Shown one piece after another: positions 1-64,000 of a DNA stretch of 64,000 bases. The notes under the pieces were generated by a model. It was not told the DNA's origin and did no database searches. It saw nothing but the letters and a program-made list of their open reading frames with translations. This DNA is from Afifella aestuarii (GTDB taxonomy: Bacteria; Pseudomonadota; Alphaproteobacteria; Rhizobiales; Afifellaceae). Positions within the stretch are counted from its first letter, which is position 1. Each line of letters starts with the position of its first letter. Both the position numbers and the translations under genes were made by a program. Location of the stretch: positions 186,001 through 250,000 of the forward strand of contig NZ_SAUF01000002.1 in the NCBI RefSeq assembly GCF_004023665.1, written 5' to 3'.

Positions 1-659
1 GAGACGCGCGGATGCTCCACGAGCGGCGCGCCCGCTTCAAGGCCAAAGCCCGTGACCGTGTTGACGACGCCTGCCGGGAAACCGGCCTTTTCAAAGAGCG
101 TCATGAATTCGAGCGTCGAGGCGGAGGTGAATTCCGACGGCTTGATCACCGCCGCATTGCCGGCGGCAAGTGAGGCCGCGAGCTTCCACGCGAGCAGCAG
201 GAGCGGTGAGTTCCACGGCGTGATCATGCCGACGACGCCGAGCGGCTCGTAGCGGGTGAAATTGAAAATCCCGCCCTTGTCGGTCGGGATGACGGCGCCT
301 TCGATCTTGTCGGCGAGCCCGCCGTAATAGCGGTACCATTCGGCGAGATATTTCGTCTGCGAGAACATCTCCGCATAGAGCTTGCCGTTGTCGCGGACCT
401 CGATTTCCGCCAGCCGCTCCGCATCCGCCTCAATGTGCTCGGCGAGGCGGTAAAGCGCTTTGCCGCGTGCGGACGGGGTCAACGCGCTCCATTCATCGAA
501 GCCGGCCTCGGCCGCGGCAACGGCCTTTTCAATGTCGGATTTCCTACCGCGAGCGATCTCCGCCCAGGCGTCACCCGTATAGGGGTTCTTCGTCTCAAAC
601 CATTCGCCTTCGGCGGGATCGACAAAGCTCCCGCCGATGAAATGCCCGTAGCGCTGCAT
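1..659 (-). CDS. Aldehyde dehydrogenase, N-terminal part (cut by window edge)
   Basis: NAD(P)-dependent aldehyde dehydrogenase that would oxidise an aldehyde to its acid; 219 residues are visible. The N-terminal NAD-binding half has the family signature TPWN at residues 147-150 (Asn150 is the predicted oxyanion Asn) and the cofactor-contact KPSE at 173-176. The catalytic Cys and Glu lie beyond the window. ATG at 659 is preceded by GGGAGG at ideal spacing. It is transcribed divergently from the Liv-type importer. A TACAAT -10-like element at 728-733 sits inside the shared operator, so both directions are probably controlled together. The specific substrate is unknown; by context it is a step in the island's catabolic route. 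Confidence 0.93.
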   Translation of the reverse strand, partial: MQRYGHFIGGSFVDPAEGEWFETKNPYTGDAWAEIARGRKSDIEKAVAAAEAGFDEWSALTPSARGKALYRLAEHIEADAERLAEIEVRDNGKLYAEMFSQTKYLAEWYRYYGGLADKIEGAVIPTDKGGIFNFTRYEPLGVVGMITPWNSPLLLLAWKLAASLAAGNAAVIKPSEFTSASTLEFMTLFEKAGFPAGVVNTVTGFGLEAGAPLVEHPRV

Positions 660-723
660 CCTGACCTCCCATGTCGTGTGATCGTTGGGGCGAAATTGGC
701 AGAAACCGATCTCGACGTCCACG

Positions 724-740
724 TATGATTGTATGAGCAG
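724..740. promoter_or_regulatory. Operator A, candidate GntR site
   Basis: TATGATTGTATGAGCAG matches operator B in front of dctP at 16 of 17 positions. It is built as two TATGA units 8 bp apart. It lies just upstream of a -35-like TTGACG (748-753; 17 bp to AACACT at 771-776) for the liv operon and overlaps a TACAAT -10-like element for the divergent aldehyde dehydrogenase. Assignment to the GntR protein encoded at 12943-13653 is inference. Confidence 0.6.
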
Positions 741-788
741 TTTTCACTTGACGAGCGCGTTTGATGCCGCAACACTTCATTCAATAAG

Positions 789-797
789 ACAATCATA
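789..797. promoter_or_regulatory. Inverted half-operator near liv start
   Basis: ACAATCATA is the exact reverse complement of TATGATTGT at 724-732. The two arms flank the predicted liv -35/-10 region, as expected for repression by occlusion or looping. The copy lies 16 bp before the start codon of the binding-protein gene. Confidence 0.45.
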
Positions 798-812
798 GAG
801 TGGGAGGAAAAT

Positions 813-2138
813 ATGCACCGGAAAGGCAAGGGACCGACCGACTTTGCCGACGCAAGGTCGGCATCGCAGGAGAACTCCGTTTCGAAGAAGGGCGAGACCA
901 AGAGCCCGGCCAGCACGCCGAAGGGGCTTTCGCGTTTGGCTCTCAACCGGCGGCATTTCCTCGCCGCAGGCGCGGCGACGCTCGCGACGCCCTATCTTTC
1001 GAAGATCGCCCGTGCCCAGGGTTCCGACGTTAATGTCGGCGTGGTGGTGCCGCTGTCGGGCGCCAATGCGCAGTTCGGCGTCAATTCGCGCAACGGCATC
1101 CAGCTCGCTGCCGACCAGATCAACGACAATGGCGGCATCAAGGCTCTCGGCGGCGCCAAGATCAATCTCATCATCGCGGATTCGACGTCGACGCCAACCA
1201 ATGCGGCGACCGTCGGTCAGCGCCTGATCGCGCAGCAGAATGTCGTGGCGATCCTCGGCGCCTATGCCTCGTCGTTGTCGCTCGCTCTGTCGGAAGCGAC
1301 GGAAAGGCGCGACGTGCCGCTTCTCACCATGTCGTTCTCCGACATGATCACGGGCCGCGGCTTCAAGAACGTCTTCCAGATGATCTCCAAGGCGACGACG
1401 ATGGGCGCGGCGCAGTTGCGCGGTCCGGCGGGGGTGGCTGAAAAGGCCGGCAAGCCGTTGAAGTCGATCGCCATCATGTATGAGGACACGGCCTTCGGTA
1501 CGTCGCAGGCCGGCGGCCTCCGCGAGACCGCGGCCGAGCTCGGCATCGAGGTGGTGATGGATGAGGCTTATCCTCTCGGCATCACCGACGTCACGCCGCT
1601 GATCAACCAGCTGCGCGGCACGAATGCCGACGCGGTCTTCCCCTGTTCCTATCTGAATGACGGTGTGCAGATCATCCGCACGATGCGCCAGCAGGGCATC
1701 GACATGCCGGTGATCGGCGGGGCCGGCGGCTATGTCATCCCGGACTTCCGGGCGGCACTCGGCGAATATGCCGAAAACGTCTTCTCGGTGGCGCCGAGCA
1801 ATTACGATCTCGCCCCCGAACTGACGGACCCGTTCAAGGAGCGCTTTGGCTACTTCATGGTGCACGAAGCGATCGAGCACGCCGTCTGCCTCGACGTGCT
1901 TGCGAAGGCTCTTGAGATCTCGGGCGACACCGATTCCGATGCGCTCCGCGAGGCCTTGCGCAACAATCGCTTCGAAGGCGGATGGGCCGGCATCATCCCT
2001 GGCGGTGGGGTCGATTTCGACGAAACCGGTCTCAACACCCTCGCCAAGCCGATCATCGTGCAATGGCGTGGTGAGGATCTGGTGACGGTCTGGCCGGACG
2101 ATGTCGCCACGAAAGAGGCTGTGTGGGCCGGCAAATAG
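813..2138 (+). CDS. Liv-type ABC transporter substrate-binding protein
   Basis: Periplasmic binding protein of the branched-chain amino acid/amide (HAAT) family, 441 residues, that captures solute for the four-gene importer that follows. ATG has GGGAGGA 5 bp upstream. The first 44 residues form an unusually long polar n-region, followed by a twin-arginine-like signal (NRRHFL, 45-50, then a hydrophobic stretch ending ARAQ at about 66-69), so Tat export is likely. The mature part has the family pattern beginning VNVGVVVPLSG. Homologues of this type often bind amides, aromatic acids or short acids rather than leucine. Sharing operator A/B with a TRAP system suggests a carboxylate-like ligand, but that is inference. 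Confidence 0.93.
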   Translation: MHRKGKGPTDFADARSASQENSVSKKGETKSPASTPKGLSRLALNRRHFLAAGAATLATPYLSKIARAQGSDVNVGVVVPLSGANAQFGVNSRNGIQLAADQINDNGGIKALGGAKINLIIADSTSTPTNAATVGQRLIAQQNVVAILGAYASSLSLALSEATERRDVPLLTMSFSDMITGRGFKNVFQMISKATTMGAAQLRGPAGVAEKAGKPLKSIAIMYEDTAFGTSQAGGLRETAAELGIEVVMDEAYPLGITDVTPLINQLRGTNADAVFPCSYLNDGVQIIRTMRQQGIDMPVIGGAGGYVIPDFRAALGEYAENVFSVAPSNYDLAPELTDPFKERFGYFMVHEAIEHAVCLDVLAKALEISGDTDSDALREALRNNRFEGGWAGIIPGGGVDFDETGLNTLAKPIIVQWRGEDLVTVWPDDVATKEAVWAGK

Positions 2139-2180
2139 CCGGCGCCACCGCAAACGTTCAACATTTCGCTAGAGAGCTGC

Positions 2181-3041
2181 ATGGCCTTCATCCAAGCCGT
2201 GCTCGATGGGCTGATGATCGGCGGCGTTTACGCCGTCATCTCCATCGGGCTGACCCTGGTCTTCGGCGTCATGGGCATCGTCAACTTCGCGCAGGCGGAG
2301 TTTCTGACCCTTGGCATGTTCGTCGCGTATTTCGCCTGGAAGTTTCTCGGGCTCGATCCTCTGATCGGCTCGTTTTTATCCTTCGTGGTGATCTTCGGGC
2401 TCGGTGTCGTCGTCCAGATGACGCTCATCCAACGGGTTCTGAACGCCCCGCCGGTGGCGCAGATCTTCGTCACGGTCGGCCTGCTCATCGTCATTGAGAA
2501 CCTGACGCTGATCGTCTTCGGCTCTGATTTCCATTCGGTGACGACGAGCTATCAGACCTCGACCTTGCGGCTTGGGCCGCTGTTTATCGGCGTTCCCTAT
2601 CTCGCGGCCTTCCTGATGGCGCTTCTGTCGGCGGCGGCTCTCTGGCTCTTCACCAACAAGACCTGGTACGGGCGGGCGATGCGTGCGACCGCTCAGGATC
2701 CGATGGCGGCGAACCTGATGGGCATCAACGCCGATCGCATGCGCCAGATCGCCTTCGGCCTCGGCGTCGGCATGACGGCCTTTGGGGGCGCGGTGATCCT
2801 GCCTTACTTCACCGTGCATCCAACCGTCGGCCACCAGTTCGTCGTGCTCATGTTCACGGTCGTGGTGCTCGGCGGGCTCGGCAGCGTGGCGGGTGCGGTC
2901 GTCGGCGGTTTCGCTGTCGGCGTGATCCAGTCCGTCTCCACCCTGTTCTTCCCGATCCAGCTGCAAAACCTCGTCCTGTTCATCGTCTTCCTGACGGTGT
3001 TGGCGGTGCGGCCGACTGGACTTATTGGAGCGGCACGATGA
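2181..3041 (+). CDS. livH: ABC transporter permease, LivH type
   Basis: Inner-membrane permease of a HAAT-family importer, 286 residues with about eight hydrophobic segments. It has the family-typical N-terminal pattern DGLMIGGVYAVISIGLTLVF and the C-terminal GGLGSVAGAVVGG loop that contacts the ATPase. It starts 42 bp after the binding-protein gene and its stop overlaps the livM start by 4 bp (ATGA), which indicates translational coupling. It forms the channel with LivM and is energised by LivG/LivF. The symbol denotes family, not proven leucine transport. Confidence 0.93.
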   Translation: MAFIQAVLDGLMIGGVYAVISIGLTLVFGVMGIVNFAQAEFLTLGMFVAYFAWKFLGLDPLIGSFLSFVVIFGLGVVVQMTLIQRVLNAPPVAQIFVTVGLLIVIENLTLIVFGSDFHSVTTSYQTSTLRLGPLFIGVPYLAAFLMALLSAAALWLFTNKTWYGRAMRATAQDPMAANLMGINADRMRQIAFGLGVGMTAFGGAVILPYFTVHPTVGHQFVVLMFTVVVLGGLGSVAGAVVGGFAVGVIQSVSTLFFPIQLQNLVLFIVFLTVLAVRPTGLIGAAR

Positions 3042-4009
3042 AATGGTGGATTGCCGGTGCGGTGGTCCTCGTGGCCGCCGCCATTGTCCCGACGTTTCTC
3101 GATCCGACCGGTTATGCGATCCGCGTCCTGACGCTCGCCCTTCTCTTTGCGGCGCTCGGTCAGGCCTGGAACATCGTTGGCGGTCTCGCCAATCAGATCT
3201 CGCTCGGCCACGCCGCCTTCTTCGGGCTCGGGGCCTACACCTCGACGATCCTTCTGATCAATTTCGGCCTGTCGCCGTGGATCGGCATGCTGGCGGGCGC
3301 GGCGATCGCCGCGGTTGCAGCCTATCTCCTGAGCTTCCCGACGATGAAGCTGCGTGGGCATTATTTCGCGCTGGCGACGCTCGCCTTCAGCGAAGTGCTG
3401 CGCGTGATTGCGGGCTCCTGGACATCGGTGACGGGCGGGCCTGTCGGTCTTTCCGTGCCGTTCTCTCCGGACAGCTTCTGGCTTCTGCAGTTCAAAAGCA
3501 CGATGCCCTATTACTACATCATGCTGGGCGCGCTCGTCGTCATCTCAGGCGTCTTCCTTTGGGTGCGCCACAGCAGCCTCGGCTACCGGCTGCGCGCTTT
3601 GAAGGAGAATCCGGAGGCCGCCGAAGTGGTCGGCGTCAACACCACGCAGGTGAAGATCACAGCGGCCGTCATTTCCGCCGCGCTCACGGCGACCCTCGGC
3701 ACGCTCTATGCCCAGTTCACCTATTTCTTTGATCCGGAGGCGGTGTTCGGCATCATCCCGATCTCGGTGCGTGCGGCGATCATCGCCATTCTGGGCGGTG
3801 CCGGAACGGTGGTGGGGCCGATCATCGGCGCCTTCCTGATCGTGCCGATGGAGGAAATGGCGAATGTGCTCCTCTCCTCGCGCGGCGCCGGCCTGTCGCA
3901 GCTCGCTTTCGGCGTGATGCTGATCGCCATCATCCTGATCGAACCGCGCGGCATCCTCGCTCTGATCACCAACGGCGTCTCTCGCCTTCGCCGGAGGAAG
4001 TCGTCATGA
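3038..4009 (+). CDS. livM: ABC transporter permease, LivM type
   Basis: Second permease of the importer, 323 residues. Repeated hydrophobic segments and the conserved LGHAAFFGLGAYT region (about residues 63-75) are typical of LivM. The C-terminal GGAGTVVGPIIGA motif (about 262-274) is the ATPase-contact loop. The start overlaps livH by 4 bp and the stop overlaps livG by 4 bp. A charged RRRK tail precedes the stop. Nothing in the permease pair reveals the substrate. Confidence 0.93.
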   Translation: MKWWIAGAVVLVAAAIVPTFLDPTGYAIRVLTLALLFAALGQAWNIVGGLANQISLGHAAFFGLGAYTSTILLINFGLSPWIGMLAGAAIAAVAAYLLSFPTMKLRGHYFALATLAFSEVLRVIAGSWTSVTGGPVGLSVPFSPDSFWLLQFKSTMPYYYIMLGALVVISGVFLWVRHSSLGYRLRALKENPEAAEVVGVNTTQVKITAAVISAALTATLGTLYAQFTYFFDPEAVFGIIPISVRAAIIAILGGAGTVVGPIIGAFLIVPMEEMANVLLSSRGAGLSQLAFGVMLIAIILIEPRGILALITNGVSRLRRRKSS

Positions 4010-4728
4010 GACAGGCGATCCTCGAAGTCGATGGCATCAGCAAGCATTTCGGGGGCCTGGCGGCCCTCGACAGCGTGTCCTTCGATGTCGCTCCCGGCGA
4101 GATCGTCGGTCTGATCGGTCCAAACGGCGCCGGAAAATCGACGCTCTTCAGCACGCTCGTCGGTCTCCACAAGCCGACGGACGGCATCGTCCGGCTCGAA
4201 GGCGAGGACATCACCGGTCTGAAGCCGCACAAGGTGGCTGCGCGCGGTCTCACGAAGACCTTTCAGAATGTCGCCCTCTTCATGGAGGCGACGGTGCTCG
4301 ACAATGTCCTGATTGGCGGCCTTCTTCGGGCCAATGTCCATGATGCGCGTGAGCTCGCAAAAACCTGCCTCGCACGGGTGGGCCTTGCCGAGATCGCGGG
4401 CAAGAAGGCGGCCGACCTTTCCTTTCCCGAACGTGCCCGGGTGGAAGTGGCGCGCGCTCTGGCGACGAAGCCGAAGGGGCTTCTCCTCGACGAGGTGATG
4501 GCGGCGCTCAACCGCGTGGAGATGGAGGAGATCATGGATCTCATCCGTTCCTTGAGCCGCGACGGTCTCGCCGTCGTCGTCGTCGAGCATCACATGCACG
4601 CCATCATGACGCTGTGCGAGCGCATCGTCGTTTTGAACTTCGGCAAGAAGATCGCCGAAGGTTCGCCCGAAGAGATTGCGAGACATCCGGAGGTCGTGCG
4701 GGCCTATCTCGGACAGGAATATGAATGA
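4006..4728 (+). CDS. livG: ABC transporter ATPase, LivG type
   Basis: Cytoplasmic ATPase of the importer, 240 residues. Walker A is GPNGAGKS (38-45), the Q-loop Gln is at 87, Walker B LLLDE at 159-163 and the H-loop EHH at 194-196. The ABC signature is divergent, LSFPE (138-142) instead of LSGGQ, and the D-loop region reads DEVMAALN. Variants like these occur in LivG proteins, whose partner LivF keeps the canonical motif. The 4-bp overlap with livM and the next gene starting within 12 bp make this one transcription unit. Confidence 0.93.
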   Translation: MRQAILEVDGISKHFGGLAALDSVSFDVAPGEIVGLIGPNGAGKSTLFSTLVGLHKPTDGIVRLEGEDITGLKPHKVAARGLTKTFQNVALFMEATVLDNVLIGGLLRANVHDARELAKTCLARVGLAEIAGKKAADLSFPERARVEVARALATKPKGLLLDEVMAALNRVEMEEIMDLIRSLSRDGLAVVVVEHHMHAIMTLCERIVVLNFGKKIAEGSPEEIARHPEVVRAYLGQEYE

Positions 4729-4738
4729 GGTCGGCAAA

Positions 4739-5464
4739 ATGAGCGACACGACACCCACTCTCCTGTCGATCGAAGATGTGCATGCGGGATATGACGGTTC
4801 AGATGTTCTGCACGGCGTCAGCCTCGACGTGCATGCCGGCGAGTTCGTCTGCGTCATCGGTGCCAATACGGCTGGCAAGAGCACGCTTCTGCGCACCATT
4901 TCGCGGCTCGTGCCGAAGTCGCGTGGGCGCATCACCTTCGACGGCACGGATCTGATGTCGCTGAAAGCGCATGAGATCCCGAAGCTCGGCATCGCCCATG
5001 TGCCCGAGGGGCGGCATGTCTTTCCGGACATGACGGTGGAGGAAAACCTCCTGCTCGGAGCTTACACGCTGCGCCAGGACCCCGTTTACAAGGAGCGCCT
5101 GGAAAAGGCCTTCACCCTCTTTCCGCGCCTCAAGGAGCGGCGGCGGCAATGGGCCGGAACGCTGTCGGGCGGCGAGCAGCAGATGGTCGTCCTTGGCCGC
5201 GCCATGATGCTCAATCTGCGCCTTCTCATCCTCGACGAGCCGAGCCATGGTCTCGCGCCGATCGTCGTCGACGAAGTTCACGATGCCCTCGTCAAGATCC
5301 ACGAAGCGGGGACCTCGATCCTGCTCGTGGAGCAGAACACCTCGCTCGCCCTCTCGGTCGCCTCGCGCGGCTATGTGCTGGAATCCGGCGAGATCGTTCT
5401 GGCCGAATCCGCCAAGGCGCTGCACGACGATCCGAAGGTGCGTGAGGCCTATCTCGGGCTCTGA
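4739..5464 (+). CDS. livF: ABC transporter ATPase, LivF type
   Basis: Second ATPase of the importer, 241 residues. Walker A is GANTAGKS (41-48; most LivF proteins have GANGAGKS, but the P-loop consensus holds), the signature is LSGGEQQM, Walker B LLILDEP, and the H-loop region VEQN. I chose ATG 4739 because GAGG lies 8 bp before it; an in-frame ATG at 4721 overlaps the livG stop and is the alternative. It is the last gene of the liv operon and is followed by a strong palindromic hairpin. Confidence 0.92.
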   Translation: MSDTTPTLLSIEDVHAGYDGSDVLHGVSLDVHAGEFVCVIGANTAGKSTLLRTISRLVPKSRGRITFDGTDLMSLKAHEIPKLGIAHVPEGRHVFPDMTVEENLLLGAYTLRQDPVYKERLEKAFTLFPRLKERRRQWAGTLSGGEQQMVVLGRAMMLNLRLLILDEPSHGLAPIVVDEVHDALVKIHEAGTSILLVEQNTSLALSVASRGYVLESGEIVLAESAKALHDDPKVREAYLGL

Positions 5465-5484
5465 ACGCGCTCACCGTATCCGAC

Positions 5485-5511
5485 AAAAAACGGGCGCCCG
5501 CGGGCGCCCGT
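5485..5511 (-). terminator. Intrinsic terminator between livF and the lactonase-like gene
   Basis: A perfect 20-bp palindrome of CGGGCGCCCG units (5491-5510) is preceded by six A residues, which become a U-tract on the minus strand. This ends the minus-strand transcript. On the plus strand the hairpin is followed only by TTT, so it may also end the liv operon, less efficiently. Confidence 0.8.
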
Positions 5512-5539
5512 TTGCCGTTCGGGAAGAGGGGAGGATCTC

Positions 5540-6349
5540 TTACCCTGCCGGCTCTTTCGGGTCGGCGTCGAGGCGCACGACGACGCCTTCAAGGCCCGAA
5601 CTCGGGGCTGGGTAGCGGTCGAGAATGATCGGGTCGTGCCCTGGAATGACGTTCGAGCGATCGCTCGCGAGCTCCCAGAGCCGGTCATAGCCCTCAAGCG
5701 TCGCAGCAAGGCTGTGCAGCACCGGAAAGGCGCGGCCCTCGTTCATATTGGCATAGAAATGGCTGGCATCGGAGGCGACGACGAGCCAGCCGCGCCGCGT
5801 CCAGACCCGGACCACCTGCAGCCCTTTGGAATGGCCGCCGACATGATGGACGCTGATGCCGGGTGCGATCTCCGAAGCGCCGTCGTGGAACTTGACGCGG
5901 CCGGCAAAGACCTTGCGCACCATCGCCACCACATCCTCTTCCTCGAAGGGGAGCTTGAGCGCGCCGTGGCACATGCAGCGGCCGGTCGAATACGCCATCT
6001 CTGCGTCCTGCAGATGGTAGTGCGCATTCGGGAAGAGATCGTAATTGCCGCAATGGTCGTAGTGCATATGCGAGATGATGACGTCTTCGATCCCGTCCGG
6101 ATCGATGCCGATCGTCTTCAGGCCCTCGCCGGGCGAGCGAAGGAACTGCCGCTTGCGCTTTTCCGCCATCGCCGCATCGAAGCCGGTATCGACGATGAAG
6201 GTGCGGCCGTTGCCCTTGATCGCCCAGACGAAATAGTCGAGCGGCATCGGCACGTCATGCGGATCGCCGCCGACGAAATTGTGCGCGGCGGTCGCGGCCG
6301 GATTGTGCGCATAGCGGACCGCGTAGACCTCATAAGGTTCAGGTGTCAT
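5540..6349 (-). CDS. Metallo-beta-lactamase-fold hydrolase, AHL-lactonase-like
   Basis: Cytoplasmic zinc hydrolase, 269 residues, of the N-acyl-homoserine-lactonase-like branch (AttM/AiiB type by overall architecture). The metal-binding motif is HMHYDHCG (94-101), with further ligands His173 (GGHSKG), Asp194 (VASDA) and His238 (PGHDP), so the dinuclear site is complete. ATG is preceded by GGGAGGAAAG. It lies downstream of an alpha/beta hydrolase in a catabolic cluster, so it more likely opens a pathway lactone than quenches signalling; the true substrate is unknown. Nearby there is no luxI/luxR pair. Confidence 0.85.
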   Translation of the reverse strand: MTPEPYEVYAVRYAHNPAATAAHNFVGGDPHDVPMPLDYFVWAIKGNGRTFIVDTGFDAAMAEKRKRQFLRSPGEGLKTIGIDPDGIEDVIISHMHYDHCGNYDLFPNAHYHLQDAEMAYSTGRCMCHGALKLPFEEEDVVAMVRKVFAGRVKFHDGASEIAPGISVHHVGGHSKGLQVVRVWTRRGWLVVASDASHFYANMNEGRAFPVLHSLAATLEGYDRLWELASDRSNVIPGHDPIILDRYPAPSSGLEGVVVRLDADPKEPAG

Positions 6350-6444
6350 CTTTCCTCCCTTCCGACCGGCCGCGCTCTTGTTGTTCGGTGGGGCGCGGGC
6401 CGGTTCCTGTGCATGGGTGACCGCGTTTGGCGGGGTGAGGGCGG

Positions 6445-7287
6445 TCAGTCGGCCTCCATCACCTCAAGTTCCGGCAGAAGATACTGACGGAAGAGGGCAT
6501 AGTTCTCGATCATCGGGAAGTGGCCCATGCCTTCCATCTCGGTGTAGCGGCAGCCGGGAATGGCGGCGGCCACTTTCTCCGTCATCGCCGGCGTGCACGA
6601 ATAATCGTAGCTGCCGGTGAGAAGGCTCACCTTGCACTTGGCGGTGTCGATCGTCTTCACATGTTCGCGGGCATCGAAATCGAAGCTGTAGAACATGACG
6701 TCGCCGCGATAGACGCCGGGGCCGGACTGCGCGTAGTACCACCAATTGTCGCGCTTGCCCTCTTCGGGGCTTTGCGGCGCGTTGAGGCCGAACGTGTAGG
6801 TGGCGACGAGTTCGCCGCCATGCACGGCCGGATGCAGCAGGAATTCGTTGTAGCGGCCGGGCGCGTGCGCGGCGCTTTCGAGCCCGATGATGCCACGGAT
6901 CTCGTCCTGGAAGTCGCTAGCGACCCTGAGCACGATGGCCCCGCCCATGGAGCAACCCATGACCACGGGACGGTCGAGCTGGAGACCCTTCCATAGGGCT
7001 TCGATGGTCGCGAGATACTCTTCCGTCTTGAGCTCGTAGGATTCCAGCCACCATTCGTCCGGCGGGTCGGAGCGGCCATGCCGGGGCATGTCGAAGCAAA
7101 CGACCCGAAACCGGCGCGTCACCTCTTCGTCGTTGAGGAGATGGCGGAACTGGCGGCTGTCGGCCCCGGCGGTATGCAGGCAGAGGAGGGGGATGCCCTC
7201 ACCGGCTTCTTCCACATAGATGCGGTGGTTGCGGCCTTGGATCGCCACATTGAGGTAGCGGCCGACGATCGGTTCGAATTCAGGCAT
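6445..7287 (-). CDS. Alpha/beta-fold hydrolase
   Basis: Serine hydrolase of 280 residues. The nucleophile elbow is GCSMGG (Ser113), with probable acid Asp228 (TGSYDYS) and His256 (MGHFPM), a complete triad. An oxyanion-hole LHTAG segment is at 37-41. The length and pattern resemble enol-lactonase or meta-cleavage-product hydrolases. GGGGAAAGAGC precedes the ATG. The start overlaps the end of the SCP2-like gene by 8 bp, so the two are co-translated. With the lactonase-like enzyme just downstream this suggests consecutive hydrolytic steps; the substrate is unknown. Confidence 0.88.
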   Translation of the reverse strand: MPEFEPIVGRYLNVAIQGRNHRIYVEEAGEGIPLLCLHTAGADSRQFRHLLNDEEVTRRFRVVCFDMPRHGRSDPPDEWWLESYELKTEEYLATIEALWKGLQLDRPVVMGCSMGGAIVLRVASDFQDEIRGIIGLESAAHAPGRYNEFLLHPAVHGGELVATYTFGLNAPQSPEEGKRDNWWYYAQSGPGVYRGDVMFYSFDFDAREHVKTIDTAKCKVSLLTGSYDYSCTPAMTEKVAAAIPGCRYTEMEGMGHFPMIENYALFRQYLLPELEVMEAD

Positions 7288-7678
7288 GCTCTTTCCCCAC
7301 CTTCTGCATCAGGCCCATCATGCGGTGCAGGGCACGCGCGTTCTGCATCGCCACGAGCGTGTCGCCTTCGAGAACGAATTCCGGCACGCGCATGATCATG
7401 GCGAAGATGTCGTGGTAGAGCGGCGGCGGCGTCTCGCTCAAAAAGCGTTGCCACAGCTCCATCGGGGCGCGGATCTCAAATTGCGTGGGGACGTCGAAGC
7501 CGGGGGCCGGCAGGATTTTTTCGATCTTGCCCTGGCGCACCCGCAAGACGTAGCGGCGCTCGCCAAAGGTGATGCCCATATCGACGTCGAACTTGCCGCC
7601 GATGATGGCAAGCTCTCGGTCTGAGGCGACCCTGTCGGCAAAGGCGGCCATCCAATCCGGGTCAGGAAATTCAGCCAT
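7280..7678 (-). CDS. Small SCP2-like (sterol-carrier fold) protein
   Basis: A 132-residue soluble protein. The central part (IIGGKFDVDMGITFGERRYVL and following) has the strand pattern and dipeptide spacing of SCP2-type lipid-binding domains, but I recognise it only as a family resemblance. There is no signal peptide or catalytic motif. It overlaps the downstream hydrolase by 8 bp, which ties it functionally to that enzyme, perhaps as a binding or activating partner for a hydrophobic substrate. The start has GGA 7 bp upstream. Confidence 0.65.
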   Translation of the reverse strand: MAEFPDPDWMAAFADRVASDRELAIIGGKFDVDMGITFGERRYVLRVRQGKIEKILPAPGFDVPTQFEIRAPMELWQRFLSETPPPLYHDIFAMIMRVPEFVLEGDTLVAMQNARALHRMMGLMQKVGKEHA

Positions 7679-7751
7679 TTCGGTATCCTTGTCGTCGAAG
7701 GCGGGCCGGGGCAGGGCCTCTGGCTCGCCAGGTCGGAGCCTCGCGCATAAG

Positions 7752-7785
7752 AAGGCGGCGCGAACTCTTCTGAGCCGCGCCGCTT
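7752..7785 (-). terminator. Possible hairpin terminator after the cupin gene
   Basis: AAGGCGGCGCG and CGCGCCGCTT pair into a stem with one bulged G, directly after the cupin stop codon on the minus strand. The downstream U-tract is weak (TTCTT), so it may attenuate rather than end transcription into the SCP2-like gene. Confidence 0.4.
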
Positions 7786-7789
7786 GCCT

Positions 7790-8185
7790 TTACGCGCCGT
7801 ATTGCTCGTCGGTGACGTGCTCCAGCCATTCGACGACGACGCCGTCATGGCCTTCCTGCATGGAGATGTGGGTCATCATCGTGTTGGGACCCGCACCATG
7901 CCAATGCTTCTCGCCGGGCGGGATCCAGATGACGTCGCCGGCCCGGATCTCCTGGATCGGCCCGTCCCATTTCTGGATGCGGCCGGTGCCCGCGGTGACG
8001 TAAAGCGTCTGCCCCATCGGATGCGTGTGCCAGGCCGTGCGGGACCCCGGCTCGAACATGACCACGTTCGACTTCAAAAGCGCCGGCTCAGGCGCCTCGA
8101 TGATCGGGTCCTGCCAGACATTGCCCGTGAAGGATTTTGCCGGTGCCTTGCGGGTCGGCAGAGTTCCAAGACGTCTGATCTCCAT
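7790..8185 (-). CDS. Small single-domain cupin
   Basis: A 131-residue cupin. Motif 1 has His53, His55 and Gln59 (HTHPMGQ, 53-59) and motif 2 has GDVIWIPPGEKHWHG with His94/His96, enough for a mononuclear metal site. Proteins of this type act as dioxygenases, isomerases or lactone-processing helpers; the reaction is not predictable. ATG 8185 was chosen over an upstream in-frame start because GGAGAGGAG lies directly in front. It follows dctM by 87 bp and is probably on the TRAP transcript. Confidence 0.88.
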   Translation of the reverse strand: MEIRRLGTLPTRKAPAKSFTGNVWQDPIIEAPEPALLKSNVVMFEPGSRTAWHTHPMGQTLYVTAGTGRIQKWDGPIQEIRAGDVIWIPPGEKHWHGAGPNTMMTHISMQEGHDGVVVEWLEHVTDEQYGA

Positions 8186-8272
8186 ATTTCTCCTCTCCTT
8201 GATGTCGGCCGTTTCGTCCGGCCTGGTCTCCCGCCTTGGCGGGTCGTTCGTTGAGCGGTGGGGCGGCACGCC

Positions 8273-9691
8273 TCATTTGAGGCCATGCGTGAAGCTCTTC
8301 GGCTCCGGGCCCATCAGCGAGTACGGCAGAATGGTCGAAAGCCCCGGCACGTAGGTCGCGATCACGAGGAAGATGAGCATGATGCCGATGAAGGGGGCCG
8401 CAGCCTTCGTCACCTGCACGACGCTCATTCGGGCGACGCTCGCCGTGACGAAGAGATTGAGCCCGATCGGCGGGCTGATCAGCCCGATCTCCATGTTGAC
8501 GACGATCATGATGCCGAGATGGATCGGATCGACGCCGAGCTCCATCGCCACCGGGAACACCACCGGCACGACGATCAGGAGGAGGCCCGAGGGCTCCATG
8601 AACTGGCCGCCGATGAGCAGCAGGATGTTGAGCGCCAGCAGGAAGGTGAACCAGTTGAACCCGGCTCCGATCATCCATTCGGTGATCGTCTGCGGCACCC
8701 GTTCCACCGTCAGCACATGAGCGAAGAGCATCGCGTTGACGACGATGAACATGAGCATGATCGTCGCCTTGCCGGCCTCCACCAGCACATGCTCGGTGTC
8801 GCGATGGAAGCAGGCGGGCACGAAGCGCGTGACCGTGAGGAGGGCGTTGCGCTGCACGGCGCCGATGATCGATTCCCCGTCCTGGCGCCACGGCACGCCG
8901 CGAAGCGGCCCCATATCGCGATAGATGAAGATTGCGACGAGGAAGGAATAGACCGCCGCGACGGCCGCGGCCTCGGTCGGCGTGAAGATGCCGCCATAGA
9001 TGCCGCCGAGGATGACGATAACGAGGAAGAGGCCCCAGGACGCGTCGAGAAAGGCGTCGCGTACGGCCGTAAAGCCCGCGAACGGCAGTTTCGGCATGCC
9101 GCGGAAGCGCGCATTGAGATAGACCCCGACCATCAGCATCAGCCCGGCGACAGTGCCCGGCAGGATGCCTGCGAGGAACATGCGGCTGACGGAAACGTCT
9201 GTGGCAGCGCAGTAGACCACCATGACGATCGATGGCGGAATGAGAATGCCGAGCGTGCCGGCATTGCAGATGATGCCTGCGGCGAATTCCTTCGAGTAGC
9301 CGACCTCGCGCATGCTCGCGATGGCGATCGAGCCGATCGCAACCACGGTCGCGGGCGAAGAGCCGGAAAGCGCGGCAAACAGCATGCACGACATCACCGA
9401 GGCGATCGCGAGGCCGCCGCGGAGATGGCCGACCGCGGAGACCGCGAAGCGGATGATGCGGCGCGCGACGCCACCGGTCGACATGAAGGACGAGGCGAGA
9501 ATGAAGAACGGGATGGCGAGCAGCGTGTAGCTCTGCGAGGCCGTAAAGAGCTTGAGCGCCACCGACGACATGGAATCTCCGGAGAAGAGAACGATCGTCA
9601 GAACGCTCGACAGGCCGAGGGCGAGCGCGACAGGGACGCCGGCGAAGAGAAGCGCCAGAACCGTGATGAACAGGAAGCCGGAGACCATCAT
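8273..9691 (-). CDS. dctM: TRAP transporter large permease DctM
   Basis: Large membrane subunit of a tripartite ATP-independent periplasmic transporter, 472 residues with more than ten hydrophobic segments, consistent with the DctM/IT superfamily. The segment LAGILPGTVAGLMLM and the C-terminal PPIGLNLFV are characteristic. The ATG directly abuts the dctQ stop (TAA-ATG), with the ribosome site inside dctQ. It imports an organic anion with Na+ or H+ together with DctP and DctQ. Confidence 0.94.
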   Translation of the reverse strand: MMVSGFLFITVLALLFAGVPVALALGLSSVLTIVLFSGDSMSSVALKLFTASQSYTLLAIPFFILASSFMSTGGVARRIIRFAVSAVGHLRGGLAIASVMSCMLFAALSGSSPATVVAIGSIAIASMREVGYSKEFAAGIICNAGTLGILIPPSIVMVVYCAATDVSVSRMFLAGILPGTVAGLMLMVGVYLNARFRGMPKLPFAGFTAVRDAFLDASWGLFLVIVILGGIYGGIFTPTEAAAVAAVYSFLVAIFIYRDMGPLRGVPWRQDGESIIGAVQRNALLTVTRFVPACFHRDTEHVLVEAGKATIMLMFIVVNAMLFAHVLTVERVPQTITEWMIGAGFNWFTFLLALNILLLIGGQFMEPSGLLLIVVPVVFPVAMELGVDPIHLGIMIVVNMEIGLISPPIGLNLFVTASVARMSVVQVTKAAAPFIGIMLIFLVIATYVPGLSTILPYSLMGPEPKSFTHGLK

Positions 9692-10387
9692 TTACCTCCG
9701 GTCTTTGGAGTTGTTGTCGTCGTACCAGTGCGGCGCCTCTGAGGCGTGCTCCTGCGCGGCGGCATAGCTCTCGTGGTCGGGATCTGAATGCTGATCCATG
9801 AGCTCGGTCGTCTCGATGGCTGTGGTGATCATCTCCCGCTTGCCCTGGACGATCTCGATCAGCGCCTGCAGGCAGCGGAAGCCGAACAGGAAGAGGCCGA
9901 GGGGCAGGATGAGATAGGCGATCCAGCGATGTACCCGGGCGGGCAGGTCGAACATCTCCTGCGCCCATTCCGGATAGCGGATCTCGGTGAGGCCGATGCC
10001 GGTTTCAAAGGTGCGCAGCCAGTAAGGAAAGGCGCCGCCCTTGGCGTCGATGCCGACGAATTGAAGCCAGTCGGCCCAGAAGAAGATTGCGGCGTAGACG
10101 ATGCCGCAAAGTGCGCCGAAGATCGCAAACGCTTTGAAGAGGTGCCTGGGCAAGGCCCGGACCAGCGTGTCGACCGCCAGATGCGAGCCGATCTTCGCGC
10201 CGTACGCCATGCCGAAGAGAATGAGCCAGGCGAACAGGATGCGCGCGAAATCGAGCGCGCCGAGCCAGCCCGTATTGAACACGTAGCGGGCGATGACCTG
10301 GGTAAAGGACGTGATCGTCATCGCGGCCATCAAGATCGCGATGACGCTGCGCTCGAAGCGGTCGACGCGTCGGCCGAAACTGCTCAT
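9692..10387 (-). CDS. dctQ: TRAP transporter small permease DctQ
   Basis: Small membrane subunit, 231 residues with four predicted membrane spans and the conserved VIARYVFN-type segment near residue 31. The first Met with a fitting ribosome site (AAGGATGGAAG) is at 10387; an upstream in-frame ATG at 10450 would add a polar stretch unlike the family. The charged C-terminal tail (about 45 residues, Asp/His-rich) is longer than usual. It sits between dctP and dctM, the normal TRAP gene order. Confidence 0.92.
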   Translation of the reverse strand: MSSFGRRVDRFERSVIAILMAAMTITSFTQVIARYVFNTGWLGALDFARILFAWLILFGMAYGAKIGSHLAVDTLVRALPRHLFKAFAIFGALCGIVYAAIFFWADWLQFVGIDAKGGAFPYWLRTFETGIGLTEIRYPEWAQEMFDLPARVHRWIAYLILPLGLFLFGFRCLQALIEIVQGKREMITTAIETTELMDQHSDPDHESYAAAQEHASEAPHWYDDNNSKDRR

Positions 10388-10540
10388 CTTCCATCCTTCA
10401 GGGGTTGGATCCTCGCGGCCCTTCGCCGAAAGCGGCGAAGGGAATCTCAATGGCGAGCGGTCCGGCCGGGCGCACGGGCGGCGTGTTCGGCGACGGCATG
10501 TCAGCCGTCACCGCGCTTGTGGGCCCGGCAGAGCCTGCGT

Positions 10541-11539
10541 TCAGGATTTGTTGGACGCGACTGCGGCCTCGATCACATCCTTGCCGATCCCGTCTTCGAA
10601 CTCTTCCCAGACGGGTTTCACGGCATCGACCCATTTCTGCCGCTGTTCAGGAGAGAGCGTGCGGACGGTGACGCCCGCTTCCTGGATGCGCTTTTTGCTC
10701 TCTTCGTTGATGGCCGTGGCCTTCTCGTTGTACTCGTCGCTGACCTCGCCGACGATACCGAGGAACTTCTCGCGCACATCGTCATCCAGGCTGCCGAGGA
10801 AGTCGTCCGAGGTGACGAGAATGTAGGTGAGGAACTGGTGGTTGGTCTCCGTCACCCCGTCCTGCACCTCGTAGAGCTTGCCGGTGTAGATGTTCGACCA
10901 GGTGTTTTCCTGCCCGTCGACGACGCCGGTCTGCAAGGCGCCGAAAGCCTCACTCCAGGCGAGGGGCTGCGGGTTGGCACCGAGGGCCTTGATCATGGCT
11001 ATCGACACGTCCGAGGTGGTCGCGCGGATCTTGAGCCCGTTGAGGTCGGACGGCTCGATCAGGGGCCGGTTCGCCGAAAAGGCCCGCAGACCGTTATAGA
11101 CATAGGCGAGGCCGACGAAGCCGTTGTCCGTCATGGACTTCAGGAGTTCGTCGCCGGTCTCGCTATGGGTGAAGCGCGAAACCGCGTCGGTGTCCTCAAA
11201 CAGGAACGGCAGGTTGAAGACGTCGAGTTTGGCCGTATAGGCGCCGAGCTTGCCGATGTCCGGGGAGGCGAGCTGGATGTCGCCGATCGCCAGCGCTTCC
11301 ATGACTTCATCGTCATTGTAGAGCTGCGAGCTCGGATAGACCTGGATGCAAAGCTGCCCGTCCATCTCTTCGTTGACGCGCTTGGCGAGCGCGGTGGCCA
11401 TCTCGCCCTTCGGATTGCCGGTCGGGGCGCTCACATGGCTGTATTTGATGAGCGTTTCGCCGGACTGGCACTCCGATTGAGCCATGGCCGTGCTGGCCAG
11501 AAGGCTCATTGCGAGAGCTGTGAGAATGGTGGTTTTCAT
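10541..11539 (-). CDS. dctP: TRAP transporter solute-binding protein DctP
   Basis: Periplasmic binding protein of 332 residues. A clear Sec signal (MKTTILTALAMSLLAS, cleavage after ASTAMA) precedes the mature DctP domain, with the family arginine-containing segment LKIRATTS that grips a substrate carboxylate. GGGAGGACAC precedes the ATG at 11539; in-frame codons further upstream lie in the promoter. The presence of the carboxylate-binding segment supports an organic acid as ligand. The gene has its own promoter with operator B. Confidence 0.94.
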   Translation of the reverse strand: MKTTILTALAMSLLASTAMAQSECQSGETLIKYSHVSAPTGNPKGEMATALAKRVNEEMDGQLCIQVYPSSQLYNDDEVMEALAIGDIQLASPDIGKLGAYTAKLDVFNLPFLFEDTDAVSRFTHSETGDELLKSMTDNGFVGLAYVYNGLRAFSANRPLIEPSDLNGLKIRATTSDVSIAMIKALGANPQPLAWSEAFGALQTGVVDGQENTWSNIYTGKLYEVQDGVTETNHQFLTYILVTSDDFLGSLDDDVREKFLGIVGEVSDEYNEKATAINEESKKRIQEAGVTVRTLSPEQRQKWVDAVKPVWEEFEDGIGKDVIEAAVASNKS

Positions 11540-11596
11540 CGTGTCCTCCCTGGTGATCACTCTTCCCGCTCGTTCAGTGGCGGAAGCTGAAGTGAG

Positions 11597-11605
11597 CTGA
11601 TCATA
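11597..11605. promoter_or_regulatory. Inverted half-operator near dctP start
   Basis: CTGATCATA is the exact reverse complement of TATGATCAG within operator B, 26 bp away. This mirrors the arrangement of a full site plus an inverted half site in the liv promoter. Confidence 0.45.
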
Positions 11606-11623
11606 GGCCTTGGGCCAAGTCAA

Positions 11624-11655
11624 TATGATTGTATGATCAGAATATTTCAGAACAA
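11624..11655 (-). promoter_or_regulatory. dctP promoter with operator B
   Basis: On the minus strand TTGTTC (11650-11655), a 16-bp spacer and TACAAT (11628-11633) form a plausible sigma-70 promoter. The -10 element is embedded in TATGATTGTATGATCAG (11624-11640), nearly identical to operator A at 724-740. Binding there would block RNA polymerase directly. Confidence 0.6.
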
Positions 11656-11767
11656 TTTTGCAGGCGACAGCCCGCGCTTTCCGCGCGTGCTGCCGTCGCA
11701 GAGCTGTACTTTATGCAGATAGAAAAGCGCTACGCTGCTCTGTGCGGCCGCCGCGCCTTCCCGGAAT

Positions 11768-12673
11768 TCAGCCGGTGGCGCCGTCGCTGCGCAGGCTGAC
11801 GCCGGCGGCTTTCTCCGTCAGCGTCACCACCTTGGTGAAATCGGAATCCGCGCCGAGCTTGTCGACGGCCTCCTGCCAGATATCAAAGACCGTTTCGCAG
11901 CCGGGCAGGCTGAGGCCCATCGACTTGGCGACCTCGTTGAAGAGCTTGACGTCCTTGAACATGAGCCCGGAGGAGAAGCCGTAATCGAAGGTGCCCGGCA
12001 GGATCGACTGGGGGAATTTCTGCATGGTCGCAGTGTTGCGACCGCTGCCGGCATTGATGACGTCGATCATCACATCCGGGGAGAGGCCGGCCTTGGCGCC
12101 CATCGCCACGGCTTCGGAGCTCAGCGCCATGGCGGCCGCCGACAAGAGATTGTTGACGAGCTTCATTGTCTGGGCGAGGCCCGGCTTGTCGCTCACATAG
12201 AACGGCTTGCCGATCGCCTTGAGCTGCGGCAGGAGGTTGTCATAGTCGGCTTTCGGCCCGGAGAACATGACGGCGAGAGTGCCAGCTTTGGCGCCGCCGA
12301 CGCCGCCGCTCACCGGGGAATCGAGCCAGGTCACGCCCTTGTCCTGCATCTTTTTCGCCAGCGTTTCCGCCATTTGCGGACCCGTCGTGGACAGATCCAC
12401 GATCCGCTTCACCTGGTTTCCTTCCGCGAGCCCCTTCTCGCCGAAGGCGACGGCCTCCACGATCGGCGGCGTCGGAAGCGACAGGAAGACAGTGTCGACC
12501 TGAGAGGCGAGATCGGCCGCCGAATTTGCCGCCTTGGCGCCGCGCTCCACAAAGGGTGCGATTGCACTTTCGCGTGCATCATAAACGACGAGCGGGTTGC
12601 CGGCGTCCAGCAGGCGCCCGGCCATCGGGACGCCCATATTTCCAAGACCGATGAAGCCGATTTTGTCGCTCAA
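11768..12673 (-). CDS. NAD(P)-dependent dehydrogenase, 3-hydroxyisobutyrate dehydrogenase family
   Basis: Beta-hydroxyacid dehydrogenase of 301 residues. The Rossmann motif GLGNMG is at 9-14, the substrate-binding DSPVSGG at 118-124, and the catalytic Lys171 lies in the MKLVNN segment. The family includes 3-hydroxyisobutyrate dehydrogenase and tartronate-semialdehyde reductase; the sequence does not discriminate between them. A TTG start at 12673 is chosen because GGAGGAATATC precedes it and it places residue 1 just before the first beta strand; no ATG fits. It probably acts in the same pathway as the aldehyde dehydrogenase. Confidence 0.88.
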   Translation of the reverse strand: MSDKIGFIGLGNMGVPMAGRLLDAGNPLVVYDARESAIAPFVERGAKAANSAADLASQVDTVFLSLPTPPIVEAVAFGEKGLAEGNQVKRIVDLSTTGPQMAETLAKKMQDKGVTWLDSPVSGGVGGAKAGTLAVMFSGPKADYDNLLPQLKAIGKPFYVSDKPGLAQTMKLVNNLLSAAAMALSSEAVAMGAKAGLSPDVMIDVINAGSGRNTATMQKFPQSILPGTFDYGFSSGLMFKDVKLFNEVAKSMGLSLPGCETVFDIWQEAVDKLGADSDFTKVVTLTEKAAGVSLRSDGATG

Positions 12674-12809
12674 GATATTCCTCCACGATTGGCGGCTCGA
12701 CAGCCTGCCGATTATTCGTTGCGATGGCAGGATTTTGCCTGCAGCGGCCTCATCCGACGCCGTCGCAGGAACCCGCAAGCGGAGGCACCTTATCGGTCTT
12801 AATACCGTA

Positions 12810-12816
12810 ATACAAT
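12810..12816. promoter_or_regulatory. Weak ATTGTAT match upstream of the dehydrogenase
   Basis: ATACAAT (ATTGTAT on the minus strand) is the core shared with operators A and B. It stands in an AT-rich patch with TAATAC repeated at 8-bp spacing, between the gntR stop and the dehydrogenase start. The match is short and could be chance. Confidence 0.25.
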
Positions 12817-12942
12817 ATTATTAGTGGTTGATCGCGCGTCCTGCGTGTCCTGATTGAGGCACGCAGAACATGAAGCCCCGGGTCGCAGGCGGTGCCGAAG
12901 ATGAGGGGCGGGTGGGCCTTGTCTGGCGCGAAAAGCGGGCCT

Positions 12943-13653
12943 TCAGGCGCGCCGCTTCTTGTCGCGCGTATCCATGGAAAACGTATGCATGGCCGCTGCC
13001 GCGGCACGCCGCACATGGTCCGTGGCGATCGACTTCGCTCCAGCAGCGTCGCGGCGGTCGAGCGCGTCGAGGAGGCTCTGCAGCTCGCTCAGACTCTGCT
13101 GCCAGCGATTGGGGGCCTGCAGCGATTGCGCCCGCAACAGCATGGTGCGCGCGTTGAGCATATAGAGCGTCTTGCCCAAGGCTTCGTTGCCGGTGCCTGT
13201 GACCAGACAATCGTAGAACTTGTTCTTCAGCGCGATGCGTGTCGCGGCGATATCGGCCTTCTTGACCTCCTCGAACGCGGCTTTCAGCGCCTCGCGGTCG
13301 TTATCCGTCGCGTGCTCGGCAAAGAGCTCCGCCGCCAGGCCTTCCAGCACTTCGCGCACCTGATAAACGCCGATCGCCTGCGCCGCTGTGATCCGTGAGA
13401 CCACCGGTCCCTTATGGGCGATCACCTCGATGAGGCCTTCCGATTCGAGCTGGCGGAGGGCTTCGCGCACGAGCGTTCGGCTGACGCCCGTCATCTCGCA
13501 CAAATCGCGCTCCGGCATGCGCTCGCCCGGGCGAAACCGCCCGGCTGCAATGGCCTGACGGATGCTTTCCGTAACGCTGTGGCGCAAAGTTGCCGCCGGG
13601 CGCGGAACGCGGAATTCCTCGTCCCTCACCTTCGTTTCATTCATTCCGGGCAC
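12943..13653 (-). CDS. GntR-family (FCD) transcriptional regulator
   Basis: A 236-residue repressor or activator with an N-terminal winged helix (about residues 23-85; recognition region DLCEMTGVSRTLVREALRQLE) and an all-helical FCD ligand domain (about 90-225). FCD regulators normally sense organic acids of the pathway they control. The GTG start at 13653 has AAGGGGAA 7 bp upstream; ATG 13644 is the alternative but is badly spaced. It is the first minus-strand gene of the island and is the best candidate for binding ATGATYGYATGA, of which a degenerate copy lies 111 bp upstream of its start. Confidence 0.9.
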   Translation of the reverse strand: MPGMNETKVRDEEFRVPRPAATLRHSVTESIRQAIAAGRFRPGERMPERDLCEMTGVSRTLVREALRQLESEGLIEVIAHKGPVVSRITAAQAIGVYQVREVLEGLAAELFAEHATDNDREALKAAFEEVKKADIAATRIALKNKFYDCLVTGTGNEALGKTLYMLNARTMLLRAQSLQAPNRWQQSLSELQSLLDALDRRDAAGAKSIATDHVRRAAAAAMHTFSMDTRDKKRRA

Positions 13654-14121
13654 TGCTTTTCCCCTTGCCGGACTGGTCGCTTCCGCCGCCCGCTCACCGA
13701 CCCGCTCGGATCCCGCAGACGTCAGGATTATTGTTCAGCAACGCAGACGTGTCTAGCATTCGTAATGATCGCATGACGGTCCTACAATCTTTAGGGGCTC
13801 GCGCATATGCATCTTTATGCCATCCCAGGGGGGCCGCGCTCGAAAGTCGCGCCTTTCATCTGTGATCCGGCCGACGCCCGCGGTCAGTGCGTTTCAATAG
13901 ACTGATCAATGGGCCGATCTCTGCCGCCAGGGGGATGCGCCAGGAGGCGCCATCGGCTATCGGATGCGCCGAGATCAGGTCAAAGCGACAGAGTTTTGCA
14001 GGCCGTCCATCTCAGTATTCGAGCCTCGCATCCTGCCTCTGCGCTGCAAGCCGGGGCGGCCGCATATGGCGTTGCGTCGGCTCTTGATTGAACGAAGCGC
14101 TCCGTCGTGAAAGGTCGAGCA
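13654..14121. other. Intergenic region between gntR and a P-loop gene
   Basis: 468 bp without a convincing gene. It must contain the gntR promoter (minus) and that of the P-loop gene (plus). Apart from the degenerate operator copy at 13765-13776 I see no repeat, RNA or strong hairpin. Small reading frames here are Arg/Ala-rich and lack ribosome sites. Confidence 0.6.
13765..13776. promoter_or_regulatory. Operator C, degenerate GntR site
   Basis: ATGATCGCATGA matches the core of operators A and B (ATGATTGTATGA) at 10 of 12 positions, with the same 8-bp spacing of the ATGA units. Its place in the gntR upstream region suggests autoregulation. Confidence 0.45.
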
Positions 14122-14676
14122 ATGAACGCCTCCGCTTCGCGCGAAACCCTCGTGGTTAATATCCTGGGAGGTCCGGGCGTCGGCAAATCGACATTCGCCG
14201 CGGGGCTCTTTTCCGACCTGAAGCGGCGTCATATCGCCTGCGAGCTCGTGACCGAGGTGACCAAGAGGCGCATCTGGCAAGGCCGACCGCATGCGATCGC
14301 CAACAAGATCACCATTCTCGGCGAGCAATGGGCCCCCGTCGAAGAGCTTCTCGGCAAGGTCGATGTGATTGTGGTCGATGGATGCGTGCTTTTGGCGAGC
14401 GTCTATGCTGCGCCCCATTATCCCACGGCCTTCCACGAGCTTTGCATCTGGTGCCACAAGAACGTCCGCCGCCTCGACGTTCTGATCGCCCGCCCGCAGG
14501 CGGAGTACGAGACCTTCGGCCGGCTTGAGAGCGGTGAAGAGGCGCTGAGAATCGATGCGCGCGTCGAAGATCTGGTCCGCGCCCATGCCGACGACGAGGT
14601 CATCGCCGTTGCTGACCACGACGACGGGCGCACAAACCTTGTTGGCGCGATCCTTCAGCGGATCGCTGCGGATTGA
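14122..14676 (+). CDS. P-loop NTPase / kinase-like protein of unknown role
   Basis: A 184-residue cytoplasmic protein with a Walker A GPGVGKST (17-24) directly after the first beta strand, and a Walker-B-like VIVVDG at about 89-94. The arrangement (EVTKR after the P-loop helix, a Gln in ILGEQW) resembles small nucleotide or NadR-type kinases of the AAA_28 class, but I cannot name a substrate. ATG 14122 has AAAGG 7 bp upstream; a GTG at 14107 is in frame. Its 3' end overlaps the convergent metallophosphoesterase gene by 22 bp. Confidence 0.75.
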
Positions 14677-15539
14677 AGCTGCTTCGCTTCCGGCATCTCC
14701 GATTCTGCCTCAGGAGTGTCTTTGTGCAAGATATCGGCGGGCCTTTGGTGCCAGGTTTCGCCGTCCCAAGCTCTAACCGCGATGTCGATCGATCCGTCTT
14801 CGATGGTGATGGAATTGTAGGCGTTCGGCTCACCGCGCAACCGTGTCGAGATCGAGGTCGCGGCCTGGGCCACCAGGATAGGCGCATGTGCGGCCTCGCG
14901 TCCGCCGATCGGCTCGCCCTCTTTTTCCTCCGCGGGGCCGCCATGCTTGCGGACATAGGCCATATGGAAATGACCTGAGAGTACGAGCCGCACGCCGAGT
15001 TCTGCGAAGGTCTCAAGCGCGAGGTCGGCCCGCTTCACCCGCCGCATGTCGATCGGTGGATCGGGCAGAAGCAGAGGATGGTGGGCGACCACGACACGCA
15101 GGGCGGAGGGGTCTGCAGCCTCGAAGCGGGAGCCAAGCGCATCGAGCTGGTCATGGCTCAAAGAGCCGTGCGCCCAATTGAGGCCGAGGCGCATGCGCCG
15201 CGAAGTCTTGAGGCCGGCAATGGCAACGCCGTCCATCTCCACGAACGGCTCCAGATCCCGGGATATGTGTTTCTTGTAGAGCCGGTAGGGCGTCAGGAAG
15301 CGGTCGATGAGATTGACGGCCGGCACGTCGTGATTTCCCGGAACGCAGAAGGTCGGCATCGGCAGGGCGTTGAGAAAGGCGCCGGCTTCGGCAAACTCGT
15401 CGGCCTCCCCGCGCTGGGTAAAGTCGCCGCTGACCACGACGAGATCGGGCTGCGAGGCGAGGAGATCTTCCTGGAGCGAGGTGGCCAGCCGAGGGTCATG
15501 ATGCCCGAAATGGAGATCGGAAAGATGTGCGATTCTCAT
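14655..15539 (-). CDS. Calcineurin-like metallophosphoesterase
   Basis: A 294-residue phosphoesterase with the complete dimetal signature: DLH (Asp8, His10), GDF (Asp39), GNHD (69-71 carry Asn, His, Asp), AHHP and SGHFH. Class III cyclic-nucleotide-phosphodiesterase-like proteins have this layout, but the substrate may equally be a phospholipid or nucleotide. Its start overlaps the stop of the upstream diacylglycerol-kinase-family gene by 4 bp, so they are co-translated; this pairing hints at lipid phosphate metabolism. It has no signal peptide. Confidence 0.88.
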
Positions 15540-16501
15540 GCCGACGCCCGCTCCTGAAAAGGTGCTGAGGCGATCGCATAATCTTCTGCCGTTTCGCCCG
15601 GCTGCGCGACCGGGGCGAGTACGGTGAGGGCCTGGGGGTGAATGCGAAAGTCGAGAGGCGGGCGGATTTTTTCGACCTCCCCGTCGATCATCGCCTGCAC
15701 CAGCCGACGCTGCGTCGACAGCCGCACCTCATGCGCCTCATGGATGATGAGCGCCTCGTCATCGCGCCAGCGCCCGACCGCCATGCCGGCCACGAGCCGG
15801 AGAAGATCAAGGAGGCCGAGATGGCGCAGTGCGTAGATCGTTAGAAGCCCCCGATCGAGCCTGCGGCGGGAAAAGAAGCGGCCAAGCTCTTCGTCATAGG
15901 CATTGTTGGCAACGGCGATGGAGCGGACACGCAAGGTTTCCGTGTTGTCGGCGCCGTCCCTCTGCAACGTGACGCGCAGGTCCTGGGGGTGGGTGAGGCG
16001 GCGCCAGAAAAAGCGCAGGAAGCTGAGCCGCGTTCCAAAACCCGGATTGTCGCGCAGATGCTCGCGGCCGGCTGCCACAGCAGGTGCGAAGCCGATGACG
16101 ACCTTGTGCAGAAACACCCGCCCGTTCACCTCGCCGATATCGATCGTCCTCGGCTGCATGTCGCGCAGCGTTGCGATCGCCTCCTCGACGTCGAGCGGTA
16201 CGGCAAGGTCGCGGGCAAGAAGATTCGCGGTGCCGAGCGGCAGGATGGCAAGGGCCTTGTCGCGTCCTCGAAGTGCCGAGGCGACGGCCGTGACGGTGCC
16301 GTCACCCCCGGCGGCGACGACAATATCGGCCTGTGAAGATGCCGCCTCTTGGGCGCGTTCCTGCAGCGGGCGGTCCGTATCGCTGTCGATGGTGGCGTCG
16401 AAGCCGGCGGCAGCGAAACGCTCGCCGAGTGAGGCCGGCGTCAATCCGGCCGGGGTCCCGGAATTGGCGTTGAAGACGACATAGATGCGAAACGGGTGCA
16501 T
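15536..16501 (-). CDS. Diacylglycerol kinase family (DagK/YegS-like) lipid kinase
   Basis: A 321-residue kinase with the ATP-site GGDGTV (65-70) and the following [12 protein letters not shown] segment (88-99), diagnostic of the DAGK catalytic domain. The C-terminal domain (about 130-320) fits YegS/BmrU-type lipid kinases. The substrate in bacteria may be diacylglycerol, phosphatidylglycerol or a sphingoid base. The ribosome site before the ATG is weak. It overlaps the metallophosphoesterase gene by 4 bp, suggesting an opposed phosphorylation/dephosphorylation pair or successive steps. Confidence 0.88.
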
Positions 16502-16574
16502 GAAACGCGGCTTGCCTTGGTTGCGGCCGGTTGATCCGGCGTCTCTTGCGTGAATGCACCAGAAGGCGAACGGT

Positions 16575-17738
16575 TCATCGGGCGGCCTGCAAGCGCAACA
16601 TCAGGGCAACGAGGACGAACAGAACGAGCCCCGCGGTGATCGGTGCCCCAGCCGGCGAGAAAATGTCCATTGCCGAGGCCGTGGCGGTGGACCCTCCCGC
16701 GCTGCCGATCGCGTAGGAGAGGCCGAAGACGGCACTGCCGGCGACGAGAAGACCGCCCGTATAGCGCGCTCCGAGAAGCGTGAGCGCGCAGGTGTAAAGG
16801 GCGAATTCCGCGGCCCCCATCAGGGCAAAGACGGCGAGGATCGCGGGCTCCGATTGCAGAAACGGGATGATGAGGAAGGTGGCGCCGGCAACGAGGCCAC
16901 AGGCGATCGCGACCCCGTGGCGGGGCAGGCGGTCGAGGAGCAGGCCGACGACGGGCTGCGCGAGCGCGGTCGGCAGCGCCACCATGGTCACCGCGATCGC
17001 CGCAAACGCTTCCGAATGTCCCGTCTTCACGAAATAGACCGGCATGACGGAGATCGCGGCGATGTCGGCAAAGCCGAAAGCAAACACCATGACGACGAGC
17101 GCAGGGGCGGAACGTACGAATGTGACCAGCGCGCCGGGGGGCGAAGGTTGTGGTCGTGTGCGGGCGCGCCGGCTCAGAACGGCGGTCGCGAACGCGACGA
17201 TGGCGAGATAGACGGCAAGGATGGCGAAGGGAAAGCTGCTGTCGCTGCCGAAAAACGGAATGGCGAGGGGGCCGGCGGCAAATCCCGCGCACATGCCTGC
17301 GCCGTAAAGTCCCGAAATCCGCCCTCTCAGATGATCCGGGCAGGCAGCATTGAGCCAGGCTTCGCTCAGCATGAAGACGAGATTGACGCAGATCCCGAGC
17401 ACGAAGCGGGCGAGGAACCAGACGACAAGCGAATCCGTGATGCCGAAGACGAAAAGGCAGAGGGAACAGCCGGCAAGGCCCACGATGATGATCTTGTCGC
17501 CGGCGAGCCTTGCCGTCAAAGGCCCGATGGCGAGGGTGGAGACGGCAAGGCCGAGGCTGAAGACGCCGGCGTTGAGCCCGATGACGCTATCGGTCACGCC
17601 CTGATGGGCCATGATAAGCGAAATGAGGGGATAGGTGAGGCCCTGGGAGACCGAAAAGGCGGTCACGCCGAGGATCACCGCAGCAACGGCAGCCCGGTCG
17701 AGCACGAAGACCGCCTCTGACGCTCTGCCGACCGACAT
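16575..17738 (-). CDS. MFS transporter
   Basis: A 387-residue major-facilitator protein with about 12 hydrophobic segments and a long charged central loop near residues 195-207 (RRARTRPQPSPPG). The arginine-rich DHLRGR loop between helices 4 and 5 resembles the MFS_1 'YcaD-like' group. Substrate unknown. It ends 73 bp before the lipid-kinase gene on the same strand and may share its transcript. The ribosome site GGGGCG is modest. Confidence 0.88.
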   Translation of the reverse strand: MSVGRASEAVFVLDRAAVAAVILGVTAFSVSQGLTYPLISLIMAHQGVTDSVIGLNAGVFSLGLAVSTLAIGPLTARLAGDKIIIVGLAGCSLCLFVFGITDSLVVWFLARFVLGICVNLVFMLSEAWLNAACPDHLRGRISGLYGAGMCAGFAAGPLAIPFFGSDSSFPFAILAVYLAIVAFATAVLSRRARTRPQPSPPGALVTFVRSAPALVVMVFAFGFADIAAISVMPVYFVKTGHSEAFAAIAVTMVALPTALAQPVVGLLLDRLPRHGVAIACGLVAGATFLIIPFLQSEPAILAVFALMGAAEFALYTCALTLLGARYTGGLLVAGSAVFGLSYAIGSAGGSTATASAMDIFSPAGAPITAGLVLFVLVALMLRLQAAR

Positions 17739-17930
17739 ATGAAACGCCCCTTGGCCACGCGCCGGCCAAACGGAGCGGGTAGATGCCGCCGGCCGCGCAT
17801 CACGAGATAACGTCTGAATGCGGTTTCCGCCATCCGTCGCCGGCGCGTTCGTGCCCGCCTTCGGAACGCACGGGTCTCGGCTCGCTCGGGACGTCTTGGG
17901 GACGTATGCTGAGGAGAGACAAGGACGGGC

Positions 17931-17951
17931 GTCCCGTCCTTGAATGGAAAA
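17931..17951 (-). terminator. Hairpin after the FMN-reductase gene
   Basis: AAGGACGGG and CCCGTCCTT form a perfect 9-bp stem with a 3-nt loop, 55 bp beyond the FMN-reductase stop. There is no U-tract on either strand, so the terminator call is tentative. Confidence 0.4.
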
Positions 17952-18006
17952 GGTCCATGCGCCTCAAACAAAGGTCTGAGGCGAACTCTGAAGCTTGAAC
18001 CGGAAG

Positions 18007-18561
18007 CTACTTGTCGAGCTTCGGCATTTTGTCGATCCACTCGCCGAAGCGGGTAAGATACTCCTTGAGGAAGTTGCGGGTGGTCTCGTCGGTGACGGTG
18101 AGATCCCCGTCGATCAGCCCTTCCGGGAAGGCGAGGTAAACCTCCGGCTGGCCCATGACAAAGGCGTTCTGGGTGACGAGGACGCTGCGCAGACCGACTT
18201 GTGCGGCGGCGGTTCCGATCCGGCCGGGAGACGCGCCGATGACGGAGATCGGCTTGCCGGTCCAAGAGCTTTCGCCGTAGGGGCGGGACCCCCAGTCGAT
18301 GGCATTCTTGAGGACAGCCGGGATCGACCGGTTGAATTCCGGCGTGGCGAAGATAATGCCGTCGGCGTCGGCAAGATCGCGCTTCAGTGCCAGCACGGAA
18401 GCCGGCGGATTCTCCCACAGGTCGTCGTTGTAGAGCGGCAGGTTGAGGTCCGGATAGATGAAGGTGAACTCATCCTTGCCGAGCTTCTCAAGCGCATGAG
18501 CGAGGGTCCGGTTGATGGAGGCGCGCCGTAGGCTGCCTACGAGAACTGCTATCTTTCGCAT
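18007..18561 (-). CDS. NADPH-dependent FMN reductase / quinone reductase
   Basis: Flavodoxin-fold reductase of 184 residues. The FMN-phosphate loop is GSLRRASINR (10-19) and the conserved TPEFNRSIPAVLKNAIDW segment (about 74-91) is the family hallmark shared with ChrR/YieF-type quinone and chromate reductases. ATG 18561 has AAAGG upstream; an earlier in-frame GTG is less likely. It is divergent from the HxlR regulator, with a palindrome in between, which suggests induction by quinones or electrophiles. Confidence 0.9.
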   Translation of the reverse strand: MRKIAVLVGSLRRASINRTLAHALEKLGKDEFTFIYPDLNLPLYNDDLWENPPASVLALKRDLADADGIIFATPEFNRSIPAVLKNAIDWGSRPYGESSWTGKPISVIGASPGRIGTAAAQVGLRSVLVTQNAFVMGQPEVYLAFPEGLIDGDLTVTDETTRNFLKEYLTRFGEWIDKMPKLDK

Positions 18562-18573
18562 AAGGCCTTTCCT

Positions 18574-18590
18574 GGTTACCATTGGTGACC
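18574..18590. promoter_or_regulatory. Palindrome between FMN reductase and HxlR regulator
   Basis: GGTTACCATTGGTGACC is a 17-bp imperfect palindrome (GGTnACCAnTGGTnACC). It sits 13 bp upstream of the reductase start and 45 bp upstream of the HxlR start, a natural operator position for the divergently encoded regulator. Confidence 0.55.
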
Positions 18591-18634
18591 GTCAGATAGG
18601 GCAGCCCCGCCGGGGGCCACAAGAAGGCACTTTT

Positions 18635-19024
18635 TTGAAACCGCAGATCTGTCACCTCCCGTCCGATTGCAGGCCTGTGAGCGAGATCCTGTCGCGCATC
18701 GGCGACAAATGGTCGGTGCTCGTCATCACCTTGCTGGGCGATGCTCCTCTGCGCTTCGGGGAGTTGAAGCGCGAGATCGGCGGCATCTCCCAGAAAATGC
18801 TAACGGCCACTTTGCGGGCTTTGGAGCGCGATGGTTTCGTGCTGCGCCGCGATTACGGGACTGTGCCGCCGAAGGTCGAATACGAGCTCACCGAGCTCGG
18901 CCGCGATCTCCTCGTGCCGGTGACGGCATTGGCGGCATGGGCGCGGCAAAACCAGGCGCATGTCGAGGAGGCCCGTCGCCGCTTCGATGATGCATGTCCG
19001 GAACGGACCGGCCGCTCAGGCTGA
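18635..19024 (+). CDS. HxlR-family transcriptional regulator
   Basis: Winged-helix regulator of 129 residues; the segment from IGDKWSVLVI through FGELKREIGGISQKMLTATLRALERDG is the HxlR core. A TTG start at 18635 is preferred: AAGAAGG lies 7 bp upstream and it leaves the typical short N-terminus, whereas the longer frame would run into the reductase gene. The conserved N-terminal Cys (Cys12, in CRPVSE) matches the redox- or quinone-sensing Cys of YodB-type members; a second Cys is at 6. It probably represses the divergent reductase. Its 3' end overlaps the DUF421 gene. Confidence 0.87.
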   Translation: MKPQICHLPSDCRPVSEILSRIGDKWSVLVITLLGDAPLRFGELKREIGGISQKMLTATLRALERDGFVLRRDYGTVPPKVEYELTELGRDLLVPVTALAAWARQNQAHVEEARRRFDDACPERTGRSG

Positions 19025-19573
19025 CAGACCTGCCTCGGCGCGAGCTTCCTGCCGGCCTTGAACATGCCGCAGCGTGGAAGCCTTGGCCGGTTCGCCCTCC
19101 GGCTCGTTTGCTGCCGGAACGACGCTGATCGAACCGTCCGTTTCCAGGACCACGGCCGCGACGGCGTCGAGGTCCGCTAACCCCGCCGCGCGCACGGCTG
19201 CGTAGACCTCTTCTTCCGTGACGCGCTCCTTCTTGAGCATGGCGTGGAGGAAGCGGCCGCGAAAGAAGACGAGCGAGGGGTCAGCCTTGACGAGCGACTG
19301 AAACCGTCCCGATCGCACCGAGGCGTAAGCCACCGCATATTGCAGGAGGCACAGGAGGGCGAAGGCGAACAGACCTTCGCTCAACGAAACCTCGCTCGAC
19401 AGAAGCACGGTGGCCAGTATCGAGCCAAGAGCCACCGTGACGATGAAATCGAAGGCGTTCATCTTCGACAGCGTGCGCTTGCCGGTCGCTCGCAGCAGGA
19501 GGACGAGCCCGCCATAGGCCAGGATGCCGATGATAAGGATCCGAAAGAGGTCGCCCCAGCTGTCGAAGAACAT
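19016..19573 (-). CDS. DUF421 / YetF-like membrane protein
   Basis: A 185-residue protein with three N-terminal hydrophobic spans (about 8-28, 41-58, 65-83) followed by a soluble domain with the DUF421 pattern (GKRTLSKMNAFDFIVTVALGS and, later, VFFRGRFLHAMLKKERVTEEEV). Function is unknown for the family; Bacillus members affect spore or membrane properties. It starts 3 bp after a small exported-protein gene on the same strand, so the two likely form an operon. The C-terminal 30 residues are low-complexity. Confidence 0.88.
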   Translation of the reverse strand: MFFDSWGDLFRILIIGILAYGGLVLLLRATGKRTLSKMNAFDFIVTVALGSILATVLLSSEVSLSEGLFAFALLCLLQYAVAYASVRSGRFQSLVKADPSLVFFRGRFLHAMLKKERVTEEEVYAAVRAAGLADLDAVAAVVLETDGSISVVPAANEPEGEPAKASTLRHVQGRQEARAEAGLSA

Positions 19574-19576
19574 CGA

Positions 19577-19891
19577 TCAGCCTCCCGTATCGCTGAGCTG
19601 ATCGCAGCGCACCCACCATTTCTCCGGCATCGCCGCATCGCGTAAGGCCTGCACGACGCCGCCTCCGGCATTGGAAAAGTCGATGAGACAGAGCGAGCCG
19701 CTGTCGCTCTTGAGGCGCGTGATGGTGAGATTGCGGCAGTCGGACGGCATCAATTCCCCGTTGCTGCCGATAATCTGTTGCAGGCTCTGCTGCGACTGGC
19801 AGGCGGGGAAGCGCTCCTGGGCTGCGGCCGGGGCCGCAGCGGTGAGGGCGATCAGGGCGGTGGCTGCACCGGCGGCGATGAGACGGGCCAT
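19577..19891 (-). CDS. Small exported cysteine-containing protein
   Basis: A 104-residue protein with a Sec signal (MARLIAAGAATALIALTAAAPAAAQ). The mature part holds four Cys residues (PACQ, DCRN, SLCL, VRCD), suggesting two periplasmic disulfides. GGAGG precedes the ATG. I do not recognise the family. The immediate downstream DUF421 gene is 3 bp away. Confidence 0.7.
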   Translation of the reverse strand: MARLIAAGAATALIALTAAAPAAAQERFPACQSQQSLQQIIGSNGELMPSDCRNLTITRLKSDSGSLCLIDFSNAGGGVVQALRDAAMPEKWWVRCDQLSDTGG

Positions 19892-20195
19892 GGGGCCTCC
19901 TCTTGAAACGGGCTGTTGCGCTGCAGGGGCGGCGGTGCCGTGGCCATGCAGTCTCACTTACCAACAACCGGCATTTTCGAGAGTTCCGGAGCTTGTCGGG
20001 TTTGGGGCGGAGTTTTTCTTGTTAATGCCGCAATTGCAGTCTACAAGAACAACCATCGATCTTTGGCCGGACATTTTGGCCGTTAAGTCCCGTTTCGCCG
20101 GGCGCGGGTTCAGACTTCCTCCAAAACTCGACTTTCACACACGTGCGCATATCGCGTCGCGTGTACCCATACGCGTTCTGCGAAAGGAACATTCC
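19892..20195. other. Leader/promoter region of cspA
   Basis: 304 bp without a gene, upstream of cspA. TTTGGCCG occurs twice (20062-20069 and 20075-20082), 13 bp apart. A short inverted pair, CGCGT and ACGCG, lies near the start. A long 5' leader is normal for cold-shock genes, where it acts as a thermosensitive structure; no known RNA family is recognisable to me here. Confidence 0.5.
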
Positions 20196-20405
20196 ATGGC
20201 GGTTGGTACCGTAAAATTCTACAATTCCCAGAAGGGTTATGGCTTCATCCAGCCGGAGGACGGCGGCAAGGACGTGTTCGTCCATGCCACGGCTCTCGAG
20301 CGTGCCGGCATGCGCGGCCTCGTTGAAGGCCAGCGCGTCTCCTTCGACGTTGAGGCGGATCGCCGCTCCGGCAAGGAAGCTGCAACGAACCTGCAGCACG
20401 CCTGA
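20196..20405 (+). CDS. cspA: Cold-shock protein, CspA family
   Basis: A 69-residue single OB-fold RNA/DNA chaperone. RNP1 reads KGYGFI and RNP2 DVFVH, both complete. AAAGGA lies before the ATG. It melts RNA secondary structure during cold or stationary phase. It heads a run of short co-directional genes; the hairpin after it may separate or attenuate them. Confidence 0.95.
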   Translation: MAVGTVKFYNSQKGYGFIQPEDGGKDVFVHATALERAGMRGLVEGQRVSFDVEADRRSGKEAATNLQHA

Positions 20406-20411
20406 TTTTTC

Positions 20412-20439
20412 AGAAGGCGCAGGCTCGCCTGCGCCTTCT
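20412..20439 (+). terminator. Hairpin after cspA
   Basis: AGAAGGCGCAGG and CCTGCGCCTTCT form a perfect 12-bp stem with a 4-nt loop, directly after the cspA stop. The following sequence CTTCCC is only weakly U-rich, so read-through into the next small gene is likely. Confidence 0.6.
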
Positions 20440-20466
20440 CTTCCCATGCCGTACGGCGGAGGGAAT

Positions 20467-20658
20467 ATGACAAGCCATTCATTCAAGGTGGGCCAGACGG
20501 TCCGCCTGTCGCAAAAGACCGTCGGCCCGGGTGTCGCCGGCGTGTACAAAATCCTGGCTCTGCTGCCCGAGGAACATGGCGATTGCCAGTACCGCGTGCA
20601 AAGCACGGTGAGTTCGCAGCAGCGCGTCGTCCAGGAAAGTCAGTTGTCGCGCCTTTAA
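20467..20658 (+). CDS. Small conserved-type protein, SH3-like (uncharacterised)
   Basis: A 63-residue protein with the pattern FKVGQTVRL ... YKILALLP ... QYRVQS ... RVVQESQL. I know this pattern from many short Hyphomicrobiales proteins without assigned function; the beta-rich layout suggests a small SH3-like barrel. GGCGGAGGGAAT gives a strong ribosome site. It lies 61 bp after cspA. Post-transcriptional or nucleic-acid roles are conceivable by context only. Confidence 0.75.
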   Translation: MTSHSFKVGQTVRLSQKTVGPGVAGVYKILALLPEEHGDCQYRVQSTVSSQQRVVQESQLSRL

Positions 20659-20781
20659 TGGCGCATGTCTCAGGCCCGGAGACGGTCCTTTCGAACCAAG
20701 GCCGGCTTTCCGCGTCTGCCGCTCCCGCTCAAAGCCTGAACGGCGCACGATGTGCAACCCGGTTCGGAGAGGATGAATTTC

Positions 20782-20934
20782 ATGGCAAAAGGGCAGGTGC
20801 GCGGTTCTAAGGAAGCCAAGAAGCCGAAGAACAAAGACAAGGGCGCCAAGCACACCCCGAAATATATGGAGACGGCAGAGCTCGGCTCCTCGGGCTCCGG
20901 TGGGACGCCTCTCAAGCTCGGCCAGAAGAAATAA
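20782..20934 (+). CDS. Small basic protein, MAKGQ family (uncharacterised)
   Basis: A 50-residue Lys-rich protein. Its N-terminus MAKGQVRGSKEAKKPKNKDK matches a widespread tiny alphaproteobacterial family of unknown role that I recognise by its start. ATG 20782 was chosen over an in-frame ATG at 20773 because GAGAGG is correctly spaced. The Ser/Gly-rich C-terminus looks unstructured. It is 3 bp before the next gene. Confidence 0.7.
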   Translation: MAKGQVRGSKEAKKPKNKDKGAKHTPKYMETAELGSSGSGGTPLKLGQKK

Positions 20935-20937
20935 TCT

Positions 20938-21177
20938 GTGGCGCGCTTCGAAGTCACGATGTCGAGCGGCGACAAGCTCCTCATCGAGCACGATATCGCA
21001 TCTGTCGAGGAGATGCGGCTGGTGCTCGAGAAGACCGACTTTCTCGCTACCAAAGAAGTCAGACTCGGTGCACCCGGTACGCTGCCGGATGTCGTCTTGT
21101 CGACCCGCCATATGATGCTGCTCCGCCCGCTCGCTGAGGGTGCGACACAGGGCAGCTCCTTCAGGCCCAAGCGATAA
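20938..21177 (+). CDS. Small hypothetical protein
   Basis: A 79-residue protein with a GTG start 3 bp after the previous stop. The beta-alpha-beta-like pattern (FEVTMSSGDKLLIEH, then IASVEEMRLVLEKTDFL) suggests a compact fold; the C-terminus is basic. I do not recognise it. Tight spacing to both neighbours supports a real gene in an operon. Confidence 0.6.
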   Translation: MARFEVTMSSGDKLLIEHDIASVEEMRLVLEKTDFLATKEVRLGAPGTLPDVVLSTRHMMLLRPLAEGATQGSSFRPKR

Positions 21178-21237
21178 TCTAAAATGGGAACGCCGACGAA
21201 ACCGTCGACGCAGGGGAAGCCCGCAAAGGGGAACGCT

Positions 21238-21507
21238 ATGGCGAGGAGCGTGAAGGACGTGGCCGAGCTCAAGGCTCGGATGGCGCATGCGCTTTCAAGC
21301 GACAATGTCAGCGTCCCACAGCGAGAATTTCTCGAAAGCCAGAAGGCGCGGCTCGATCAGCGTGGAACCCATACCATGCTTACCGACGACCAACTCGCAC
21401 GCATCGAACGCATCATCGACGAGGCCGGGGCGGAACTCTCCTCGTCTGGCGCGAATCCATCTGACGCCGACGATGCCGAGTCCACGCCGCCCACAAATCA
21501 AGGGTGA
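21238..21507 (+). CDS. Small hypothetical protein, helical
   Basis: An 89-residue protein. AGGGGAA precedes ATG 21238, whereas the in-frame ATG 21184 lacks a ribosome site. It is predicted mostly alpha-helical and acidic at the C-terminus (DADDAES). Unrecognised. Its stop region provides the ribosome site for the next gene. Confidence 0.6.
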   Translation: MARSVKDVAELKARMAHALSSDNVSVPQREFLESQKARLDQRGTHTMLTDDQLARIERIIDEAGAELSSSGANPSDADDAESTPPTNQG

Positions 21508-21512
21508 TGCCG

Positions 21513-21914
21513 ATGTCTACAAAAACACAAGGCAAAGGTGACAGCGTCAAGCTGCGCCGCGACAAGGCCGATGCGACCACTGCCGCAGCGAAAGCTGTGA
21601 TCGACGCCGAACTGAACGCAGCGCGCCAGAAGACCGAGCGGCTGCGGGCTCAGCGCCTCGCCAAAGAGGCCGACGACGCCGGATTGGCGAAAGACGCGGC
21701 GGAAAACGCGCCCAAAAAAGGTGCTCGAAAGACCACAAAGACGCGAGCGACGAAGAGTGCCGCACTCAAGGCCGCCGGCACGCCCCCTGAGGTCGATGAG
21801 GTCAAGGCGTCAAAGAAGAAGTCGAAGGCGAAAAAGGCTGTGCCGGCACCTGTCGCCGATATGGACGACGACGTCGAGGAGCCTGACGAGGCCGACGAGG
21901 TCGCAGAGCTTTAG
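21513..21914 (+). CDS. Lys/Ala-rich protein with acidic tail (histone-H1-like composition)
   Basis: A 133-residue protein. A helical, charged N-terminal half (about 10-60, coiled-coil-like) leads to a KTTKTRATKS-type Lys/Ala-rich stretch (about 75-110) and an Asp/Glu-rich end. Such composition is seen in DNA-compacting H1-like proteins, but low complexity makes homology unreliable. AGGG is 8 bp before ATG 21513. It is the last gene of the small-protein run. Confidence 0.6.
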   Translation: MSTKTQGKGDSVKLRRDKADATTAAAKAVIDAELNAARQKTERLRAQRLAKEADDAGLAKDAAENAPKKGARKTTKTRATKSAALKAAGTPPEVDEVKASKKKSKAKKAVPAPVADMDDDVEEPDEADEVAEL

Positions 21915-22235
21915 CTGACCGACGCCGACGTCTCGCCGGCTATCATATCGATGTCACGCTGATCGCCGCTCTCACGAGGGCATGCCGCTCGCGCTGAGCT
22001 TGTGTCATGCGGGCGCGTGATTGCTTTGCGATGCCCAGGTTTTGCGATCTGGTCCGGCTCACTCAGGCCATCCATCATGCGGCCGGCTCGAATCGCACCC
22101 CGCATCGTATCTATGGCTGATGGATGAGGCTCTTTCGACGCTCACCCCGAAACACGCCCCCGAGCGGCCGCGACTGCCAGCGACGGCACCGGAACAGGAG
22201 CCGCCATCGGCGGCTCTGCCCGTGCCAGGTCGGCT
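21915..22235. other. Intergenic region between small-protein run and hemN
   Basis: 321 bp separating two convergent units. It contains only the hairpin near the hemN end. A Pro-rich 72-codon frame (22021-22239) lacks a ribosome site and family resemblance, so I do not call it a gene. Confidence 0.55.
22198..22216 (-). terminator. Hairpin after hemN
   Basis: GAGCCGCC and GGCGGCTC form a perfect 8-bp stem with a 3-nt loop, about 20 bp beyond the hemN stop. No U-tract follows, so the assignment rests on position and stem strength. Confidence 0.4.
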
Positions 22236-23582
22236 CTAAACGGCAGTCGAATGCGTGGCCGCACGCGTCCCGAGATAAGCGTCGAAAGAAGCAGCAACGC
22301 TGCGCACGAAGGGCCTGCCCCGATCGGTGACGACGAAGCGATCGCCGACGCGTGAGAAGAGCCCATCGGGGTCCGATTCCGCGAAATAGCGCGCATCGTT
22401 GATGACGGGATCGGCCAGCGCACCGAAATGCGCTTTCAAGGTCCCGGCCGAGAAGGCGAAGTCGCACAACAGCCGCTCGATCACGAAGGCCCGAACCCTG
22501 TCGGCCTGAGAAAGCTCGAAACCACGAACGGTCGCAAGCTCACCCTTTTCGATCTCGGCCGCGTAGCGACGGGTCGTCTTCTCGTTCTGCAGATAGCCCT
22601 GCGGGAGCTTGCTGATGGACGATGCGCCGAAACCGATGAGTGCGTCGGCCTCGTCCGTCGTATAGCCCTGGAAATTGCGGTGGAGACGACCTTCCCAAGC
22701 CGCCACGGCAAGAGAATCTTCCGGCACGGCGAAATGGTCGAAGCCGATGCGCTGATACCCGGCGCCGGTGAAGAGCGTCGCTGCACGATTGGCCTGCGCA
22801 AAGCGCTCCAGAACGTCAGGCAGCTCGTCCGTCGGGATCATCTTCTGGCGTGGGATGACCGATGGCACATGCGCGTAGCCGAAGAGAGCCACGCGGTCCG
22901 GCCGGAGGGTCAGGATCTGTTCGACCGTGTGTACGAGCTTGTCCCGGCTCTGATACGGCAGGCCGTAGACGAGATCGACGTTGATGGAGCGGATGCCGGC
23001 GGCACGCAGTCGATTGACGGCCGATTCCGTCTCCTCGAAGCTCTGCATACGGTTGATGGAGGCCTGCACCTTCGTGTCAAAGTCCTGCACGCCGATCGAG
23101 GCGCGGGTGAAGCCGGCTTTTGCGAGCGCTTCCACACGCGCATCGTCGAATTCGCGCGGATCGATCTCGATCGCGAATTCCGCATCTGCCGCGGACGGGA
23201 AGGCCTCGCGGATCGCCGAGGCGAGCTCGATGATGTCGTCCGGCTTCAGCAAGGTCGGCGAGCCGCCGCCCCAATGCACGCCCTCGACGTTGATGTCCGG
23301 CGCAAGCTCGGCCACGAGCTTCAGCTCGTCCTTCAGCGTCTTGAGATACGGCAGCACCGGATCGTAGCGCAGCACGTGCCTGGTGGTGCAGCCGCAGAAC
23401 CAGCACAGCGTATCGCAGAACGGGATGTGGAAGTAGAGCGAGGCCCTGGTATTGGGCTTGAGCTCTTTCAGCCAGGCTTTCGCGACCTTGCCGTCCACTT
23501 CTTCGTTGAAGTGGGGCGCCGTCGGATAACTGGTGTAACGCGGCACAGGCGCCGCGTATTTGCGGACGAGATCAGGAACCAT
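22236..23582 (-). CDS. hemN: Oxygen-independent coproporphyrinogen III dehydrogenase
   Basis: Radical SAM enzyme, 448 residues, that decarboxylates coproporphyrinogen III to protoporphyrinogen IX without oxygen. The 4Fe-4S motif is CDTLCWFC (Cys56, Cys60, Cys63), followed by the family Cys/Gly pattern CGCTT. The N-terminus RYTSYPTAPHF is diagnostic of true HemN rather than HemW. ATG 23582 matches the usual family start but has no ribosome-binding sequence. An FNR box is centred 41.5 bp upstream, so the mRNA may be leaderless and anaerobically induced. It lets haem synthesis continue under low oxygen. Confidence 0.95.
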   Translation of the reverse strand: MVPDLVRKYAAPVPRYTSYPTAPHFNEEVDGKVAKAWLKELKPNTRASLYFHIPFCDTLCWFCGCTTRHVLRYDPVLPYLKTLKDELKLVAELAPDINVEGVHWGGGSPTLLKPDDIIELASAIREAFPSAADAEFAIEIDPREFDDARVEALAKAGFTRASIGVQDFDTKVQASINRMQSFEETESAVNRLRAAGIRSINVDLVYGLPYQSRDKLVHTVEQILTLRPDRVALFGYAHVPSVIPRQKMIPTDELPDVLERFAQANRAATLFTGAGYQRIGFDHFAVPEDSLAVAAWEGRLHRNFQGYTTDEADALIGFGASSISKLPQGYLQNEKTTRRYAAEIEKGELATVRGFELSQADRVRAFVIERLLCDFAFSAGTLKAHFGALADPVINDARYFAESDPDGLFSRVGDRFVVTDRGRPFVRSVAASFDAYLGTRAATHSTAV

Positions 23583-23616
23583 TTGGGTATTTCTAGTGCT
23601 TTCGTCGAAGGCGTCC

Positions 23617-23630
23617 TTGATCAATGTCAA
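23617..23630 (-). promoter_or_regulatory. FNR/FixK-type anaerobox for hemN
   Basis: TTGATCAATGTCAA fits the FNR/FnrL/FixK consensus TTGAT-N4-RTCAA in both half sites. Its centre lies 41.5 bp from the hemN ATG. TAGAAA at -13 to -8 relative to the ATG would serve as the -10 element. This is a class II activator geometry if transcription starts at the ATG itself. Confidence 0.8.
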
Positions 23631-23837
23631 AGAGGAAATCGGCCGCCGCAAGGTTTGACGCGCACGCCGGCATGTCCTCTTGCAATCTGAACGGCTTGGC
23701 AAACCGAGAAGCCCCGCGAACGCCGCCTTGCGCCTCCCCTTTCTCGGTGCGCCGCGAGGCCTGCGCATGCCCGGCGAAGCGGCCCTCTCGACAAGATTCG
23801 TGGACAAGGTGCCGCTTCGTCATCTATCCCTGCGGCG

Positions 23838-23850
23838 GTGGTGATTATCA
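23838..23850. repeat. Short palindrome GGTGATTATCACC
   Basis: A 13-bp palindrome (GGTGAT-T-ATCACC), 64 bp upstream of the hydroxyacid dehydrogenase start. It may be an operator for that operon; no regulator gene is adjacent. Confidence 0.35.
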
Positions 23851-23913
23851 CCGCCGCTCGCCTCTGCCATGGGCTTGCCGTTTCCTCCCGAAGGCCCGGT
23901 CGTTTCAGGAAAA

Positions 23914-24849
23914 ATGTCCGACATCGTCATTTCCGAGTTTATGGATGAGGCAGCCGTTGCGCGCCTGTCCGCTCGCTTCTCCACTCTTTACGCCCCCGAT
24001 CTTGCCGAAAAGCCCGATGCACTGAAGGCGGCGCTCACAGAAGCGCGAGCCTTGATCGTCCGAAACCGCACCGAGGTGCGGGCGGATCTGATCGAGGGGG
24101 CCGATGCGCTCGAATGCGTCGGCAGGCTCGGCGTCGGCGTCGACAACATCGATACGCAATGCTGCGCCCGGCGCGGCATCGCCGTTTATCCGGCCGCTGC
24201 CGCGAACGCTCTGTCCGTTGCCGAATATGTGATCTCGACTGCGCTTCTGCTTCTGCGCGGCGCCTATCTCTCCACGCCTGCCGTCGCCGCCGGGCAATGG
24301 CCGCGTGGAGAGCTGATGCACGGTCGCGAAGCGAGCGGCAAGGTGATCGGTCTGGTTGGTTTCGGCGCGAGTGGCCGTGAAACGGCGCGTCGTGCCGAGG
24401 TGCTCGGCCTCGACGTCATCGCCACCGACCCGCATATCCCAGCCTCCGACGCGGCGTGGAACGAGGCGCCGCGCACCGACCTGTCGACGCTTCTTGCCGA
24501 AGCCGACGTCGTCAGCCTGCATGTCCCGCTGACGGACGAGACGCGCTATCTGATCGATGCGGCTGCGCTCGCCCGCATGAAGCCCGGCGCGATCCTGATC
24601 AACGCCGCACGTGGCGGCATCGTCGATGAGACGGCGCTTGTCGCGGCCCTGAAGGAGGGCCGGTTGGGCGGTGCCGCGCTCGACGTCTTCGAAACCGAGC
24701 CGTTGACGGCCGAAGCGGGAGCCGTCTTTGCGGATCTGCCGAATGTGGTTTTGACGCCGCATATCGCGGGCCTTACCGCAGAATCGAACCTGCGTGTCGG
24801 GCGGGTCATCGCCGATGCGGTCATCAATCACCTCGAGGGCCGCAAGTGA
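23914..24849 (+). CDS. D-2-hydroxyacid dehydrogenase, SlcC ((S)-sulfolactate dehydrogenase)-like
   Basis: NAD-dependent D-isomer-type hydroxyacid dehydrogenase, 311 residues. The Rossmann motif is GLVGFGASG in place of the usual GxGxxG. Catalytic residues are Arg (ARGG segment), Glu (FETEP) and His (TPHIAG). The N-terminal ISEFMDEAAV is, from memory, very like SlcC of Chromohalobacter, which oxidises (S)-sulfolactate. ATG 23914 has AGGA upstream. The next gene, ComC-like, overlaps by 4 bp; the SlcC/ComC pair racemises sulfolactate via sulfopyruvate. Other D-hydroxyacid substrates remain possible. Confidence 0.8.
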   Translation: MSDIVISEFMDEAAVARLSARFSTLYAPDLAEKPDALKAALTEARALIVRNRTEVRADLIEGADALECVGRLGVGVDNIDTQCCARRGIAVYPAAAANALSVAEYVISTALLLLRGAYLSTPAVAAGQWPRGELMHGREASGKVIGLVGFGASGRETARRAEVLGLDVIATDPHIPASDAAWNEAPRTDLSTLLAEADVVSLHVPLTDETRYLIDAAALARMKPGAILINAARGGIVDETALVAALKEGRLGGAALDVFETEPLTAEAGAVFADLPNVVLTPHIAGLTAESNLRVGRVIADAVINHLEGRK

Positions 24850-25847
24850 CCCATATGCGACTTGGCGAATTGCGGCATCTCGTGGAGGCCGCCTTGACCG
24901 CCTCGCGGGTCAGCCCGGAAAACGCCGCCTCCGTCGCCCGCGCGCTCGTCGCCGCCGAAGCCTGCGGCCAGACGAGCCACGGCCTTCGCCGCGTCGAGGC
25001 CTATTCCGCGCAAGCGCGCGCCGGCAAGATCGACGGCTTTGCGGTGCCGACGACCGAAGTCGTCCGACCCGCCACGCTTTCCATCGATGCGGCGCACGGC
25101 TTTGCCTATCCCGCGCTTGATCTGGCTCTCGCCGAACTGCCGCCGCTTGCGCGCCTCCAGGGGCTGGCGATGGCAGGGATCAAGCGCTCCAGCCATTGCG
25201 GCGCCATGGGCGTGACGGTCGAAGCCTTCGCCGAAGCGGGGCTCGTGGCTCTCATGTTCGCCAACGCGCCGGGCGCCATGGCTCCCTGGGGCGGGCGCAG
25301 CCGTCTTTACGGCACCAATCCGATCGCTTTTGCGGCCCCCCGCAAGGATGCCGCTCCGGTGGTCGTCGACTTGTCGCTGTCGCAGGTGGCACGCGGCAAG
25401 GTGATGGCGGCCAAGCAAAGGGGCGAGGAAATCCCGGAGGGCTGGGCCTTCGATGAGGCGGGCAAGCCGACCACCGATCCGGTCGAGGCGCTTGCCGGCA
25501 CGATGGCGCCGCTCGGCGGGGCCAAGGGGACGGCGCTTGCTCTTATGGTGGAAATGCTTGCCGCCGGTCTCAACGGCGCCAGTTATGCGAGCGAGGCGAG
25601 TTCCTTCTTCGACGCCGAGGGTGGCCCTCCGAACACCGGTCAGCTCATCATCGCCATCGATCCCACGGCCTTCGGCGCCGACGCCATCGGCCGCTTCGGC
25701 GACCTGGCCGCGATGATCGAGGCCGATCCTCCCGCCCGTGTGCCGGGTGCGCGGCGCCAGGCGCTCCGGGCGGAGGCGGAAGAGAAGGGAATTGAAATGG
25801 ATGACGCGGTGATCGCCGCGGTTCGGGCGATCGCCGGCATCGAATGA
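24846..25847 (+). CDS. Ldh2/YlbC-family dehydrogenase, ComC ((R)-sulfolactate dehydrogenase)-like
   Basis: NAD(P)-dependent oxidoreductase of the malate/L-lactate dehydrogenase (type 2) family, 333 residues. The catalytic His lies in SSHCGAMG (about residues 116-123), and the NPIAF and GGAKGTALALMVE segments are family marks. The GTG start overlaps the upstream stop (GTGA) with GAGGG 6 bp before it; ATG 24855 is in frame but poorly spaced. Members reduce sulfopyruvate, 2,3-diketogulonate or ureidoglycolate. Pairing with an SlcC-like partner favours a two-step stereoinversion of a hydroxyacid. Confidence 0.85.
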   Translation: MTHMRLGELRHLVEAALTASRVSPENAASVARALVAAEACGQTSHGLRRVEAYSAQARAGKIDGFAVPTTEVVRPATLSIDAAHGFAYPALDLALAELPPLARLQGLAMAGIKRSSHCGAMGVTVEAFAEAGLVALMFANAPGAMAPWGGRSRLYGTNPIAFAAPRKDAAPVVVDLSLSQVARGKVMAAKQRGEEIPEGWAFDEAGKPTTDPVEALAGTMAPLGGAKGTALALMVEMLAAGLNGASYASEASSFFDAEGGPPNTGQLIIAIDPTAFGADAIGRFGDLAAMIEADPPARVPGARRQALRAEAEEKGIEMDDAVIAAVRAIAGIE

Positions 25848-25865
25848 CAGGAATGGGAGTGAGGC

Positions 25866-27323
25866 ATGCTGCAGAAGACGCATTACTGGAAACGTGAAGC
25901 CAATCTGATCGGCGGCGAATGGGTTGGAGCCGATTCCGGCGAGACGATCGACGTCACCAATCCGGCGACCGGCGAGACGATCGGAACCATCCCGAAATGC
26001 GGCAAGGCCGAGACCGAGCGCGCCATCGAGGCCGCTGCTGAGGCCTTCGAGAGCTTCAAGACGACGAGCGCCGACGAGCGCGCCAAGCTGTTGCGCGCCC
26101 TGCACGACGCCATCATGGACAATCAGGATGCGCTCGCTGAGCTCCTCACTCTGGAGCAGGGCAAGCCCTTGACGGAATCGCGAGGCGAGGTCGGCATGAG
26201 TGCGGCCTATGTCCTGTGGTTCGCCGAAGAGGCGCGCCGCGTCTACGGGGATCTCATTCCGTCCCCGTGGAAAGACCGCCGCATCATGGTGACGAAGCAG
26301 CCGGTTGGCGTCATCGGCGCCATCACGCCGTGGAACTTCCCGTCCTCGATGCTGTCGCGCAAGATCGGTCCGGCGATCGCTGCAGGCTGCACCGCCGTCG
26401 TCAAGCCGGCGACGCAGACGCCTTATTCGGGCCTTGCCTGGGGTGCGCTCTGCGAAGAGGTCGGCATTCCGAAAGGCGTGGTCAATGTCGTCACCGGGTC
26501 CGCCAAGGATATCGGTGCGGCGCTCATGGAAAGCCCGAAGGTTCGAAAAGTCACCTTCACCGGTTCGACGGATGTCGGCAAGGTTCTGATCCGCCAGTCG
26601 GCGGACACCGTGAAGAAGGTTTCGATGGAGCTCGGCGGCAACGCGCCGTTCCTGGTTTTCGATGATGCCGATATCGACCGCGCGGTCGCTGGTGGCATTG
26701 CCGCGAAATTCAGGAATTCCGGCCAGACCTGCGTCTGCACCAACCGCTTCTACGTCCAGGCCGGCATTTACGACCGTTTCGCCGAGAAGTTCGCCGAAGC
26801 CGCCAAGGGCCTGAAAGTCGGCTCCGGCCTCGAAGAGGGGACGCAGCAGGGCCCGCTCATCGACGACAATGCGGTCGCCAAGGTCGAAGAGCTGATCGGC
26901 GATGCCGTCGACAAGGGCGGCAAGGTCATTGCCGGCGGCAAGCGCCACGAACTCGGCGGGACGTTCTTCGAGCCGACCGTGATCGCCGATGCGAAGCCCG
27001 ACATGCGCTTCTCTAAGGAAGAGATCTTCGGTCCGGTTTCGCCGCTCTTCAAATTCGAGACGGAGGAAGAGGCGGTCGCGCTTGCCAATGACACGGAATA
27101 CGGTCTCGCCTGCTATTTCTACACGCAGGATCTCGGCCGTGCGTTCCGCGTCTCAGAAGGGCTCGATTATGGCCTCGTCGGCGTCAACGAGGGCGTCATC
27201 ACGACGGAGGTCGCTCCCTTCGGCGGCGTCAAGGAATCCGGCCTCGGACGCGAAGGCTCCAAATACGGCATCGACGATTATTTGGAGATCAAATACGTCT
27301 GCATCGGCGGTCTCGGGCTCTAA
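25866..27323 (+). CDS. NAD(P)-dependent succinate-semialdehyde dehydrogenase type (GabD-like)
   Basis: Aldehyde dehydrogenase of 485 residues. It has the oxyanion Asn in TPWNFPSSM, the catalytic Glu in MELGGNAPFLVF, and the catalytic Cys in GQTCVCTNRF. The C-terminal KESGLGREGSKYGIDDYLEIKY ending is GabD-like. GabD-type enzymes also include sulfolactaldehyde dehydrogenase, which would feed (S)-sulfolactate to the neighbouring SlcC/ComC pair; that is inference. The ribosome site is GGGAGTGAGG, 18 bp after the upstream stop. A terminator follows. Confidence 0.92.
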   Translation: MLQKTHYWKREANLIGGEWVGADSGETIDVTNPATGETIGTIPKCGKAETERAIEAAAEAFESFKTTSADERAKLLRALHDAIMDNQDALAELLTLEQGKPLTESRGEVGMSAAYVLWFAEEARRVYGDLIPSPWKDRRIMVTKQPVGVIGAITPWNFPSSMLSRKIGPAIAAGCTAVVKPATQTPYSGLAWGALCEEVGIPKGVVNVVTGSAKDIGAALMESPKVRKVTFTGSTDVGKVLIRQSADTVKKVSMELGGNAPFLVFDDADIDRAVAGGIAAKFRNSGQTCVCTNRFYVQAGIYDRFAEKFAEAAKGLKVGSGLEEGTQQGPLIDDNAVAKVEELIGDAVDKGGKVIAGGKRHELGGTFFEPTVIADAKPDMRFSKEEIFGPVSPLFKFETEEEAVALANDTEYGLACYFYTQDLGRAFRVSEGLDYGLVGVNEGVITTEVAPFGGVKESGLGREGSKYGIDDYLEIKYVCIGGLGL

Positions 27324-27349
27324 TCTCCGAGGCGCAGCTGAGTTTGATC

Positions 27350-27382
27350 GGCCTCTCCCTCATCCGAGGGGGAGGCCTTTTT
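27350..27382 (+). terminator. Intrinsic terminator of the dehydrogenase operon
   Basis: GGCCTCTCCCTC and GAGGGGGAGGCC form a 12-bp stem with one T-G wobble and a 4-nt loop, followed by TTTTT. Confidence 0.9.
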
Positions 27383-27476
27383 CGTGCGGCCCTTGTTTCG
27401 TGCAGCCTTTGTTTCGCGCAGCTGAAGCGCGACAGGCGCGGGGGCCGGTCAGGTGCGCCGCATCAGTCGTGCCGCA

Positions 27477-28016
27477 TCAATTCCGCCGCAGGGGCTCGCG
27501 ATGCCAGTTGCCGGCGCCTGCCGGCGTGAGGTCCGACAGATCGAGCCGTGCGAGAATCTCGCTTGCCGGACGCTCGCCGATCTTCGCCGTCGGCCAAAGA
27601 TCGACAAGCGGCTTGAGGGCAAAGCTTCGTTCCGTCAGGTGCGGATGCGGGATCGACAGCTCTGGCTCGGCGAGGAGCTCTTCGCCGTAGACCAGAATGT
27701 CGATATCGATGACGCGCGGCCCCCAAGGTTCTGTACGAATGCGGCCAAGCTCCTTCTCAACCTCGAGAAGAGCCGCGAGCAGGCGCCGTGGGCTCAGCTG
27801 CGTTTCGATCAGAAGCGCCGAATTGGTGAAATCGGGCTGGTCGGTTTTTCCCCATGGCCGGCTCACATAAAGCGGAGCGGCGGCGGTCACGGTGACCCCG
27901 TCCACATTGGCGATGGCCTTCGCGGCTTTGCGAAAAGTGTCCGCCGGATCGCCGAGATTGGCTCCGAGCCCCAGCACGGCCTTGACGGCGCCGCAGGCGA
28001 GGCTGCGGTGAATCAT
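27477..28016 (-). CDS. folK: 2-amino-4-hydroxy-6-hydroxymethyldihydropteridine pyrophosphokinase
   Basis: HPPK of folate biosynthesis, 179 residues, transferring pyrophosphate from ATP to 6-hydroxymethyl-7,8-dihydropterin. GLGANLGD near the N-terminus and WGPRVIDIDILVYG are the family signature, with the Mg-binding Asp pair in IDIDI. ATG 28016 has GAGG 7 bp upstream and gives the usual short lead before the first strand. It stands alone here, without folB or folP. Confidence 0.94.
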   Translation of the reverse strand: MIHRSLACGAVKAVLGLGANLGDPADTFRKAAKAIANVDGVTVTAAAPLYVSRPWGKTDQPDFTNSALLIETQLSPRRLLAALLEVEKELGRIRTEPWGPRVIDIDILVYGEELLAEPELSIPHPHLTERSFALKPLVDLWPTAKIGERPASEILARLDLSDLTPAGAGNWHREPLRRN

Positions 28017-28169
28017 GCGAAAACCTCGTGGTCGAGGTGATACGTACGCGAATCGTTCCATCAGCACAGGTAGAGATGCCTGCCGGATCGAAGCAAGCCC
28101 CGCGCCTTAGATATTAACGACCTCTTATCCATGCTGCCCGATAATGTTTGTTTGGGCCGGGAGGACAAA

Positions 28170-29354
28170 ATGCAGAATGCAGGTGACCCCCTCAGGATCT
28201 TGCATGTGCTGCGTGCGCCTGTCGGCGGCGTTTTTCGCCATGTCTGCGATCTCGTCCAAATGCAGGCCGCACGCGGCCACCAGGTCGGTATAATCTGCGA
28301 TTCCACGACGGGCGGGGCATTCGAAGCCGACCGGCTGACAGAGCTTGCAGACTATCTTCCCCTGGGTCTCGTCCGCACGCCCATGAGCCGGCCGATCCGG
28401 CCGCAGGATCTCGGAGCTTTGCTGCGTGTAAGGGCCCACGCCGCTACGCTCGCGCCTGATATCATCCATGGCCATGGCGCCAAGGGTGGCATCTTCAGTC
28501 GGTTGGCCGCAGTCAGCGAACGGCGCAAGCGTCGCGCTGTGGCGAATTTCTACACACTCCATGGCGGCAGTCTGCACTTCGACAAACAGGCGGTGACAGG
28601 CCGCCTCTATTTTCGGGTGGAGCGTTCACTGGAGCGTGTGACGGACGCCCTCGTGCACGTGTCCGCTTTCGAGGCTGAGACTTATCGCGAAAAGGTGGGC
28701 GAGCCGCGCTGTCCTGCCCGGGTCATCTACAACGGTCTGCGGCCGGACGAGTTTTGGCCGGTAGAGAAAGTCGGGGCTCCGACGGATTTTCTATTGCTCG
28801 GTGAGCTAAGGCCACTCAAGGGCGTGGACGTTCTGCTCGGGGCGCTTGCGCGTATGGCGGAAAAAGGGCACCGGCCGAGCCTCTGTGTCGTTGGCAGCGG
28901 CGTCCGTGAGCAGGTCGAGACCTATCGGGCCTTTGCTGCGGAAAAGGATCTCGATGTGCGCTTCCATGCCCCGATGCCGGCCCGCCAGGCTTTGGCGCAG
29001 GCACACATGATCGTCGTGCCGTCTTTGGCGGAATCTCTGCCCTACGTGGTGTTGGAGGCCGCCGCCGCCGGCACGCCGATGATCGCCACGCGCGTCGGCG
29101 GTATCCCGGAGATTTTCTCAGGCGAGGAGGATCGTCTGATCGAGCCCGGCAACGTGAGAGCGCTCGCCTCCGCGCTCACAGCCGCGCTTGAAAACCCTCA
29201 GCGTCTTGTCGAGGAGGCGGCCGCAAGGCGGGCCTTTGTGCACGAGCGCTTTTCCCTCTCCGGCATGGCAGAGGAGAATGAGGCCCTCTACCACGAGGCG
29301 CTTTCAAGGCGCCGCGGCGGGCCCTCTATGGATGCGACCTTGAACGCCGCCTGA
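28170..29354 (+). CDS. Glycosyltransferase family 4
   Basis: A 394-residue GT-B retaining glycosyltransferase. The N-terminal LRILHVLRAPVGGVFRHV acceptor-side motif and the C-terminal donor-site pattern PSLAESLPYVVLEAAAAGTPMIATRVGGIPE (an EX7E-like arrangement) define GT4. It probably acts at the cytoplasmic face in exo- or lipopolysaccharide assembly; donor and acceptor are unknown. GGGAGGACAAA precedes ATG 28170. Its stop lies in a 20-bp tandem repeat shared with the convergent PPK2 gene. Confidence 0.9.
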   Translation: MQNAGDPLRILHVLRAPVGGVFRHVCDLVQMQAARGHQVGIICDSTTGGAFEADRLTELADYLPLGLVRTPMSRPIRPQDLGALLRVRAHAATLAPDIIHGHGAKGGIFSRLAAVSERRKRRAVANFYTLHGGSLHFDKQAVTGRLYFRVERSLERVTDALVHVSAFEAETYREKVGEPRCPARVIYNGLRPDEFWPVEKVGAPTDFLLLGELRPLKGVDVLLGALARMAEKGHRPSLCVVGSGVREQVETYRAFAAEKDLDVRFHAPMPARQALAQAHMIVVPSLAESLPYVVLEAAAAGTPMIATRVGGIPEIFSGEEDRLIEPGNVRALASALTAALENPQRLVEEAAARRAFVHERFSLSGMAEENEALYHEALSRRRGGPSMDATLNAA

Positions 29355-29401
29355 GCCCGTTGCTTTTCGGCTCAGCCCGCCGTTTTTCGGCTCAGCCCGT
29401 T
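29351..29401. repeat. 20-bp tandem repeat bridging two stop codons
   Basis: Two and a half units with exact 20-bp period: 29351-29370, 29371-29390 (17 of 20 identical) and a partial third unit. Unit 1 carries the TGA of the GT4 gene and unit 3 carries the TGA of the convergent PPK2 gene. It probably arose by slippage or local duplication. Confidence 0.8.
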
Positions 29402-30261
29402 GGCGACGCTTCGACCTCGCTCAGAAATTCCGGTCCCTGTGAGACGATCGCCTCGTCCAGCTCACCGATGCGCTCGCGATTTTTCCCGTCATAGGGCAGC
29501 GAGAGAAGAACGGTGCGGATGAGATTGAGCCGCGCACGCCTCTTGTCGTTGGCCCGCACCACGTACCACGGGGCTTCCTGCGAATGCGTCGCGGCAAGCA
29601 TCCGGTCGCGGGCGGCAGAGAAGGCCGGCCAGCGTTTGATCGCTTCCTTGTCGACCGGCGAGATCTTCCAGGATTTCAGCGGGTCGTGCCGGCGGTCGTG
29701 GAACCGCTTCAGCTGCATCTCGCGACCAATATTGAGCCAGAACTTGAAGAGGTGCACGCCGTCGCGCACCAGCATACGCTCGAAATCCGGGGCCTCCCGC
29801 AGGAACACAGCAGCCTCGGTCTCGCTGCAAAAACCCATGACGGGTTCGACGACGCCACGATTGTACCAGGAACGGTCGAAGAGTACCATTTCGCCATTGC
29901 TCGGAAGCTCTTCCACATAGCGCTGGAAATACCATTGCCCGTGCTCGCGCTCCGTCGGCTTGGCGAGCGCCACGATGCGGGCGTGGCGGGGGTTGAGATT
30001 TTCCCGCACGACCTTGATCGAACCGCCTTTGCCGGCCGCGTCGCGCCCTTCGAACAACAGCACGATGCGCTGGTTCTCGTTTTGGGCCCAGGCAAGAACC
30101 TGCACGAGCTCGCGCTGCAGATCGCGCAGTTCGTTTTCGTACTTTGTGCGCTTGAGCTTCTTGGAATAAGGAAAGTTACCAGAGGTCAGCGCGTTCTCAT
30201 GCACCCAGGCCGGCAGTTCGGGTGCATCGAGGTTGAAGGTGGAAAAGTCCTGATTGTTCAT
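29392..30261 (-). CDS. ppk2: Polyphosphate kinase 2
   Basis: PPK2 family enzyme, 289 residues for the ATG at 30261, transferring phosphate between polyphosphate and nucleoside diphosphates. The Walker A GRDAAGKG (72-79), Walker-B-like FDRSWYNRG (about 128-136) and RRHDPLKSWKISPVDKEA lid region are complete, as in single-domain class I PPK2. Neither this ATG nor a GTG at 30294 has a clear ribosome site. It is divergent from a PhoR-like kinase, a phosphate-related neighbourhood. Confidence 0.92.
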   Translation of the reverse strand: MNNQDFSTFNLDAPELPAWVHENALTSGNFPYSKKLKRTKYENELRDLQRELVQVLAWAQNENQRIVLLFEGRDAAGKGGSIKVVRENLNPRHARIVALAKPTEREHGQWYFQRYVEELPSNGEMVLFDRSWYNRGVVEPVMGFCSETEAAVFLREAPDFERMLVRDGVHLFKFWLNIGREMQLKRFHDRRHDPLKSWKISPVDKEAIKRWPAFSAARDRMLAATHSQEAPWYVVRANDKRRARLNLIRTVLLSLPYDGKNRERIGELDEAIVSQGPEFLSEVEASPTG

Positions 30262-30340
30262 GTGCAGGTTGATTCTCTGACTCAGACTTGTCACGCAGCG
30301 AGTCTACAGAACGCTGAATGGCTTTACGAGAGCGGCAAAA

Positions 30341-31678
30341 GTGATTGAGGAGACGAACACGGAAAACAACCTGTCGGTGAATCCTGCCCGCCCGCTTGCG
30401 CGCCTCGCCGCGGCGCGTTTGCCGCTTCTGGCGACGGCGCTTGTGCTGGCCTTCGTGACCGTCAATTTCTCCGTGCCGGTCCTGTGGTCCGTTCTGGGAT
30501 TTGTTTTCGTCCTCGTCGTCACGGCCACAGCCCCTGCTCGCATGCGCTCTGAGCGGTTGTCGTCTGCGGCCGCCCACAGCCGCATCCTGTGGCCCGACAC
30601 AGGGATGAAGGCCGTCGTCTCATCGCTGCCGCATCCCGCTTTCCTGCTCGATCAGCGCGGTATCACGCGCTTCTCCAACGAGGCAGCAACCGCTGCGTTC
30701 CCGCAGGCTCGTCCCGGCGACCCGCTTTCCATGAGCATTCGGACGCCGCGTCTTCGAGATGCGCTGGCCGCGGCCCAGGGTATGGTGACGAGCAGGTTCG
30801 AGTACCGCGAGCGCAGCGGGGCGGAGACCGTCTATGTGGTGACCGTCCAGCCGGTCTTGCATGCCGCTGCCGCAGCGCCTTTCATTCTTCTGCTTTTTGA
30901 GGATGTCACCGAGCGCCTGGCGACGGCCAGAATGCGCGCGGATTTCGTCGCCAATGCGAGCCACGAGCTGCGCACGCCGCTTGCGTCCCTCTCGGGCTTC
31001 ATCGACACGCTCCAGGGACCTGCCCGCAGCGATCCCAAAGCTCAGGACCGCTTTCTGGCCATCATGCGCGAACAGGCGGAGCGCATGCGCCGGCTTCTCG
31101 ATGATCTTCTCTCCCTGTCGCGGCTTGAGATGCGGGTGCATCAACAACCGCGCGAGCACATCGATCTTGCACAGATCGCACGCCGCGTCGTCGACGGTCT
31201 GCGTCCGCTTGCCGAGCATCTGGAGGTGGAGGTGACGCTCGATGTTCCGGACGAGCCTGTCTTCGTCCTGGGCGATGCCGACGAGCTCCATCAGGTGTTG
31301 GAGAACCTGGCCGAGAACGGCCTCAAATACGGAGGGGCCGGCAAACGTCTCGACGTGAAATTGGCGCGGCAGAACCTGGACGGTGGAGCGGTCGTGCTGG
31401 CAAGCGTGCGCGATTGGGGGCCGGGGATTGCGCCGGAGCATCTGCCGCGGCTCACGGAGAGGTTCTACCGCGTCGATGTCGCCTCAAGCCGCGAGAAGCA
31501 GGGAACAGGCCTCGGCCTGGCCATCGTCAAGCATATCCTGACGCGCCATCGTGGCCGCCTCGATATCGACAGCGAGCAGGGCGCCGGTGCGACCTTCACC
31601 GTGCGCCTGCCGGCTGCTGATGCGCCGGCGGATCGCGCCGTGGCGGATGAGGCGCAGACGCCAGCGACGGCTGTTTGA
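30341..31678 (+). CDS. PhoR-like sensor histidine kinase
   Basis: A 445-residue membrane kinase. Two close transmembrane spans (about 25-45 and 47-63) are followed by a PAS-like region (about 90-190), the HisKA H-box NASHELRTPL (His208), N-box NLAENGLKYG, G1 DWGPGIAP and G2 GTGLGLAIVKH. The topology with adjacent spans and PAS domain is that of PhoR. The GTG start is the only reasonable one. No phoB or pst genes lie in the window, so phosphate control is inferred from type and from the divergent ppk2. Confidence 0.85.
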   Translation: MIEETNTENNLSVNPARPLARLAAARLPLLATALVLAFVTVNFSVPVLWSVLGFVFVLVVTATAPARMRSERLSSAAAHSRILWPDTGMKAVVSSLPHPAFLLDQRGITRFSNEAATAAFPQARPGDPLSMSIRTPRLRDALAAAQGMVTSRFEYRERSGAETVYVVTVQPVLHAAAAAPFILLLFEDVTERLATARMRADFVANASHELRTPLASLSGFIDTLQGPARSDPKAQDRFLAIMREQAERMRRLLDDLLSLSRLEMRVHQQPREHIDLAQIARRVVDGLRPLAEHLEVEVTLDVPDEPVFVLGDADELHQVLENLAENGLKYGGAGKRLDVKLARQNLDGGAVVLASVRDWGPGIAPEHLPRLTERFYRVDVASSREKQGTGLGLAIVKHILTRHRGRLDIDSEQGAGATFTVRLPAADAPADRAVADEAQTPATAV

Positions 31679-31730
31679 TCGCAGACGGGCCGGCCGTGCT
31701 GATCCCGCGATCTTCCTGACACATTCGCAC

Positions 31731-31757
31731 AAAAAGAAAGCGGAGCCGAAGCTCCGC
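31731..31757 (-). terminator. Intrinsic terminator of gcrA
   Basis: GCGGAGC and GCTCCGC pair around a CGAA loop (31740-31757). On the minus strand the hairpin is followed by TTTCTTTTT. It lies between the convergent PhoR-like gene and gcrA. Confidence 0.8.
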
Positions 31758-31792
31758 AGTCTGTTACGCCAGTCTTCGGGAGAAAGCTGAAC

Positions 31793-32305
31793 TCAGCCGT
31801 TCGCGGCCCGCTTCATGCGGCGGCGCGGATCGGATGTCTGATAGGCAACGCCCGCATGGTATTCGCAATAGGGCGAGCTCTCCAGGGAATCGCACCCGCA
31901 AAAATGGAAATCCTCGTCGCCCGGATCGCCGATCGGCCATTTGCAGGTGCGCTCGGTCAATTTCTCGATCGTCAGGCGCCGTGAGATCGGCATGACGAGA
32001 GCGTGCACGGGCTGCAGTTCCGTTTCCTGCTCGACTTCCATTTCTACCTCTACCTCGGCCTGAAGGGCCGTGGCGCCGACGGTCACGGTCCGGTGCTGTT
32101 GCCGGACGGGAGCGGAATTGCGCGGTCGACGCGCCCGCTTGATCGTGGATGTCGGCTGGCCGCGTCCGGAAAGCCCGAGCCTGTGAATCTTGCCGATGAC
32201 GGCATTGCGCGTGACGCCGCCGAGCTCTCCGGCAATCTGACTGGCGCTGAGGCCTTCCTGCCAGAGCTTTTTGAGAAGATCGACTCGTTCATCGGTCCAG
32301 GACAT
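31793..32305 (-). CDS. gcrA: Cell-cycle regulator GcrA
   Basis: Alphaproteobacterial transcription regulator, 170 residues, that binds RNA polymerase sigma-70 and GANTC sites methylated by CcrM. The N-terminal helix-turn-helix starts MSWTDERVDLLKKLW and continues GGVTRNAVIGKIHRLGLS, both diagnostic. The C-terminal CKWPIGDPG ... FCG ... YCEYHAGVAYQ segment is the sigma-interacting part. ATG 32305 matches the family start; AAGGAG is 11 bp upstream. Longer in-frame extensions have no support. Confidence 0.95.
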   Translation of the reverse strand: MSWTDERVDLLKKLWQEGLSASQIAGELGGVTRNAVIGKIHRLGLSGRGQPTSTIKRARRPRNSAPVRQQHRTVTVGATALQAEVEVEMEVEQETELQPVHALVMPISRRLTIEKLTERTCKWPIGDPGDEDFHFCGCDSLESSPYCEYHAGVAYQTSDPRRRMKRAANG

Positions 32306-32663
32306 GGGCGTCTTGGCTCCTTGCTGCCGCGTTTGTGTCATTGGCGGAATCCGTCTGCGTCGCAGGGGCAAAAAAACCTGCGCCAACGCAATAACTGGTA
32401 GGGGATCCGGTCCACCACACGAGATGTCGTGTTTAACGATTTCGAAACTACCCGATCGGTCGACTCTTCGACAAGAGTCCCGCCGGCGATTTGATGTTTT
32501 TCCCCTGGATACGGCAAAAGTGAGTCCGCAATGCCACACAGGTATGCTCAAAAGCCGCGCATTGCGCGGTTCGCCGGCCTCATGATAAACGAAGCGCAGC
32601 CGCCGTAGGGCGGCTTTTCGCATTTCAACAACAAAATCTCACATATCGGATCGGACCACGCCC
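32306..32663. other. Divergent gcrA / argD intergenic region
   Basis: 358 bp with no gene. Three GANTC sites fall within 65 bp (32462-32466, 32475-32479, 32522-32526), two of them as arms of the imperfect inverted repeat GACTCTTCG / CAAGAGTC. CcrM methylation and GcrA autoregulation are plausible here. Confidence 0.5.
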
Positions 32664-33866
32664 ATGTCGGCCGCCTCTCCTCTGTCTTCTCCTTTGTATG
32701 CGACCTATGCCCGCGCTGAGCTCGCCTTCGAGCGCGGCGAGGGTGTCTGGCTGGAGACGACGTCGGGAGAGCGATATCTCGACCTGATGGGCGGCATCGC
32801 CGTCAACGCATTCGGTCATGCGCATCCCTATCTGGTCGAGGCTCTGAAGCGGCAGGCGGAAAAGCTCTGGCACGTCTCCAACATTTTCGAGATTCCGGGG
32901 CAGGTGGAACTCGGTCGTCGTCTCTGCGAGGCGAGTTTTGCCGATCGCGTCTTCTTTACGAATTCCGGCGGCGAGGCGATGGAATGTGCCATCAAGACGG
33001 TGAGGCGCTACCACCACGCCAAGGGCCAGCCGCAGAAGAACCGCATCATCACCTTCGAGGGCGCCTTCCATGGCCGCACGCTCGCCACGATCGCCGCTGG
33101 CGGTCAGGCGAAATATCTGGAAGGTTTCGCGCCCAACGTCGAAGGTTTCGACCAGGTCGCCTTTGCCGACCGTGACGCACTGAAAGCGGCGATCGGCCCG
33201 GAAACGGCCGGCATTCTCATCGAGCCGATCCAGGGCGAGGGTGGCATCCGCCCGGTACCGCACGAATTTCTGCGCTTCATCCGTGAGCTTTGCGACGAGC
33301 ACGGCCTGTTGATGGTGCTGGACGAGATCCAGTGCGGCATGGGCCGGACGGGCCGCCTCTTTGCGCATGAATGGGCCGGCGTGACGCCGGACGTCATGGC
33401 GATCGCCAAGGCGATCGGCGGCGGCTTCCCGCTCGGCGCCTGCCTGGCGACACGCGAGGCGTCGGAAGCGATGGCCGTCGGCTCGCATGGCTCCACCTAT
33501 GGCGGCAACCCTCTCGCCATGGCCGTCGGCAATGCGGTTCTCGATCTCGTTTTCGAAGATGGCTTCCTGACGGAGGTTTCCCGCAAGGGGCTCCTCCTAA
33601 AACAGAAGCTTGCGCGCCTCGTCGATGCCTATCCCGATCAGCTGAAAGATGTGCGCGGCGAGGGGCTGATGCTGGGCCTCGTCTGTGCGGGCGCACCTGC
33701 GGAAATGGTTGCCCGCCTGCGCAAGCATGGCGTCCTCACCGTGGGTGCGGGCCACAATGTGGTGCGTGTCCTGCCGGCGCTGATCATCTCGGAGGCGGAG
33801 ATGGATGAAGGCGTGAACCGTATCGAAGCTGCGCTGCGCGCCGCCGGCAAGTCCGCTGCCGCGTAG
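32664..33866 (+). CDS. argD: Acetylornithine aminotransferase
   Basis: PLP-dependent class III aminotransferase, 400 residues, converting N-acetylglutamate semialdehyde to N-acetylornithine in arginine synthesis. PLP Lys249 lies in AIAKAIGGG, Asp220/Glu221 in [10 protein letters not shown], and TNSGGEA (99-105) binds the phosphate. argF follows after 12 bp and hslO after that, an arrangement often seen beside gcrA in Hyphomicrobiales. Confidence 0.95.
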
Positions 33867-33878
33867 GGAGAATAAAAC

Positions 33879-34799
33879 ATGAGCCTGCGTCACTTCCTCG
33901 ACCTTGCCGACATTCCGTCCGACACGCTGCGGCTGATCCTTGACGACGGCAAGCAGCTGAAGGCTGCCCGCCGCTCCGGTCCCGTGGCCGAGCGGCCGCT
34001 CGAAGGCCGCATCCTCGCGATGATCTTCGAGCAGCCCTCGACGCGCACCCGCATTTCCTTCGACGTCGCCATGCGCCAGCTCGGCGGCGACGCCATGCTC
34101 CTGTCCGGCAAGGAGATGCAGCTTGGCCGCGGCGAGAGCGTGAGCGATACCGCCAAGGTGCTGTCGCGTTATGTCGATGCGATCATGATCCGCACACTCG
34201 ACCATGACATGGTCGCAGCCCTTGCCGAGCATGCCACGGTTCCCGTTATCAATGGGCTGACGCGCCGCTCGCATCCGTGCCAGTTGATGGCTGACCTGAT
34301 GACCTTCGAAGAGCACAGGGGCGCCCTCGAAGGCCGCAAATTCGCCTGGCTGGGCGATGCCAACAACGTCATGAATTCCTGGGTCCATGCGGCCGAGCGC
34401 TTCGGCTTCAGCCTCGATGTTGCAAGCCCGGCCGAGCTCGGCCCCGACCAGGCGATCCGCGACTGGGCGCAGGAGCATGGTGCGAAGGTGCGTTTTCTCG
34501 ATGCGCCGGAAGAGGCCGCAGCCGAGGCCGACTGCCTGATCACCGACACCTGGGTTTCGATGGGCGACGACGAAGGGGGGCGGCGTCACAATCTCTTGAA
34601 GCCGTACCAGGTGAACGACCGCATGATGGAATATGCCAAGAAAGACGCCATATTTATGCATTGCCTGCCCGCACATCGCGGCGAGGAAGTGACTGCCAGC
34701 GTGATCGACGGCCCCCAATCGGTCGTCTTCGATGAAGCGGAAAACCGCTTGCATGCGCAAAAGGCGATCCTTTCCTGGTGTCTTTCGGAGCCTTCGTGA
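33879..34799 (+). CDS. argF: Ornithine carbamoyltransferase
   Basis: A 306-residue transferase making citrulline from ornithine and carbamoyl phosphate. STRTR (54-58) binds carbamoyl phosphate and [11 protein letters not shown] in the C-terminal half contains the catalytic Cys. GGGAGAATAAAAC precedes the ATG. The stop overlaps the GTG start of hslO by 4 bp region (GTGA), so translation is coupled. Confidence 0.96.
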
Positions 34800-35794
34800 A
34801 CAAGACGACTGTCACACAGACTGAATCCCGCGCGGACGACCGCGCTCTGCCCTTTCAAGTCGATCCGCTGGACGTGCGTGGCCGCGTCGTCACGCTCGGA
34901 CCGGCGATCGATGCCATTCTCGCGCGCCACGATCTGCCGAGGCCCGTCAAGGTTCTTCTCGGCGAGGCCGTGGCGCTCGCCTCGCTGCTTGCCACCTCTT
35001 TGAAGGATACGGGCCGTTTCATCCTGCAAACGGAAACGGACGGTCCGGTCTCGATGCTCGTCGTCGATATCCGCACCCCGGGCGAGATCCGCGCCACGGC
35101 CACCTGCAACCGCGAGCGCGTGGAGGCGGTGACGGTTTCCGGCCGCGCTGCGAGCGGTGATCTCCTCGGCCGCGGCACGCTCGCCATGACGATCGAGCAG
35201 GGCAAGACCGGGCGTCGCTACCAGGGTTATGTCCCGCTGGAGAACGAGAGCCTGGAAGACGCAGCGCATTCCTATTTCCGTCAGTCGGAGCAGATCCCGA
35301 CGCGCGTGCGTCTGGCCGTCGCCGAAATCGTTGATCGCGGCAGTGCCGGCGAGGCCCAGCAGGCCTGGCGCGCCGGTGGGTTGATCGCGCAGTTCTTGCC
35401 GGAATCGAGCGAGCGCATCAAAGTCCGCGATCTCCATCCGGGCGATACGCCGGACGATGCCGATATGGCCGATCTGCCGCTGGAGGACGACGCCTGGCTG
35501 GAAGCCGTGGCGCTCGTCGATACGGTGGAGGATCTCGAACTGATCGACCCGGCCGTTCCGGCCGAACGTCTTCTCGTTCGCCTCTTTCATGAACGTGGCG
35601 TGCGCGTCTTCGAGCCGACTGTTCTGCGCGATCACTGCACCTGTTCGCGCGAACGCATCGAGCAGGTGTTGGAGCAGCTTCCCGCCGATGAGCTGGAAGA
35701 GGCGGCAGTCGAAGGCGCAGTAGAGGTCCGCTGCGAGTTCTGCGGCAAAGAGTATCGATTCACGCCCGAAGAGCTGAATTCCGGCAAAGCCTGA
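34796..35794 (+). CDS. hslO: Redox-regulated chaperone Hsp33
   Basis: A 332-residue holdase activated by oxidation. The C-terminal zinc module has CTC and CEFC pairs (CxC-Xn-CxxC), all four Cys present. The GTG start at 34796 overlaps the argF stop and has GGAG 6 bp upstream; an in-frame GTG at 34778 is less likely. It protects unfolded proteins under oxidative and heat stress. Confidence 0.95.
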
Positions 35795-35909
35795 CCGATC
35801 GTTAAGTTGTCGGCCACGTCGCCGCATGCCTTACCATTCAGCTGGTGTTCACCTGGAACCTCTAAGGTTTCGGGCTATCTGATGCCGTTGAATCGCAAAG
35901 GATGTTGCT

Positions 35910-37349
35910 CTGACCGACAAGGCCAAGACGCCGCTCCTGCTGGTCGATTCTCCTGCGCCGCGACAAGGCGCAGGAGAAGGCGAGCTGCAGCCCGCCGCCC
36001 GGCCGGCTGAGGAGAAGAGCTCGCAATCTTCAAAGACACGGCACAACACCGCGCATCCTCTCTGGCGTGGGCTCGTTCAGACCGTGCTCGTTTTCGTGGT
36101 GCTTGCCGCCGCGGTCGCTGGCATGCGCTACATGGCAGCCACGGCGCCCGAAGGGCCGAAGCGCCCGCCGAGTGAGCAGGTCTACACGGTCGAAACGCAG
36201 ACGGTCGCGTTCGGCAGTCATCAGCCGGATTTTTCTGTCTTTGGCACGACGATCGCGGGCAAGACGGTCGAGCTGCGTGCTCTCGTCGCCGGCGAGATCG
36301 TGTCCATTTCGGACGATGTCGAAGTCGGACGTCGTGTCGAGGCGGGCGAAACGCTCGTCACACTCGATGATTTCCCCTATCGGGGCGCACTCACCGAAGC
36401 GCGCGCCAATTTTCGTGAGGCGGAAGCGACGCTCACCGAAAGGCAGGCGAGCGTGCGCGCCGAAGAGGTTGCGGTGTCGCGTGCCAAAGAGCAGTTGGAC
36501 CTCGCCCGCACGGATCTCGAACGAGCCCAGCAATTGCGTGCGCGCGGGACCGGAACACAGCAATCCCTCGATGAGCGGCAGCTGATCTTGAGCCAGCGGG
36601 CCCAGGCGCTTGAAGAACGGCAGAGCAATCTCGAGGTCGCCCGTGCGCGGCTGGAGCAGCAGCGCGCGGTGAACGATCGGCTGCGCTGGCGCGTCGAGGA
36701 GGCGGAGCGAAATCTCGCTGATACGGTCCTGAAAGCCCCCTTCGATGGCGTGGTCATGAGCGAAGCAGCCGGCCTTGGTCGCAAGGTGAGTGCCAGCGAT
36801 CTTCTCGTGGAGCTCTACCGCGAAGGCTCCGTGGAAGCCCGTTTCGTGGTGAGCGATCGCCAGTTCGGCCGTCTTCTCTCGGATTCCGAAGGTGTCATCG
36901 GACGCGAGGTCGACGTCACCTGGACGGTCGGCGGCAAGCCTCTCGTCTATAAGGGCACGATCGATCGCATCGGTGCGGAGGTCGTGGCCGACCGTGGCGG
37001 CGTGGAGCTTTTCGCCAACGTCAAAGACGGGCCGGAAGTCGATCTCCGCCCAGGCGCCTTCGTTGAAGTCTCCGTGCCCGACAGAACGTGGCAGGATGCC
37101 GTTCGGCTTCCGGAAACGGCGCTCTACGGCGGCAATGCCGTCTTCGTCGTCGAGGATGGGCGCCTTCAACGACGCCCGGTCGATGTCGCGGCCTATGACG
37201 GGGCCGACGTCATCGTCACCTCCGGCCTGTCGGAGGGCGAGACGGTGATGACGACGCAGATCGCCGATGCCCGCGAAGGCATCAAGGTGGCGAAGCCCGG
37301 GGAGAACAAGCGGATCTCACCGACGATGTCGATGGGGCATGGCTCGTGA
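35910..37349 (+). CDS. RND efflux periplasmic adaptor (membrane fusion protein)
   Basis: HlyD/AcrA-like adaptor linking the inner-membrane RND pump to an outer-membrane channel. It shows one N-terminal membrane anchor, a long coiled-coil hairpin (roughly residues 165-265) and a beta-barrel domain with KAPFDGVV. The only ATG/GTG choice near the start (GTG 36084) would begin inside the anchor without its basic flank. The frame is open from 35892, and CTG 35910 with AAAGGA 7 bp upstream restores a cytoplasmic tail and anchor; I prefer this rare start. A perfect 12-bp inverted repeat lies in the tail. The stop overlaps the pump gene. Confidence 0.82.
   Translation: MTDKAKTPLLLVDSPAPRQGAGEGELQPAARPAEEKSSQSSKTRHNTAHPLWRGLVQTVLVFVVLAAAVAGMRYMAATAPEGPKRPPSEQVYTVETQTVAFGSHQPDFSVFGTTIAGKTVELRALVAGEIVSISDDVEVGRRVEAGETLVTLDDFPYRGALTEARANFREAEATLTERQASVRAEEVAVSRAKEQLDLARTDLERAQQLRARGTGTQQSLDERQLILSQRAQALEERQSNLEVARARLEQQRAVNDRLRWRVEEAERNLADTVLKAPFDGVVMSEAAGLGRKVSASDLLVELYREGSVEARFVVSDRQFGRLLSDSEGVIGREVDVTWTVGGKPLVYKGTIDRIGAEVVADRGGVELFANVKDGPEVDLRPGAFVEVSVPDRTWQDAVRLPETALYGGNAVFVVEDGRLQRRPVDVAAYDGADVIVTSGLSEGETVMTTQIADAREGIKVAKPGENKRISPTMSMGHGS
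35948..35978 (+). repeat. 12-bp inverted repeat inside the adaptor 5' coding region
   Basis: TTCTCCTGCGCC and GGCGCAGGAGAA are exact inverted copies separated by 7 nt. It lies 38 bp after the proposed CTG start. It could fold in the mRNA and slow early translation, or be a residual terminator. The GGCGCAGG core also occurs in the hairpin after cspA. Confidence 0.75.
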
Positions 37350-40300
37350 GTGCGGTGCCGCCCGCTCCCCCGTCGAGCCCGCGGCGCGATGCCATCCCGA
37401 TCGTGGAGCTTTTTGCGCGTCACGCCAATGCCGCGAACCTCTTGATGGTGCTGATGATCCTGTTCGGGATCTTCGCCCTTCTCAAGATCAACACGCAGTT
37501 CTTTCCCTCGCTCGAAACCGACACGATCTCCATTTCCGTCTCCTGGCCGGGGGCGAGCGCGGAGGACGTAGAATCCAATATTCTGGAGGTGATCGAGCCG
37601 GATGTGCGCTTCCTCGACGGCGTCGATGAGATGCGCTCCTATGCCCGCGAGGGGAGCGCCACGATCTCGCTCGAATTCGAAGACGGCGCCGACATGCAGA
37701 AGGCCTTGTCGGATGTCGAGGCGGCGGTTGCCGCGATCACCAACCTGCCGGAGGATGCGGAAGAGCCGGAAGTCTCCTTCAGACAATGGCGCGAAGCCGT
37801 TGCGAGATTGGCGGTCACCGGCCCTTATTCGGAGACGGCGCTGCGCGCCATCGCCAAGAGGATCCATGACGGGCTGATCGACGCCGGTATCGATTCCGTC
37901 ACCTATACGGGTTTTCGCGATCGCGAATTGGTGGTGAGCGCCGAAGAGGCGGAATTGCGTCGGCTCGGCCTGACCATCGGCGACGTCTCGACGGCGATCG
38001 CCGGCAACAGTCGCGACCTGCCGTCGGGCGAACTCGACGCATCCATGTCCCGTCAGGTGCGTGCGCTCTCCGATGCCAAAGATCCGGCTGCGATCAAGGA
38101 GATCGAGGTCAAGGGCTTCGCTTCCGGCGAGAGGATCCGCGTCGGCGATTTCGCCGACGTGAACGAGCGCTTCGACCCGGACGACAAAGAAGGTTTGGCG
38201 CGCGGACAGCGAGCGATCGAGCTCTACGTCGAACGCTCCGCCAGCGCCGACACGCTCGCCAGCGCGCGGCTGATGAACGATTATCTGGAGCGTGTGCGGC
38301 CGACATTGCCGCCGGATGTCGAGATCCTGAAATACGACGTGAATGCCGATCAGGTGGCCGACAGGATCATGCTTCTGGTCCGCAACGGCCTCCAGGGCCT
38401 TATCCTCGTCATCATCATCCTGTTCGTCTTTTTGAACGGCAGCATCGCCTTCTGGGTCGCTGCCGGCATCCCCATCGCCATGATGACGACGCTCGGCGTG
38501 ATGTACGTGACCGGGCAGACACTCAACATGATGTCGCTCTTTGGGCTGATCATGATGCTGGGCGTCATCGTCGATGATGCGATCGTCGTGGGGGAGCACA
38601 CGGCCACACGCTCGTCGAGGGGCGATGACGGGCTGACGGCGGCCATCCGCGGGGCTGGCCATATGATGACGCCTGTCTTCGCGGCGAGCCTGACGACGGT
38701 TGCAGCCTTTGCGCCACTCTTCCTGGTGCGCGGCGGCATCGGTCAGTTCATCCAGACCCTGCCGCTCGTCGTCATCGCGGTGATCCTCGCAAGTCTTATC
38801 GAGTGCTTTCTGGTTCTGCCCGGCCATCTCGCCCATTCGCTGACGCGGGTGCGCCATTTCGGCTGGTCGATGTGGCGCTGGGTGTTTGCCTCGCTGTCGG
38901 TCGCGGCCGCCGTCATCCTGGCGCTGCGGCCGGGCACGGGCGAGCTTCTGGGACTGTCCTGGCTTTCCGCCCTCGGCGACTGGTTTACCGAGCGCCCGTC
39001 TTCCGTGCAGCTCCTTCTCACCGTCGCCTTCGCCATGGCCGCCGGGGCCCTCATCGAGGCTTTGGTTGCGATGTTCTCGCATCGCCGCGAGCGCAGCACC
39101 CACCGCCGCACAGCGTTGCGCCGTGGCCTCGACAACGGCTTCGAATGGGTGCGCAGCGGACCGTTCTTGCGGCTCGTCCGCTTCACTTATCATTGGCGCT
39201 ACCTGACGGTGGCGCTCGCGGTTGCAAGCTTCATCCTCACGATAGGCCTTCTCCAGGGCGGGCGTGTGGCCTTCGTGTTCTTTCCGTCCCCGGAGGCGGA
39301 GACGATTCGCGGTCGCGTGGAATTCAATCCGGGCACGCCGCGCGAGGAGGTCGAGGAGACGGTCAGAAAGCTCGAATCCGCTCTCTGGCAGGCAAGCGAC
39401 GAACTCTCTCCGCACAAGCCGCTGATCGTCGCCGCCTTCACCACCATCGGTTCGGCGGGGCGCTCGGAAGGCGACAATCTCGCCGAATTTCGGGTGCAGC
39501 TCGTCACCTCCGAGGAGCGCGACGTGCGCACGCCGACGATCGTGCGCGCCTGGCAGGAAAAAGCGCCGGACCTTGCCGGCATCAAGCGCTTTGCCGTTTA
39601 CGAGATGCGCGGCGGGCCGCCGGGGCGTGACGTCGATATCCGCTTCCGCGGCGGCAATGCGGCCGATCTGAAGAAAGCCGCCGAAGAGGCGGCAGAGGTT
39701 CTCTCAGGCTTTCCGGGCGTTTCCGGCGTGGCCGACGACCTGCCCTACGGCAAGCCCGAACTCGTCATCCGCCTGACGCCGCGGGGCGCTGCTCTCGGCC
39801 TGACCAACGAAGACGTCGGCCGCCAGGTGCGCAATGCGCTGGAAGGCGCCATTCCACGCCGCTTCGCCGATGGCGACGAAGAGGTGACGATCCGGGTCAA
39901 GCGCAAGTTGGACGGGGAGGGCACGGCCGCCTTGCGCGCTCTGCAATTGCGCACGCCGGCAGGCTTTTACGTGCCTCTTGAGGAAGTGGCGACCTTGAGC
40001 GAGCGACAGGGCTTTGCCTCCATCCAGCGTGTCGATGGCAAGTCGAGCGTCGCGGTTACCGCCGATGTCGACCTCGCCGTCACCAATCCGGGTGCGGTTC
40101 TCGCCTCTCTGCGCCAAACCGGCGCAATCGACCGCATCGCCGCGCGCTATGGCCTCGACACGGGCTTTTCCGGACGCGCGGAGGAGCGTGAGGACGCCTT
40201 CGCCGACCTGAAGCTTGGTGCGGTGATCGCTCTCGCCGTCATCTACATCCTGCTCGCCTGGGTCTTCGCCTCCTATCTGCGACCGATCGCGGTGATGCTC

Positions 40301-40741
40301 ATCATTCCCTTCGGCTTCGTCGGCGCAACGCTCGGCCATTTGTTCATGGGGTTCGACCTCACCATCCTGTCGCTCTTCGGTCTGCTTGGACTGGCGGGCA
40401 TCCTCGTCAACGATTCCATCATTCTCGTGGACCGGCTCGAGGAGCGCTTACGGGATGGGGACGACCTGGCCGAGGCCGCGATCGGAGCGAGCACGGACCG
40501 CCTTCGCGCGGTGCTTCTCACCTCGCTGACGACCATCGCCGGGCTTGCGCCGCTTTTGACGGAGACGAGCCTGCAGGCGCAGTTCCTGCTGCCCATGGCG
40601 ATCACCATGGTGTTCGGTCTGGGCTTTGCGACCGGGCTCGTGCTTTTCCTCGTGCCGGCGCTGATCGGTATTGGCGGGGATATCTCGCGCCTCTTCCGCT
40701 TTGCTGCCGGACGGCGCGTCTCGGCTTTCGCGCGGTCCTGA
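37346..40741 (+). CDS. RND efflux pump inner-membrane transporter
   Basis: HAE1-type RND permease, 1131 residues, slightly longer than AcrB-type pumps (about 1050), the extra length falling near the middle (about residues 510-600). There are twelve expected spans, with the duplicated porter loops. Proton-relay acidic residues lie in the IVDDAIVVGE segment of helix 4 (about 410-419), and the second-half motif is GLAGILVNDSIILVDR. The start overlaps the adaptor stop by 4 bp. No outer-membrane factor is adjacent, so a TolC-like protein from elsewhere would be used. Substrate unknown. Confidence 0.93.
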   Translation: MSAVPPAPPSSPRRDAIPIVELFARHANAANLLMVLMILFGIFALLKINTQFFPSLETDTISISVSWPGASAEDVESNILEVIEPDVRFLDGVDEMRSYAREGSATISLEFEDGADMQKALSDVEAAVAAITNLPEDAEEPEVSFRQWREAVARLAVTGPYSETALRAIAKRIHDGLIDAGIDSVTYTGFRDRELVVSAEEAELRRLGLTIGDVSTAIAGNSRDLPSGELDASMSRQVRALSDAKDPAAIKEIEVKGFASGERIRVGDFADVNERFDPDDKEGLARGQRAIELYVERSASADTLASARLMNDYLERVRPTLPPDVEILKYDVNADQVADRIMLLVRNGLQGLILVIIILFVFLNGSIAFWVAAGIPIAMMTTLGVMYVTGQTLNMMSLFGLIMMLGVIVDDAIVVGEHTATRSSRGDDGLTAAIRGAGHMMTPVFAASLTTVAAFAPLFLVRGGIGQFIQTLPLVVIAVILASLIECFLVLPGHLAHSLTRVRHFGWSMWRWVFASLSVAAAVILALRPGTGELLGLSWLSALGDWFTERPSSVQLLLTVAFAMAAGALIEALVAMFSHRRERSTHRRTALRRGLDNGFEWVRSGPFLRLVRFTYHWRYLTVALAVASFILTIGLLQGGRVAFVFFPSPEAETIRGRVEFNPGTPREEVEETVRKLESALWQASDELSPHKPLIVAAFTTIGSAGRSEGDNLAEFRVQLVTSEERDVRTPTIVRAWQEKAPDLAGIKRFAVYEMRGGPPGRDVDIRFRGGNAADLKKAAEEAAEVLSGFPGVSGVADDLPYGKPELVIRLTPRGAALGLTNEDVGRQVRNALEGAIPRRFADGDEEVTIRVKRKLDGEGTAALRALQLRTPAGFYVPLEEVATLSERQGFASIQRVDGKSSVAVTADVDLAVTNPGAVLASLRQTGAIDRIAARYGLDTGFSGRAEEREDAFADLKLGAVIALAVIYILLAWVFASYLRPIAVMLIIPFGFVGATLGHLFMGFDLTILSLFGLLGLAGILVNDSIILVDRLEERLRDGDDLAEAAIGASTDRLRAVLLTSLTTIAGLAPLLTETSLQAQFLLPMAITMVFGLGFATGLVLFLVPALIGIGGDISRLFRFAAGRRVSAFARS

Positions 40742-40757
40742 GACGGCGCGCTCGTTT

Positions 40758-41150
40758 TTAGTGAAGGAGCGCTTTTTGTCCCGGCAGGTCGAGCGAGAAA
40801 GCCGGGATTTCGACCGAGAAGCCGGAGCCGGTCTCGCTCACCATGTCGTAGCTTCCCACCATGATCCCTGAAGGCGTGCTGAGCGGACAACCGCTCGTAT
40901 AGCGAAAAGTCTCGCCCGGCGGGATTTCGGGCTGCTCGCCCACGACGCCCGGCCCATGAACCTCTTCCGTGCGCCCGAGAGCATCGGTGATCTGCCAGTG
41001 CCGCCGCAAAAGCTGCACCCGCTCCTGGCCTTCATTGGTGATTTCGATCGTGTAGGCCCAGAAGAACCGCCCCGCCTCGCGATTGGATTCTTTTTCCAGA
41101 AACTCCGGCGCGACGGAGACGGTGATATTGCGGGTGGTGGCGCGATACAT
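40758..41150 (-). CDS. apaG: ApaG domain protein (Co2+/Mg2+ efflux protein name)
   Basis: A 130-residue protein with a fibronectin-III-like fold. FFWAYTIEITNEG, LLRRHWQITDALG and the C-terminal GSYDMVSETG form the ApaG signature. Despite its historical name the molecular role is unsettled. ATG 41150 has GGA at suitable spacing. It is convergent with the RND pump gene, separated by 16 bp. Confidence 0.94.
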   Translation of the reverse strand: MYRATTRNITVSVAPEFLEKESNREAGRFFWAYTIEITNEGQERVQLLRRHWQITDALGRTEEVHGPGVVGEQPEIPPGETFRYTSGCPLSTPSGIMVGSYDMVSETGSGFSVEIPAFSLDLPGQKALLH

Positions 41151-41231
41151 GGTCAATCCGATTCTCTGCGGCGCTTTTTGCGTGACCCGGTCACACAGCG
41201 CAAGCTCTTTGCGTCTCGGCGACGGACGCCG

Positions 41232-41246
41232 TTAAGAATTTGTTTA
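41232..41246 (+). promoter_or_regulatory. CtrA-like box upstream of the GT2 gene
   Basis: TTAAGAATTTGTTTA matches the CtrA consensus TTAA-N7-TTAA at 7 of 8 defined positions, 54 bp upstream of the glycosyltransferase start. One near match in an AT-rich stretch may be chance. Confidence 0.3.
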
Positions 41247-41299
41247 CCGCAAACCTCGTGCTAAAGTTGTGTCTCTGGCGGGCTTGAAGGGGGGCGAGC

Positions 41300-43426
41300 T
41301 TGCAAGGGGAAAATCCGGGTATCCGCCGCACAGGTGGCGGGTCGCGTCAGCCTGTGTCCGTTCCGCCGAGACGGGTGTTGCCGGCGGTCTCCCGCTCGCC
41401 GCGCGCTTCCTCGCTGTTTCCATCTCCTGCCGATTTGCAGCGCCCGGACAGAGCGGCTCTGCCGGCCGATATCGCTTTCCTCGCCGGGCGCTGTCTCACG
41501 CCGAGAATGCTCGCTCTTGCGGCACAGCTCGCAAGACAGCGGGGAACCTCGGCCAGTCAGGAATTGATGGCCCTGCCGGGCTTTTCGCGCCCTCTCTACT
41601 GGCGGCTTCTTGCCGACCATCTCGGTCTGCCTTTCATCGCCGAGGGCGATCCGGTGACACTCCTGCCTGAGACCCTGCCGCCGGCTGCGGAAACCATCGT
41701 CAGGTCCAGGCGAATGCTCGTTGAAAAGGGCCCCGCGCGCATGCTCGTGCTCGCACCGGAAGGGCCGGCCCGGGTCGAGGAATTGCAGCGCCTTCTGATG
41801 CAGCGGCCCGAGATCAAAGGCCGCTTTGCGATCGCGGATCCGGCGACGATCCAGGCGTGTCTTTTGGCGCGCAACGATGCCGGCCTTGCCTATTGCGCCG
41901 CGCACCGGCTGGCGCGTGCAAAGCCGCAGCTTTCGGCGCTTCTCTGCAGCTCGCGCAAAGGACGGCTCGTAATCGGCGCTGCGCCGCTCGCCTTGATCGC
42001 TCTCATCCTCGTTTCACCCCTGCCTTTCGGGCGCATCGTTGCGATCCTCCTGAGCGCCTTCTTCTTTCTTTCTATGCTTCTCAAATCGGCCATCGCCTTC
42101 CTGCAGACGACCGAAAGGCCTGCCCGGCCTTTGAGCGATGCAAATTTGCCGAGTTACACGGTCCTTGTGCCGCTCTACCGCGAGGCCGGGATCGTGCCTG
42201 ACCTCATTTCCCATCTCGATCGCATCGATTATCCCTCCTCGAAGCTGCAATGCCTCCTGTTGATCGAGGCCGATGACGAAGACACGCTTGCCGCCGCGAG
42301 GCGTCATGCTCGCCATCCGCGTTACCAGATCGTCGCCGTGCCGCCGCAGGAGCCGCGCACAAAGCCGAAGGCTCTCGTCTACGGCCTGCCTTTCGCGACG
42401 GGGCGCCTCGTGGTCGTCTACGATGCGGAGGATCGCCCCGAGCCTGACCAGCTTCGTAAGGCGGCCGCCGTCTTTGCGGACGACCCGGCGCTTGGCTGCG
42501 TGCAGGCGCGGCTCACCATCGACAATACCGAGAATGTCATCTCGAAGTTGTTTGCGCTCGAATATGCGGCCAATTTCGATGTCTTCCTGCCGGCCCTCGC
42601 GCATTGGCGCATGCCGCTCCCGCTCGGCGGCACATCCAATCATTTTCCGCTCGCCGTCCTGAAGAGGATCGGCGCCTGGGATCCCTTCAACGTCACCGAG
42701 GATGCCGACCTCGGAATCAGACTCGCCCGCTACCATTATCGCAGCATCACGATCGCCTCGCGCACCTTCGAGGAAGCGCCGGTTTCGCTTTCGCAATGGA
42801 TGGGGCAGCGCCGTCGTTGGGTGAAGGGTTGGATGCAGTCTCTCCTTGTCGCCATGTGGCCGGTGCAGGGGTCTGCACCAGCTCTGACTGCGAAGGACCG
42901 CATGGCGGTTCTGGCCATTCTGGGGATGGGCGTTGCCGGACTTCTGGCCTACGCGCCTGCATGCCTTGTCGGGTTTCTTGCGGCGTTGGCCTTTCGCGGC
43001 ATGCCGGAGCCGGACGGCCTGCTCTCCTGGAGCCTTTTTGCAGCGAATTTTCTCAATGTGACAGTGCTCGTCCTGTCCTCGGCGACCATGGCCTTCCGCG
43101 GCCTGCGATCGGTCGGACGGACAGACCTCGTGCCGATGATTGCGTTTCTTCCGTTTTATTGGATGGCGATGTCGCTCGCCTCCTGGCAGGCGTTCTTCCA
43201 GCTGCTGCGCCGCCCGTTTCTGTGGGAGAAGACGGCCCACGGGTTGTCCAAGGCGCGCGGGATGAGGCCCGATGCCCAAAGTGGCGCGGCGAGGTGGCTC
43301 AGCACTTCAAGGTTCATAGCGTTGTGGCGCAAAAGGGCATGGTTTGGACCCCGGCGGCCCGGGCCTGCGATTTGCGGAACGACAGGCTGTGCGACCTCCA
43401 GCCGTCCTTCGCCTGCGGCTTCTTGA
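41300..43426 (+). CDS. Glycosyltransferase family 2 with N-terminal T2SSE_N-like domain
   Basis: A 708-residue membrane protein. Residues about 75-200 resemble the MshEN/T2SSE N-terminal fold (YWRLLADHLGLPFI). A transmembrane pair (about 218-260) precedes a processive-type GT2 domain with DAED (metal site), TEDADLG and QRRRW, and further spans follow (about 535-640). This is the layout of cellulose-synthase-like beta-glycosyltransferases. The TTG start with GGGGGGCGAGC upstream is the best available. The last 50 residues (Arg/Pro/Ser-rich) are unlike the family and may be a read-through tail. The product polysaccharide is unknown. Confidence 0.85.
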   Translation: MQGENPGIRRTGGGSRQPVSVPPRRVLPAVSRSPRASSLFPSPADLQRPDRAALPADIAFLAGRCLTPRMLALAAQLARQRGTSASQELMALPGFSRPLYWRLLADHLGLPFIAEGDPVTLLPETLPPAAETIVRSRRMLVEKGPARMLVLAPEGPARVEELQRLLMQRPEIKGRFAIADPATIQACLLARNDAGLAYCAAHRLARAKPQLSALLCSSRKGRLVIGAAPLALIALILVSPLPFGRIVAILLSAFFFLSMLLKSAIAFLQTTERPARPLSDANLPSYTVLVPLYREAGIVPDLISHLDRIDYPSSKLQCLLLIEADDEDTLAAARRHARHPRYQIVAVPPQEPRTKPKALVYGLPFATGRLVVVYDAEDRPEPDQLRKAAAVFADDPALGCVQARLTIDNTENVISKLFALEYAANFDVFLPALAHWRMPLPLGGTSNHFPLAVLKRIGAWDPFNVTEDADLGIRLARYHYRSITIASRTFEEAPVSLSQWMGQRRRWVKGWMQSLLVAMWPVQGSAPALTAKDRMAVLAILGMGVAGLLAYAPACLVGFLAALAFRGMPEPDGLLSWSLFAANFLNVTVLVLSSATMAFRGLRSVGRTDLVPMIAFLPFYWMAMSLASWQAFFQLLRRPFLWEKTAHGLSKARGMRPDAQSGAARWLSTSRFIALWRKRAWFGPRRPGPAICGTTGCATSSRPSPAAS

Positions 43427-43747
43427 TGCGAAGGAGCCGGGCCTTGAGGCGCAAGTTCTGTGGAGCGGTCTTCTCGCCTCCGGTTGAGCCTTAGGCGGCT
43501 TATGGTTAGAAAAGCCGTCCACCCAGGAAGCTGAGCTTCCGTTCCTCCAGAGGGCCGCTTTGTCTGCGGCCAGCATTCTTTGACGGTTTCTGTCGTTCGA
43601 CTGTGACGTTCGTCAACGAAATTCGGCTCGCAGGCTCCGCCTGGCACTTTTGTTCGTCACCCTGCCAAAGTGTGATCTTCACCGATCGAGCCTCCGGCAT
43701 AGGTTTTGCATCTGCGGCTTTGAACCCATGAGGATTTGAGAACAGGC
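43427..43747. other. Intergenic region before the trehalose synthase-like gene
   Basis: 321 bp with no supported gene. It contains small hairpins GGAAG-N5-CTTCC (43526-43540) and GGCCGC-N7-GCGGCC (43553-43571), the second followed by a mildly T-rich stretch, either of which could end the GT2 transcript. Confidence 0.5.
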
Positions 43748-45229
43748 ATGGCACAACTCATCGATTCCAACCACCACGCCTCGCTGAGTGACTACGAGCG
43801 CATCGCGCATCTCAGCAACGATGTGCGCGACCTCCGCGACGAAGCTGAAATGCTCCTGCCGAAATTGCAGGGACGGCGTGTCTGGATGGTCAATTCGACG
43901 GCCCATGGGGGCGGCGTTGCGGAGCTTTTGCCGCCGTTGATCACCATGCTGCGCGAGCTCGGCGTCGACGCCAACTGGCTTGTCATGGAAAGCGACGAGG
44001 ATGAGTTTTTCCGTCTGACCAAGCAGATCCACAATCTCATCCATGGAGCGGGAGACCCCGACCTCGGCAACGGCGCCCAGGCGCTTTACGAGAAGGTGAG
44101 CCATTCGGTTGCGGCCCGTCTCGCTGAATTCGTGAAGCCGAACGACGTTCTCGTCATCCACGATCCGCAGCCGCTCGGAGCTGGCGCGCTTCTGCGCGAG
44201 CGCATGGACCTGACCGCGATCTGGCGCTGTCATATCGGCCTCGACGAGGAGACCCCGGAAACCATCGCGGCCTGGGAATTTCTCGAGCAATGGGCGGTGA
44301 AATACGACCACACCGTCTTCACTGCGCCGGAATATATCCCGCGCTGCCTCGCCGGCCGGGCCAGCATCATCCATCCCTCCATCGATCCTTTGAGCAACAA
44401 GAACCGGGATCTGCCGGTGCATAAGCTGGCCGGCATCCTCGCCAATGGCGGTTTGATCACGGCGACCGGCCCGACATTGACGCCCCCTTTCGAAGAGCGT
44501 GCGCAACGCTTGCAGAGGAACGGCGAATGGGCCCCCGCGACCGAGCCTGAAGACCTGGGGCTTCTCTTCCGACCCATCGTCACGCAGGTATCCCGGTGGG
44601 ATCGCCTCAAGGGCTGGCTGCCGTTGATGCAGGGCTTTGTGAAGATGAAAGAAGCCTTGAAGGCGAACACGCTGAGCGAGGAGGAGCGCCGACCGCTCGA
44701 GCTGGCGCGGCTGGTGCTCGCCGGTCCCGATCCGGAATCGGTGACCGACGATCCGGAAGGTCTGGAGGCGCTGCAAGAAGTGATTGACACCTACCTCTCG
44801 CTTGACGCCGACCTGCAGAACGCGATCGCCGTCATTTCCCTGCCGATGACCTCGCCCAAGAACAACGCACTCATCGTCAACGCGCTGCAGCGCTGCTCCG
44901 ATATCGTCGTGCAGAATTCGGTTCGCGAGGGCTTCGGCTTGACGGTGACTGAGGCGATGTGGAAGCGCGCGGCGATCGTCGGATCTCCGGCGGCGGGCCT
45001 TCGCCAGCAAATCCGACCGGATCTCGACGGGCGCCTCGTGAAGGATGCCCACGACACCGACGATATCGCCCGCACGCTGACCGAGCTCTTGCTCGACCAG
45101 GAGCATCGGGACGCCTTTGGCCTGAGCGCGCAGCAGCGCGTCCACAACGAGTTCCTGGTCTTCGCCCATGTGCGCAATTGGCTGCGGGTTCTGGCGGAGA
45201 CGCTTGACGGCCGAGCTGCCGCAGCCTGA
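43748..45229 (+). CDS. TreT-like trehalose synthase, GT4 family
   Basis: A 493-residue retaining glycosyltransferase of the trehalose glycosyltransferring synthase type, which joins NDP-glucose and glucose into trehalose. MVNSTAHGGGVAEL near residue 50 is the family signature, with WRCHIGLD, HPSIDPLSNKN and the donor-site SVREGFGLTVTEAMW. ATG 43748 is chosen; its ribosome site is weak. The next gene is katE, so this is probably a desiccation/osmotic stress module. Family assignment is from pattern recognition, so related disaccharide synthases are possible. Confidence 0.82.
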   Translation: MAQLIDSNHHASLSDYERIAHLSNDVRDLRDEAEMLLPKLQGRRVWMVNSTAHGGGVAELLPPLITMLRELGVDANWLVMESDEDEFFRLTKQIHNLIHGAGDPDLGNGAQALYEKVSHSVAARLAEFVKPNDVLVIHDPQPLGAGALLRERMDLTAIWRCHIGLDEETPETIAAWEFLEQWAVKYDHTVFTAPEYIPRCLAGRASIIHPSIDPLSNKNRDLPVHKLAGILANGGLITATGPTLTPPFEERAQRLQRNGEWAPATEPEDLGLLFRPIVTQVSRWDRLKGWLPLMQGFVKMKEALKANTLSEEERRPLELARLVLAGPDPESVTDDPEGLEALQEVIDTYLSLDADLQNAIAVISLPMTSPKNNALIVNALQRCSDIVVQNSVREGFGLTVTEAMWKRAAIVGSPAAGLRQQIRPDLDGRLVKDAHDTDDIARTLTELLLDQEHRDAFGLSAQQRVHNEFLVFAHVRNWLRVLAETLDGRAAAA

Positions 45230-45346
45230 ACAGTCGGCTCCTGATCGGGAGCACCTGAACATGAAACATATGTCGGGCGGTGAACACCTCGCCGCCTGAC
45301 CTGCCGCTTCGCTTTCGCAGCTAAATAAAGTCTCCGCTGTTCCAAG

Positions 45347-45372
45347 GGAACGGCTCGCCTCTGCCTCGTGTT
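45347..45372 (+). promoter_or_regulatory. EcfG (ECF15)-like general-stress promoter for katE
   Basis: GGAAC (45347-45351), a 17-bp spacer and TGTT fit the EcfG consensus GGAAC-N16-17-CGTT with one mismatch. It is 56 bp upstream of katE, a typical general-stress-response target in Hyphomicrobiales. Confidence 0.6.
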
Positions 45373-45427
45373 GCGCCCCCGGATGGCCGATCGGCCATCC
45401 CGCGCCCCGCATCGAGGAGACAGTCTC

Positions 45428-47545
45428 ATGGCAAGATCTGAGCAGGATATGAAACCCGTCGACTTCGCCGACCAGAAGGTGCTGCGCGGCACGGGTGGCG
45501 AGGTGCATCAGGTCGCGAATGGCAAGAGAACGTCGCTGACCACGGCGCAGGGTGCGCCCGTCGCCGACGATCAGAACTCACTGAAAGCCGGGCGCCGCGG
45601 GCCGACGCTTCTGGAAGATCAGCACTTCCGTGAGAAGATCTTCCATTTCGATCATGAGCGGATCCCGGAGCGCGTCGTGCATGCCAGAGGCTTCGGGGCG
45701 CATGGCTATTTCGAGACCTACGAGAGCCTGTCAGATATCACTGCGGCCGATCTCTTTCAGCGCCCGAGCGAGAAGACGGATGTCTTCGTGCGCTTCTCCA
45801 CGGTGGCCGGCAACAAAGGCTCGGCCGATCTCGCCCGCGACGTGCGCGGTTTCGCTGTGAAATTCTACACGAAGGAAGGCAACTGGGACATTGTCGGCAA
45901 CAACATCCCGGTCTTCTTCATCCAGGACGCCATCAAGTTTCCCGACCTCATCCATTCCGCCAAGCAGGAGCCGGATCGCGGCTTCCCGCAGGCGCAGACG
46001 GCGCACGACAATTTCTGGGACTTCATTTCTCTGACGCCGGAATCGATCAACATGGCCCTGTGGATCATGTCGGATCGCACGATCCCGCGCTCCTTCCGTT
46101 TCATGGAAGGTTTCGGTGTCCACACCTTCCGTTTCGTCAATGCCGAGGGCAAATCGACTTTCGTCAAGTTCCACTGGAAGCCGAAGCAGGGCATGCAATC
46201 GGTCGTCTGGAACGAGGCGTTGAAGCTGAACGGCGCCGACCCGGACTTCCATCGCCGCGACCTGTGGGATGCGATCAAGATGGGCGATTACCCCGAATGG
46301 GAGCTCGGCCTGCAGCTCTTCGACGAGGATTTCGCCGAGAAGTTCGATTTCGACGTCCTTGATGCGACGAAGATCATCCCGGAGGAAGAGGTGCCGGTGA
46401 AGCCGGTCGGGCGCATGGTCTTGAACCGCTGCGTAGACAATTTCTTCGCCGAAACCGAGCAGGTTGCCTTCCATACCGGTAATCTCGTGCCGGGCATCGA
46501 CTTCACCAATGACCCACTCCTGCAGGGGCGCAACTTCTCTTATCTCGACACGCAGCTGTCGCGCCTCGGCTCCACCAATTTCACGCATCTGCCGGTGAAC
46601 GCCCCACGCTGCCCCTTCCATCACTTCCAGCAGGACGGCCACATGGCGTTCCACAATCCGGTGGGGCGGGCGAACTACGAGCCGAATTCCTGGAGCGGGG
46701 AGGAAGGCGGGCCGCGCGAGGACCCGAAGACGGGCTTTGCCTCGCATCCGGAAGCCGTCGAGGGCGAGAAGGGCCGCGTGCGCTCCGAGACTTTCGCCGA
46801 TCATTACAGCCAGGCCCGGCAATTTTACCTGTCGCAGACCGATGTGGAAAAAGGCCACATCATCTCCGCCTTCACGTTCGAGCTTTCCAAGGTGGAGACG
46901 CCTGAAATCCGCGCCCGCATCGTCGCTCATCTGAGGAACGTCGATGAGGAACTGGCGAAAAAGGTAGCGGACGGGCTGCGTCTCAAGACAATGCCGGAGC
47001 CGATCGAAGCGGCCATGCCGACGAAGATGGAGCTCAAGGCTTCGCCCAAGCTCTCAATCGTTTTGAACGGTCCGGAGAGCTTTGCCGGCCGCAAGCTCGG
47101 CGTTCTCGTTACTGACGGCGTCGACATCGATCTCGTGAAAGCCCTGAAAGCGGCTGCCGAGGCCGAGGGTGCGATGATCGAATTCGTGGCGCCGATGGTG
47201 GGTGGCGTCGAAGCCTCCGACGGCACCTGGATCGAGGCCGATGAGAAGATCGATGGCGGCCCTTCCGTCCTTTACGACGCGGTGGCGATCCTGACGTCCG
47301 AGGATGCGGTCACCGCGCTTGCCAAGATGCCGCCCGCGAAGGATTTCGTCTCCGACGCGTTCGTGCATTGCAAGTTCATCGGTTATTCGCAGGCGGCGAA
47401 GATGCTGTTCGAGAAGGCGGGAATTGCCTCCGACATGGATGCGGGCTGCGTCACTCTTTCCGACGCCGGCGAGGCCAAGACTTTCGTGAAGAGCCTCGGC
47501 AAGCTGCGCGTCTGGGATCGCGAGCCGAAAGTGAGTGCCGGCTGA
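45428..47545 (+). CDS. katE: Large-subunit (clade 2, HPII-type) catalase
   Basis: A 705-residue haem catalase decomposing H2O2. The catalytic His lies in [13 protein letters not shown] (about residues 79-91), the N-terminal core runs to about 560, and the C-terminal flavodoxin/DJ-1-like domain (about 545-700) typical of clade 2 is complete. [11 protein letters not shown] marks the haem-side wrapping region. GAGGAG precedes ATG 45428. It is likely controlled by the EcfG-like promoter and ends in a terminator. Confidence 0.95.
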
Positions 47546-47569
47546 ACACAGCGAAAGCGACAACAGGAA

Positions 47570-47596
47570 GGGGCGGCGTCCTGGCCGCGCCTTTTT
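47570..47596 (+). terminator. Intrinsic terminator of katE
   Basis: GGGGCGGC and GCCGCGCC pair with one mismatch around a 6-nt loop and are followed by TTTTT. Confidence 0.8.
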
Positions 47597-47623
47597 CGTC
47601 TGCAAGCGGCCTTTGCGATAAAG

Positions 47624-48298
47624 TCAGCGCTTGCGGCGCCGCTCCGACAAAAAGGCGCCGATTATGGCGATAAGCGCGGCGGCAAACGGGATCCAGGCTT
47701 CAAAAGTGCCGATCGTCTGAAGCGTGGTCCAGCTCGCGAGACACCACACGAGCGGCACCGGCAGGGCGAGGGAGATCAATGGGCACCGTCTCGCCAGAAG
47801 GAGAATGCCGAGCGTGGCAATTGCGGTTGGATCCGGGGCGAGTGCAAAGATCTCGCCCTGGCCGAGGGGCCGGCCGGTCGCAAGCGGCAGGAGAGGGTGC
47901 AGCGCGAGCGCGTAGACGAAGAGGCCTGCGCCGAGCTCGGATCTAAGGCCGCGTGACCCTGCGAAAGCGCTCTCTCGTCGTGCGAAAGCGAAGAGAAGGA
48001 TCGCCGCCTCGGCCAGGAACGGCGGGATCGCATAGAGAGCCGCCCAGTTGATCGGCTGATAGCGTTGCCAGAGGAACAAGGCGGTGACGGAGACCCACGC
48101 GGCGGCGAGCAGGACGCCGGCGATCGGGCCGGACCATGGGCGTTGCCGAAGCGCCAGGACGAGGATGAGGGTGCCGCCGGCGAGCGCCACGATCTGCGCG
48201 GGCCACAAAGCCGCATTCTGCAGCTCAAACAGCCGCCAATAAACCTCTTCGGAAAAGAGCAGGAAATCGGCGGGCCGGTAGCTCCACCATGTGCTCAC
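47624..48298 (-). CDS. DUF6064-type multispanning membrane protein
   Basis: A 224-residue inner-membrane protein with about seven hydrophobic segments. The N-terminus STWWSYRPADFLLFSEEVYWRLFE matches the DUF6064 family as I know it; function unknown. The GTG start overlaps the TGA of the upstream aldo/keto reductase gene (GTGA), so the two are translationally coupled. It ends with a basic ERRRKR tail. Confidence 0.8.
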   Translation of the reverse strand: MSTWWSYRPADFLLFSEEVYWRLFELQNAALWPAQIVALAGGTLILVLALRQRPWSGPIAGVLLAAAWVSVTALFLWQRYQPINWAALYAIPPFLAEAAILLFAFARRESAFAGSRGLRSELGAGLFVYALALHPLLPLATGRPLGQGEIFALAPDPTAIATLGILLLARRCPLISLALPVPLVWCLASWTTLQTIGTFEAWIPFAAALIAIIGAFLSERRRKR

Positions 48299-49239
48299 AG
48301 GATGTCCCGCACATGGGCCGACATCCTTGTGCGCAGTTCAGGCTCGGGCAGAGGACCGGAGGCGGCGGCCATGTTCTCGCGCGCATGCTCCGGCACGGTC
48401 GTCGCCGGGATTGCAACGGTGACGGCCGGATGCGAGAGGATGAATTTCAGGATGAACTGCGCCCAGCTCGAGGCGCCGATCTCCGCGGCGAAATCCGGCA
48501 ATGGCCTGCCTTCGAGCCGGCGTGTCAGAGAACCCTGGCGGAACGGCCGGTTGACGATGACAGCGATGCCGCGCTCGCGCGTCAAGGGCAGGATGCGTTC
48601 CTCCACCTCCCGGTCGAGCACGTTGTAGCTGATCTGCACGAAGTCGAGCGGCTGGTTCGCCATCACCTCCTCGAAGAGATCGTGGCGCCGGCCTTCCGAC
48701 GTGGTGATGCCGACATAGTCGATCTCGCCGCCGTCTTTCTTGTCGAAAAGCATCGGCAGATGCGCCTCCCAGGCGCGCAGATTGTGCACCTGCATGAGCG
48801 AAAAGCGCGGTACGTTCCATTTGCGTCGCGATCGTTCGATCTGCTCCGGGCCGTCTTCCGCCGAGGATGTCCACACCTTGTCGGCCGCAAGAAGTCCCTC
48901 CGGTCGGCCGAGCTTCGACAAGCCATAGCCGAGCGTGTCCTGCGAGGAGCCGTACATCGGCGAGGAATCGATCACCCGTCCGCCGCTGTCGAAGAAGGCC
49001 TCCATCACCTGCGCGCTGCGGTCGAGAAGCACCGGATCGTTGCCGACATTGAAGGTGATCCAGGTGCCAAGGCCAACAGCCGGGATCATCTCGCCGCTGG
49101 AGGGGATTTTTCGCTTACCGGGCTCAGCCACCTGCGCCTGTGAAGGCGTGACCGGCAGGGCGGAGGCGAGAGCGAGTGCCGCGCCGCCGGAGAGAAGCGC
49201 GCGCCGGCTCAAGGGGGGTGTTCTGAGATCGTCCATCAC
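48295..49239 (-). CDS. Tat-exported aldo/keto reductase
   Basis: A 314-residue protein with a twin-arginine signal (PLSRRALLSGGAAL, 9-22, cleavage near SQAQ) before an AKR barrel. The catalytic tetrad is complete: Asp91, Tyr96, Lys121 and His152. Periplasmic AKRs with Tat signals occur in Proteobacteria, but their electron donor is unclear because NADPH is not expected in the periplasm. It is translationally coupled to the DUF6064 membrane protein, a possible partner. Confidence 0.87.
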   Translation of the reverse strand: MMDDLRTPPLSRRALLSGGAALALASALPVTPSQAQVAEPGKRKIPSSGEMIPAVGLGTWITFNVGNDPVLLDRSAQVMEAFFDSGGRVIDSSPMYGSSQDTLGYGLSKLGRPEGLLAADKVWTSSAEDGPEQIERSRRKWNVPRFSLMQVHNLRAWEAHLPMLFDKKDGGEIDYVGITTSEGRRHDLFEEVMANQPLDFVQISYNVLDREVEERILPLTRERGIAVIVNRPFRQGSLTRRLEGRPLPDFAAEIGASSWAQFILKFILSHPAVTVAIPATTVPEHARENMAAASGPLPEPELRTRMSAHVRDIL

Positions 49240-49329
49240 CTCTATCTGGCGTCACCGCGCCGGCCCGCAAAGGCGCGGGCCTCAACAAGCCGTGAGGCGT
49301 CCGGAGATCTCAGGAAGCGAGAGGAGGAT

Positions 49330-49404
49330 TGGAGCGGGCGATCGGGATCGAACCGACGACATTCAGCTTGGGAAGCTGACGTTCTACCACTGAACTACGC
49401 CCGC
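49330..49404 (-). tRNA. tRNA-Gly(CCC)
   Basis: The 75-nt sequence folds as a cloverleaf: acceptor GCGGGCG/CGCCCGC, D-arm with AGTGGTAG, anticodon stem CAGC/GCTG with loop TTCCCAA (anticodon CCC), T-arm with GGTTCGATCC, discriminator T and encoded CCA. It reads the codon GGG. Confidence 0.95.
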
Positions 49405-49535
49405 GGCCGGGTCGCAAATTGGCCGCGGCCGGCCCTCCCGTCAAGCAGGATCGGAGGGGCCGTCGCATTTTCTCTGAAGAGGCACGGCGCGCCGCGATGG
49501 TCGAGACGACCAGAGGCCGCGCGCCGGCCGGCCGC

Positions 49536-51146
49536 TCACGCGGCGAGTTTGCCTTCGAGAGCCTTTGCAATCAGCGCCCGTGTCTCACCGATGCCGTAAA
49601 GCGCCACGAAGGAGCCGAAGCGTGGCCCCTGGTCCTGGCCGAGAAGCACCTGGTAGAGCGCCTGAAACCAGTCGCGGAGATTGCCGAAATCGTGCGCCTT
49701 ACCGACGGCATAGACCTCGTTTTGGATCTCCTCGCCACTGGCGTTGTCCGGCAGCGCCGTAAGACGCTGGTCGAGATCGGCCAGAGCGGCTTTCTCGGTG
49801 TCGCTCGGTGCGCGGAAGCTTTTCGTCGGTTTGACGAAATCGTTGTAGTAGCGGATCGCGTAGCCGACGAGCTCGTTAAGTGCTGGATGGCTTTCCGCGC
49901 TAGCCCCCGGGGCATAGCGGGAGATGAAGCCCCAGAGAACACGGGCATCTTCGGAATTCGATGCCGAGACGAGGTTGAGGAGCATGGCGAACGAAACCGG
50001 CATCTCGACTTCCGGCGGCTTTCCGGAATGGATGTGCCAGACCGGATTGACGATCTTCTGCTCCGGCGCCTGCGTGTCATAAGCGGCAAGATGCGAGAAA
50101 TATTCATCGACCGCCCGCGGGATGACGTCGAAATAAAGCCGCTTCGCTGAGCGCGGCTTCTGGAACATGTAGAGCGCGAGGCTCTCCGGCGAGGCATAGG
50201 CGAGCCACTCGTCGATGGTGAGCCCGTTGCCGCGCGACTTTGAGATTTTTTCGCCGTTCTCGTCGAGGAAGAGCTCGTAATTGAAGCCCTCGGGCGGATT
50301 GCCGCCGAGCGCGCGGCAGATCTGCGAGGAGAGGCGGACGGAATCGATGAGATCCTTGCCGGCCATCTCGTAGTCGACGCCGAGCGCCGTCCAGCGGAGC
50401 GCCCAGTCGGCCTTCCACTGGCACTTCACCTGGCCGCCGGTCACGCCCACCGTCACCTCCTCTTTCGTCTCCGGATCGAGATAGGTGATGGTGCCGGCCT
50501 CAGGGTTGCGCGCAATCGTCGGCACCTGCAGGACGATGCCGGTCCGCGGGCAGATCGGCAGAAACGGCGAATAGGTGGCGCGCCGCTCCTCGCCCAGCGT
50601 CGGCAGAATGATCGCCCGCACTTTCTCGTAGACGGCGAGCATCTTGAGAAGCGTCTCGTCGAAGCGGCCGCTCTTGTAATAATCCGTCGCCGAGGCGAAT
50701 TCGTACTCGAAGCCGAATGTGTCGAGAAAGGCGCGCAGCCGCGCATTATTCGCCCGTCCGAAGCTGTCGTACTCGTTGGAGAACGGGTCGGGCACCTCCG
50801 TCAGCGGCTTGCCGAGATGCGACTCCATCATCTCCCGATTCGGCACGTTCTCCGGCACTTTCCGGAGGCCGTCCATGTCGTCGGAAAAGCAGAGGAGGCG
50901 GGTCGGCACGCTGTCTTTCGTCAGGACGCTGAAGGCGTGGCGCACCATCGTCGTGCGCGCCACCTCACCAAAGGTGCCGATATGCGGCAGGCCGGAAGGG
51001 CCGTAACCGGTCTCAAACAGGATTTCGCGTTTGTCTCCGCCACGTTTCTCCAGCCGATCGATCAGCTTGCGCGCTTCCTCGAAAGGCCAGGCCTTCGAGA
51101 CTTGTGCGGCTGCGAGCCATTCTTCGGGCAGAGATTGGGCAGACAT
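49536..51146 (-). CDS. lysK: Lysine--tRNA ligase, class I
   Basis: A 536-residue class I lysyl-tRNA synthetase, the archaeal/alphaproteobacterial type unrelated to LysS. The HIGH-like motif is HIGT (55-58) and the KMSKS-like motif KISKS (300-304). The zinc/anticodon C-terminal alpha-helix cage follows. It charges tRNA-Lys with lysine and is the only synthetase gene in the window. Confidence 0.95.
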
Positions 51147-51323
51147 TTTTCATCCTGGTGGTTGAGCGATTGTGGGCGATGCCGGGTCGTCATGAGCCGG
51201 TGCCGCAATCTGGGAGCGCAGCTCTAGCGCAAGGAAAGCGTGCCGTCGAGGCGCAGGCCAGCTTGCGAAGGGGCGTGGGCGAACATAGCTACGCGGCAGT
51301 AGCAGCCGGCCAAGGAGCCCAGA

Positions 51324-51737
51324 ATGCCGCAAACGGTTTCCACCCAGGATGCCCTCGTCTACGCCATGGTCACGGTCTCGGCCGTGGACGGCCATATGGC
51401 TGATCCCGAACTCATGACGATCGGCAATCTGACGCGCTCTCTGCCGGTCTTTTCAGGCTTCGACAGCGACCGCCTGCCGGATGTGTCGCGCACCGCTGCC
51501 GAAATCCTCGCCGGGGCGGACGGGCTCGAAAACATGATGTCGCTGCTCGAAGACGCGGTGCCTGAGAAGCTCTACGACACGCTTTACGCCATGGCTGTCG
51601 AAGTGGCGGTGGCCGATCTCGATCTGCCCCAGGAGGAGTTGCGCTTTCTCAGCCTGCTGCGCGACCGGCTCGCTATCGACAAATTGACGGCGGCGGCCCT
51701 GGAGCGTTCGGCTACGGCCCGCTACCGTCGCGTTTAA
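51324..51737 (+). CDS. TerB-like protein
   Basis: A 137-residue all-helical cytoplasmic protein. The pattern ALVYAMVTVSAVDGHMADPEL, EKLYDTLYAMAVEVAVADLDL and EELRFLSLLRDRL is the duplicated acidic motif of the TerB/tellurite-resistance-B fold. The exact role in cells is unknown; the family name does not prove tellurite resistance, and no other ter genes are present. AGGAG precedes the ATG. It may share a transcript with the downstream desaturase-like gene. Confidence 0.85.
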   Translation: MPQTVSTQDALVYAMVTVSAVDGHMADPELMTIGNLTRSLPVFSGFDSDRLPDVSRTAAEILAGADGLENMMSLLEDAVPEKLYDTLYAMAVEVAVADLDLPQEELRFLSLLRDRLAIDKLTAAALERSATARYRRV

Positions 51738-51773
51738 GGCCGCGAAGCGGCCAGGGCCATCTGACGAGGCGTG

Positions 51774-52580
51774 ATGAGTTTCGGATTTCTCTTTTCCGAA
51801 GCCGGTATTCGGCTTCTCGCCTTCTTCGGCATTTTCGGCGCGATGGCGGCATTTGAGCTCGCTTATCCGCGTCGTAAAGCGCATCCGCTCAAGAGCCGGC
51901 GCTGGGCGACGAATCTTGCGGTCCTTCTCGTCGATGTCGCGGTCCTGCGGGTGATCTTTCCGATGGCGGCGGTCGGCGCCGCCATCTTTGCCGAAGCGCA
52001 GGGTTTTGGGCTGTTTCGAACGCTCGGCCTCGATCCGATTTTTGCCGGCGTCCTTGCGTTCATTCTGCTCGATTTCACCGTCTGGGCGGAGCATGTCGCC
52101 TTTCACAAGATCCCGATCCTGTGGCGCGTCCACCGCGTGCATCACGCCGACGTCGATGTCGACGTGACGACGGCGCTGCGTTTTCATCCGATCGAGATCC
52201 TCATCTCCATGTGCCTGAAGGCGGCCTTCGTCGTTCTCATCGGCGCGCCGGTCCTGTCGGTTCTTCTTTTCGAGATCGTTCTGAATGGCGCGGCGATGTT
52301 CAATCATTCGAACGTCCGCCTGCCAGACCGCGTCGACCGGGCGCTGCGCTTCCTGATCGTGACGCCGGACATGCACCGCATCCACCATTCGGTGGAGCGG
52401 CGTGAAACCGACAGCAATTACGGCTTCAATTTTTCCGTCTGGGACCGGCTCTTCCGCGTCTATACGCAGGATCCCGAGGCCGGGCAGGTTGGCATGCGTC
52501 TGGGCCTCAAGCCGCACCAGGATGGCGCGCCGGCGCGCTTCCTCTGGTCGCTTCTCTATCCCTTCCGGCGCGGCGCCTGA
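51774..52580 (+). CDS. Sterol desaturase / fatty acid hydroxylase family membrane protein
   Basis: A 268-residue membrane protein with four to five hydrophobic segments and the eight-His di-iron clusters EHVAFH (about 110-115), HRVHH (about 120-124) and HRIHHS (about 200-205). It would hydroxylate or desaturate a lipid tail using O2. Bacterial members act on hopanoids, carotenoids, ornithine lipids or ether lipids; the substrate is unknown. ATG 51774 follows a GTG in frame and has GAGG upstream. Confidence 0.9.
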   Translation: MSFGFLFSEAGIRLLAFFGIFGAMAAFELAYPRRKAHPLKSRRWATNLAVLLVDVAVLRVIFPMAAVGAAIFAEAQGFGLFRTLGLDPIFAGVLAFILLDFTVWAEHVAFHKIPILWRVHRVHHADVDVDVTTALRFHPIEILISMCLKAAFVVLIGAPVLSVLLFEIVLNGAAMFNHSNVRLPDRVDRALRFLIVTPDMHRIHHSVERRETDSNYGFNFSVWDRLFRVYTQDPEAGQVGMRLGLKPHQDGAPARFLWSLLYPFRRGA

Positions 52581-52589
52581 GGCCCCGGC

Positions 52590-53450
52590 TCAGAACAGAC
52601 CGACGGGAAAATAACGCAGATAGAGTTCGGCATAGGTGCCGTTGCGATAGGTCTCGCGCAGGGCGTAATCGAGGGCGCTCTTGAGCTCGTGCTCTTGTGG
52701 CCGCACGGCGATCTGCAGCCCGTCGCCGAAATAGGCATCGTTGAGATAAGGCCCGCCCGCGAAGCGGCAGCAATCTTTTGATCCTGCGCCATGCAGCCAG
52801 AAGGCGAGACTGAGCGCATCCCCAAAGACGGCGGTCAGGCGCTTTTCCTGCAAGGACTGCAGAGCGGCGGCCGGGTTTTGGTAGCAGGCGACACGCGCCT
52901 TCGGGAAATAATCTTCCAGAAAGGCCTGATGCGCGCTGTGGCAGACGACGCCGACGAAGCCGTCACTGTCGCTGTCGGGTTCGAACTCCGTCTCCTTCAG
53001 CGTGACGAAGCGTGCCGGTATCTTGAGATAGGGGCGTGTGGCGAGAAGCGGATCCTCGCCTTCCGGGTCGGGCGAAAGCCCGGCCATGATGGCATCGCCC
53101 TCCTTGTCCCGAAGCGCTGTCTCCAGTGTCTCATACGGGCGCGATTGCACCGCGCATTGGACCTCGAGCGCCTCGCACATGGCCCGGATCAGATCTATGT
53201 CGAAGCCGACCAGGTCTCCGTGCCGGTCGCGAAACGAGAACGGCGCGAAATCGTCCGTGACGAGAAAGCGGATCGCGCCGACCGCATCCATATTGGGCCG
53301 TTCGATGCGGGATCGCGGATCCCAGAAATTGGGGATCACCGGTTCTTCGGCTTTCGCCGCACCGGCCGTGGCGGTGAAAAGGATTGCGAGAAAGAGGAAA
53401 AGTCTCGGCAAGACGGCGCGCCAATCACGAGGTCGTTTGCAATCGTTCAT
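52590..53450 (-). CDS. Family 3 extracellular solute-binding protein
   Basis: A 286-residue periplasmic protein with a basic n-region and Sec signal (about residues 15-33, cleavage near AKA-EE). The mature SBP_bac_3 fold has APFSFRDRHGDLVGFDIDLIRAMCEAL (ligand-domain signature) and three to four Cys. No permease or ATPase is adjacent, so it is an orphan binding protein or a sensory component. Confidence 0.87.
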   Translation of the reverse strand: MNDCKRPRDWRAVLPRLFLFLAILFTATAGAAKAEEPVIPNFWDPRSRIERPNMDAVGAIRFLVTDDFAPFSFRDRHGDLVGFDIDLIRAMCEALEVQCAVQSRPYETLETALRDKEGDAIMAGLSPDPEGEDPLLATRPYLKIPARFVTLKETEFEPDSDSDGFVGVVCHSAHQAFLEDYFPKARVACYQNPAAALQSLQEKRLTAVFGDALSLAFWLHGAGSKDCCRFAGGPYLNDAYFGDGLQIAVRPQEHELKSALDYALRETYRNGTYAELYLRYFPVGLF

Positions 53451-53516
53451 AGTGTCTTGCTGACAGGACCGCTAGAGGAGCGAGCGTCAGCGAACAAGAC
53501 CGCGAGGAGGCGGGAG

Positions 53517-54119
53517 ATGCTCGACGGGCTTATCCGCAAGCAGATTGAACCCGGGTTGAACTCTCTCGGCCGGATGCTCGCCGGCCGCGGTGTCACCGCC
53601 GATCAGGTGACGTTGGCAGGGTTCGGTCTCGCCCTGCTCTCAGCTGGCGCAATCGTCGTCGAGGCCTATGCACTCGCCTTCGTTCTCATTCTCTTGGGCC
53701 GCCTTGCCGATGGGCTCGACGGCGCCGTGGCACGTGCGACTGCGCTCAGCGATCGCGGCGGCTTTCTCGACATCACGCTCGATTTTGCCTTTTACGGCCT
53801 CGTCCCCGCCGCCTTCGCGCTCGCCGATCCGGACGCCAACGCACTTGCGGCCGCGATCCTGCTTCTCGCCTTTTACGTCAACGGCGCGAGCTTTCTCGCC
53901 TTCGCCGTGATGGCGGAAAAGAAGAAAATCACGACGGACCAGCGCGGCGTGAAGTCGCTTTATTTCACGACCGGGCTCATGGAAGGCGCGGAGACGGTGA
54001 TCTTCTTCCTCGCCTTCTGCCTGTTTCCCGCGTTTTTTTCGCCTCTCGCCTACCTGTTTGCGGCGCTTTGCGCCGTGACGACGACCTCACGCATTCTGGT
54101 CGGTTGGCGCACCTTCTGA
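53517..54119 (+). CDS. CDP-alcohol phosphatidyltransferase family protein
   Basis: A 200-residue membrane enzyme. The active-site motif DG-x2-AR-x8-G-x3-D-x3-D is present as DGAVARATALSDRGGFLDITLDF (starting near residue 67), with all four metal-binding Asp. It transfers a phosphatidyl group from CDP-diacylglycerol to an alcohol; the acceptor is unclear (phosphatidylglycerol-, phosphatidylinositol- and cardiolipin-type enzymes share this motif). ATG 53517 has GAGGAGGCGGGAG; a longer upstream frame antisense to the binding-protein gene is a shadow. Confidence 0.9.
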   Translation: MLDGLIRKQIEPGLNSLGRMLAGRGVTADQVTLAGFGLALLSAGAIVVEAYALAFVLILLGRLADGLDGAVARATALSDRGGFLDITLDFAFYGLVPAAFALADPDANALAAAILLLAFYVNGASFLAFAVMAEKKKITTDQRGVKSLYFTTGLMEGAETVIFFLAFCLFPAFFSPLAYLFAALCAVTTTSRILVGWRTF

Positions 54120-54131
54120 TGCGAGAGCCGT

Positions 54132-55319
54132 TCAGAGCGCCGCGTCGAGCGCCTGGGCTACGTCTTCTGCGAGGTCTTCGGGATCTTCGAGCCCGACGGA
54201 AAAGCGCAGCATGCCCTCGGTGATGCCGAGCTCGCGCCGCACCTCTTCCGCGACGTTCTGGTGCGTCGTCGTCGCCGGGTGGGTGATGAGGCTCTTGGCA
54301 TCGCCGAGATTGTTGGAGAGGCTGACGATCTGCAGTGCGTTGGCGAGCCGGAAGGCCGCGTCCTTGCCGCCCTTCATGTCGATGGCGATCATCGTGCCGC
54401 CGCCACTCATCTGCCGGCGGGCGAGTTCGGCCTGCGGGTGGTCCGGATGGCCGGGATAAAGGACACGGGCAACGGCCGCATGCGAGCCGATGATCTCGGC
54501 GAGTTTTGCCGCCGTTTCCGCCTGGCGTCGCACGCGCAGTTCCAGCGTTTCGAGCGATTTCAGAAGCACCCAGGCGTTGAATGGGCTGAGCGCCGGGCCG
54601 GTATGCTTGACGAAGGGCAGGAGCTTTTCCTCCACCCATTCGGCACTCGACAGAACCACCCCGCCGAGGCAGCGGCCCTGGCCGTCGATATGCTTGGTGG
54701 CGGAATAGACGACGGTATGGGCGCCGAGTTCGAGCGGCTTCTGGAAGATCGGCGTCGCGAAGACATTGTCGACGACGAGACGGGCACCGACGCTGCGGCC
54801 GATTTCCGCAACGGCGGCGATATCGACGAGCTCCATCGTCGGATTGGCCGGGCTTTCGAGGAACAGCGCCTTGGTCTTGGGCGTGACCGCGGCCCGCCAT
54901 TCATCGAGGTTGGAGCCGTCGACGAGTGTTGAGGTGACGCCGAAACGCGGCAGAAGCTGCGACACGATGTAAAGACAGGAGCCGAAAAGCGCGCGCGAGG
55001 CGACCACATGATCGCCGGCTTCGATGTCGGCGAGGAGTGCCGCCGTCACTGCGGCCATGCCGGAGGCCGTTGCCTTCGCCGCTTCCGCGCCCTCCAGAAG
55101 CGCCATGCGCTCCTCGAACATCGCAACCGTCGGATTCGCGTAGCGCGAATAGACGTAACCAGGATCGTCGCCGTTGAAGCGCGCTTCGGCAGCTTCCGCG
55201 CTCGGATAGACGAAACCCTGCGTAAGGAAGAGTGCCTCGGAGGTTTCAGAAAACTGAGATCTTGTGGTGCCGCCATGCACGAGCTGCGTGGCGGGGCGAA
55301 GAGACTTTTTGTCTGTCAC
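54132..55319 (-). CDS. metZ: O-succinylhomoserine sulfhydrylase
   Basis: PLP enzyme of the Cys/Met family, 395 residues, making homocysteine from O-succinylhomoserine and sulfide. PLP Lys209 lies in SATKHIDGQGR, Asp184 in VVDNVFATP, and YSRYANPT (57-64) contacts PLP phosphate. The GTG start has AGGA 8 bp upstream. A SAM-II riboswitch lies 72 bp upstream, so expression falls when S-adenosylmethionine is plentiful. Confidence 0.95.
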   Translation of the reverse strand: MTDKKSLRPATQLVHGGTTRSQFSETSEALFLTQGFVYPSAEAAEARFNGDDPGYVYSRYANPTVAMFEERMALLEGAEAAKATASGMAAVTAALLADIEAGDHVVASRALFGSCLYIVSQLLPRFGVTSTLVDGSNLDEWRAAVTPKTKALFLESPANPTMELVDIAAVAEIGRSVGARLVVDNVFATPIFQKPLELGAHTVVYSATKHIDGQGRCLGGVVLSSAEWVEEKLLPFVKHTGPALSPFNAWVLLKSLETLELRVRRQAETAAKLAEIIGSHAAVARVLYPGHPDHPQAELARRQMSGGGTMIAIDMKGGKDAAFRLANALQIVSLSNNLGDAKSLITHPATTTHQNVAEEVRRELGITEGMLRFSVGLEDPEDLAEDVAQALDAAL

Positions 55320-55340
55320 AGCGCATTCCTGCCTTCAAGC

Positions 55341-55376
55341 AAACGAAAACCCGGCCGGGCCGCCGCCAGACCGGGT
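55341..55376 (-). terminator. Terminator-like hairpin between SAM-II riboswitch and metZ
   Basis: On the minus strand ACCCGG and CCGGGT are paired arms around a GC-rich loop, followed by TTTTCGTTT. It may be the expression platform of the riboswitch. The arms are only 6 bp, so an alternative translational mechanism is possible. Confidence 0.5.
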
Positions 55377-55390
55377 CGAATGCGCCCCGA

Positions 55391-55443
55391 CCTTTTAGCG
55401 AGTTGTTTTACGTGGCTGCAAGCCGGCCGGCCAAATCACCACG
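55391..55443 (-). ncRNA. SAM-II riboswitch (metA-type RNA motif)
   Basis: The minus strand carries the conserved SAM-II elements in order: CGTGGTGATTTG, then CTTGCAGCCACGTAAA, then GCTAAAAGG at the 3' end. CGTGG pairs with CCACG (P1), and the loop and 3' GCTAAAA segments form the H-type pseudoknot. This class is largely limited to Alphaproteobacteria and controls methionine genes, matching the metZ gene downstream. Confidence 0.93.
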
Positions 55444-55610
55444 AAGTCCTCGGGCCGATTACTCTTCGACTTGGTCGACGTCAATGCTGCACTTGAGGAA
55501 AGACTGCGATGCTGGAATGCGTCAGACGGCGGCAAAAGGCGCGACCACAGTGAAGAGGGGGCGGAAACTGCCGACTTGGCGTGGCCCTTGGCTTCGGCTA
55601 ACCGAGGGGC

Positions 55611-56702
55611 ATGAACGCAAAAGAAAACAGCGACGGCATTTTGCCCGACAGCGCGATCGAAGCGATGATCGCGGTAGGCGAAATCGATCTCGCCACGCCC
55701 CCCGATGCTCGACAGGTGCAGCCGGCGAGTCTTGATCTACGCCTCGGTGAGACAGCCTATCGTGTGCGCGCGAGCTTCCTGCCCGGGCGCGATTGCGCGG
55801 TGGAGGAAAAGCTCGACCGCTTCAAGCTGCACGCCTTCGACATCACCGGCGGTGCCGTTCTTGAAACCGGCTGCGTCTATATCGTGCCGTTGCTGGAATC
55901 CCTGGCGTTGCCGCAAGAGGTCGCCGCGAGCGCCAATCCGAAAAGCTCGACCGGCCGGCTCGACGTCTTCACGCGGGTGATCGCCGACAATGGCGACGCG
56001 TTCGACCAGATCCCGGCGGGCTACCGTGGACCGCTTTATCTGGAGATCTCGCCGCGCACATTCCCGGTTCTCGTCCGCACCGGCTCGCGTCTGGCACAGA
56101 TCCGCTTCCGCCGCGGCCATGCGCGCCTTTCTGACGAGGAGCTTGGCACGCTGCAGACAACCTCCTTCGTGTCGAGCGACCCGCGCTTTTTCGAAGGTCT
56201 CGTTCTCTCCGTCGATCTTGCCGGCGGCGAGGATGGCCTCATCGGCTATCGCGGTAAGCGACACACCGGCGTCATCGATGTCGACCGTCCGGACGCCTAT
56301 GAGGTTGCCGATTTCTGGGAGCCCTTGCGGCCGAGCGACAAAGCGGGCCTGATCCTCGATCCCGATCAGTTCTATATCCTGGCCTCGCGCGAAGCCGTGC
56401 ATGTGCCCGCGGAGACGGCGGCGGAGATGGTGCCTTTCGATCCGCTCGTCGGCGAATTCCGTGTGCATTACGCGGGCTTTTTCGATCCGGGCTTCGGCGA
56501 CGATACGGCGGGCGGCCGCGGCAGCCGGGCGGTGCTGGAGGTGAGGAGCCGGGAGGTGCCGTTCATCCTGGAACACGGGCAGACGGTTGGCCGTCTCGTC
56601 TATGAGCGCATGGCGGCGCTACCCAAGGCGCTTTATGGCGCGGGGCTCGGCTCCAATTACCAGGGCCAGGCACTCAAGCTCTCCAAGCATTTTCGCGTCT
56701 GA
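55611..56702 (+). CDS. dcd: 2'-deoxycytidine 5'-triphosphate deaminase, long form
   Basis: A 363-residue trimeric dCTP deaminase-like protein, about twice the 190-residue E. coli form. This long form with a tandem dUTPase-like domain is usual in Hyphomicrobiales. SSTGRLDVFTRVIAD (about residues 112-126) is the active-site segment, and QPASLDLRLG the N-terminal strand. It produces dUTP for thymidylate synthesis. It diverges from metZ, a neighbourhood I know as recurrent. Confidence 0.9.
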   Translation: MNAKENSDGILPDSAIEAMIAVGEIDLATPPDARQVQPASLDLRLGETAYRVRASFLPGRDCAVEEKLDRFKLHAFDITGGAVLETGCVYIVPLLESLALPQEVAASANPKSSTGRLDVFTRVIADNGDAFDQIPAGYRGPLYLEISPRTFPVLVRTGSRLAQIRFRRGHARLSDEELGTLQTTSFVSSDPRFFEGLVLSVDLAGGEDGLIGYRGKRHTGVIDVDRPDAYEVADFWEPLRPSDKAGLILDPDQFYILASREAVHVPAETAAEMVPFDPLVGEFRVHYAGFFDPGFGDDTAGGRGSRAVLEVRSREVPFILEHGQTVGRLVYERMAALPKALYGAGLGSNYQGQALKLSKHFRV

Positions 56703-56728
56703 GGGGCGCCTGTCGGGAAGACGCCCGG

Positions 56729-57463
56729 TCAAAGAGGTGAGCTTGAGGGGAGGTCGGAGGAGAATGGCGCAGTCTTCTCCGCGTCGGGTGTGAAGCCTGG
56801 TCTTTGCGCACTCCACTGGCCCCGCTTGTCGCGTTTCGCCGCCGTTTCCGCGTCTTGATAGCGGGCCGCGGTGGCCTTCGCCCAGCCTTGGCTCACCAGC
56901 CATTCGCCAAGATCGATATCGCTGAGCCGGCATGATGTCGTCTCTGGCAGTGTCTCCGCCCCCGCCGGGATCGTGCAGTCGATGGCGCGCGCCCGGATGA
57001 GGCGCCGCAGCGCCGAGCGTCCCATCATGCCGCACGGCCAGGCCGGCTTGCCGCAGCTCGCATCGGGCGCGAGCGGCTCGATCCCCGCGAGCCTGACGCT
57101 GTGTTCGCCGCTTTCGATCTTGCCGAGGCCGGCAACGACGGGGCGGAAGAGGCGCTCGGTTCTTTCCGTTGGCGCGGTCTTTTGCTCCCCCTGCTGCTCC
57201 GCCTCGTCTGCGCGGGTGCGTACAGGCTCCGGCGGCTCCACGCGCAGAAGCGGCCCGCTCACCTTGGGACCAAGTGTCATGCCGCGCGGGGTAACATTGC
57301 GCGTCGCGGGCTCGACCTCTTGGGGGAGTGCCGGCGGCGCTGCCGTTTGCGGAGCGACTGATGGGTCCTCGGTGCCGTCATCGGGGGCAGGCGAGGGAAG
57401 CGCAAAAAGCCCGAAAACGAGCCCGACGACGAGAAGAAGGCTGAGGAGGGTCAGGGCGCGCAT
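56729..57463 (-). CDS. Secreted/anchored thermonuclease-like (SNase fold) protein
   Basis: A 244-residue protein. A hydrophobic N-terminal segment (about 3-22) is a signal or anchor, then a Pro/Glu-rich linker (to about 110) and a C-terminal staphylococcal-nuclease-like domain with VRLAGIEPL, GRSALRRLI, LGEWLVSQGWAKA and AAKRDKRGQW. The usual catalytic Arg/Glu/Arg positions are not clearly conserved, so nuclease activity is doubtful. It lies 16 bp after the regulator gene on the same strand. Confidence 0.75.
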   Translation of the reverse strand: MRALTLLSLLLVVGLVFGLFALPSPAPDDGTEDPSVAPQTAAPPALPQEVEPATRNVTPRGMTLGPKVSGPLLRVEPPEPVRTRADEAEQQGEQKTAPTERTERLFRPVVAGLGKIESGEHSVRLAGIEPLAPDASCGKPAWPCGMMGRSALRRLIRARAIDCTIPAGAETLPETTSCRLSDIDLGEWLVSQGWAKATAARYQDAETAAKRDKRGQWSAQRPGFTPDAEKTAPFSSDLPSSSPL

Positions 57464-57479
57464 CTGGGGCGGCCGAATT

Positions 57480-58142
57480 TTATTGGCTCGCCCAGATGAT
57501 GCGTGCGATCCACTCGATCTCGGTCAGCGGCACCACCCGGTCGGGGTGCTCCGGATTGAGCGAATGCAATTCGACGGCGTCCGTCGTCTGCCGTTGCAGG
57601 GTCTTGGCCATCACCTCGCCCTCCGTCGTCTTCAGCACGACCCGGTCCCCCGGCCGCAATTGCGAGGTCGGGGAGACGATGATGACATCGCCGTTGCGGT
57701 AAAGCGGCAGCATGGAATCGCCGCTGACTTCGAGCGCATAGGAGCCTTCGCTGTCGGCCACCGGCAGGTCGATCTCGTCCCAGCCCTGGCCGACGGGAAA
57801 ACCACCATCGTCGAAGAAGCCTCCCGCACCGGCCTGGGCAAGGCCGAGAAGCGGCACCTGCGCCGGAGCCGGCAAGCGTACGTCAGCGGCCCGGCCGCCA
57901 TAGCGCGTGCGCGTCTCTACGAGGCCGACGAATTCCTCGAGCGAGGCTCCGGTCGCCGTCAGAATTTTGGCGATGGATTCTGTCGAGGGCCAGCGGGGCC
58001 GCCCATCGGCACTGCATCTCTTGGAACGGTTGAAGGCCGTCGGGTCGAGGCCGGCCTTGCGCGCCAGCCCAGACACAGTGAGACCGTGGCGGCTGGCGAG
58101 CGCATCGATGGCGCCCCAAACGGTGGCGTGTGTCCAGACCAT
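57480..58142 (-). CDS. S24-family (LexA/CI-like) transcriptional regulator
   Basis: A 220-residue repressor with an N-terminal helix-turn-helix (about 7-70) and C-terminal S24 domain. The Ser/Lys dyad Ser143 (GDSM) and Lys180 (MAKT) is complete, and an Ala-Gly cleavage-type site lies at 104-107 (QAGAG). It may be cleaved or use the domain for dimerisation only. A 24-bp operator-like palindrome lies 28 bp upstream of its ATG and overlaps a -10-like TATATT, so autorepression is likely. No phage genes are nearby. Confidence 0.87.
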   Translation of the reverse strand: MVWTHATVWGAIDALASRHGLTVSGLARKAGLDPTAFNRSKRCSADGRPRWPSTESIAKILTATGASLEEFVGLVETRTRYGGRAADVRLPAPAQVPLLGLAQAGAGGFFDDGGFPVGQGWDEIDLPVADSEGSYALEVSGDSMLPLYRNGDVIIVSPTSQLRPGDRVVLKTTEGEVMAKTLQRQTTDAVELHSLNPEHPDRVVPLTEIEWIARIIWASQ

Positions 58143-58170
58143 GATCGTGGGGCGCTCCCGCCCTGCGCGT

Positions 58171-58194
58171 GATTAAGGAATATAGTCCTTAATC
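58171..58194. promoter_or_regulatory. Operator palindrome upstream of the S24 regulator
   Basis: GATTAAGGA and TCCTTAATC are perfect 9-bp inverted arms around a 6-bp centre. On the minus strand the centre reads TATATT, a -10-like element. Position and symmetry fit a self-repression operator. Confidence 0.7.
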
Positions 58195-58275
58195 GGGCAG
58201 AAGCACAACTGTGCCGGCGGCCGGCACGAGGGTTTTTCTTGTGTCTCGGGCTTTCTTCCGGCTGGCAAAGCGTTT

Positions 58276-58827
58276 TCACCCAGCCTTGACACGCTCTCGC
58301 AGGGTGCGCTGCGCGGCCAGGAAGGCGGCGACGTTCTCGTCGGGCTCCGGCGGCTCGGCCGTAATCCCGAGGATTTGGAACATTTCCTCCGGCGGTACGA
58401 AGCGTTTGCCCTTGCGGTCATAGATGCCGCCCCAGGTCAGTGCCTGGGCGGCAACCTGCCCCTCACCCTTGTCGCCGAGGACGAAACGGTGCTCGCCGAC
58501 GACGCTCGTTCCCTCCCAGGTGACGATGCGCGAGGTGAGCTGAAAGCGCTGCCACATACGGATTTCGCGCCGGAAGACGATGTTGACGCCGCCGAGCATC
58601 GGTGCCCAGCCACGTTTCATCGCCTCGTCCCACAGGCCAAAGCGGCGGAAGAGATCGAAGCGGCCGATATCGGCCAGCATCAGATAGCGACCGTTGGTGA
58701 TATGGAGATTGGTGTCGCAATCCCACGGCCAGGTGAGAAACGACAATTCCGAGACACCGAACGGAACGGGAAGAGGGGCCTTCGTTCCCGAAAGCCCCAA
58801 CTTCAGAAGTCTACCCCAAACATACAT
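58276..58827 (-). CDS. Hotdog-fold acyl-CoA thioesterase
   Basis: A 183-residue thioesterase of the 4HBT/THEM6-like type. WDCDTNLHITNGRYLMLADIGRFDL carries the Asp-centred acyl-CoA active-site segment, followed by the central helix. It releases free acids from acyl-CoA. It is the last gene of the beta-oxidation run, 16 bp after the FadB/J-like gene; a ribosome site before the ATG is not obvious. Confidence 0.88.
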   Translation of the reverse strand: MYVWGRLLKLGLSGTKAPLPVPFGVSELSFLTWPWDCDTNLHITNGRYLMLADIGRFDLFRRFGLWDEAMKRGWAPMLGGVNIVFRREIRMWQRFQLTSRIVTWEGTSVVGEHRFVLGDKGEGQVAAQALTWGGIYDRKGKRFVPPEEMFQILGITAEPPEPDENVAAFLAAQRTLRERVKAG

Positions 58828-58843
58828 CAGCTAGACATCGACC

Positions 58844-61048
58844 CTAGGCCGCCCTTTCGCGCTCGTCCGTCCTGCCGAAGCGGCCGTAAAACGTCTCGCC
58901 CTTTTCCGCCATCTCTTTCAAAAGCGCGTTCGGTTTGAAGCGTGGCCCGTATCTCTCGGCGAGCCTCTCCGCCTTCGCGACGAACTCCTTGAGACCCATG
59001 AAGTCGATATAAGAGAGCGTTCCGCCGGTGAAGGGTGCAAAGCCGAAGCCAAGGATCGAGCCGAGATCGGCCTCGCGCGGATCCTCGATTACGCCTTCTT
59101 CGACGGTACGGGCCGCTTCGAGCGCCTGCGTGACGAGAAGGCGTTCCTTCAACTCCGCGAAATCGAAGCCGTCCGCCGATTTCGGTGTCACGATCTCGGA
59201 AAGCCCCGGCCACAGGTGCTTGTCCTTGCCGGCGTAATCATAGAAGCCCTTGCCGTTCTTGCGGCCGAAGCGTTCGCGGCTTTCCACCATCTCCGACAAG
59301 AGGCGCTTCTGCTCGGCCGAGACGGCGCCTTCGCCGAGATCGGCCTCCGTCGCCTTGACGATCTTCCAGGCGAGATCGACGCCGACCTCGTCGGTGAGTG
59401 ACAACGGCCCGACGGGCATGCCTGCCATCTTGCCGGCGTTTTCCACCATCGCCGGCGGCACGCCTTCCAGAAGCATGAGATGGCCTTCGAGGAGATAGGC
59501 GGTGACGCAGCGATTGGCGTAGAAGCCGCGCGAATCGTTGACCACGATCGGCGTCTTGCGGATCGCCCGCACATAATCGAGGGCGACGGCGAGCGCCTTG
59601 TCACCGGTCTTTTCGCCGAGGATCACCTCGACGAGCTGCATCTTGTCGACGGGAGAGAAGAAGTGGATGCCGACGAACTCCTCTTCCGAGCGCCAGTTCC
59701 TGGCAAGCGAGGTGATCGGCAGCGTCGAGGTGTTGGATGCGAAGACAGCGCCTTCCGGCAGATGCGCCTTCACTTTCTCCGTCACCTCGGCCTTGACCTT
59801 GCGGTCTTCGAAGACGGCCTCGATGACGAGATCGGCATCGGCGAGCGCGGCGTAATCGGGCGTTGCGACGATGCGGTCAAGAATGCCAGCAGCGGCTTCT
59901 TCGCTCATGCGCCCGCGCGCCACTTCCTTTTCGAGAAGGCCCGCGCAATGCAGCTTTCCCTTCTCCGCCGTCTCCTGGTCGCGATCGATGAGCGCGACCC
60001 CCATGCCGGCGCGCGCCGTGACATAGGCGATGCCCGCCCCCATGAAGCCGGCGCCGAGAACGCCGACGCGCTTCAAGTCGCTTGCCGGCAAGTCGGCCGG
60101 ACGGCGGGCCCCCTTGTTGAGCGCCTGCAGCGAGACGAAGAGCGAGCGCATCATCGCCTGCGCTTCCTTGGTCTGCAGCGTCTTCGCGAAGTAGCGGCTC
60201 TCGACCTGAAGCGCGAGGTCCATCGGCAGTTGCACGCCCTCGAAGACGGCCTGCATGATCGCCCGGGCGCCAGGGTAATTGTTCTGGGTTTCTTTGCGGT
60301 AGAGGCCGTTTGCGGCAGGCCAGAACTGGAAGCCGCCCGGTGTCCAGACGGCGGTCGCGCCACGCGGCTTGTAACCTTCCTGATCCCAAGGTTTCACAGG
60401 CGACACGCCCGCGCTCAGCATGGCCTTGGCGGCCTCGACGAGCTCGCTTTCAGGCGCAACCTTTTCGACGAGACCCATCGATCTGGCGGCCTCGGCCTTG
60501 AGCGTGTTGCCGCGCAGAAGAAATTGCAGGCCCGCGACGGTATCTGCCATGCGCATCACGCGCTGCGTGCCGCCGGCGCCCGGAAAGATGCCGATCTTGA
60601 CTTCCGGCAGCCCGATCTTGGCGTTTTCAGCAACGACGCGGCCATGGCAGGCGAGCATCAACTCTGTCCCCCCGCCCATGCAGGTGCCGGCAACGGCGGC
60701 GACGAACGGCTTGCCGCAGGTCTCGATCCGGCGATAGAGGCGCGACATGCGCGAGGCGCGCTCAAGCAGCTCGGCCGTGGCCGCCTGCGGGTTCTCCGCC
60801 TTCTTGGCTTCGAACGTGCCGAGCAGGTCGGAGAGCATGTTGATATCGGCGCCGCCGGTGAAATCCTTTTTCGCCGAGGTGATGACGACGCCCTTCACGG
60901 CGTCTTCGGCCACCGCCCAGTCCACGATTGCGGCAAGCTCCTCCATCACCGTCTCCGTGAAGACGTTCATGGAGCGGTTCGGCATGTTCCAGGTGACGAG
61001 AGCGATCCCGTCGTCACCCGTTTCGCAGGTGAAATTCTCGTAGGTCAT
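58844..61048 (-). CDS. fadJ: Multifunctional enoyl-CoA hydratase / 3-hydroxyacyl-CoA dehydrogenase
   Basis: A 734-residue fusion of crotonase (about 1-200) and 3-hydroxyacyl-CoA dehydrogenase (about 325-720) domains, the alpha subunit of the beta-oxidation complex. Crotonase Glu129 (GGGTELML) and Glu149 (LPEVKIG) are present, and the dehydrogenase Rossmann motif is GAGFMGAGIA. ATG 61048 has GGGGAGAAAC upstream; an in-frame start at 61117 is in the cupin gene. FadB and FadJ are not distinguishable here. The partner thiolase lies upstream in the same operon. Confidence 0.94.
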   Translation of the reverse strand: MTYENFTCETGDDGIALVTWNMPNRSMNVFTETVMEELAAIVDWAVAEDAVKGVVITSAKKDFTGGADINMLSDLLGTFEAKKAENPQAATAELLERASRMSRLYRRIETCGKPFVAAVAGTCMGGGTELMLACHGRVVAENAKIGLPEVKIGIFPGAGGTQRVMRMADTVAGLQFLLRGNTLKAEAARSMGLVEKVAPESELVEAAKAMLSAGVSPVKPWDQEGYKPRGATAVWTPGGFQFWPAANGLYRKETQNNYPGARAIMQAVFEGVQLPMDLALQVESRYFAKTLQTKEAQAMMRSLFVSLQALNKGARRPADLPASDLKRVGVLGAGFMGAGIAYVTARAGMGVALIDRDQETAEKGKLHCAGLLEKEVARGRMSEEAAAGILDRIVATPDYAALADADLVIEAVFEDRKVKAEVTEKVKAHLPEGAVFASNTSTLPITSLARNWRSEEEFVGIHFFSPVDKMQLVEVILGEKTGDKALAVALDYVRAIRKTPIVVNDSRGFYANRCVTAYLLEGHLMLLEGVPPAMVENAGKMAGMPVGPLSLTDEVGVDLAWKIVKATEADLGEGAVSAEQKRLLSEMVESRERFGRKNGKGFYDYAGKDKHLWPGLSEIVTPKSADGFDFAELKERLLVTQALEAARTVEEGVIEDPREADLGSILGFGFAPFTGGTLSYIDFMGLKEFVAKAERLAERYGPRFKPNALLKEMAEKGETFYGRFGRTDERERAA

Positions 61049-61067
61049 TGTTTGTTTCTCCCCAGGC

Positions 61068-61535
61068 TCAGGCGCGCTCGTAAGGCGTGCCGTCCTTATG
61101 CGTGTAGCCGGGCGCACCTTCGCCGGTGACGGAGTGCAAATCGATGTCGGGATAGGTCACGATGTCGGCCCCGGAGCGTGTTCCGACTTCCAGCAAGAGC
61201 GCGTCTCTGTCGCTGCGGTTGATGAGATGATGGCCGTTCGCAACACCCGCCTTGAAAGTGGCGGCGTCTCCCGACTTCAGGATCGTCTCTCCGCCGTCTT
61301 CGACGAGCACCGCTTCACCCTCGATAATGAAGACGAACTCGTCTTCCCCCGTGTGCCAGTGGCGCTGGGACGAGGCGGCGCCGGCTTGAAGACGGCAGAG
61401 ATTGACGCCGAATTGGTCGAGACCGCCGGCATTGCCGAGGCGCTTGCGGAAGCGGCCGGCCACCAGCGCGTCGTAGGGTGCCGGATAGCCGGTGGAATTG
61501 ACATCGGGGATCTGATCGATGTCGATTTTCGGCAT
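61068..61535 (-). CDS. Cupin within the beta-oxidation operon
   Basis: A 155-residue cupin with motif 1 [16 protein letters not shown] (His residues near 59-61) and motif 2 [15 protein letters not shown], so a metal site is likely. It lies 3 bp after the thiolase stop and 19 bp before the FadJ-like gene. Its role in fatty acid oxidation is unknown; a dioxygenase, an isomerase or a small-molecule sensor are all possible. Confidence 0.88.
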
Positions 61536-61538
61536 GGC

Positions 61539-62747
61539 TCAGACCCTTTCGATGATCGTCGCGGTGCCCATGCCGGCTCCGATGCAAAGCGTGACGAGGG
61601 CGGTGTTGAGATCGCGCCGCTCCAATTCGTCGAGTACCGTCCCGAGGATCATCGCACCCGTCGCGCCGAGCGGGTGGCCCATGGCGATCGCTCCGCCATT
61701 GACGTTGACCGTTTGCGGATCGAGATCGAAGGCCTGGATGTAGCGCAGCACGACGGAGGCGAAGGCTTCGTTGATCTCCACGAGATCGATGTCGGAAAAC
61801 TGCATGCCGGAGCGCTTCAGGAGCTTTTCGGTCACATCGACCGGCCCGGTCAGCATCAGAGCGGGTTCTGAACCGATATTGGCGAAGGCGCGGATTTTTG
61901 CGCGCGGCTTGAGACCGGCGGCCTTGCCGCCCTGTTCATTGCCGATGAGGACGGCGGCCGCGCCATCGACGATGCCGGAGGAATTGCCGGCGTGGTGGAC
62001 GTGGCGGAGCTTTTCGACTTCCGGATGGGCCTGGATGGCGACGGCATCGAAGCCGCCCATCTCCCCGACGCCCGCAAAGGACGGCTTGAGGGAGCCGAGA
62101 GACTGCATGTCCGTTTCGGGCCTTGGATGCTCGTCGCGTTCGAGCAGCGGCAGCCCGGTCGGGTCTTTGACCGGTGCGATCGAGCGCTTGAAACGGCCTT
62201 CTTCCCAGGCGGCATGGGCGCGCTTCTGGCTTTCCACCGCATAGGCATCGCAATCGTCGCGGGTGAAGCCGTATTTGGTCGCGATGAGGTCGGCAGAGAC
62301 GCCTTGCGGCATGAAATAGGCGGGCACGGCGACCTGCGGATCGACGGCCCAGGCACCACCCGAGGCGCCGAGCCCGACACGTGACATCGATTCCACGCCG
62401 CCGGCGACGACGAGATCATGGTGACCGGTGACGACCTGGCCCGCCGCCATGTTGACCGCGTCGAGACCGGACGCACAGAAGCGATTGATCTGCATGCCGG
62501 GAACCGACTGGTGGTAATCGGCGGCGAAAACCGCGGCGCGCCCGATATTGCCGCCCGCTTCGCCGACCGGATCGACGCAGCCGAGGATCACATCGTCGAT
62601 GAGGCTCGTATCGAGCCCGTTGCGCTCGCGCACGGCCTCAAGTGCGGTTGCCGCAAGCCGCACCGTCGGCACGGTGTGCAGCGCTCCGTCCTTCTTGCCG
62701 CGGCCGCGCGGCGTGCGCACATGGTCAAAGATATAAGCTTCAGACAT
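61539..62747 (-). CDS. fadA: Acetyl-CoA C-acyltransferase (thiolase)
   Basis: A 402-residue thiolase. The nucleophilic Cys91 lies in INRFCASG, the base His in [15 protein letters not shown] and the second Cys in CIGAGMG. As the beta-subunit counterpart of the downstream FadJ-like enzyme it cleaves 3-ketoacyl-CoA to acetyl-CoA and a shortened acyl-CoA. The ATG at 62747 follows AGGGCAGGAGAG. Confidence 0.94.
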
Positions 62748-62825
62748 GTTCTCTCCTGCCCTGGCGATCCGCGGTGAGGGCTCCGCAGATACAATGTTCT
62801 GTTTGGTTTTGACGTCTGCGAGGCC

Positions 62826-64000
62826 TCAAAAAGCCTCTGCCGGCAGCGCCATCGTCGTCTCGGCGCCCGTGGCGATCCGTCTGAGGCGTGTTCCGGTCTC
62901 CGGCATCGCCCGTTCCATGTAATAGCGGGCGAAGAGAAGCTTGTTTTCGTAGAAGCTCTGATCCTCCGTCGCGCCTGCGGCGAGTGCTCTGCCGGCCGCT
63001 TGCGCCATTTTCGCCCACATATAGCCGAGCGCGACAAGACCGAAGAGGTGCATGTAATCGGTGGAGCCGGCGCCCGCATTGTCCGGGTCCTGCATGCCGT
63101 TCTTGGCGAGCCACATCGTCGCCTTTTGCAGATGGTCGAGCCCCTCCTTCAGGGCAGGGACGAGCGGCGCAAGCGTGGCGTCCTCCGCGTTCTCGGCGAG
63201 GAAGGTCGCGATCTCGGTCAGGAATGCTGTGATGGCGCGCCCATTGTCGGCGGGCAGCTTGCGCCCGACGAGATCGAGCGCCTGGATGCCGTTGGCACCT
63301 TCGTAGATCATGGCGATGCGCGCATCGCGCACGAACTGCTCCATGCCCCATTCCGCGATATAGCCATGGCCGCCATAGACCTGCTGCGCGGCGACGGCGT
63401 TTTCAAAGCCGCGATCGGTAAAGACGCCCTTGATCACCGGTGTGACGAGCGCGAGCCAATCTTCCGCCGCCTGCCGGGCGGCGGGATCGGGACTGCGGGT
63501 GGCGATATCGGACTTGAGCGAGGTGTCGAGCATGAGCGCGCGCGCCGCCTCGTTGAAGACGCGCACCGACATCAGGATCCGGCGGATGTCGGGATGCACG
63601 ATGATCGGGTCGGCGGCGGATGCGGGCTCGCCGGCGGCTCCGTTCTTCTTCGACAGGGCGCGCCCCTGGCGCCGGTCGCGCGCATAGGTGGCGGCATTCT
63701 GATAGGCGATTTCCGACTGCGCCAGTCCCTGCAGGCCGACGCCGAGCCGCGCCTCGTTCATCATCGTGAACATCGCTTTGAGGCCCTTATGGGCTTCGCC
63801 GACAAGCCAGCCCTTGGCCGCGTCATAATTCATGACGCAGGTGGCATTGCCGTGAATGCCCATCTTTTCTTCGATCGCACCGCAGGTGACGCCGTTCGCC
63901 TCGCCGGGTGCGCCGTCCGCATCCGGCAGGCGCTTCGGCACCAGGAAGAGCGAGAGGCCTTTGACGCCGGCGGGGGCACCTTCGATGCGCGCCAGCACGA
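62826..64000 (-). CDS. fadE: Acyl-CoA dehydrogenase, C-terminal part (cut by window edge)
   Basis: About 391 codons of an FAD-dependent acyl-CoA dehydrogenase continuing beyond the right edge. The C-terminal domain helices carry QQVYGGHGYIAEWGMEQFVRDARIAMIYEGANGIQALDLVGRKL, with the catalytic Glu in IYEGAN. The extended C-terminus (a further 150 residues) is that of the DMSP-lyase/FadE-long group. It heads the visible operon with thiolase, cupin and FadJ-like enzyme. Confidence 0.93.
   Translation of the reverse strand, partial: VLARIEGAPAGVKGLSLFLVPKRLPDADGAPGEANGVTCGAIEEKMGIHGNATCVMNYDAAKGWLVGEAHKGLKAMFTMMNEARLGVGLQGLAQSEIAYQNAATYARDRRQGRALSKKNGAAGEPASAADPIIVHPDIRRILMSVRVFNEAARALMLDTSLKSDIATRSPDPAARQAAEDWLALVTPVIKGVFTDRGFENAVAAQQVYGGHGYIAEWGMEQFVRDARIAMIYEGANGIQALDLVGRKLPADNGRAITAFLTEIATFLAENAEDATLAPLVPALKEGLDHLQKATMWLAKNGMQDPDNAGAGSTDYMHLFGLVALGYMWAKMAQAAGRALAAGATEDQSFYENKLLFARYYMERAMPETGTRLRRIATGAETTMALPAEAF

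Follow-up and report, generated by a model that had tools for sequence, protein, structure and literature searches.

A two-dehydrogenase sulfolactate racemase made of SlcC and ComC was reportedly described in Chromohalobacter salexigens by Denger and Cook in 2010, and the pair is presented as the arm of sulfolactate degradation that acts as a racemase. The excerpted text of PMC6303947 states that SlcC of C. salexigens oxidises (S)-sulfolactate and not 3-phosphoglycerate. A cluster that joins SlcC/ComC with SuyAB is presented for Paracoccus wurundjeri and relatives in PMC12421959, in the excerpted part of which no GabD/SlaB homologue is reported for the P. wurundjeri strain. In roseobacters, the DHPS scheme outlined in an excerpt of PMC11131964 runs through GabD-2/HpsO/HpsP/SlcC/ComC/SuyAB, and part of PMC10599462 describes RlGabD, the sulfolactaldehyde dehydrogenase of Rhizobium leguminosarum, with an Arg pair common to succinate-semialdehyde dehydrogenases (SSADH).

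The locus analysed here lies in a 64,000-nucleotide stretch (the window) of the genome of an Afifella species that stands close to the purple bacterium A. marina. As in C. salexigens, a SerA-like and an Ldh_2-family dehydrogenase would work as a pair; the locus differs in that the window genome has no SuyB and that the proteins carry lineage-specific changes at invariant sites, in a comparison that does not include the C. salexigens proteins. Among the carriers of the P. wurundjeri-type cluster listed in the excerpt, Sinorhizobium mexicanum (L010) and Paracoccus onubensis (L088) hold a pair about 60% identical with suyAB adjoining, whereas the window has gabD beside the pair and lacks suyAB. 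The roseobacter DHPS scheme, as far as its excerpt goes, contains the same steps for GabD, SlcC and ComC, but the window genome lacks SuyB and, in a genome-wide search, yielded no HpsN over threshold, the best being a HisD-level 37% match.

The slcC-like, comC-like and gabD-like genes

The trio consists of three + strand ORFs, called with a simple codon-score script and not with a published gene finder. The slcC-like gene (23914..24849, +), of the (S)-sulfolactate dehydrogenase type by ORF, profile and identity, would encode a SerA-like 2-hydroxyacid dehydrogenase of 311 aa and matches PF02826/PF00389. The comC-like gene (24846..25847, +), of the (R)-sulfolactate dehydrogenase type by ORF, Pfam and AllD-aligned residues, belongs to the Ldh_2 family and matches PF02615 with 333 bits, the sole match to that family in a search of the whole window genome. 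The gabD-like gene (25866..27323, +) would encode an aldehyde dehydrogenase of 485 aa, a candidate sulfolactaldehyde dehydrogenase by neighbourhood, and matches PF00171 with 572 bits. The first two genes overlap by 4 bp and the third begins 18 bp past the second. The slcC-like start is likely ATG 23914, because a 1-nt gap in the relative G003 puts the extension of the 15-codon longer ORF, open from 23869, out of frame; the comC-like gene starts at GTG 24846 (333 aa) or ATG 24855 (330 aa), with a stop that ends at 25847. An SlcC-like/ComC-like pair with a GabD-like neighbour, as announced in the preliminary description, was thus recovered as three ORFs with agreeing domain matches.

In the slcC-like protein, R233, E262 and H283, which by motif we take to be the catalytic triad, and R50-N51-R52-T53 are invariant across an alignment with 21 SlcC rows; the protein is a SerA-related 2-hydroxyacid dehydrogenase with the Arg/Glu/His residues, and its gene adjoins comC, as befits the SlcC type. 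In the comC-like protein, H42, R46 and H114 (numbering from ATG 24855) align with His44, Arg48 and His116 of AllD, so that both active-site His and the substrate Arg of a PF02615 member are present. Its score against NCBIfam NF040650 is 183.8 bits, below the cut-off of 500, and this model does not cover the bacterial group, as two suyAB-linked ComC proteins score only 186 and 160. The gabD-like protein has the catalytic Cys, the WNF tripeptide, both proposed sulfonate-binding Arg and the Cys-x-Cys of RlGabD, as this enzyme is described in the excerpted source. Since the Arg pair is common to SSADH, these residues do not separate sulfolactaldehyde from succinate semialdehyde as substrate, and the residue check did not discriminate between the two activities; the protein also passes the SSADH model TIGR01780 (690.9 against a cut-off of 646.35). 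The earlier proposal that it could oxidise sulfolactaldehyde fits published schemes as chemistry; the enzyme itself is a candidate put forward solely on account of its neighbourhood.

Related loci and the missing lyase

The adjacency of slcC and comC is not due to chance, as the SlcC gene lies directly upstream of comC in 53 of the 80 named ComC loci; the sulfolactate (SL)-lyase gene suyB is present in 51 of these 80 loci, and gabD directly follows comC in 10, from several families. Compared with 21 SlcC rows, which come from loci with a comC gene and are mostly linked to suyAB, the slcC-like protein shows 54-97% identity. Eight plasmid records carry SlcC and ComC genes side by side, with 59-64% identity to the window pair; in four of the five inspected a SuyAB-type gene pair adjoins, with transporter or sulfite-exporter genes in varying combinations, and in the fifth, from P. 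ferrooxidans, the plasmid also encodes SuyB, at a distance of about 13.5 kb. At the chromosomal place that the trio occupies in the window, A. pfennigii and another Afifella genome (G004) have gntR-suyA-suyB-(hemN)-tctC-tctA-slcC-comC-gabD. The hemN-like radical SAM gene, identified by Pfam and synteny, is the upstream anchor in the window (22236..23582, -) and lies between suyB and tctC, inside the sulfolactate cluster, in these two genomes; folK (27477..28016, -) is the downstream anchor by synteny in 5/5 Afifella genomes. A MAG named Afifella (L051) has gntR-suyA-suyB-slcC-comC-gabD in an uninterrupted run, and the same order recurs in L066, L075, L090, L121 and L127, some with extra genes between.

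In the ComC tree, the window genome, A. marina and G003 are sister to A. pfennigii and G004 (support 98/96), and the rows nearest to this lineage, A. pfennigii and G004 followed by L051, L055 and L080, are all suyB-linked. The placement that the preliminary description had proposed as a check was thus made by tree for ComC, which clusters with suyAB-linked ComC, and locus counts and synteny likewise tie the pair to the SlcC/ComC group associated with suyAB. Descent of slcC-comC-gabD from an SL module is well supported by these sequence comparisons. The wider 21-row group around Afifella includes an 11-row clade (Rhizobium, Thalassospira and relatives) with no SlcC alongside and no SuyB in the genome, which indicates that ComC-type enzymes can have other jobs. 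Nine neighbours tested from six loci of this orphan clade gave no hint of a substrate: they are a mixture of unrelated proteins, among them ExbB/ExbD/TonB, a sensor kinase, a solute-binding protein, SURF1 and a glucoamylase.

At this locus the window genome, A. marina and G003 have neither suyAB nor an SL-type transporter nor gntR, in agreement with the earlier statement that the window holds no suyAB or sulfolactate transporter. Nothing in the whole window genome (given as 100% complete) matched SuyB with an E value of 0.001 or lower, and genome-wide searches found nothing over cut-off for Xsc, sulfopyruvate decarboxylase, the CuyA family or GH31; the SL-type tripartite transporter is taken as absent, with a best match of 43%. 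A sulfonate-cleaving step (SuyAB, CuyA or ComDE with Xsc), searched for through SuyB, the CuyA family, Xsc and sulfopyruvate decarboxylase, was thus not found. The markers covered were SuyB, Xsc, HpsN, GH31, sulfopyruvate decarboxylase, the CuyA family and the SL-type transporter. The preliminary description had called for a search for suyAB and sulfoquinovose genes and held that a genome free of sulfonate genes would speak against it: none of the markers searched is present over threshold, and a working sulfolactate breakdown route in the window organism is unsupported.

An SlcC of at least 49% identity is present in 22 of the 61 genomes searched, the window genome included, and SuyB of at least 77% accompanies it in 19 of the 22, in some as a contig-edge fragment; the suyB expected alongside an SlcC-type gene is missing only from the window genome (G000), G001 and G003. 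Among the eight named pair loci with no full SuyB locally, seven have a genomic SuyB, represented in three of them by contig-edge fragments alone; the exception is A. marina, with no SuyB. We infer that the absence of suyAB reflects a loss. A sulfolactaldehyde-producing gene was not found in the window genome by the searches for GH31 and HpsN. A PF03446 and TRAP cluster in the window (about 8273-12637) was considered as a DHPS/sulfolactaldehyde supply and rejected, since the PF03446 protein stays below the cut-offs of both the sulfolactaldehyde reductase model (146 bits, cut-off 348) and the tartronate-semialdehyde reductase model (174 bits, cut-off 341).

The region upstream of slcC (23803..23913, +) aligns among relatives as a conserved leader/promoter of the trio, with 4 differences in 109 sites (G000-G003) compared with 41/106 in the two 55-column blocks that precede it. 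It contains the palindrome GGTGATTATCACC (23840..23852, on neither strand in particular), a possible operator of the form GGTGA-N3-TCACC, which occurs once in the window and was not found in 37 gntR-suyA regions tested from other clusters. The sulfolactate-cluster operator TCTTATATAAGA has no exact site in the window, and its matches with at most 3 mismatches are at chance level. No riboswitch or known RNA matched the leader above the gathering score, and its fold does not clearly outdo those of shuffles (z -1.19). Downstream of the gabD-like gene, an intrinsic terminator-like hairpin of 12 pairs followed by a T run (27350..27377, +) is kept in the three species of the lineage.

Constraint, substitutions and possible functions

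Among the three species, dN/dS is 0.047-0.076 for SlcC, 0.079-0.089 for ComC and 0.026-0.028 for GabD, in the same range as flanking genes; SlcC and ComC are intact in all three, with dN/dS below 0.09 at dS 0.23-0.45. The trio is under selection, with no decay. Since the lyase is absent and the trio is nevertheless preserved by selection, it probably serves something other than full sulfolactate breakdown.

We lean towards slcC-comC-gabD being the surviving core of an ancestral sulfolactate(aldehyde) cluster that lost SuyAB, transporter and regulator and would still act on sulfolactate-type compounds. The ancestral cluster would have been gntR-suyA-suyB-tctC-tctA-slcC-comC-gabD. The lineage that comprises A. 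marina, the window genome and G003 would have dropped its SuyAB lyase, transporter and local regulator, whereas the trio, preceded by its own conserved leader, was kept by purifying selection. Most likely, GabD would oxidise (S)-sulfolactaldehyde, or another short anionic aldehyde that resembles it, and so yield (S)-sulfolactate; SlcC would oxidise this to sulfopyruvate, and ComC would reduce sulfopyruvate to (R)-sulfolactate or act in the reverse direction; the substrate may also be a similar small anionic hydroxy acid. The product would be exported, or the keto acid transaminated, with no desulfonation, a fate suggested by the negative searches for known sulfonate-cleaving enzymes. This chemistry, sulfolactaldehyde to sulfolactate and inversion via sulfopyruvate, had been proposed in the preliminary description and matches the schemes in the excerpted parts of PMC11131964, PMC12421959 and PMC11382572. 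Counted against this explanation are the lineage-specific changes at invariant sites, the score of GabD over the SSADH cut-off, the lack of a sulfolactaldehyde-making gene, and genome G006, which has a gabD-like homologue of 77% and lacks SuyB as well as any close relative of SlcC or ComC. It is a more speculative and rather unlikely idea that, in the A. marina lineage, the catabolic module now works by itself, as a sulfolactaldehyde/sulfolactate/sulfopyruvate node that has new regulation and lacks a known cleaving enzyme, and would serve sulfonate synthesis, export or cysteate formation, or supply an undescribed desulfonating enzyme.

The best surviving alternative, which we regard as possible if unlikely, is a repurposed module in which SlcC and ComC would invert a different small anionic 2-hydroxy acid, for example malate or 2-hydroxyglutarate, and GabD would act on succinate semialdehyde or a related aldehyde. 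It draws on positions that are invariant in 52/52 other sequences and changed exactly in the A. marina lineage (L76V, G96A and I153S in SlcC, G41S in ComC), on further near-invariant changes (A154G in SlcC, H113S and K177Q in ComC), on the loss of TCTTATATAAGA and of the regulator gene from the locus, and on the orphan ComC clade. Substitutions at otherwise invariant sites could reflect a switch of substrate or cofactor, and ComC position 41 is equivalent to Ser43 of AllD, where S43A lowers kcat/Km for ureidoglycolate from 54.3 to 0.13. Archaeal ComC likewise has Ser at position 41, so that G41S alone is no argument against sulfolactate. In favour of repurposing, the archaeal enzyme accepts oxaloacetate too, which it reduces at 31% of its rate with sulfopyruvate in the excerpted source. 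Departures total 9 of 140 in ComC (median 5, largest 17), above the median and not extreme, and 11 of 138 in SlcC (median 4, largest 30), a high count that only two sequences outside the lineage exceed. SlcC has more changes than its suyB-bearing sisters in 20/20 relative-rate comparisons, which are non-independent; however, faster evolution after suyAB loss was not established, since only 5/60 Tajima tests (custom script) were below 0.05, the smallest at 0.024, and none is convincing after correction, and the long stem of the lineage in the ComC tree (0.49 vs 0.23) is by itself no evidence for acceleration. Retention of the RNRT motif, the catalytic residues and the SlcC-ComC pairing also argues against repurposing.

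Full breakdown of sulfolactate or sulfolactaldehyde through an undescribed sulfonate-cleaving enzyme would account for a strongly constrained trio that is odd with no exit unless its product is used, but the missing transporter and the negative searches for SuyB, CuyA, Xsc and sulfopyruvate decarboxylase make it very unlikely. We give slightly less credence still to a decaying relic in which gabD alone is of use to the cell, in the role of its succinate-semialdehyde dehydrogenase, and slcC and comC are fading: GabD has the lowest dN/dS of the trio and passes the SSADH model, G004 has no other GabD homologue above 38% identity, and L072 has comC-gabD with neither slcC nor suyB, but SlcC and ComC are intact and constrained, the conserved leader precedes slcC and not gabD, and another GabD homologue (58%) is encoded in the window genome. 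That the trio predates the suyAB link, A. pfennigii and G004 having gained suyAB and transporter that the A. marina lineage never had, is equally improbable, for although hemN interrupts the cluster in these two genomes, which indicates a rearranged locus, and the wider ComC group includes the clade with no SuyB, the suyAB-containing order in L051 and five further loci and the suyB-linked nearest rows of the tree speak against it.

Implications for sulfonate metabolism

Sister species of Afifella differ in whether a given chromosomal place holds the lyase, and so form a natural experiment, in which the racemase arm and the aldehyde dehydrogenase stay selected where the lyase is missing. If sulfolactate activity has been lost, the changed residues point to specificity determinants. 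In other Rhizobiales, slcC-comC-gabD with suyAB provides candidates for the sulfolactaldehyde dehydrogenase step, a step that sulfofucose degradation is reported to lack in the excerpted part of PMC12421959. Should the enzymes have kept their action on sulfolactate, genomes unable to cleave sulfonates may nevertheless convert them, and slcC, comC or gabD alone would then be poor markers of mineralisation.

Relatives of the three genes in sulfolactate lyase clusters

The slcC-like ORF (23914–24849, + strand; 311 amino acids, Pfam D-2-hydroxyacid dehydrogenase) overlaps by 4 bp in the ORF call with the comC-like ORF (24846–25847, + strand; 333 amino acids from a GTG or 330 from the ATG at 24855, Pfam Ldh_2), and the gabD-like ORF (25866–27323, + strand; 485 amino acids, Pfam aldehyde dehydrogenase) starts 18 bp past the end of the latter. 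In the NCBIfam search the first two products fall below every model cut-off, and the third, with a score of 690.9, exceeds the 646.35 required by the SSADH subfamily model. Ldh_2 has no other match than the comC-like gene in this Afifella genome, which comprises 3.9 Mb on 8 contigs (completeness 100). The comC-like product scores 184 against the model named L-sulfolactate dehydrogenase (cut-off 500); since two suyAB-linked ComC proteins also score low (186 and 160), this model is not decisive.

The preliminary description had proposed the trio as a possible sulfolactate module, and recognised the module correctly. Among plasmids (tblastn), slcC and comC homologues are adjacent in eight records (59–64% identity), of which five were examined for neighbours. 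In the P. seriniphilus, P. aestuarii and M. radiotolerans plasmids the pair is annotated beside two UxaA-family genes (SuyA/SuyB type) and a transporter, with a YeiH-type or TauE-type exporter gene also adjoining. The P. ferrooxidans plasmid carries both exporter types and a tripartite transporter near the pair, and SuyB about 13.5 kb away. In the unannotated stretch of the Sinorhizobium mexicanum plasmid the ORFs beside the pair are homologous to gntR, suyA, suyB and yeiH; the available text of PMC12421959 names this species and Paracoccus onubensis among carriers of the SlcC/ComC–SuyAB cluster. In a genome-contig scan with a ComC alignment, among the best 80 named loci of at least 527, SlcC lies directly upstream of ComC in 53, SuyB is present in 51 and both occur together in 45. 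In 10 of the 80, one of them A. marina, gabD follows comC within 200 bp and in the same orientation (the hosts are Afifella, Aquibium, Rhizobiaceae, Mesorhizobium and others). The next gene after gabD is of the aldose-1-epimerase family in 7 of these 10 (Pfam for two, homology for five).

The window GabD has the WNF motif, both arginines and the Cys-x-Cys of RlGabD (available text of PMC10599462). Its arginine pair is that of SSADH, and genome G006 encodes a 77% homologue yet has no close SlcC, no close ComC and no SuyB, so that the tie of GabD to sulfolactate is one of gene order. The stereochemistry of GabD product and SlcC substrate fits: GabD is described as converting (S)-sulfolactaldehyde to S-sulfolactate (PMC11382572, in part), which SlcC takes as substrate (PMC11131964, in part; there GabD-2 is described as accepting either enantiomer). 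In a metagenome-assembled Proteobacteria bacterium (isolate BEIJ2; locus L103, 97–13544), one stretch runs from hpsO/hpsN-like genes through parts of an ABC transporter, a LacI regulator and gntR to slcC-comC-gabD and an epimerase-family gene; it may be a cluster for taking up and oxidising sulfonates in which gabD provides the sulfolactaldehyde step. Locus L072 (8953–13447) has comC-gabD-epimerase with neither slcC nor suyAB, and the best SuyB match in that genome is 32%; here the cluster may have been reduced a second time, although the host genome is metagenome-assembled.

Absence of the lyase in one Afifella lineage

The missing lyase is the main finding of this analysis. In A. pfennigii DSM 17143 and a further Afifella genome (G004) the order is gntR-suyA-suyB-(hemN, opposite)-tctC-tctA-slcC-comC-gabD-folK, flanked by the same neighbours as in the window, with one extra ORF past folK. 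In the window, A. marina DSM 2698 and a third relative (G003), hereafter the lineage, it is hemN-slcC-comC-gabD-folK. SuyB has no match at E 0.001 in these three genomes, and matches at 80% in A. pfennigii and 82% in G004. SlcC at 49% identity or more (at least 292 bits) is found in 22 of 61 genomes, that of the window counted (the next genome's top match is 201 bits), and all 19 outside the lineage have SuyB at 77% or more, some only as contig-edge fragments. Among the best 80 named loci of at least 527, eight slcC-comC loci lack full SuyB locally; the genome has SuyB in seven, three of them only as contig-edge fragments (one at the edge of the pair's own contig), and A. marina is the only one of the eight without any. 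In the same set, 21 ComC loci lack SlcC and SuyB, with SuyB elsewhere in 5 genomes and none in 16.

The preliminary description had also noted that suyAB and a sulfolactate transporter are missing from the window, which holds across the genome for SuyB and for the sulfolactate-type tripartite transporter, whose top match is 43% (100% in A. pfennigii, the query itself, and 87% in G004). The window genome gives 288 bits for Xsc (cut-off 676; true Xsc is present in A. pfennigii and G004), a match of just 37%, at HisD level, for HpsN (65% in G004), and 33 bits for sulfopyruvate decarboxylase beta (123 and 144 in A. pfennigii and G004), whose cut-off of 221.5 is reached in none of 11 genomes. The CuyA family has no match there (238 and 287 bits in the same two; cut-off 289.4 reached in 0/11), and GH31 is found in none of the 11, with 6 of 14 control genomes positive. 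In the accessible text of open-licence literature, nothing was found joining Afifella with sulfolactate, and only a Parvibaculum genome paper joins it with sulfonate.

In the ComC tree (81 rows) the lineage is a single clade (100/100) with A. pfennigii and G004 as sister (98/96). We infer that suyAB, the transporter and gntR were lost from the locus in the lineage. The ComC rows of the 16 SuyB-less genomes require at least four changes on this tree, and 11 of them form one orphan clade inside a wider 21-row group holding Afifella. These 11 genes (L081, L093, L100, L105, L108, L109, L111, L112, L116, L118 and L123; Rhizobium, Neorhizobium, Thalassospira and further Rhizobiales) are 57–63% identical to the window ComC, in genomes without SuyB and with no slcC adjoining.

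Elsewhere in the window, genes at 8273–13644 (− strand) encode DctP, a solute-binding protein of the TRAP type, together with a hydroxyacid dehydrogenase of family PF03446 and a regulator of the GntR/FCD type; the two ORFs that follow dctP may code for the remaining TRAP subunits. A SAM_alpha riboswitch (55375–55452, − strand; 79 bits, gathering 36) is directly upstream of the ORF at 54132–55319 (−).

Putative regulatory signals and the state of the remaining genes

The exact palindrome TCTTATATAAGA is present in 26 of 37 gntR–suyA intergenic regions (L050, L051, L066, L075 and others), that is in 25 of 36 genomes, as A. pfennigii is counted twice. TCTTA-N2-TAAGA occurs in 29 of the 51 loci with SuyB versus none of the 29 without (best 80 named ComC loci of at least 527), same-composition palindromes occurring in a mean of 0.6 of the 80 loci and at most 6. 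It was not found in three Paracoccus plasmid loci (L011, L012, L014) or anywhere in the 64-kb window. This palindrome is likely the operator of the sulfolactate clusters' GntR regulator, and we take it to have been lost in the window genome together with that regulator. The 111 bp upstream of slcC differ at only 4 of 109 sites between the window genome and G003, versus 41 of 106 in the two 55-column blocks further upstream; this conserved leader contains a palindrome (GGTGATTATCACC in the window genome, GGTGAATATCACC in G003, GGTGGCTATCACC in A. marina), and a terminator hairpin lies 3' of gabD in all three. An FNR/FixK-like box, TTGATCAATGTCAA (23617–23630), is 34 nt upstream of hemN; its half-sites are kept in all five Afifella genomes, and the window holds no more one-mismatch matches than expected by chance.

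Against 52 other paired SlcC/ComC sequences, SlcC of the lineage carries L76V, G96A and I153S at positions invariant in all 52, and A154G (Ala in 50/52); ComC carries G41S (Gly in 52/52), H113S (His in 50/52; the two sisters have Gly) and K177Q (Lys in 48/52), further changes in both falling at less conserved positions. SlcC departs from 11 of 138 well-kept columns (median 4), exceeded outside the lineage only by L063 and L104, and ComC from 9 of 140 (median 5, largest 17). In the alignment, ComC S41-H42, R46 and H114 correspond to AllD Ser43-His44, Arg48 and His116 (residues from the available text of PMC3527362). Ser is at position 41 in all five solved relatives listed (of 13), including the archaeal sulfolactate dehydrogenase 2x06; Gly41 therefore marks the bacterial suyAB-linked group, and Ser41 does not rule out sulfolactate. 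Relative-rate tests gave no significant acceleration (5 of 60 under 0.05); SlcC leans towards a larger number of changes in all 20 of its comparisons, though these are non-independent.

Between the two suyB-bearing genomes, a more distant pair, dN/dS (Nei–Gojobori) is 0.239 for slcC, 0.176 for comC and 0.092 for gabD, and is higher for hemN (0.143) and folK (0.393) too. Among the three genomes of the lineage it is 0.047–0.076 for slcC, 0.079–0.089 for comC and 0.026–0.028 for gabD, the flanking hemN, folK and a glycosyltransferase gene giving 0.013–0.021, 0.065–0.088 and 0.104–0.159. The three genes that remain in the lineage are not decaying.
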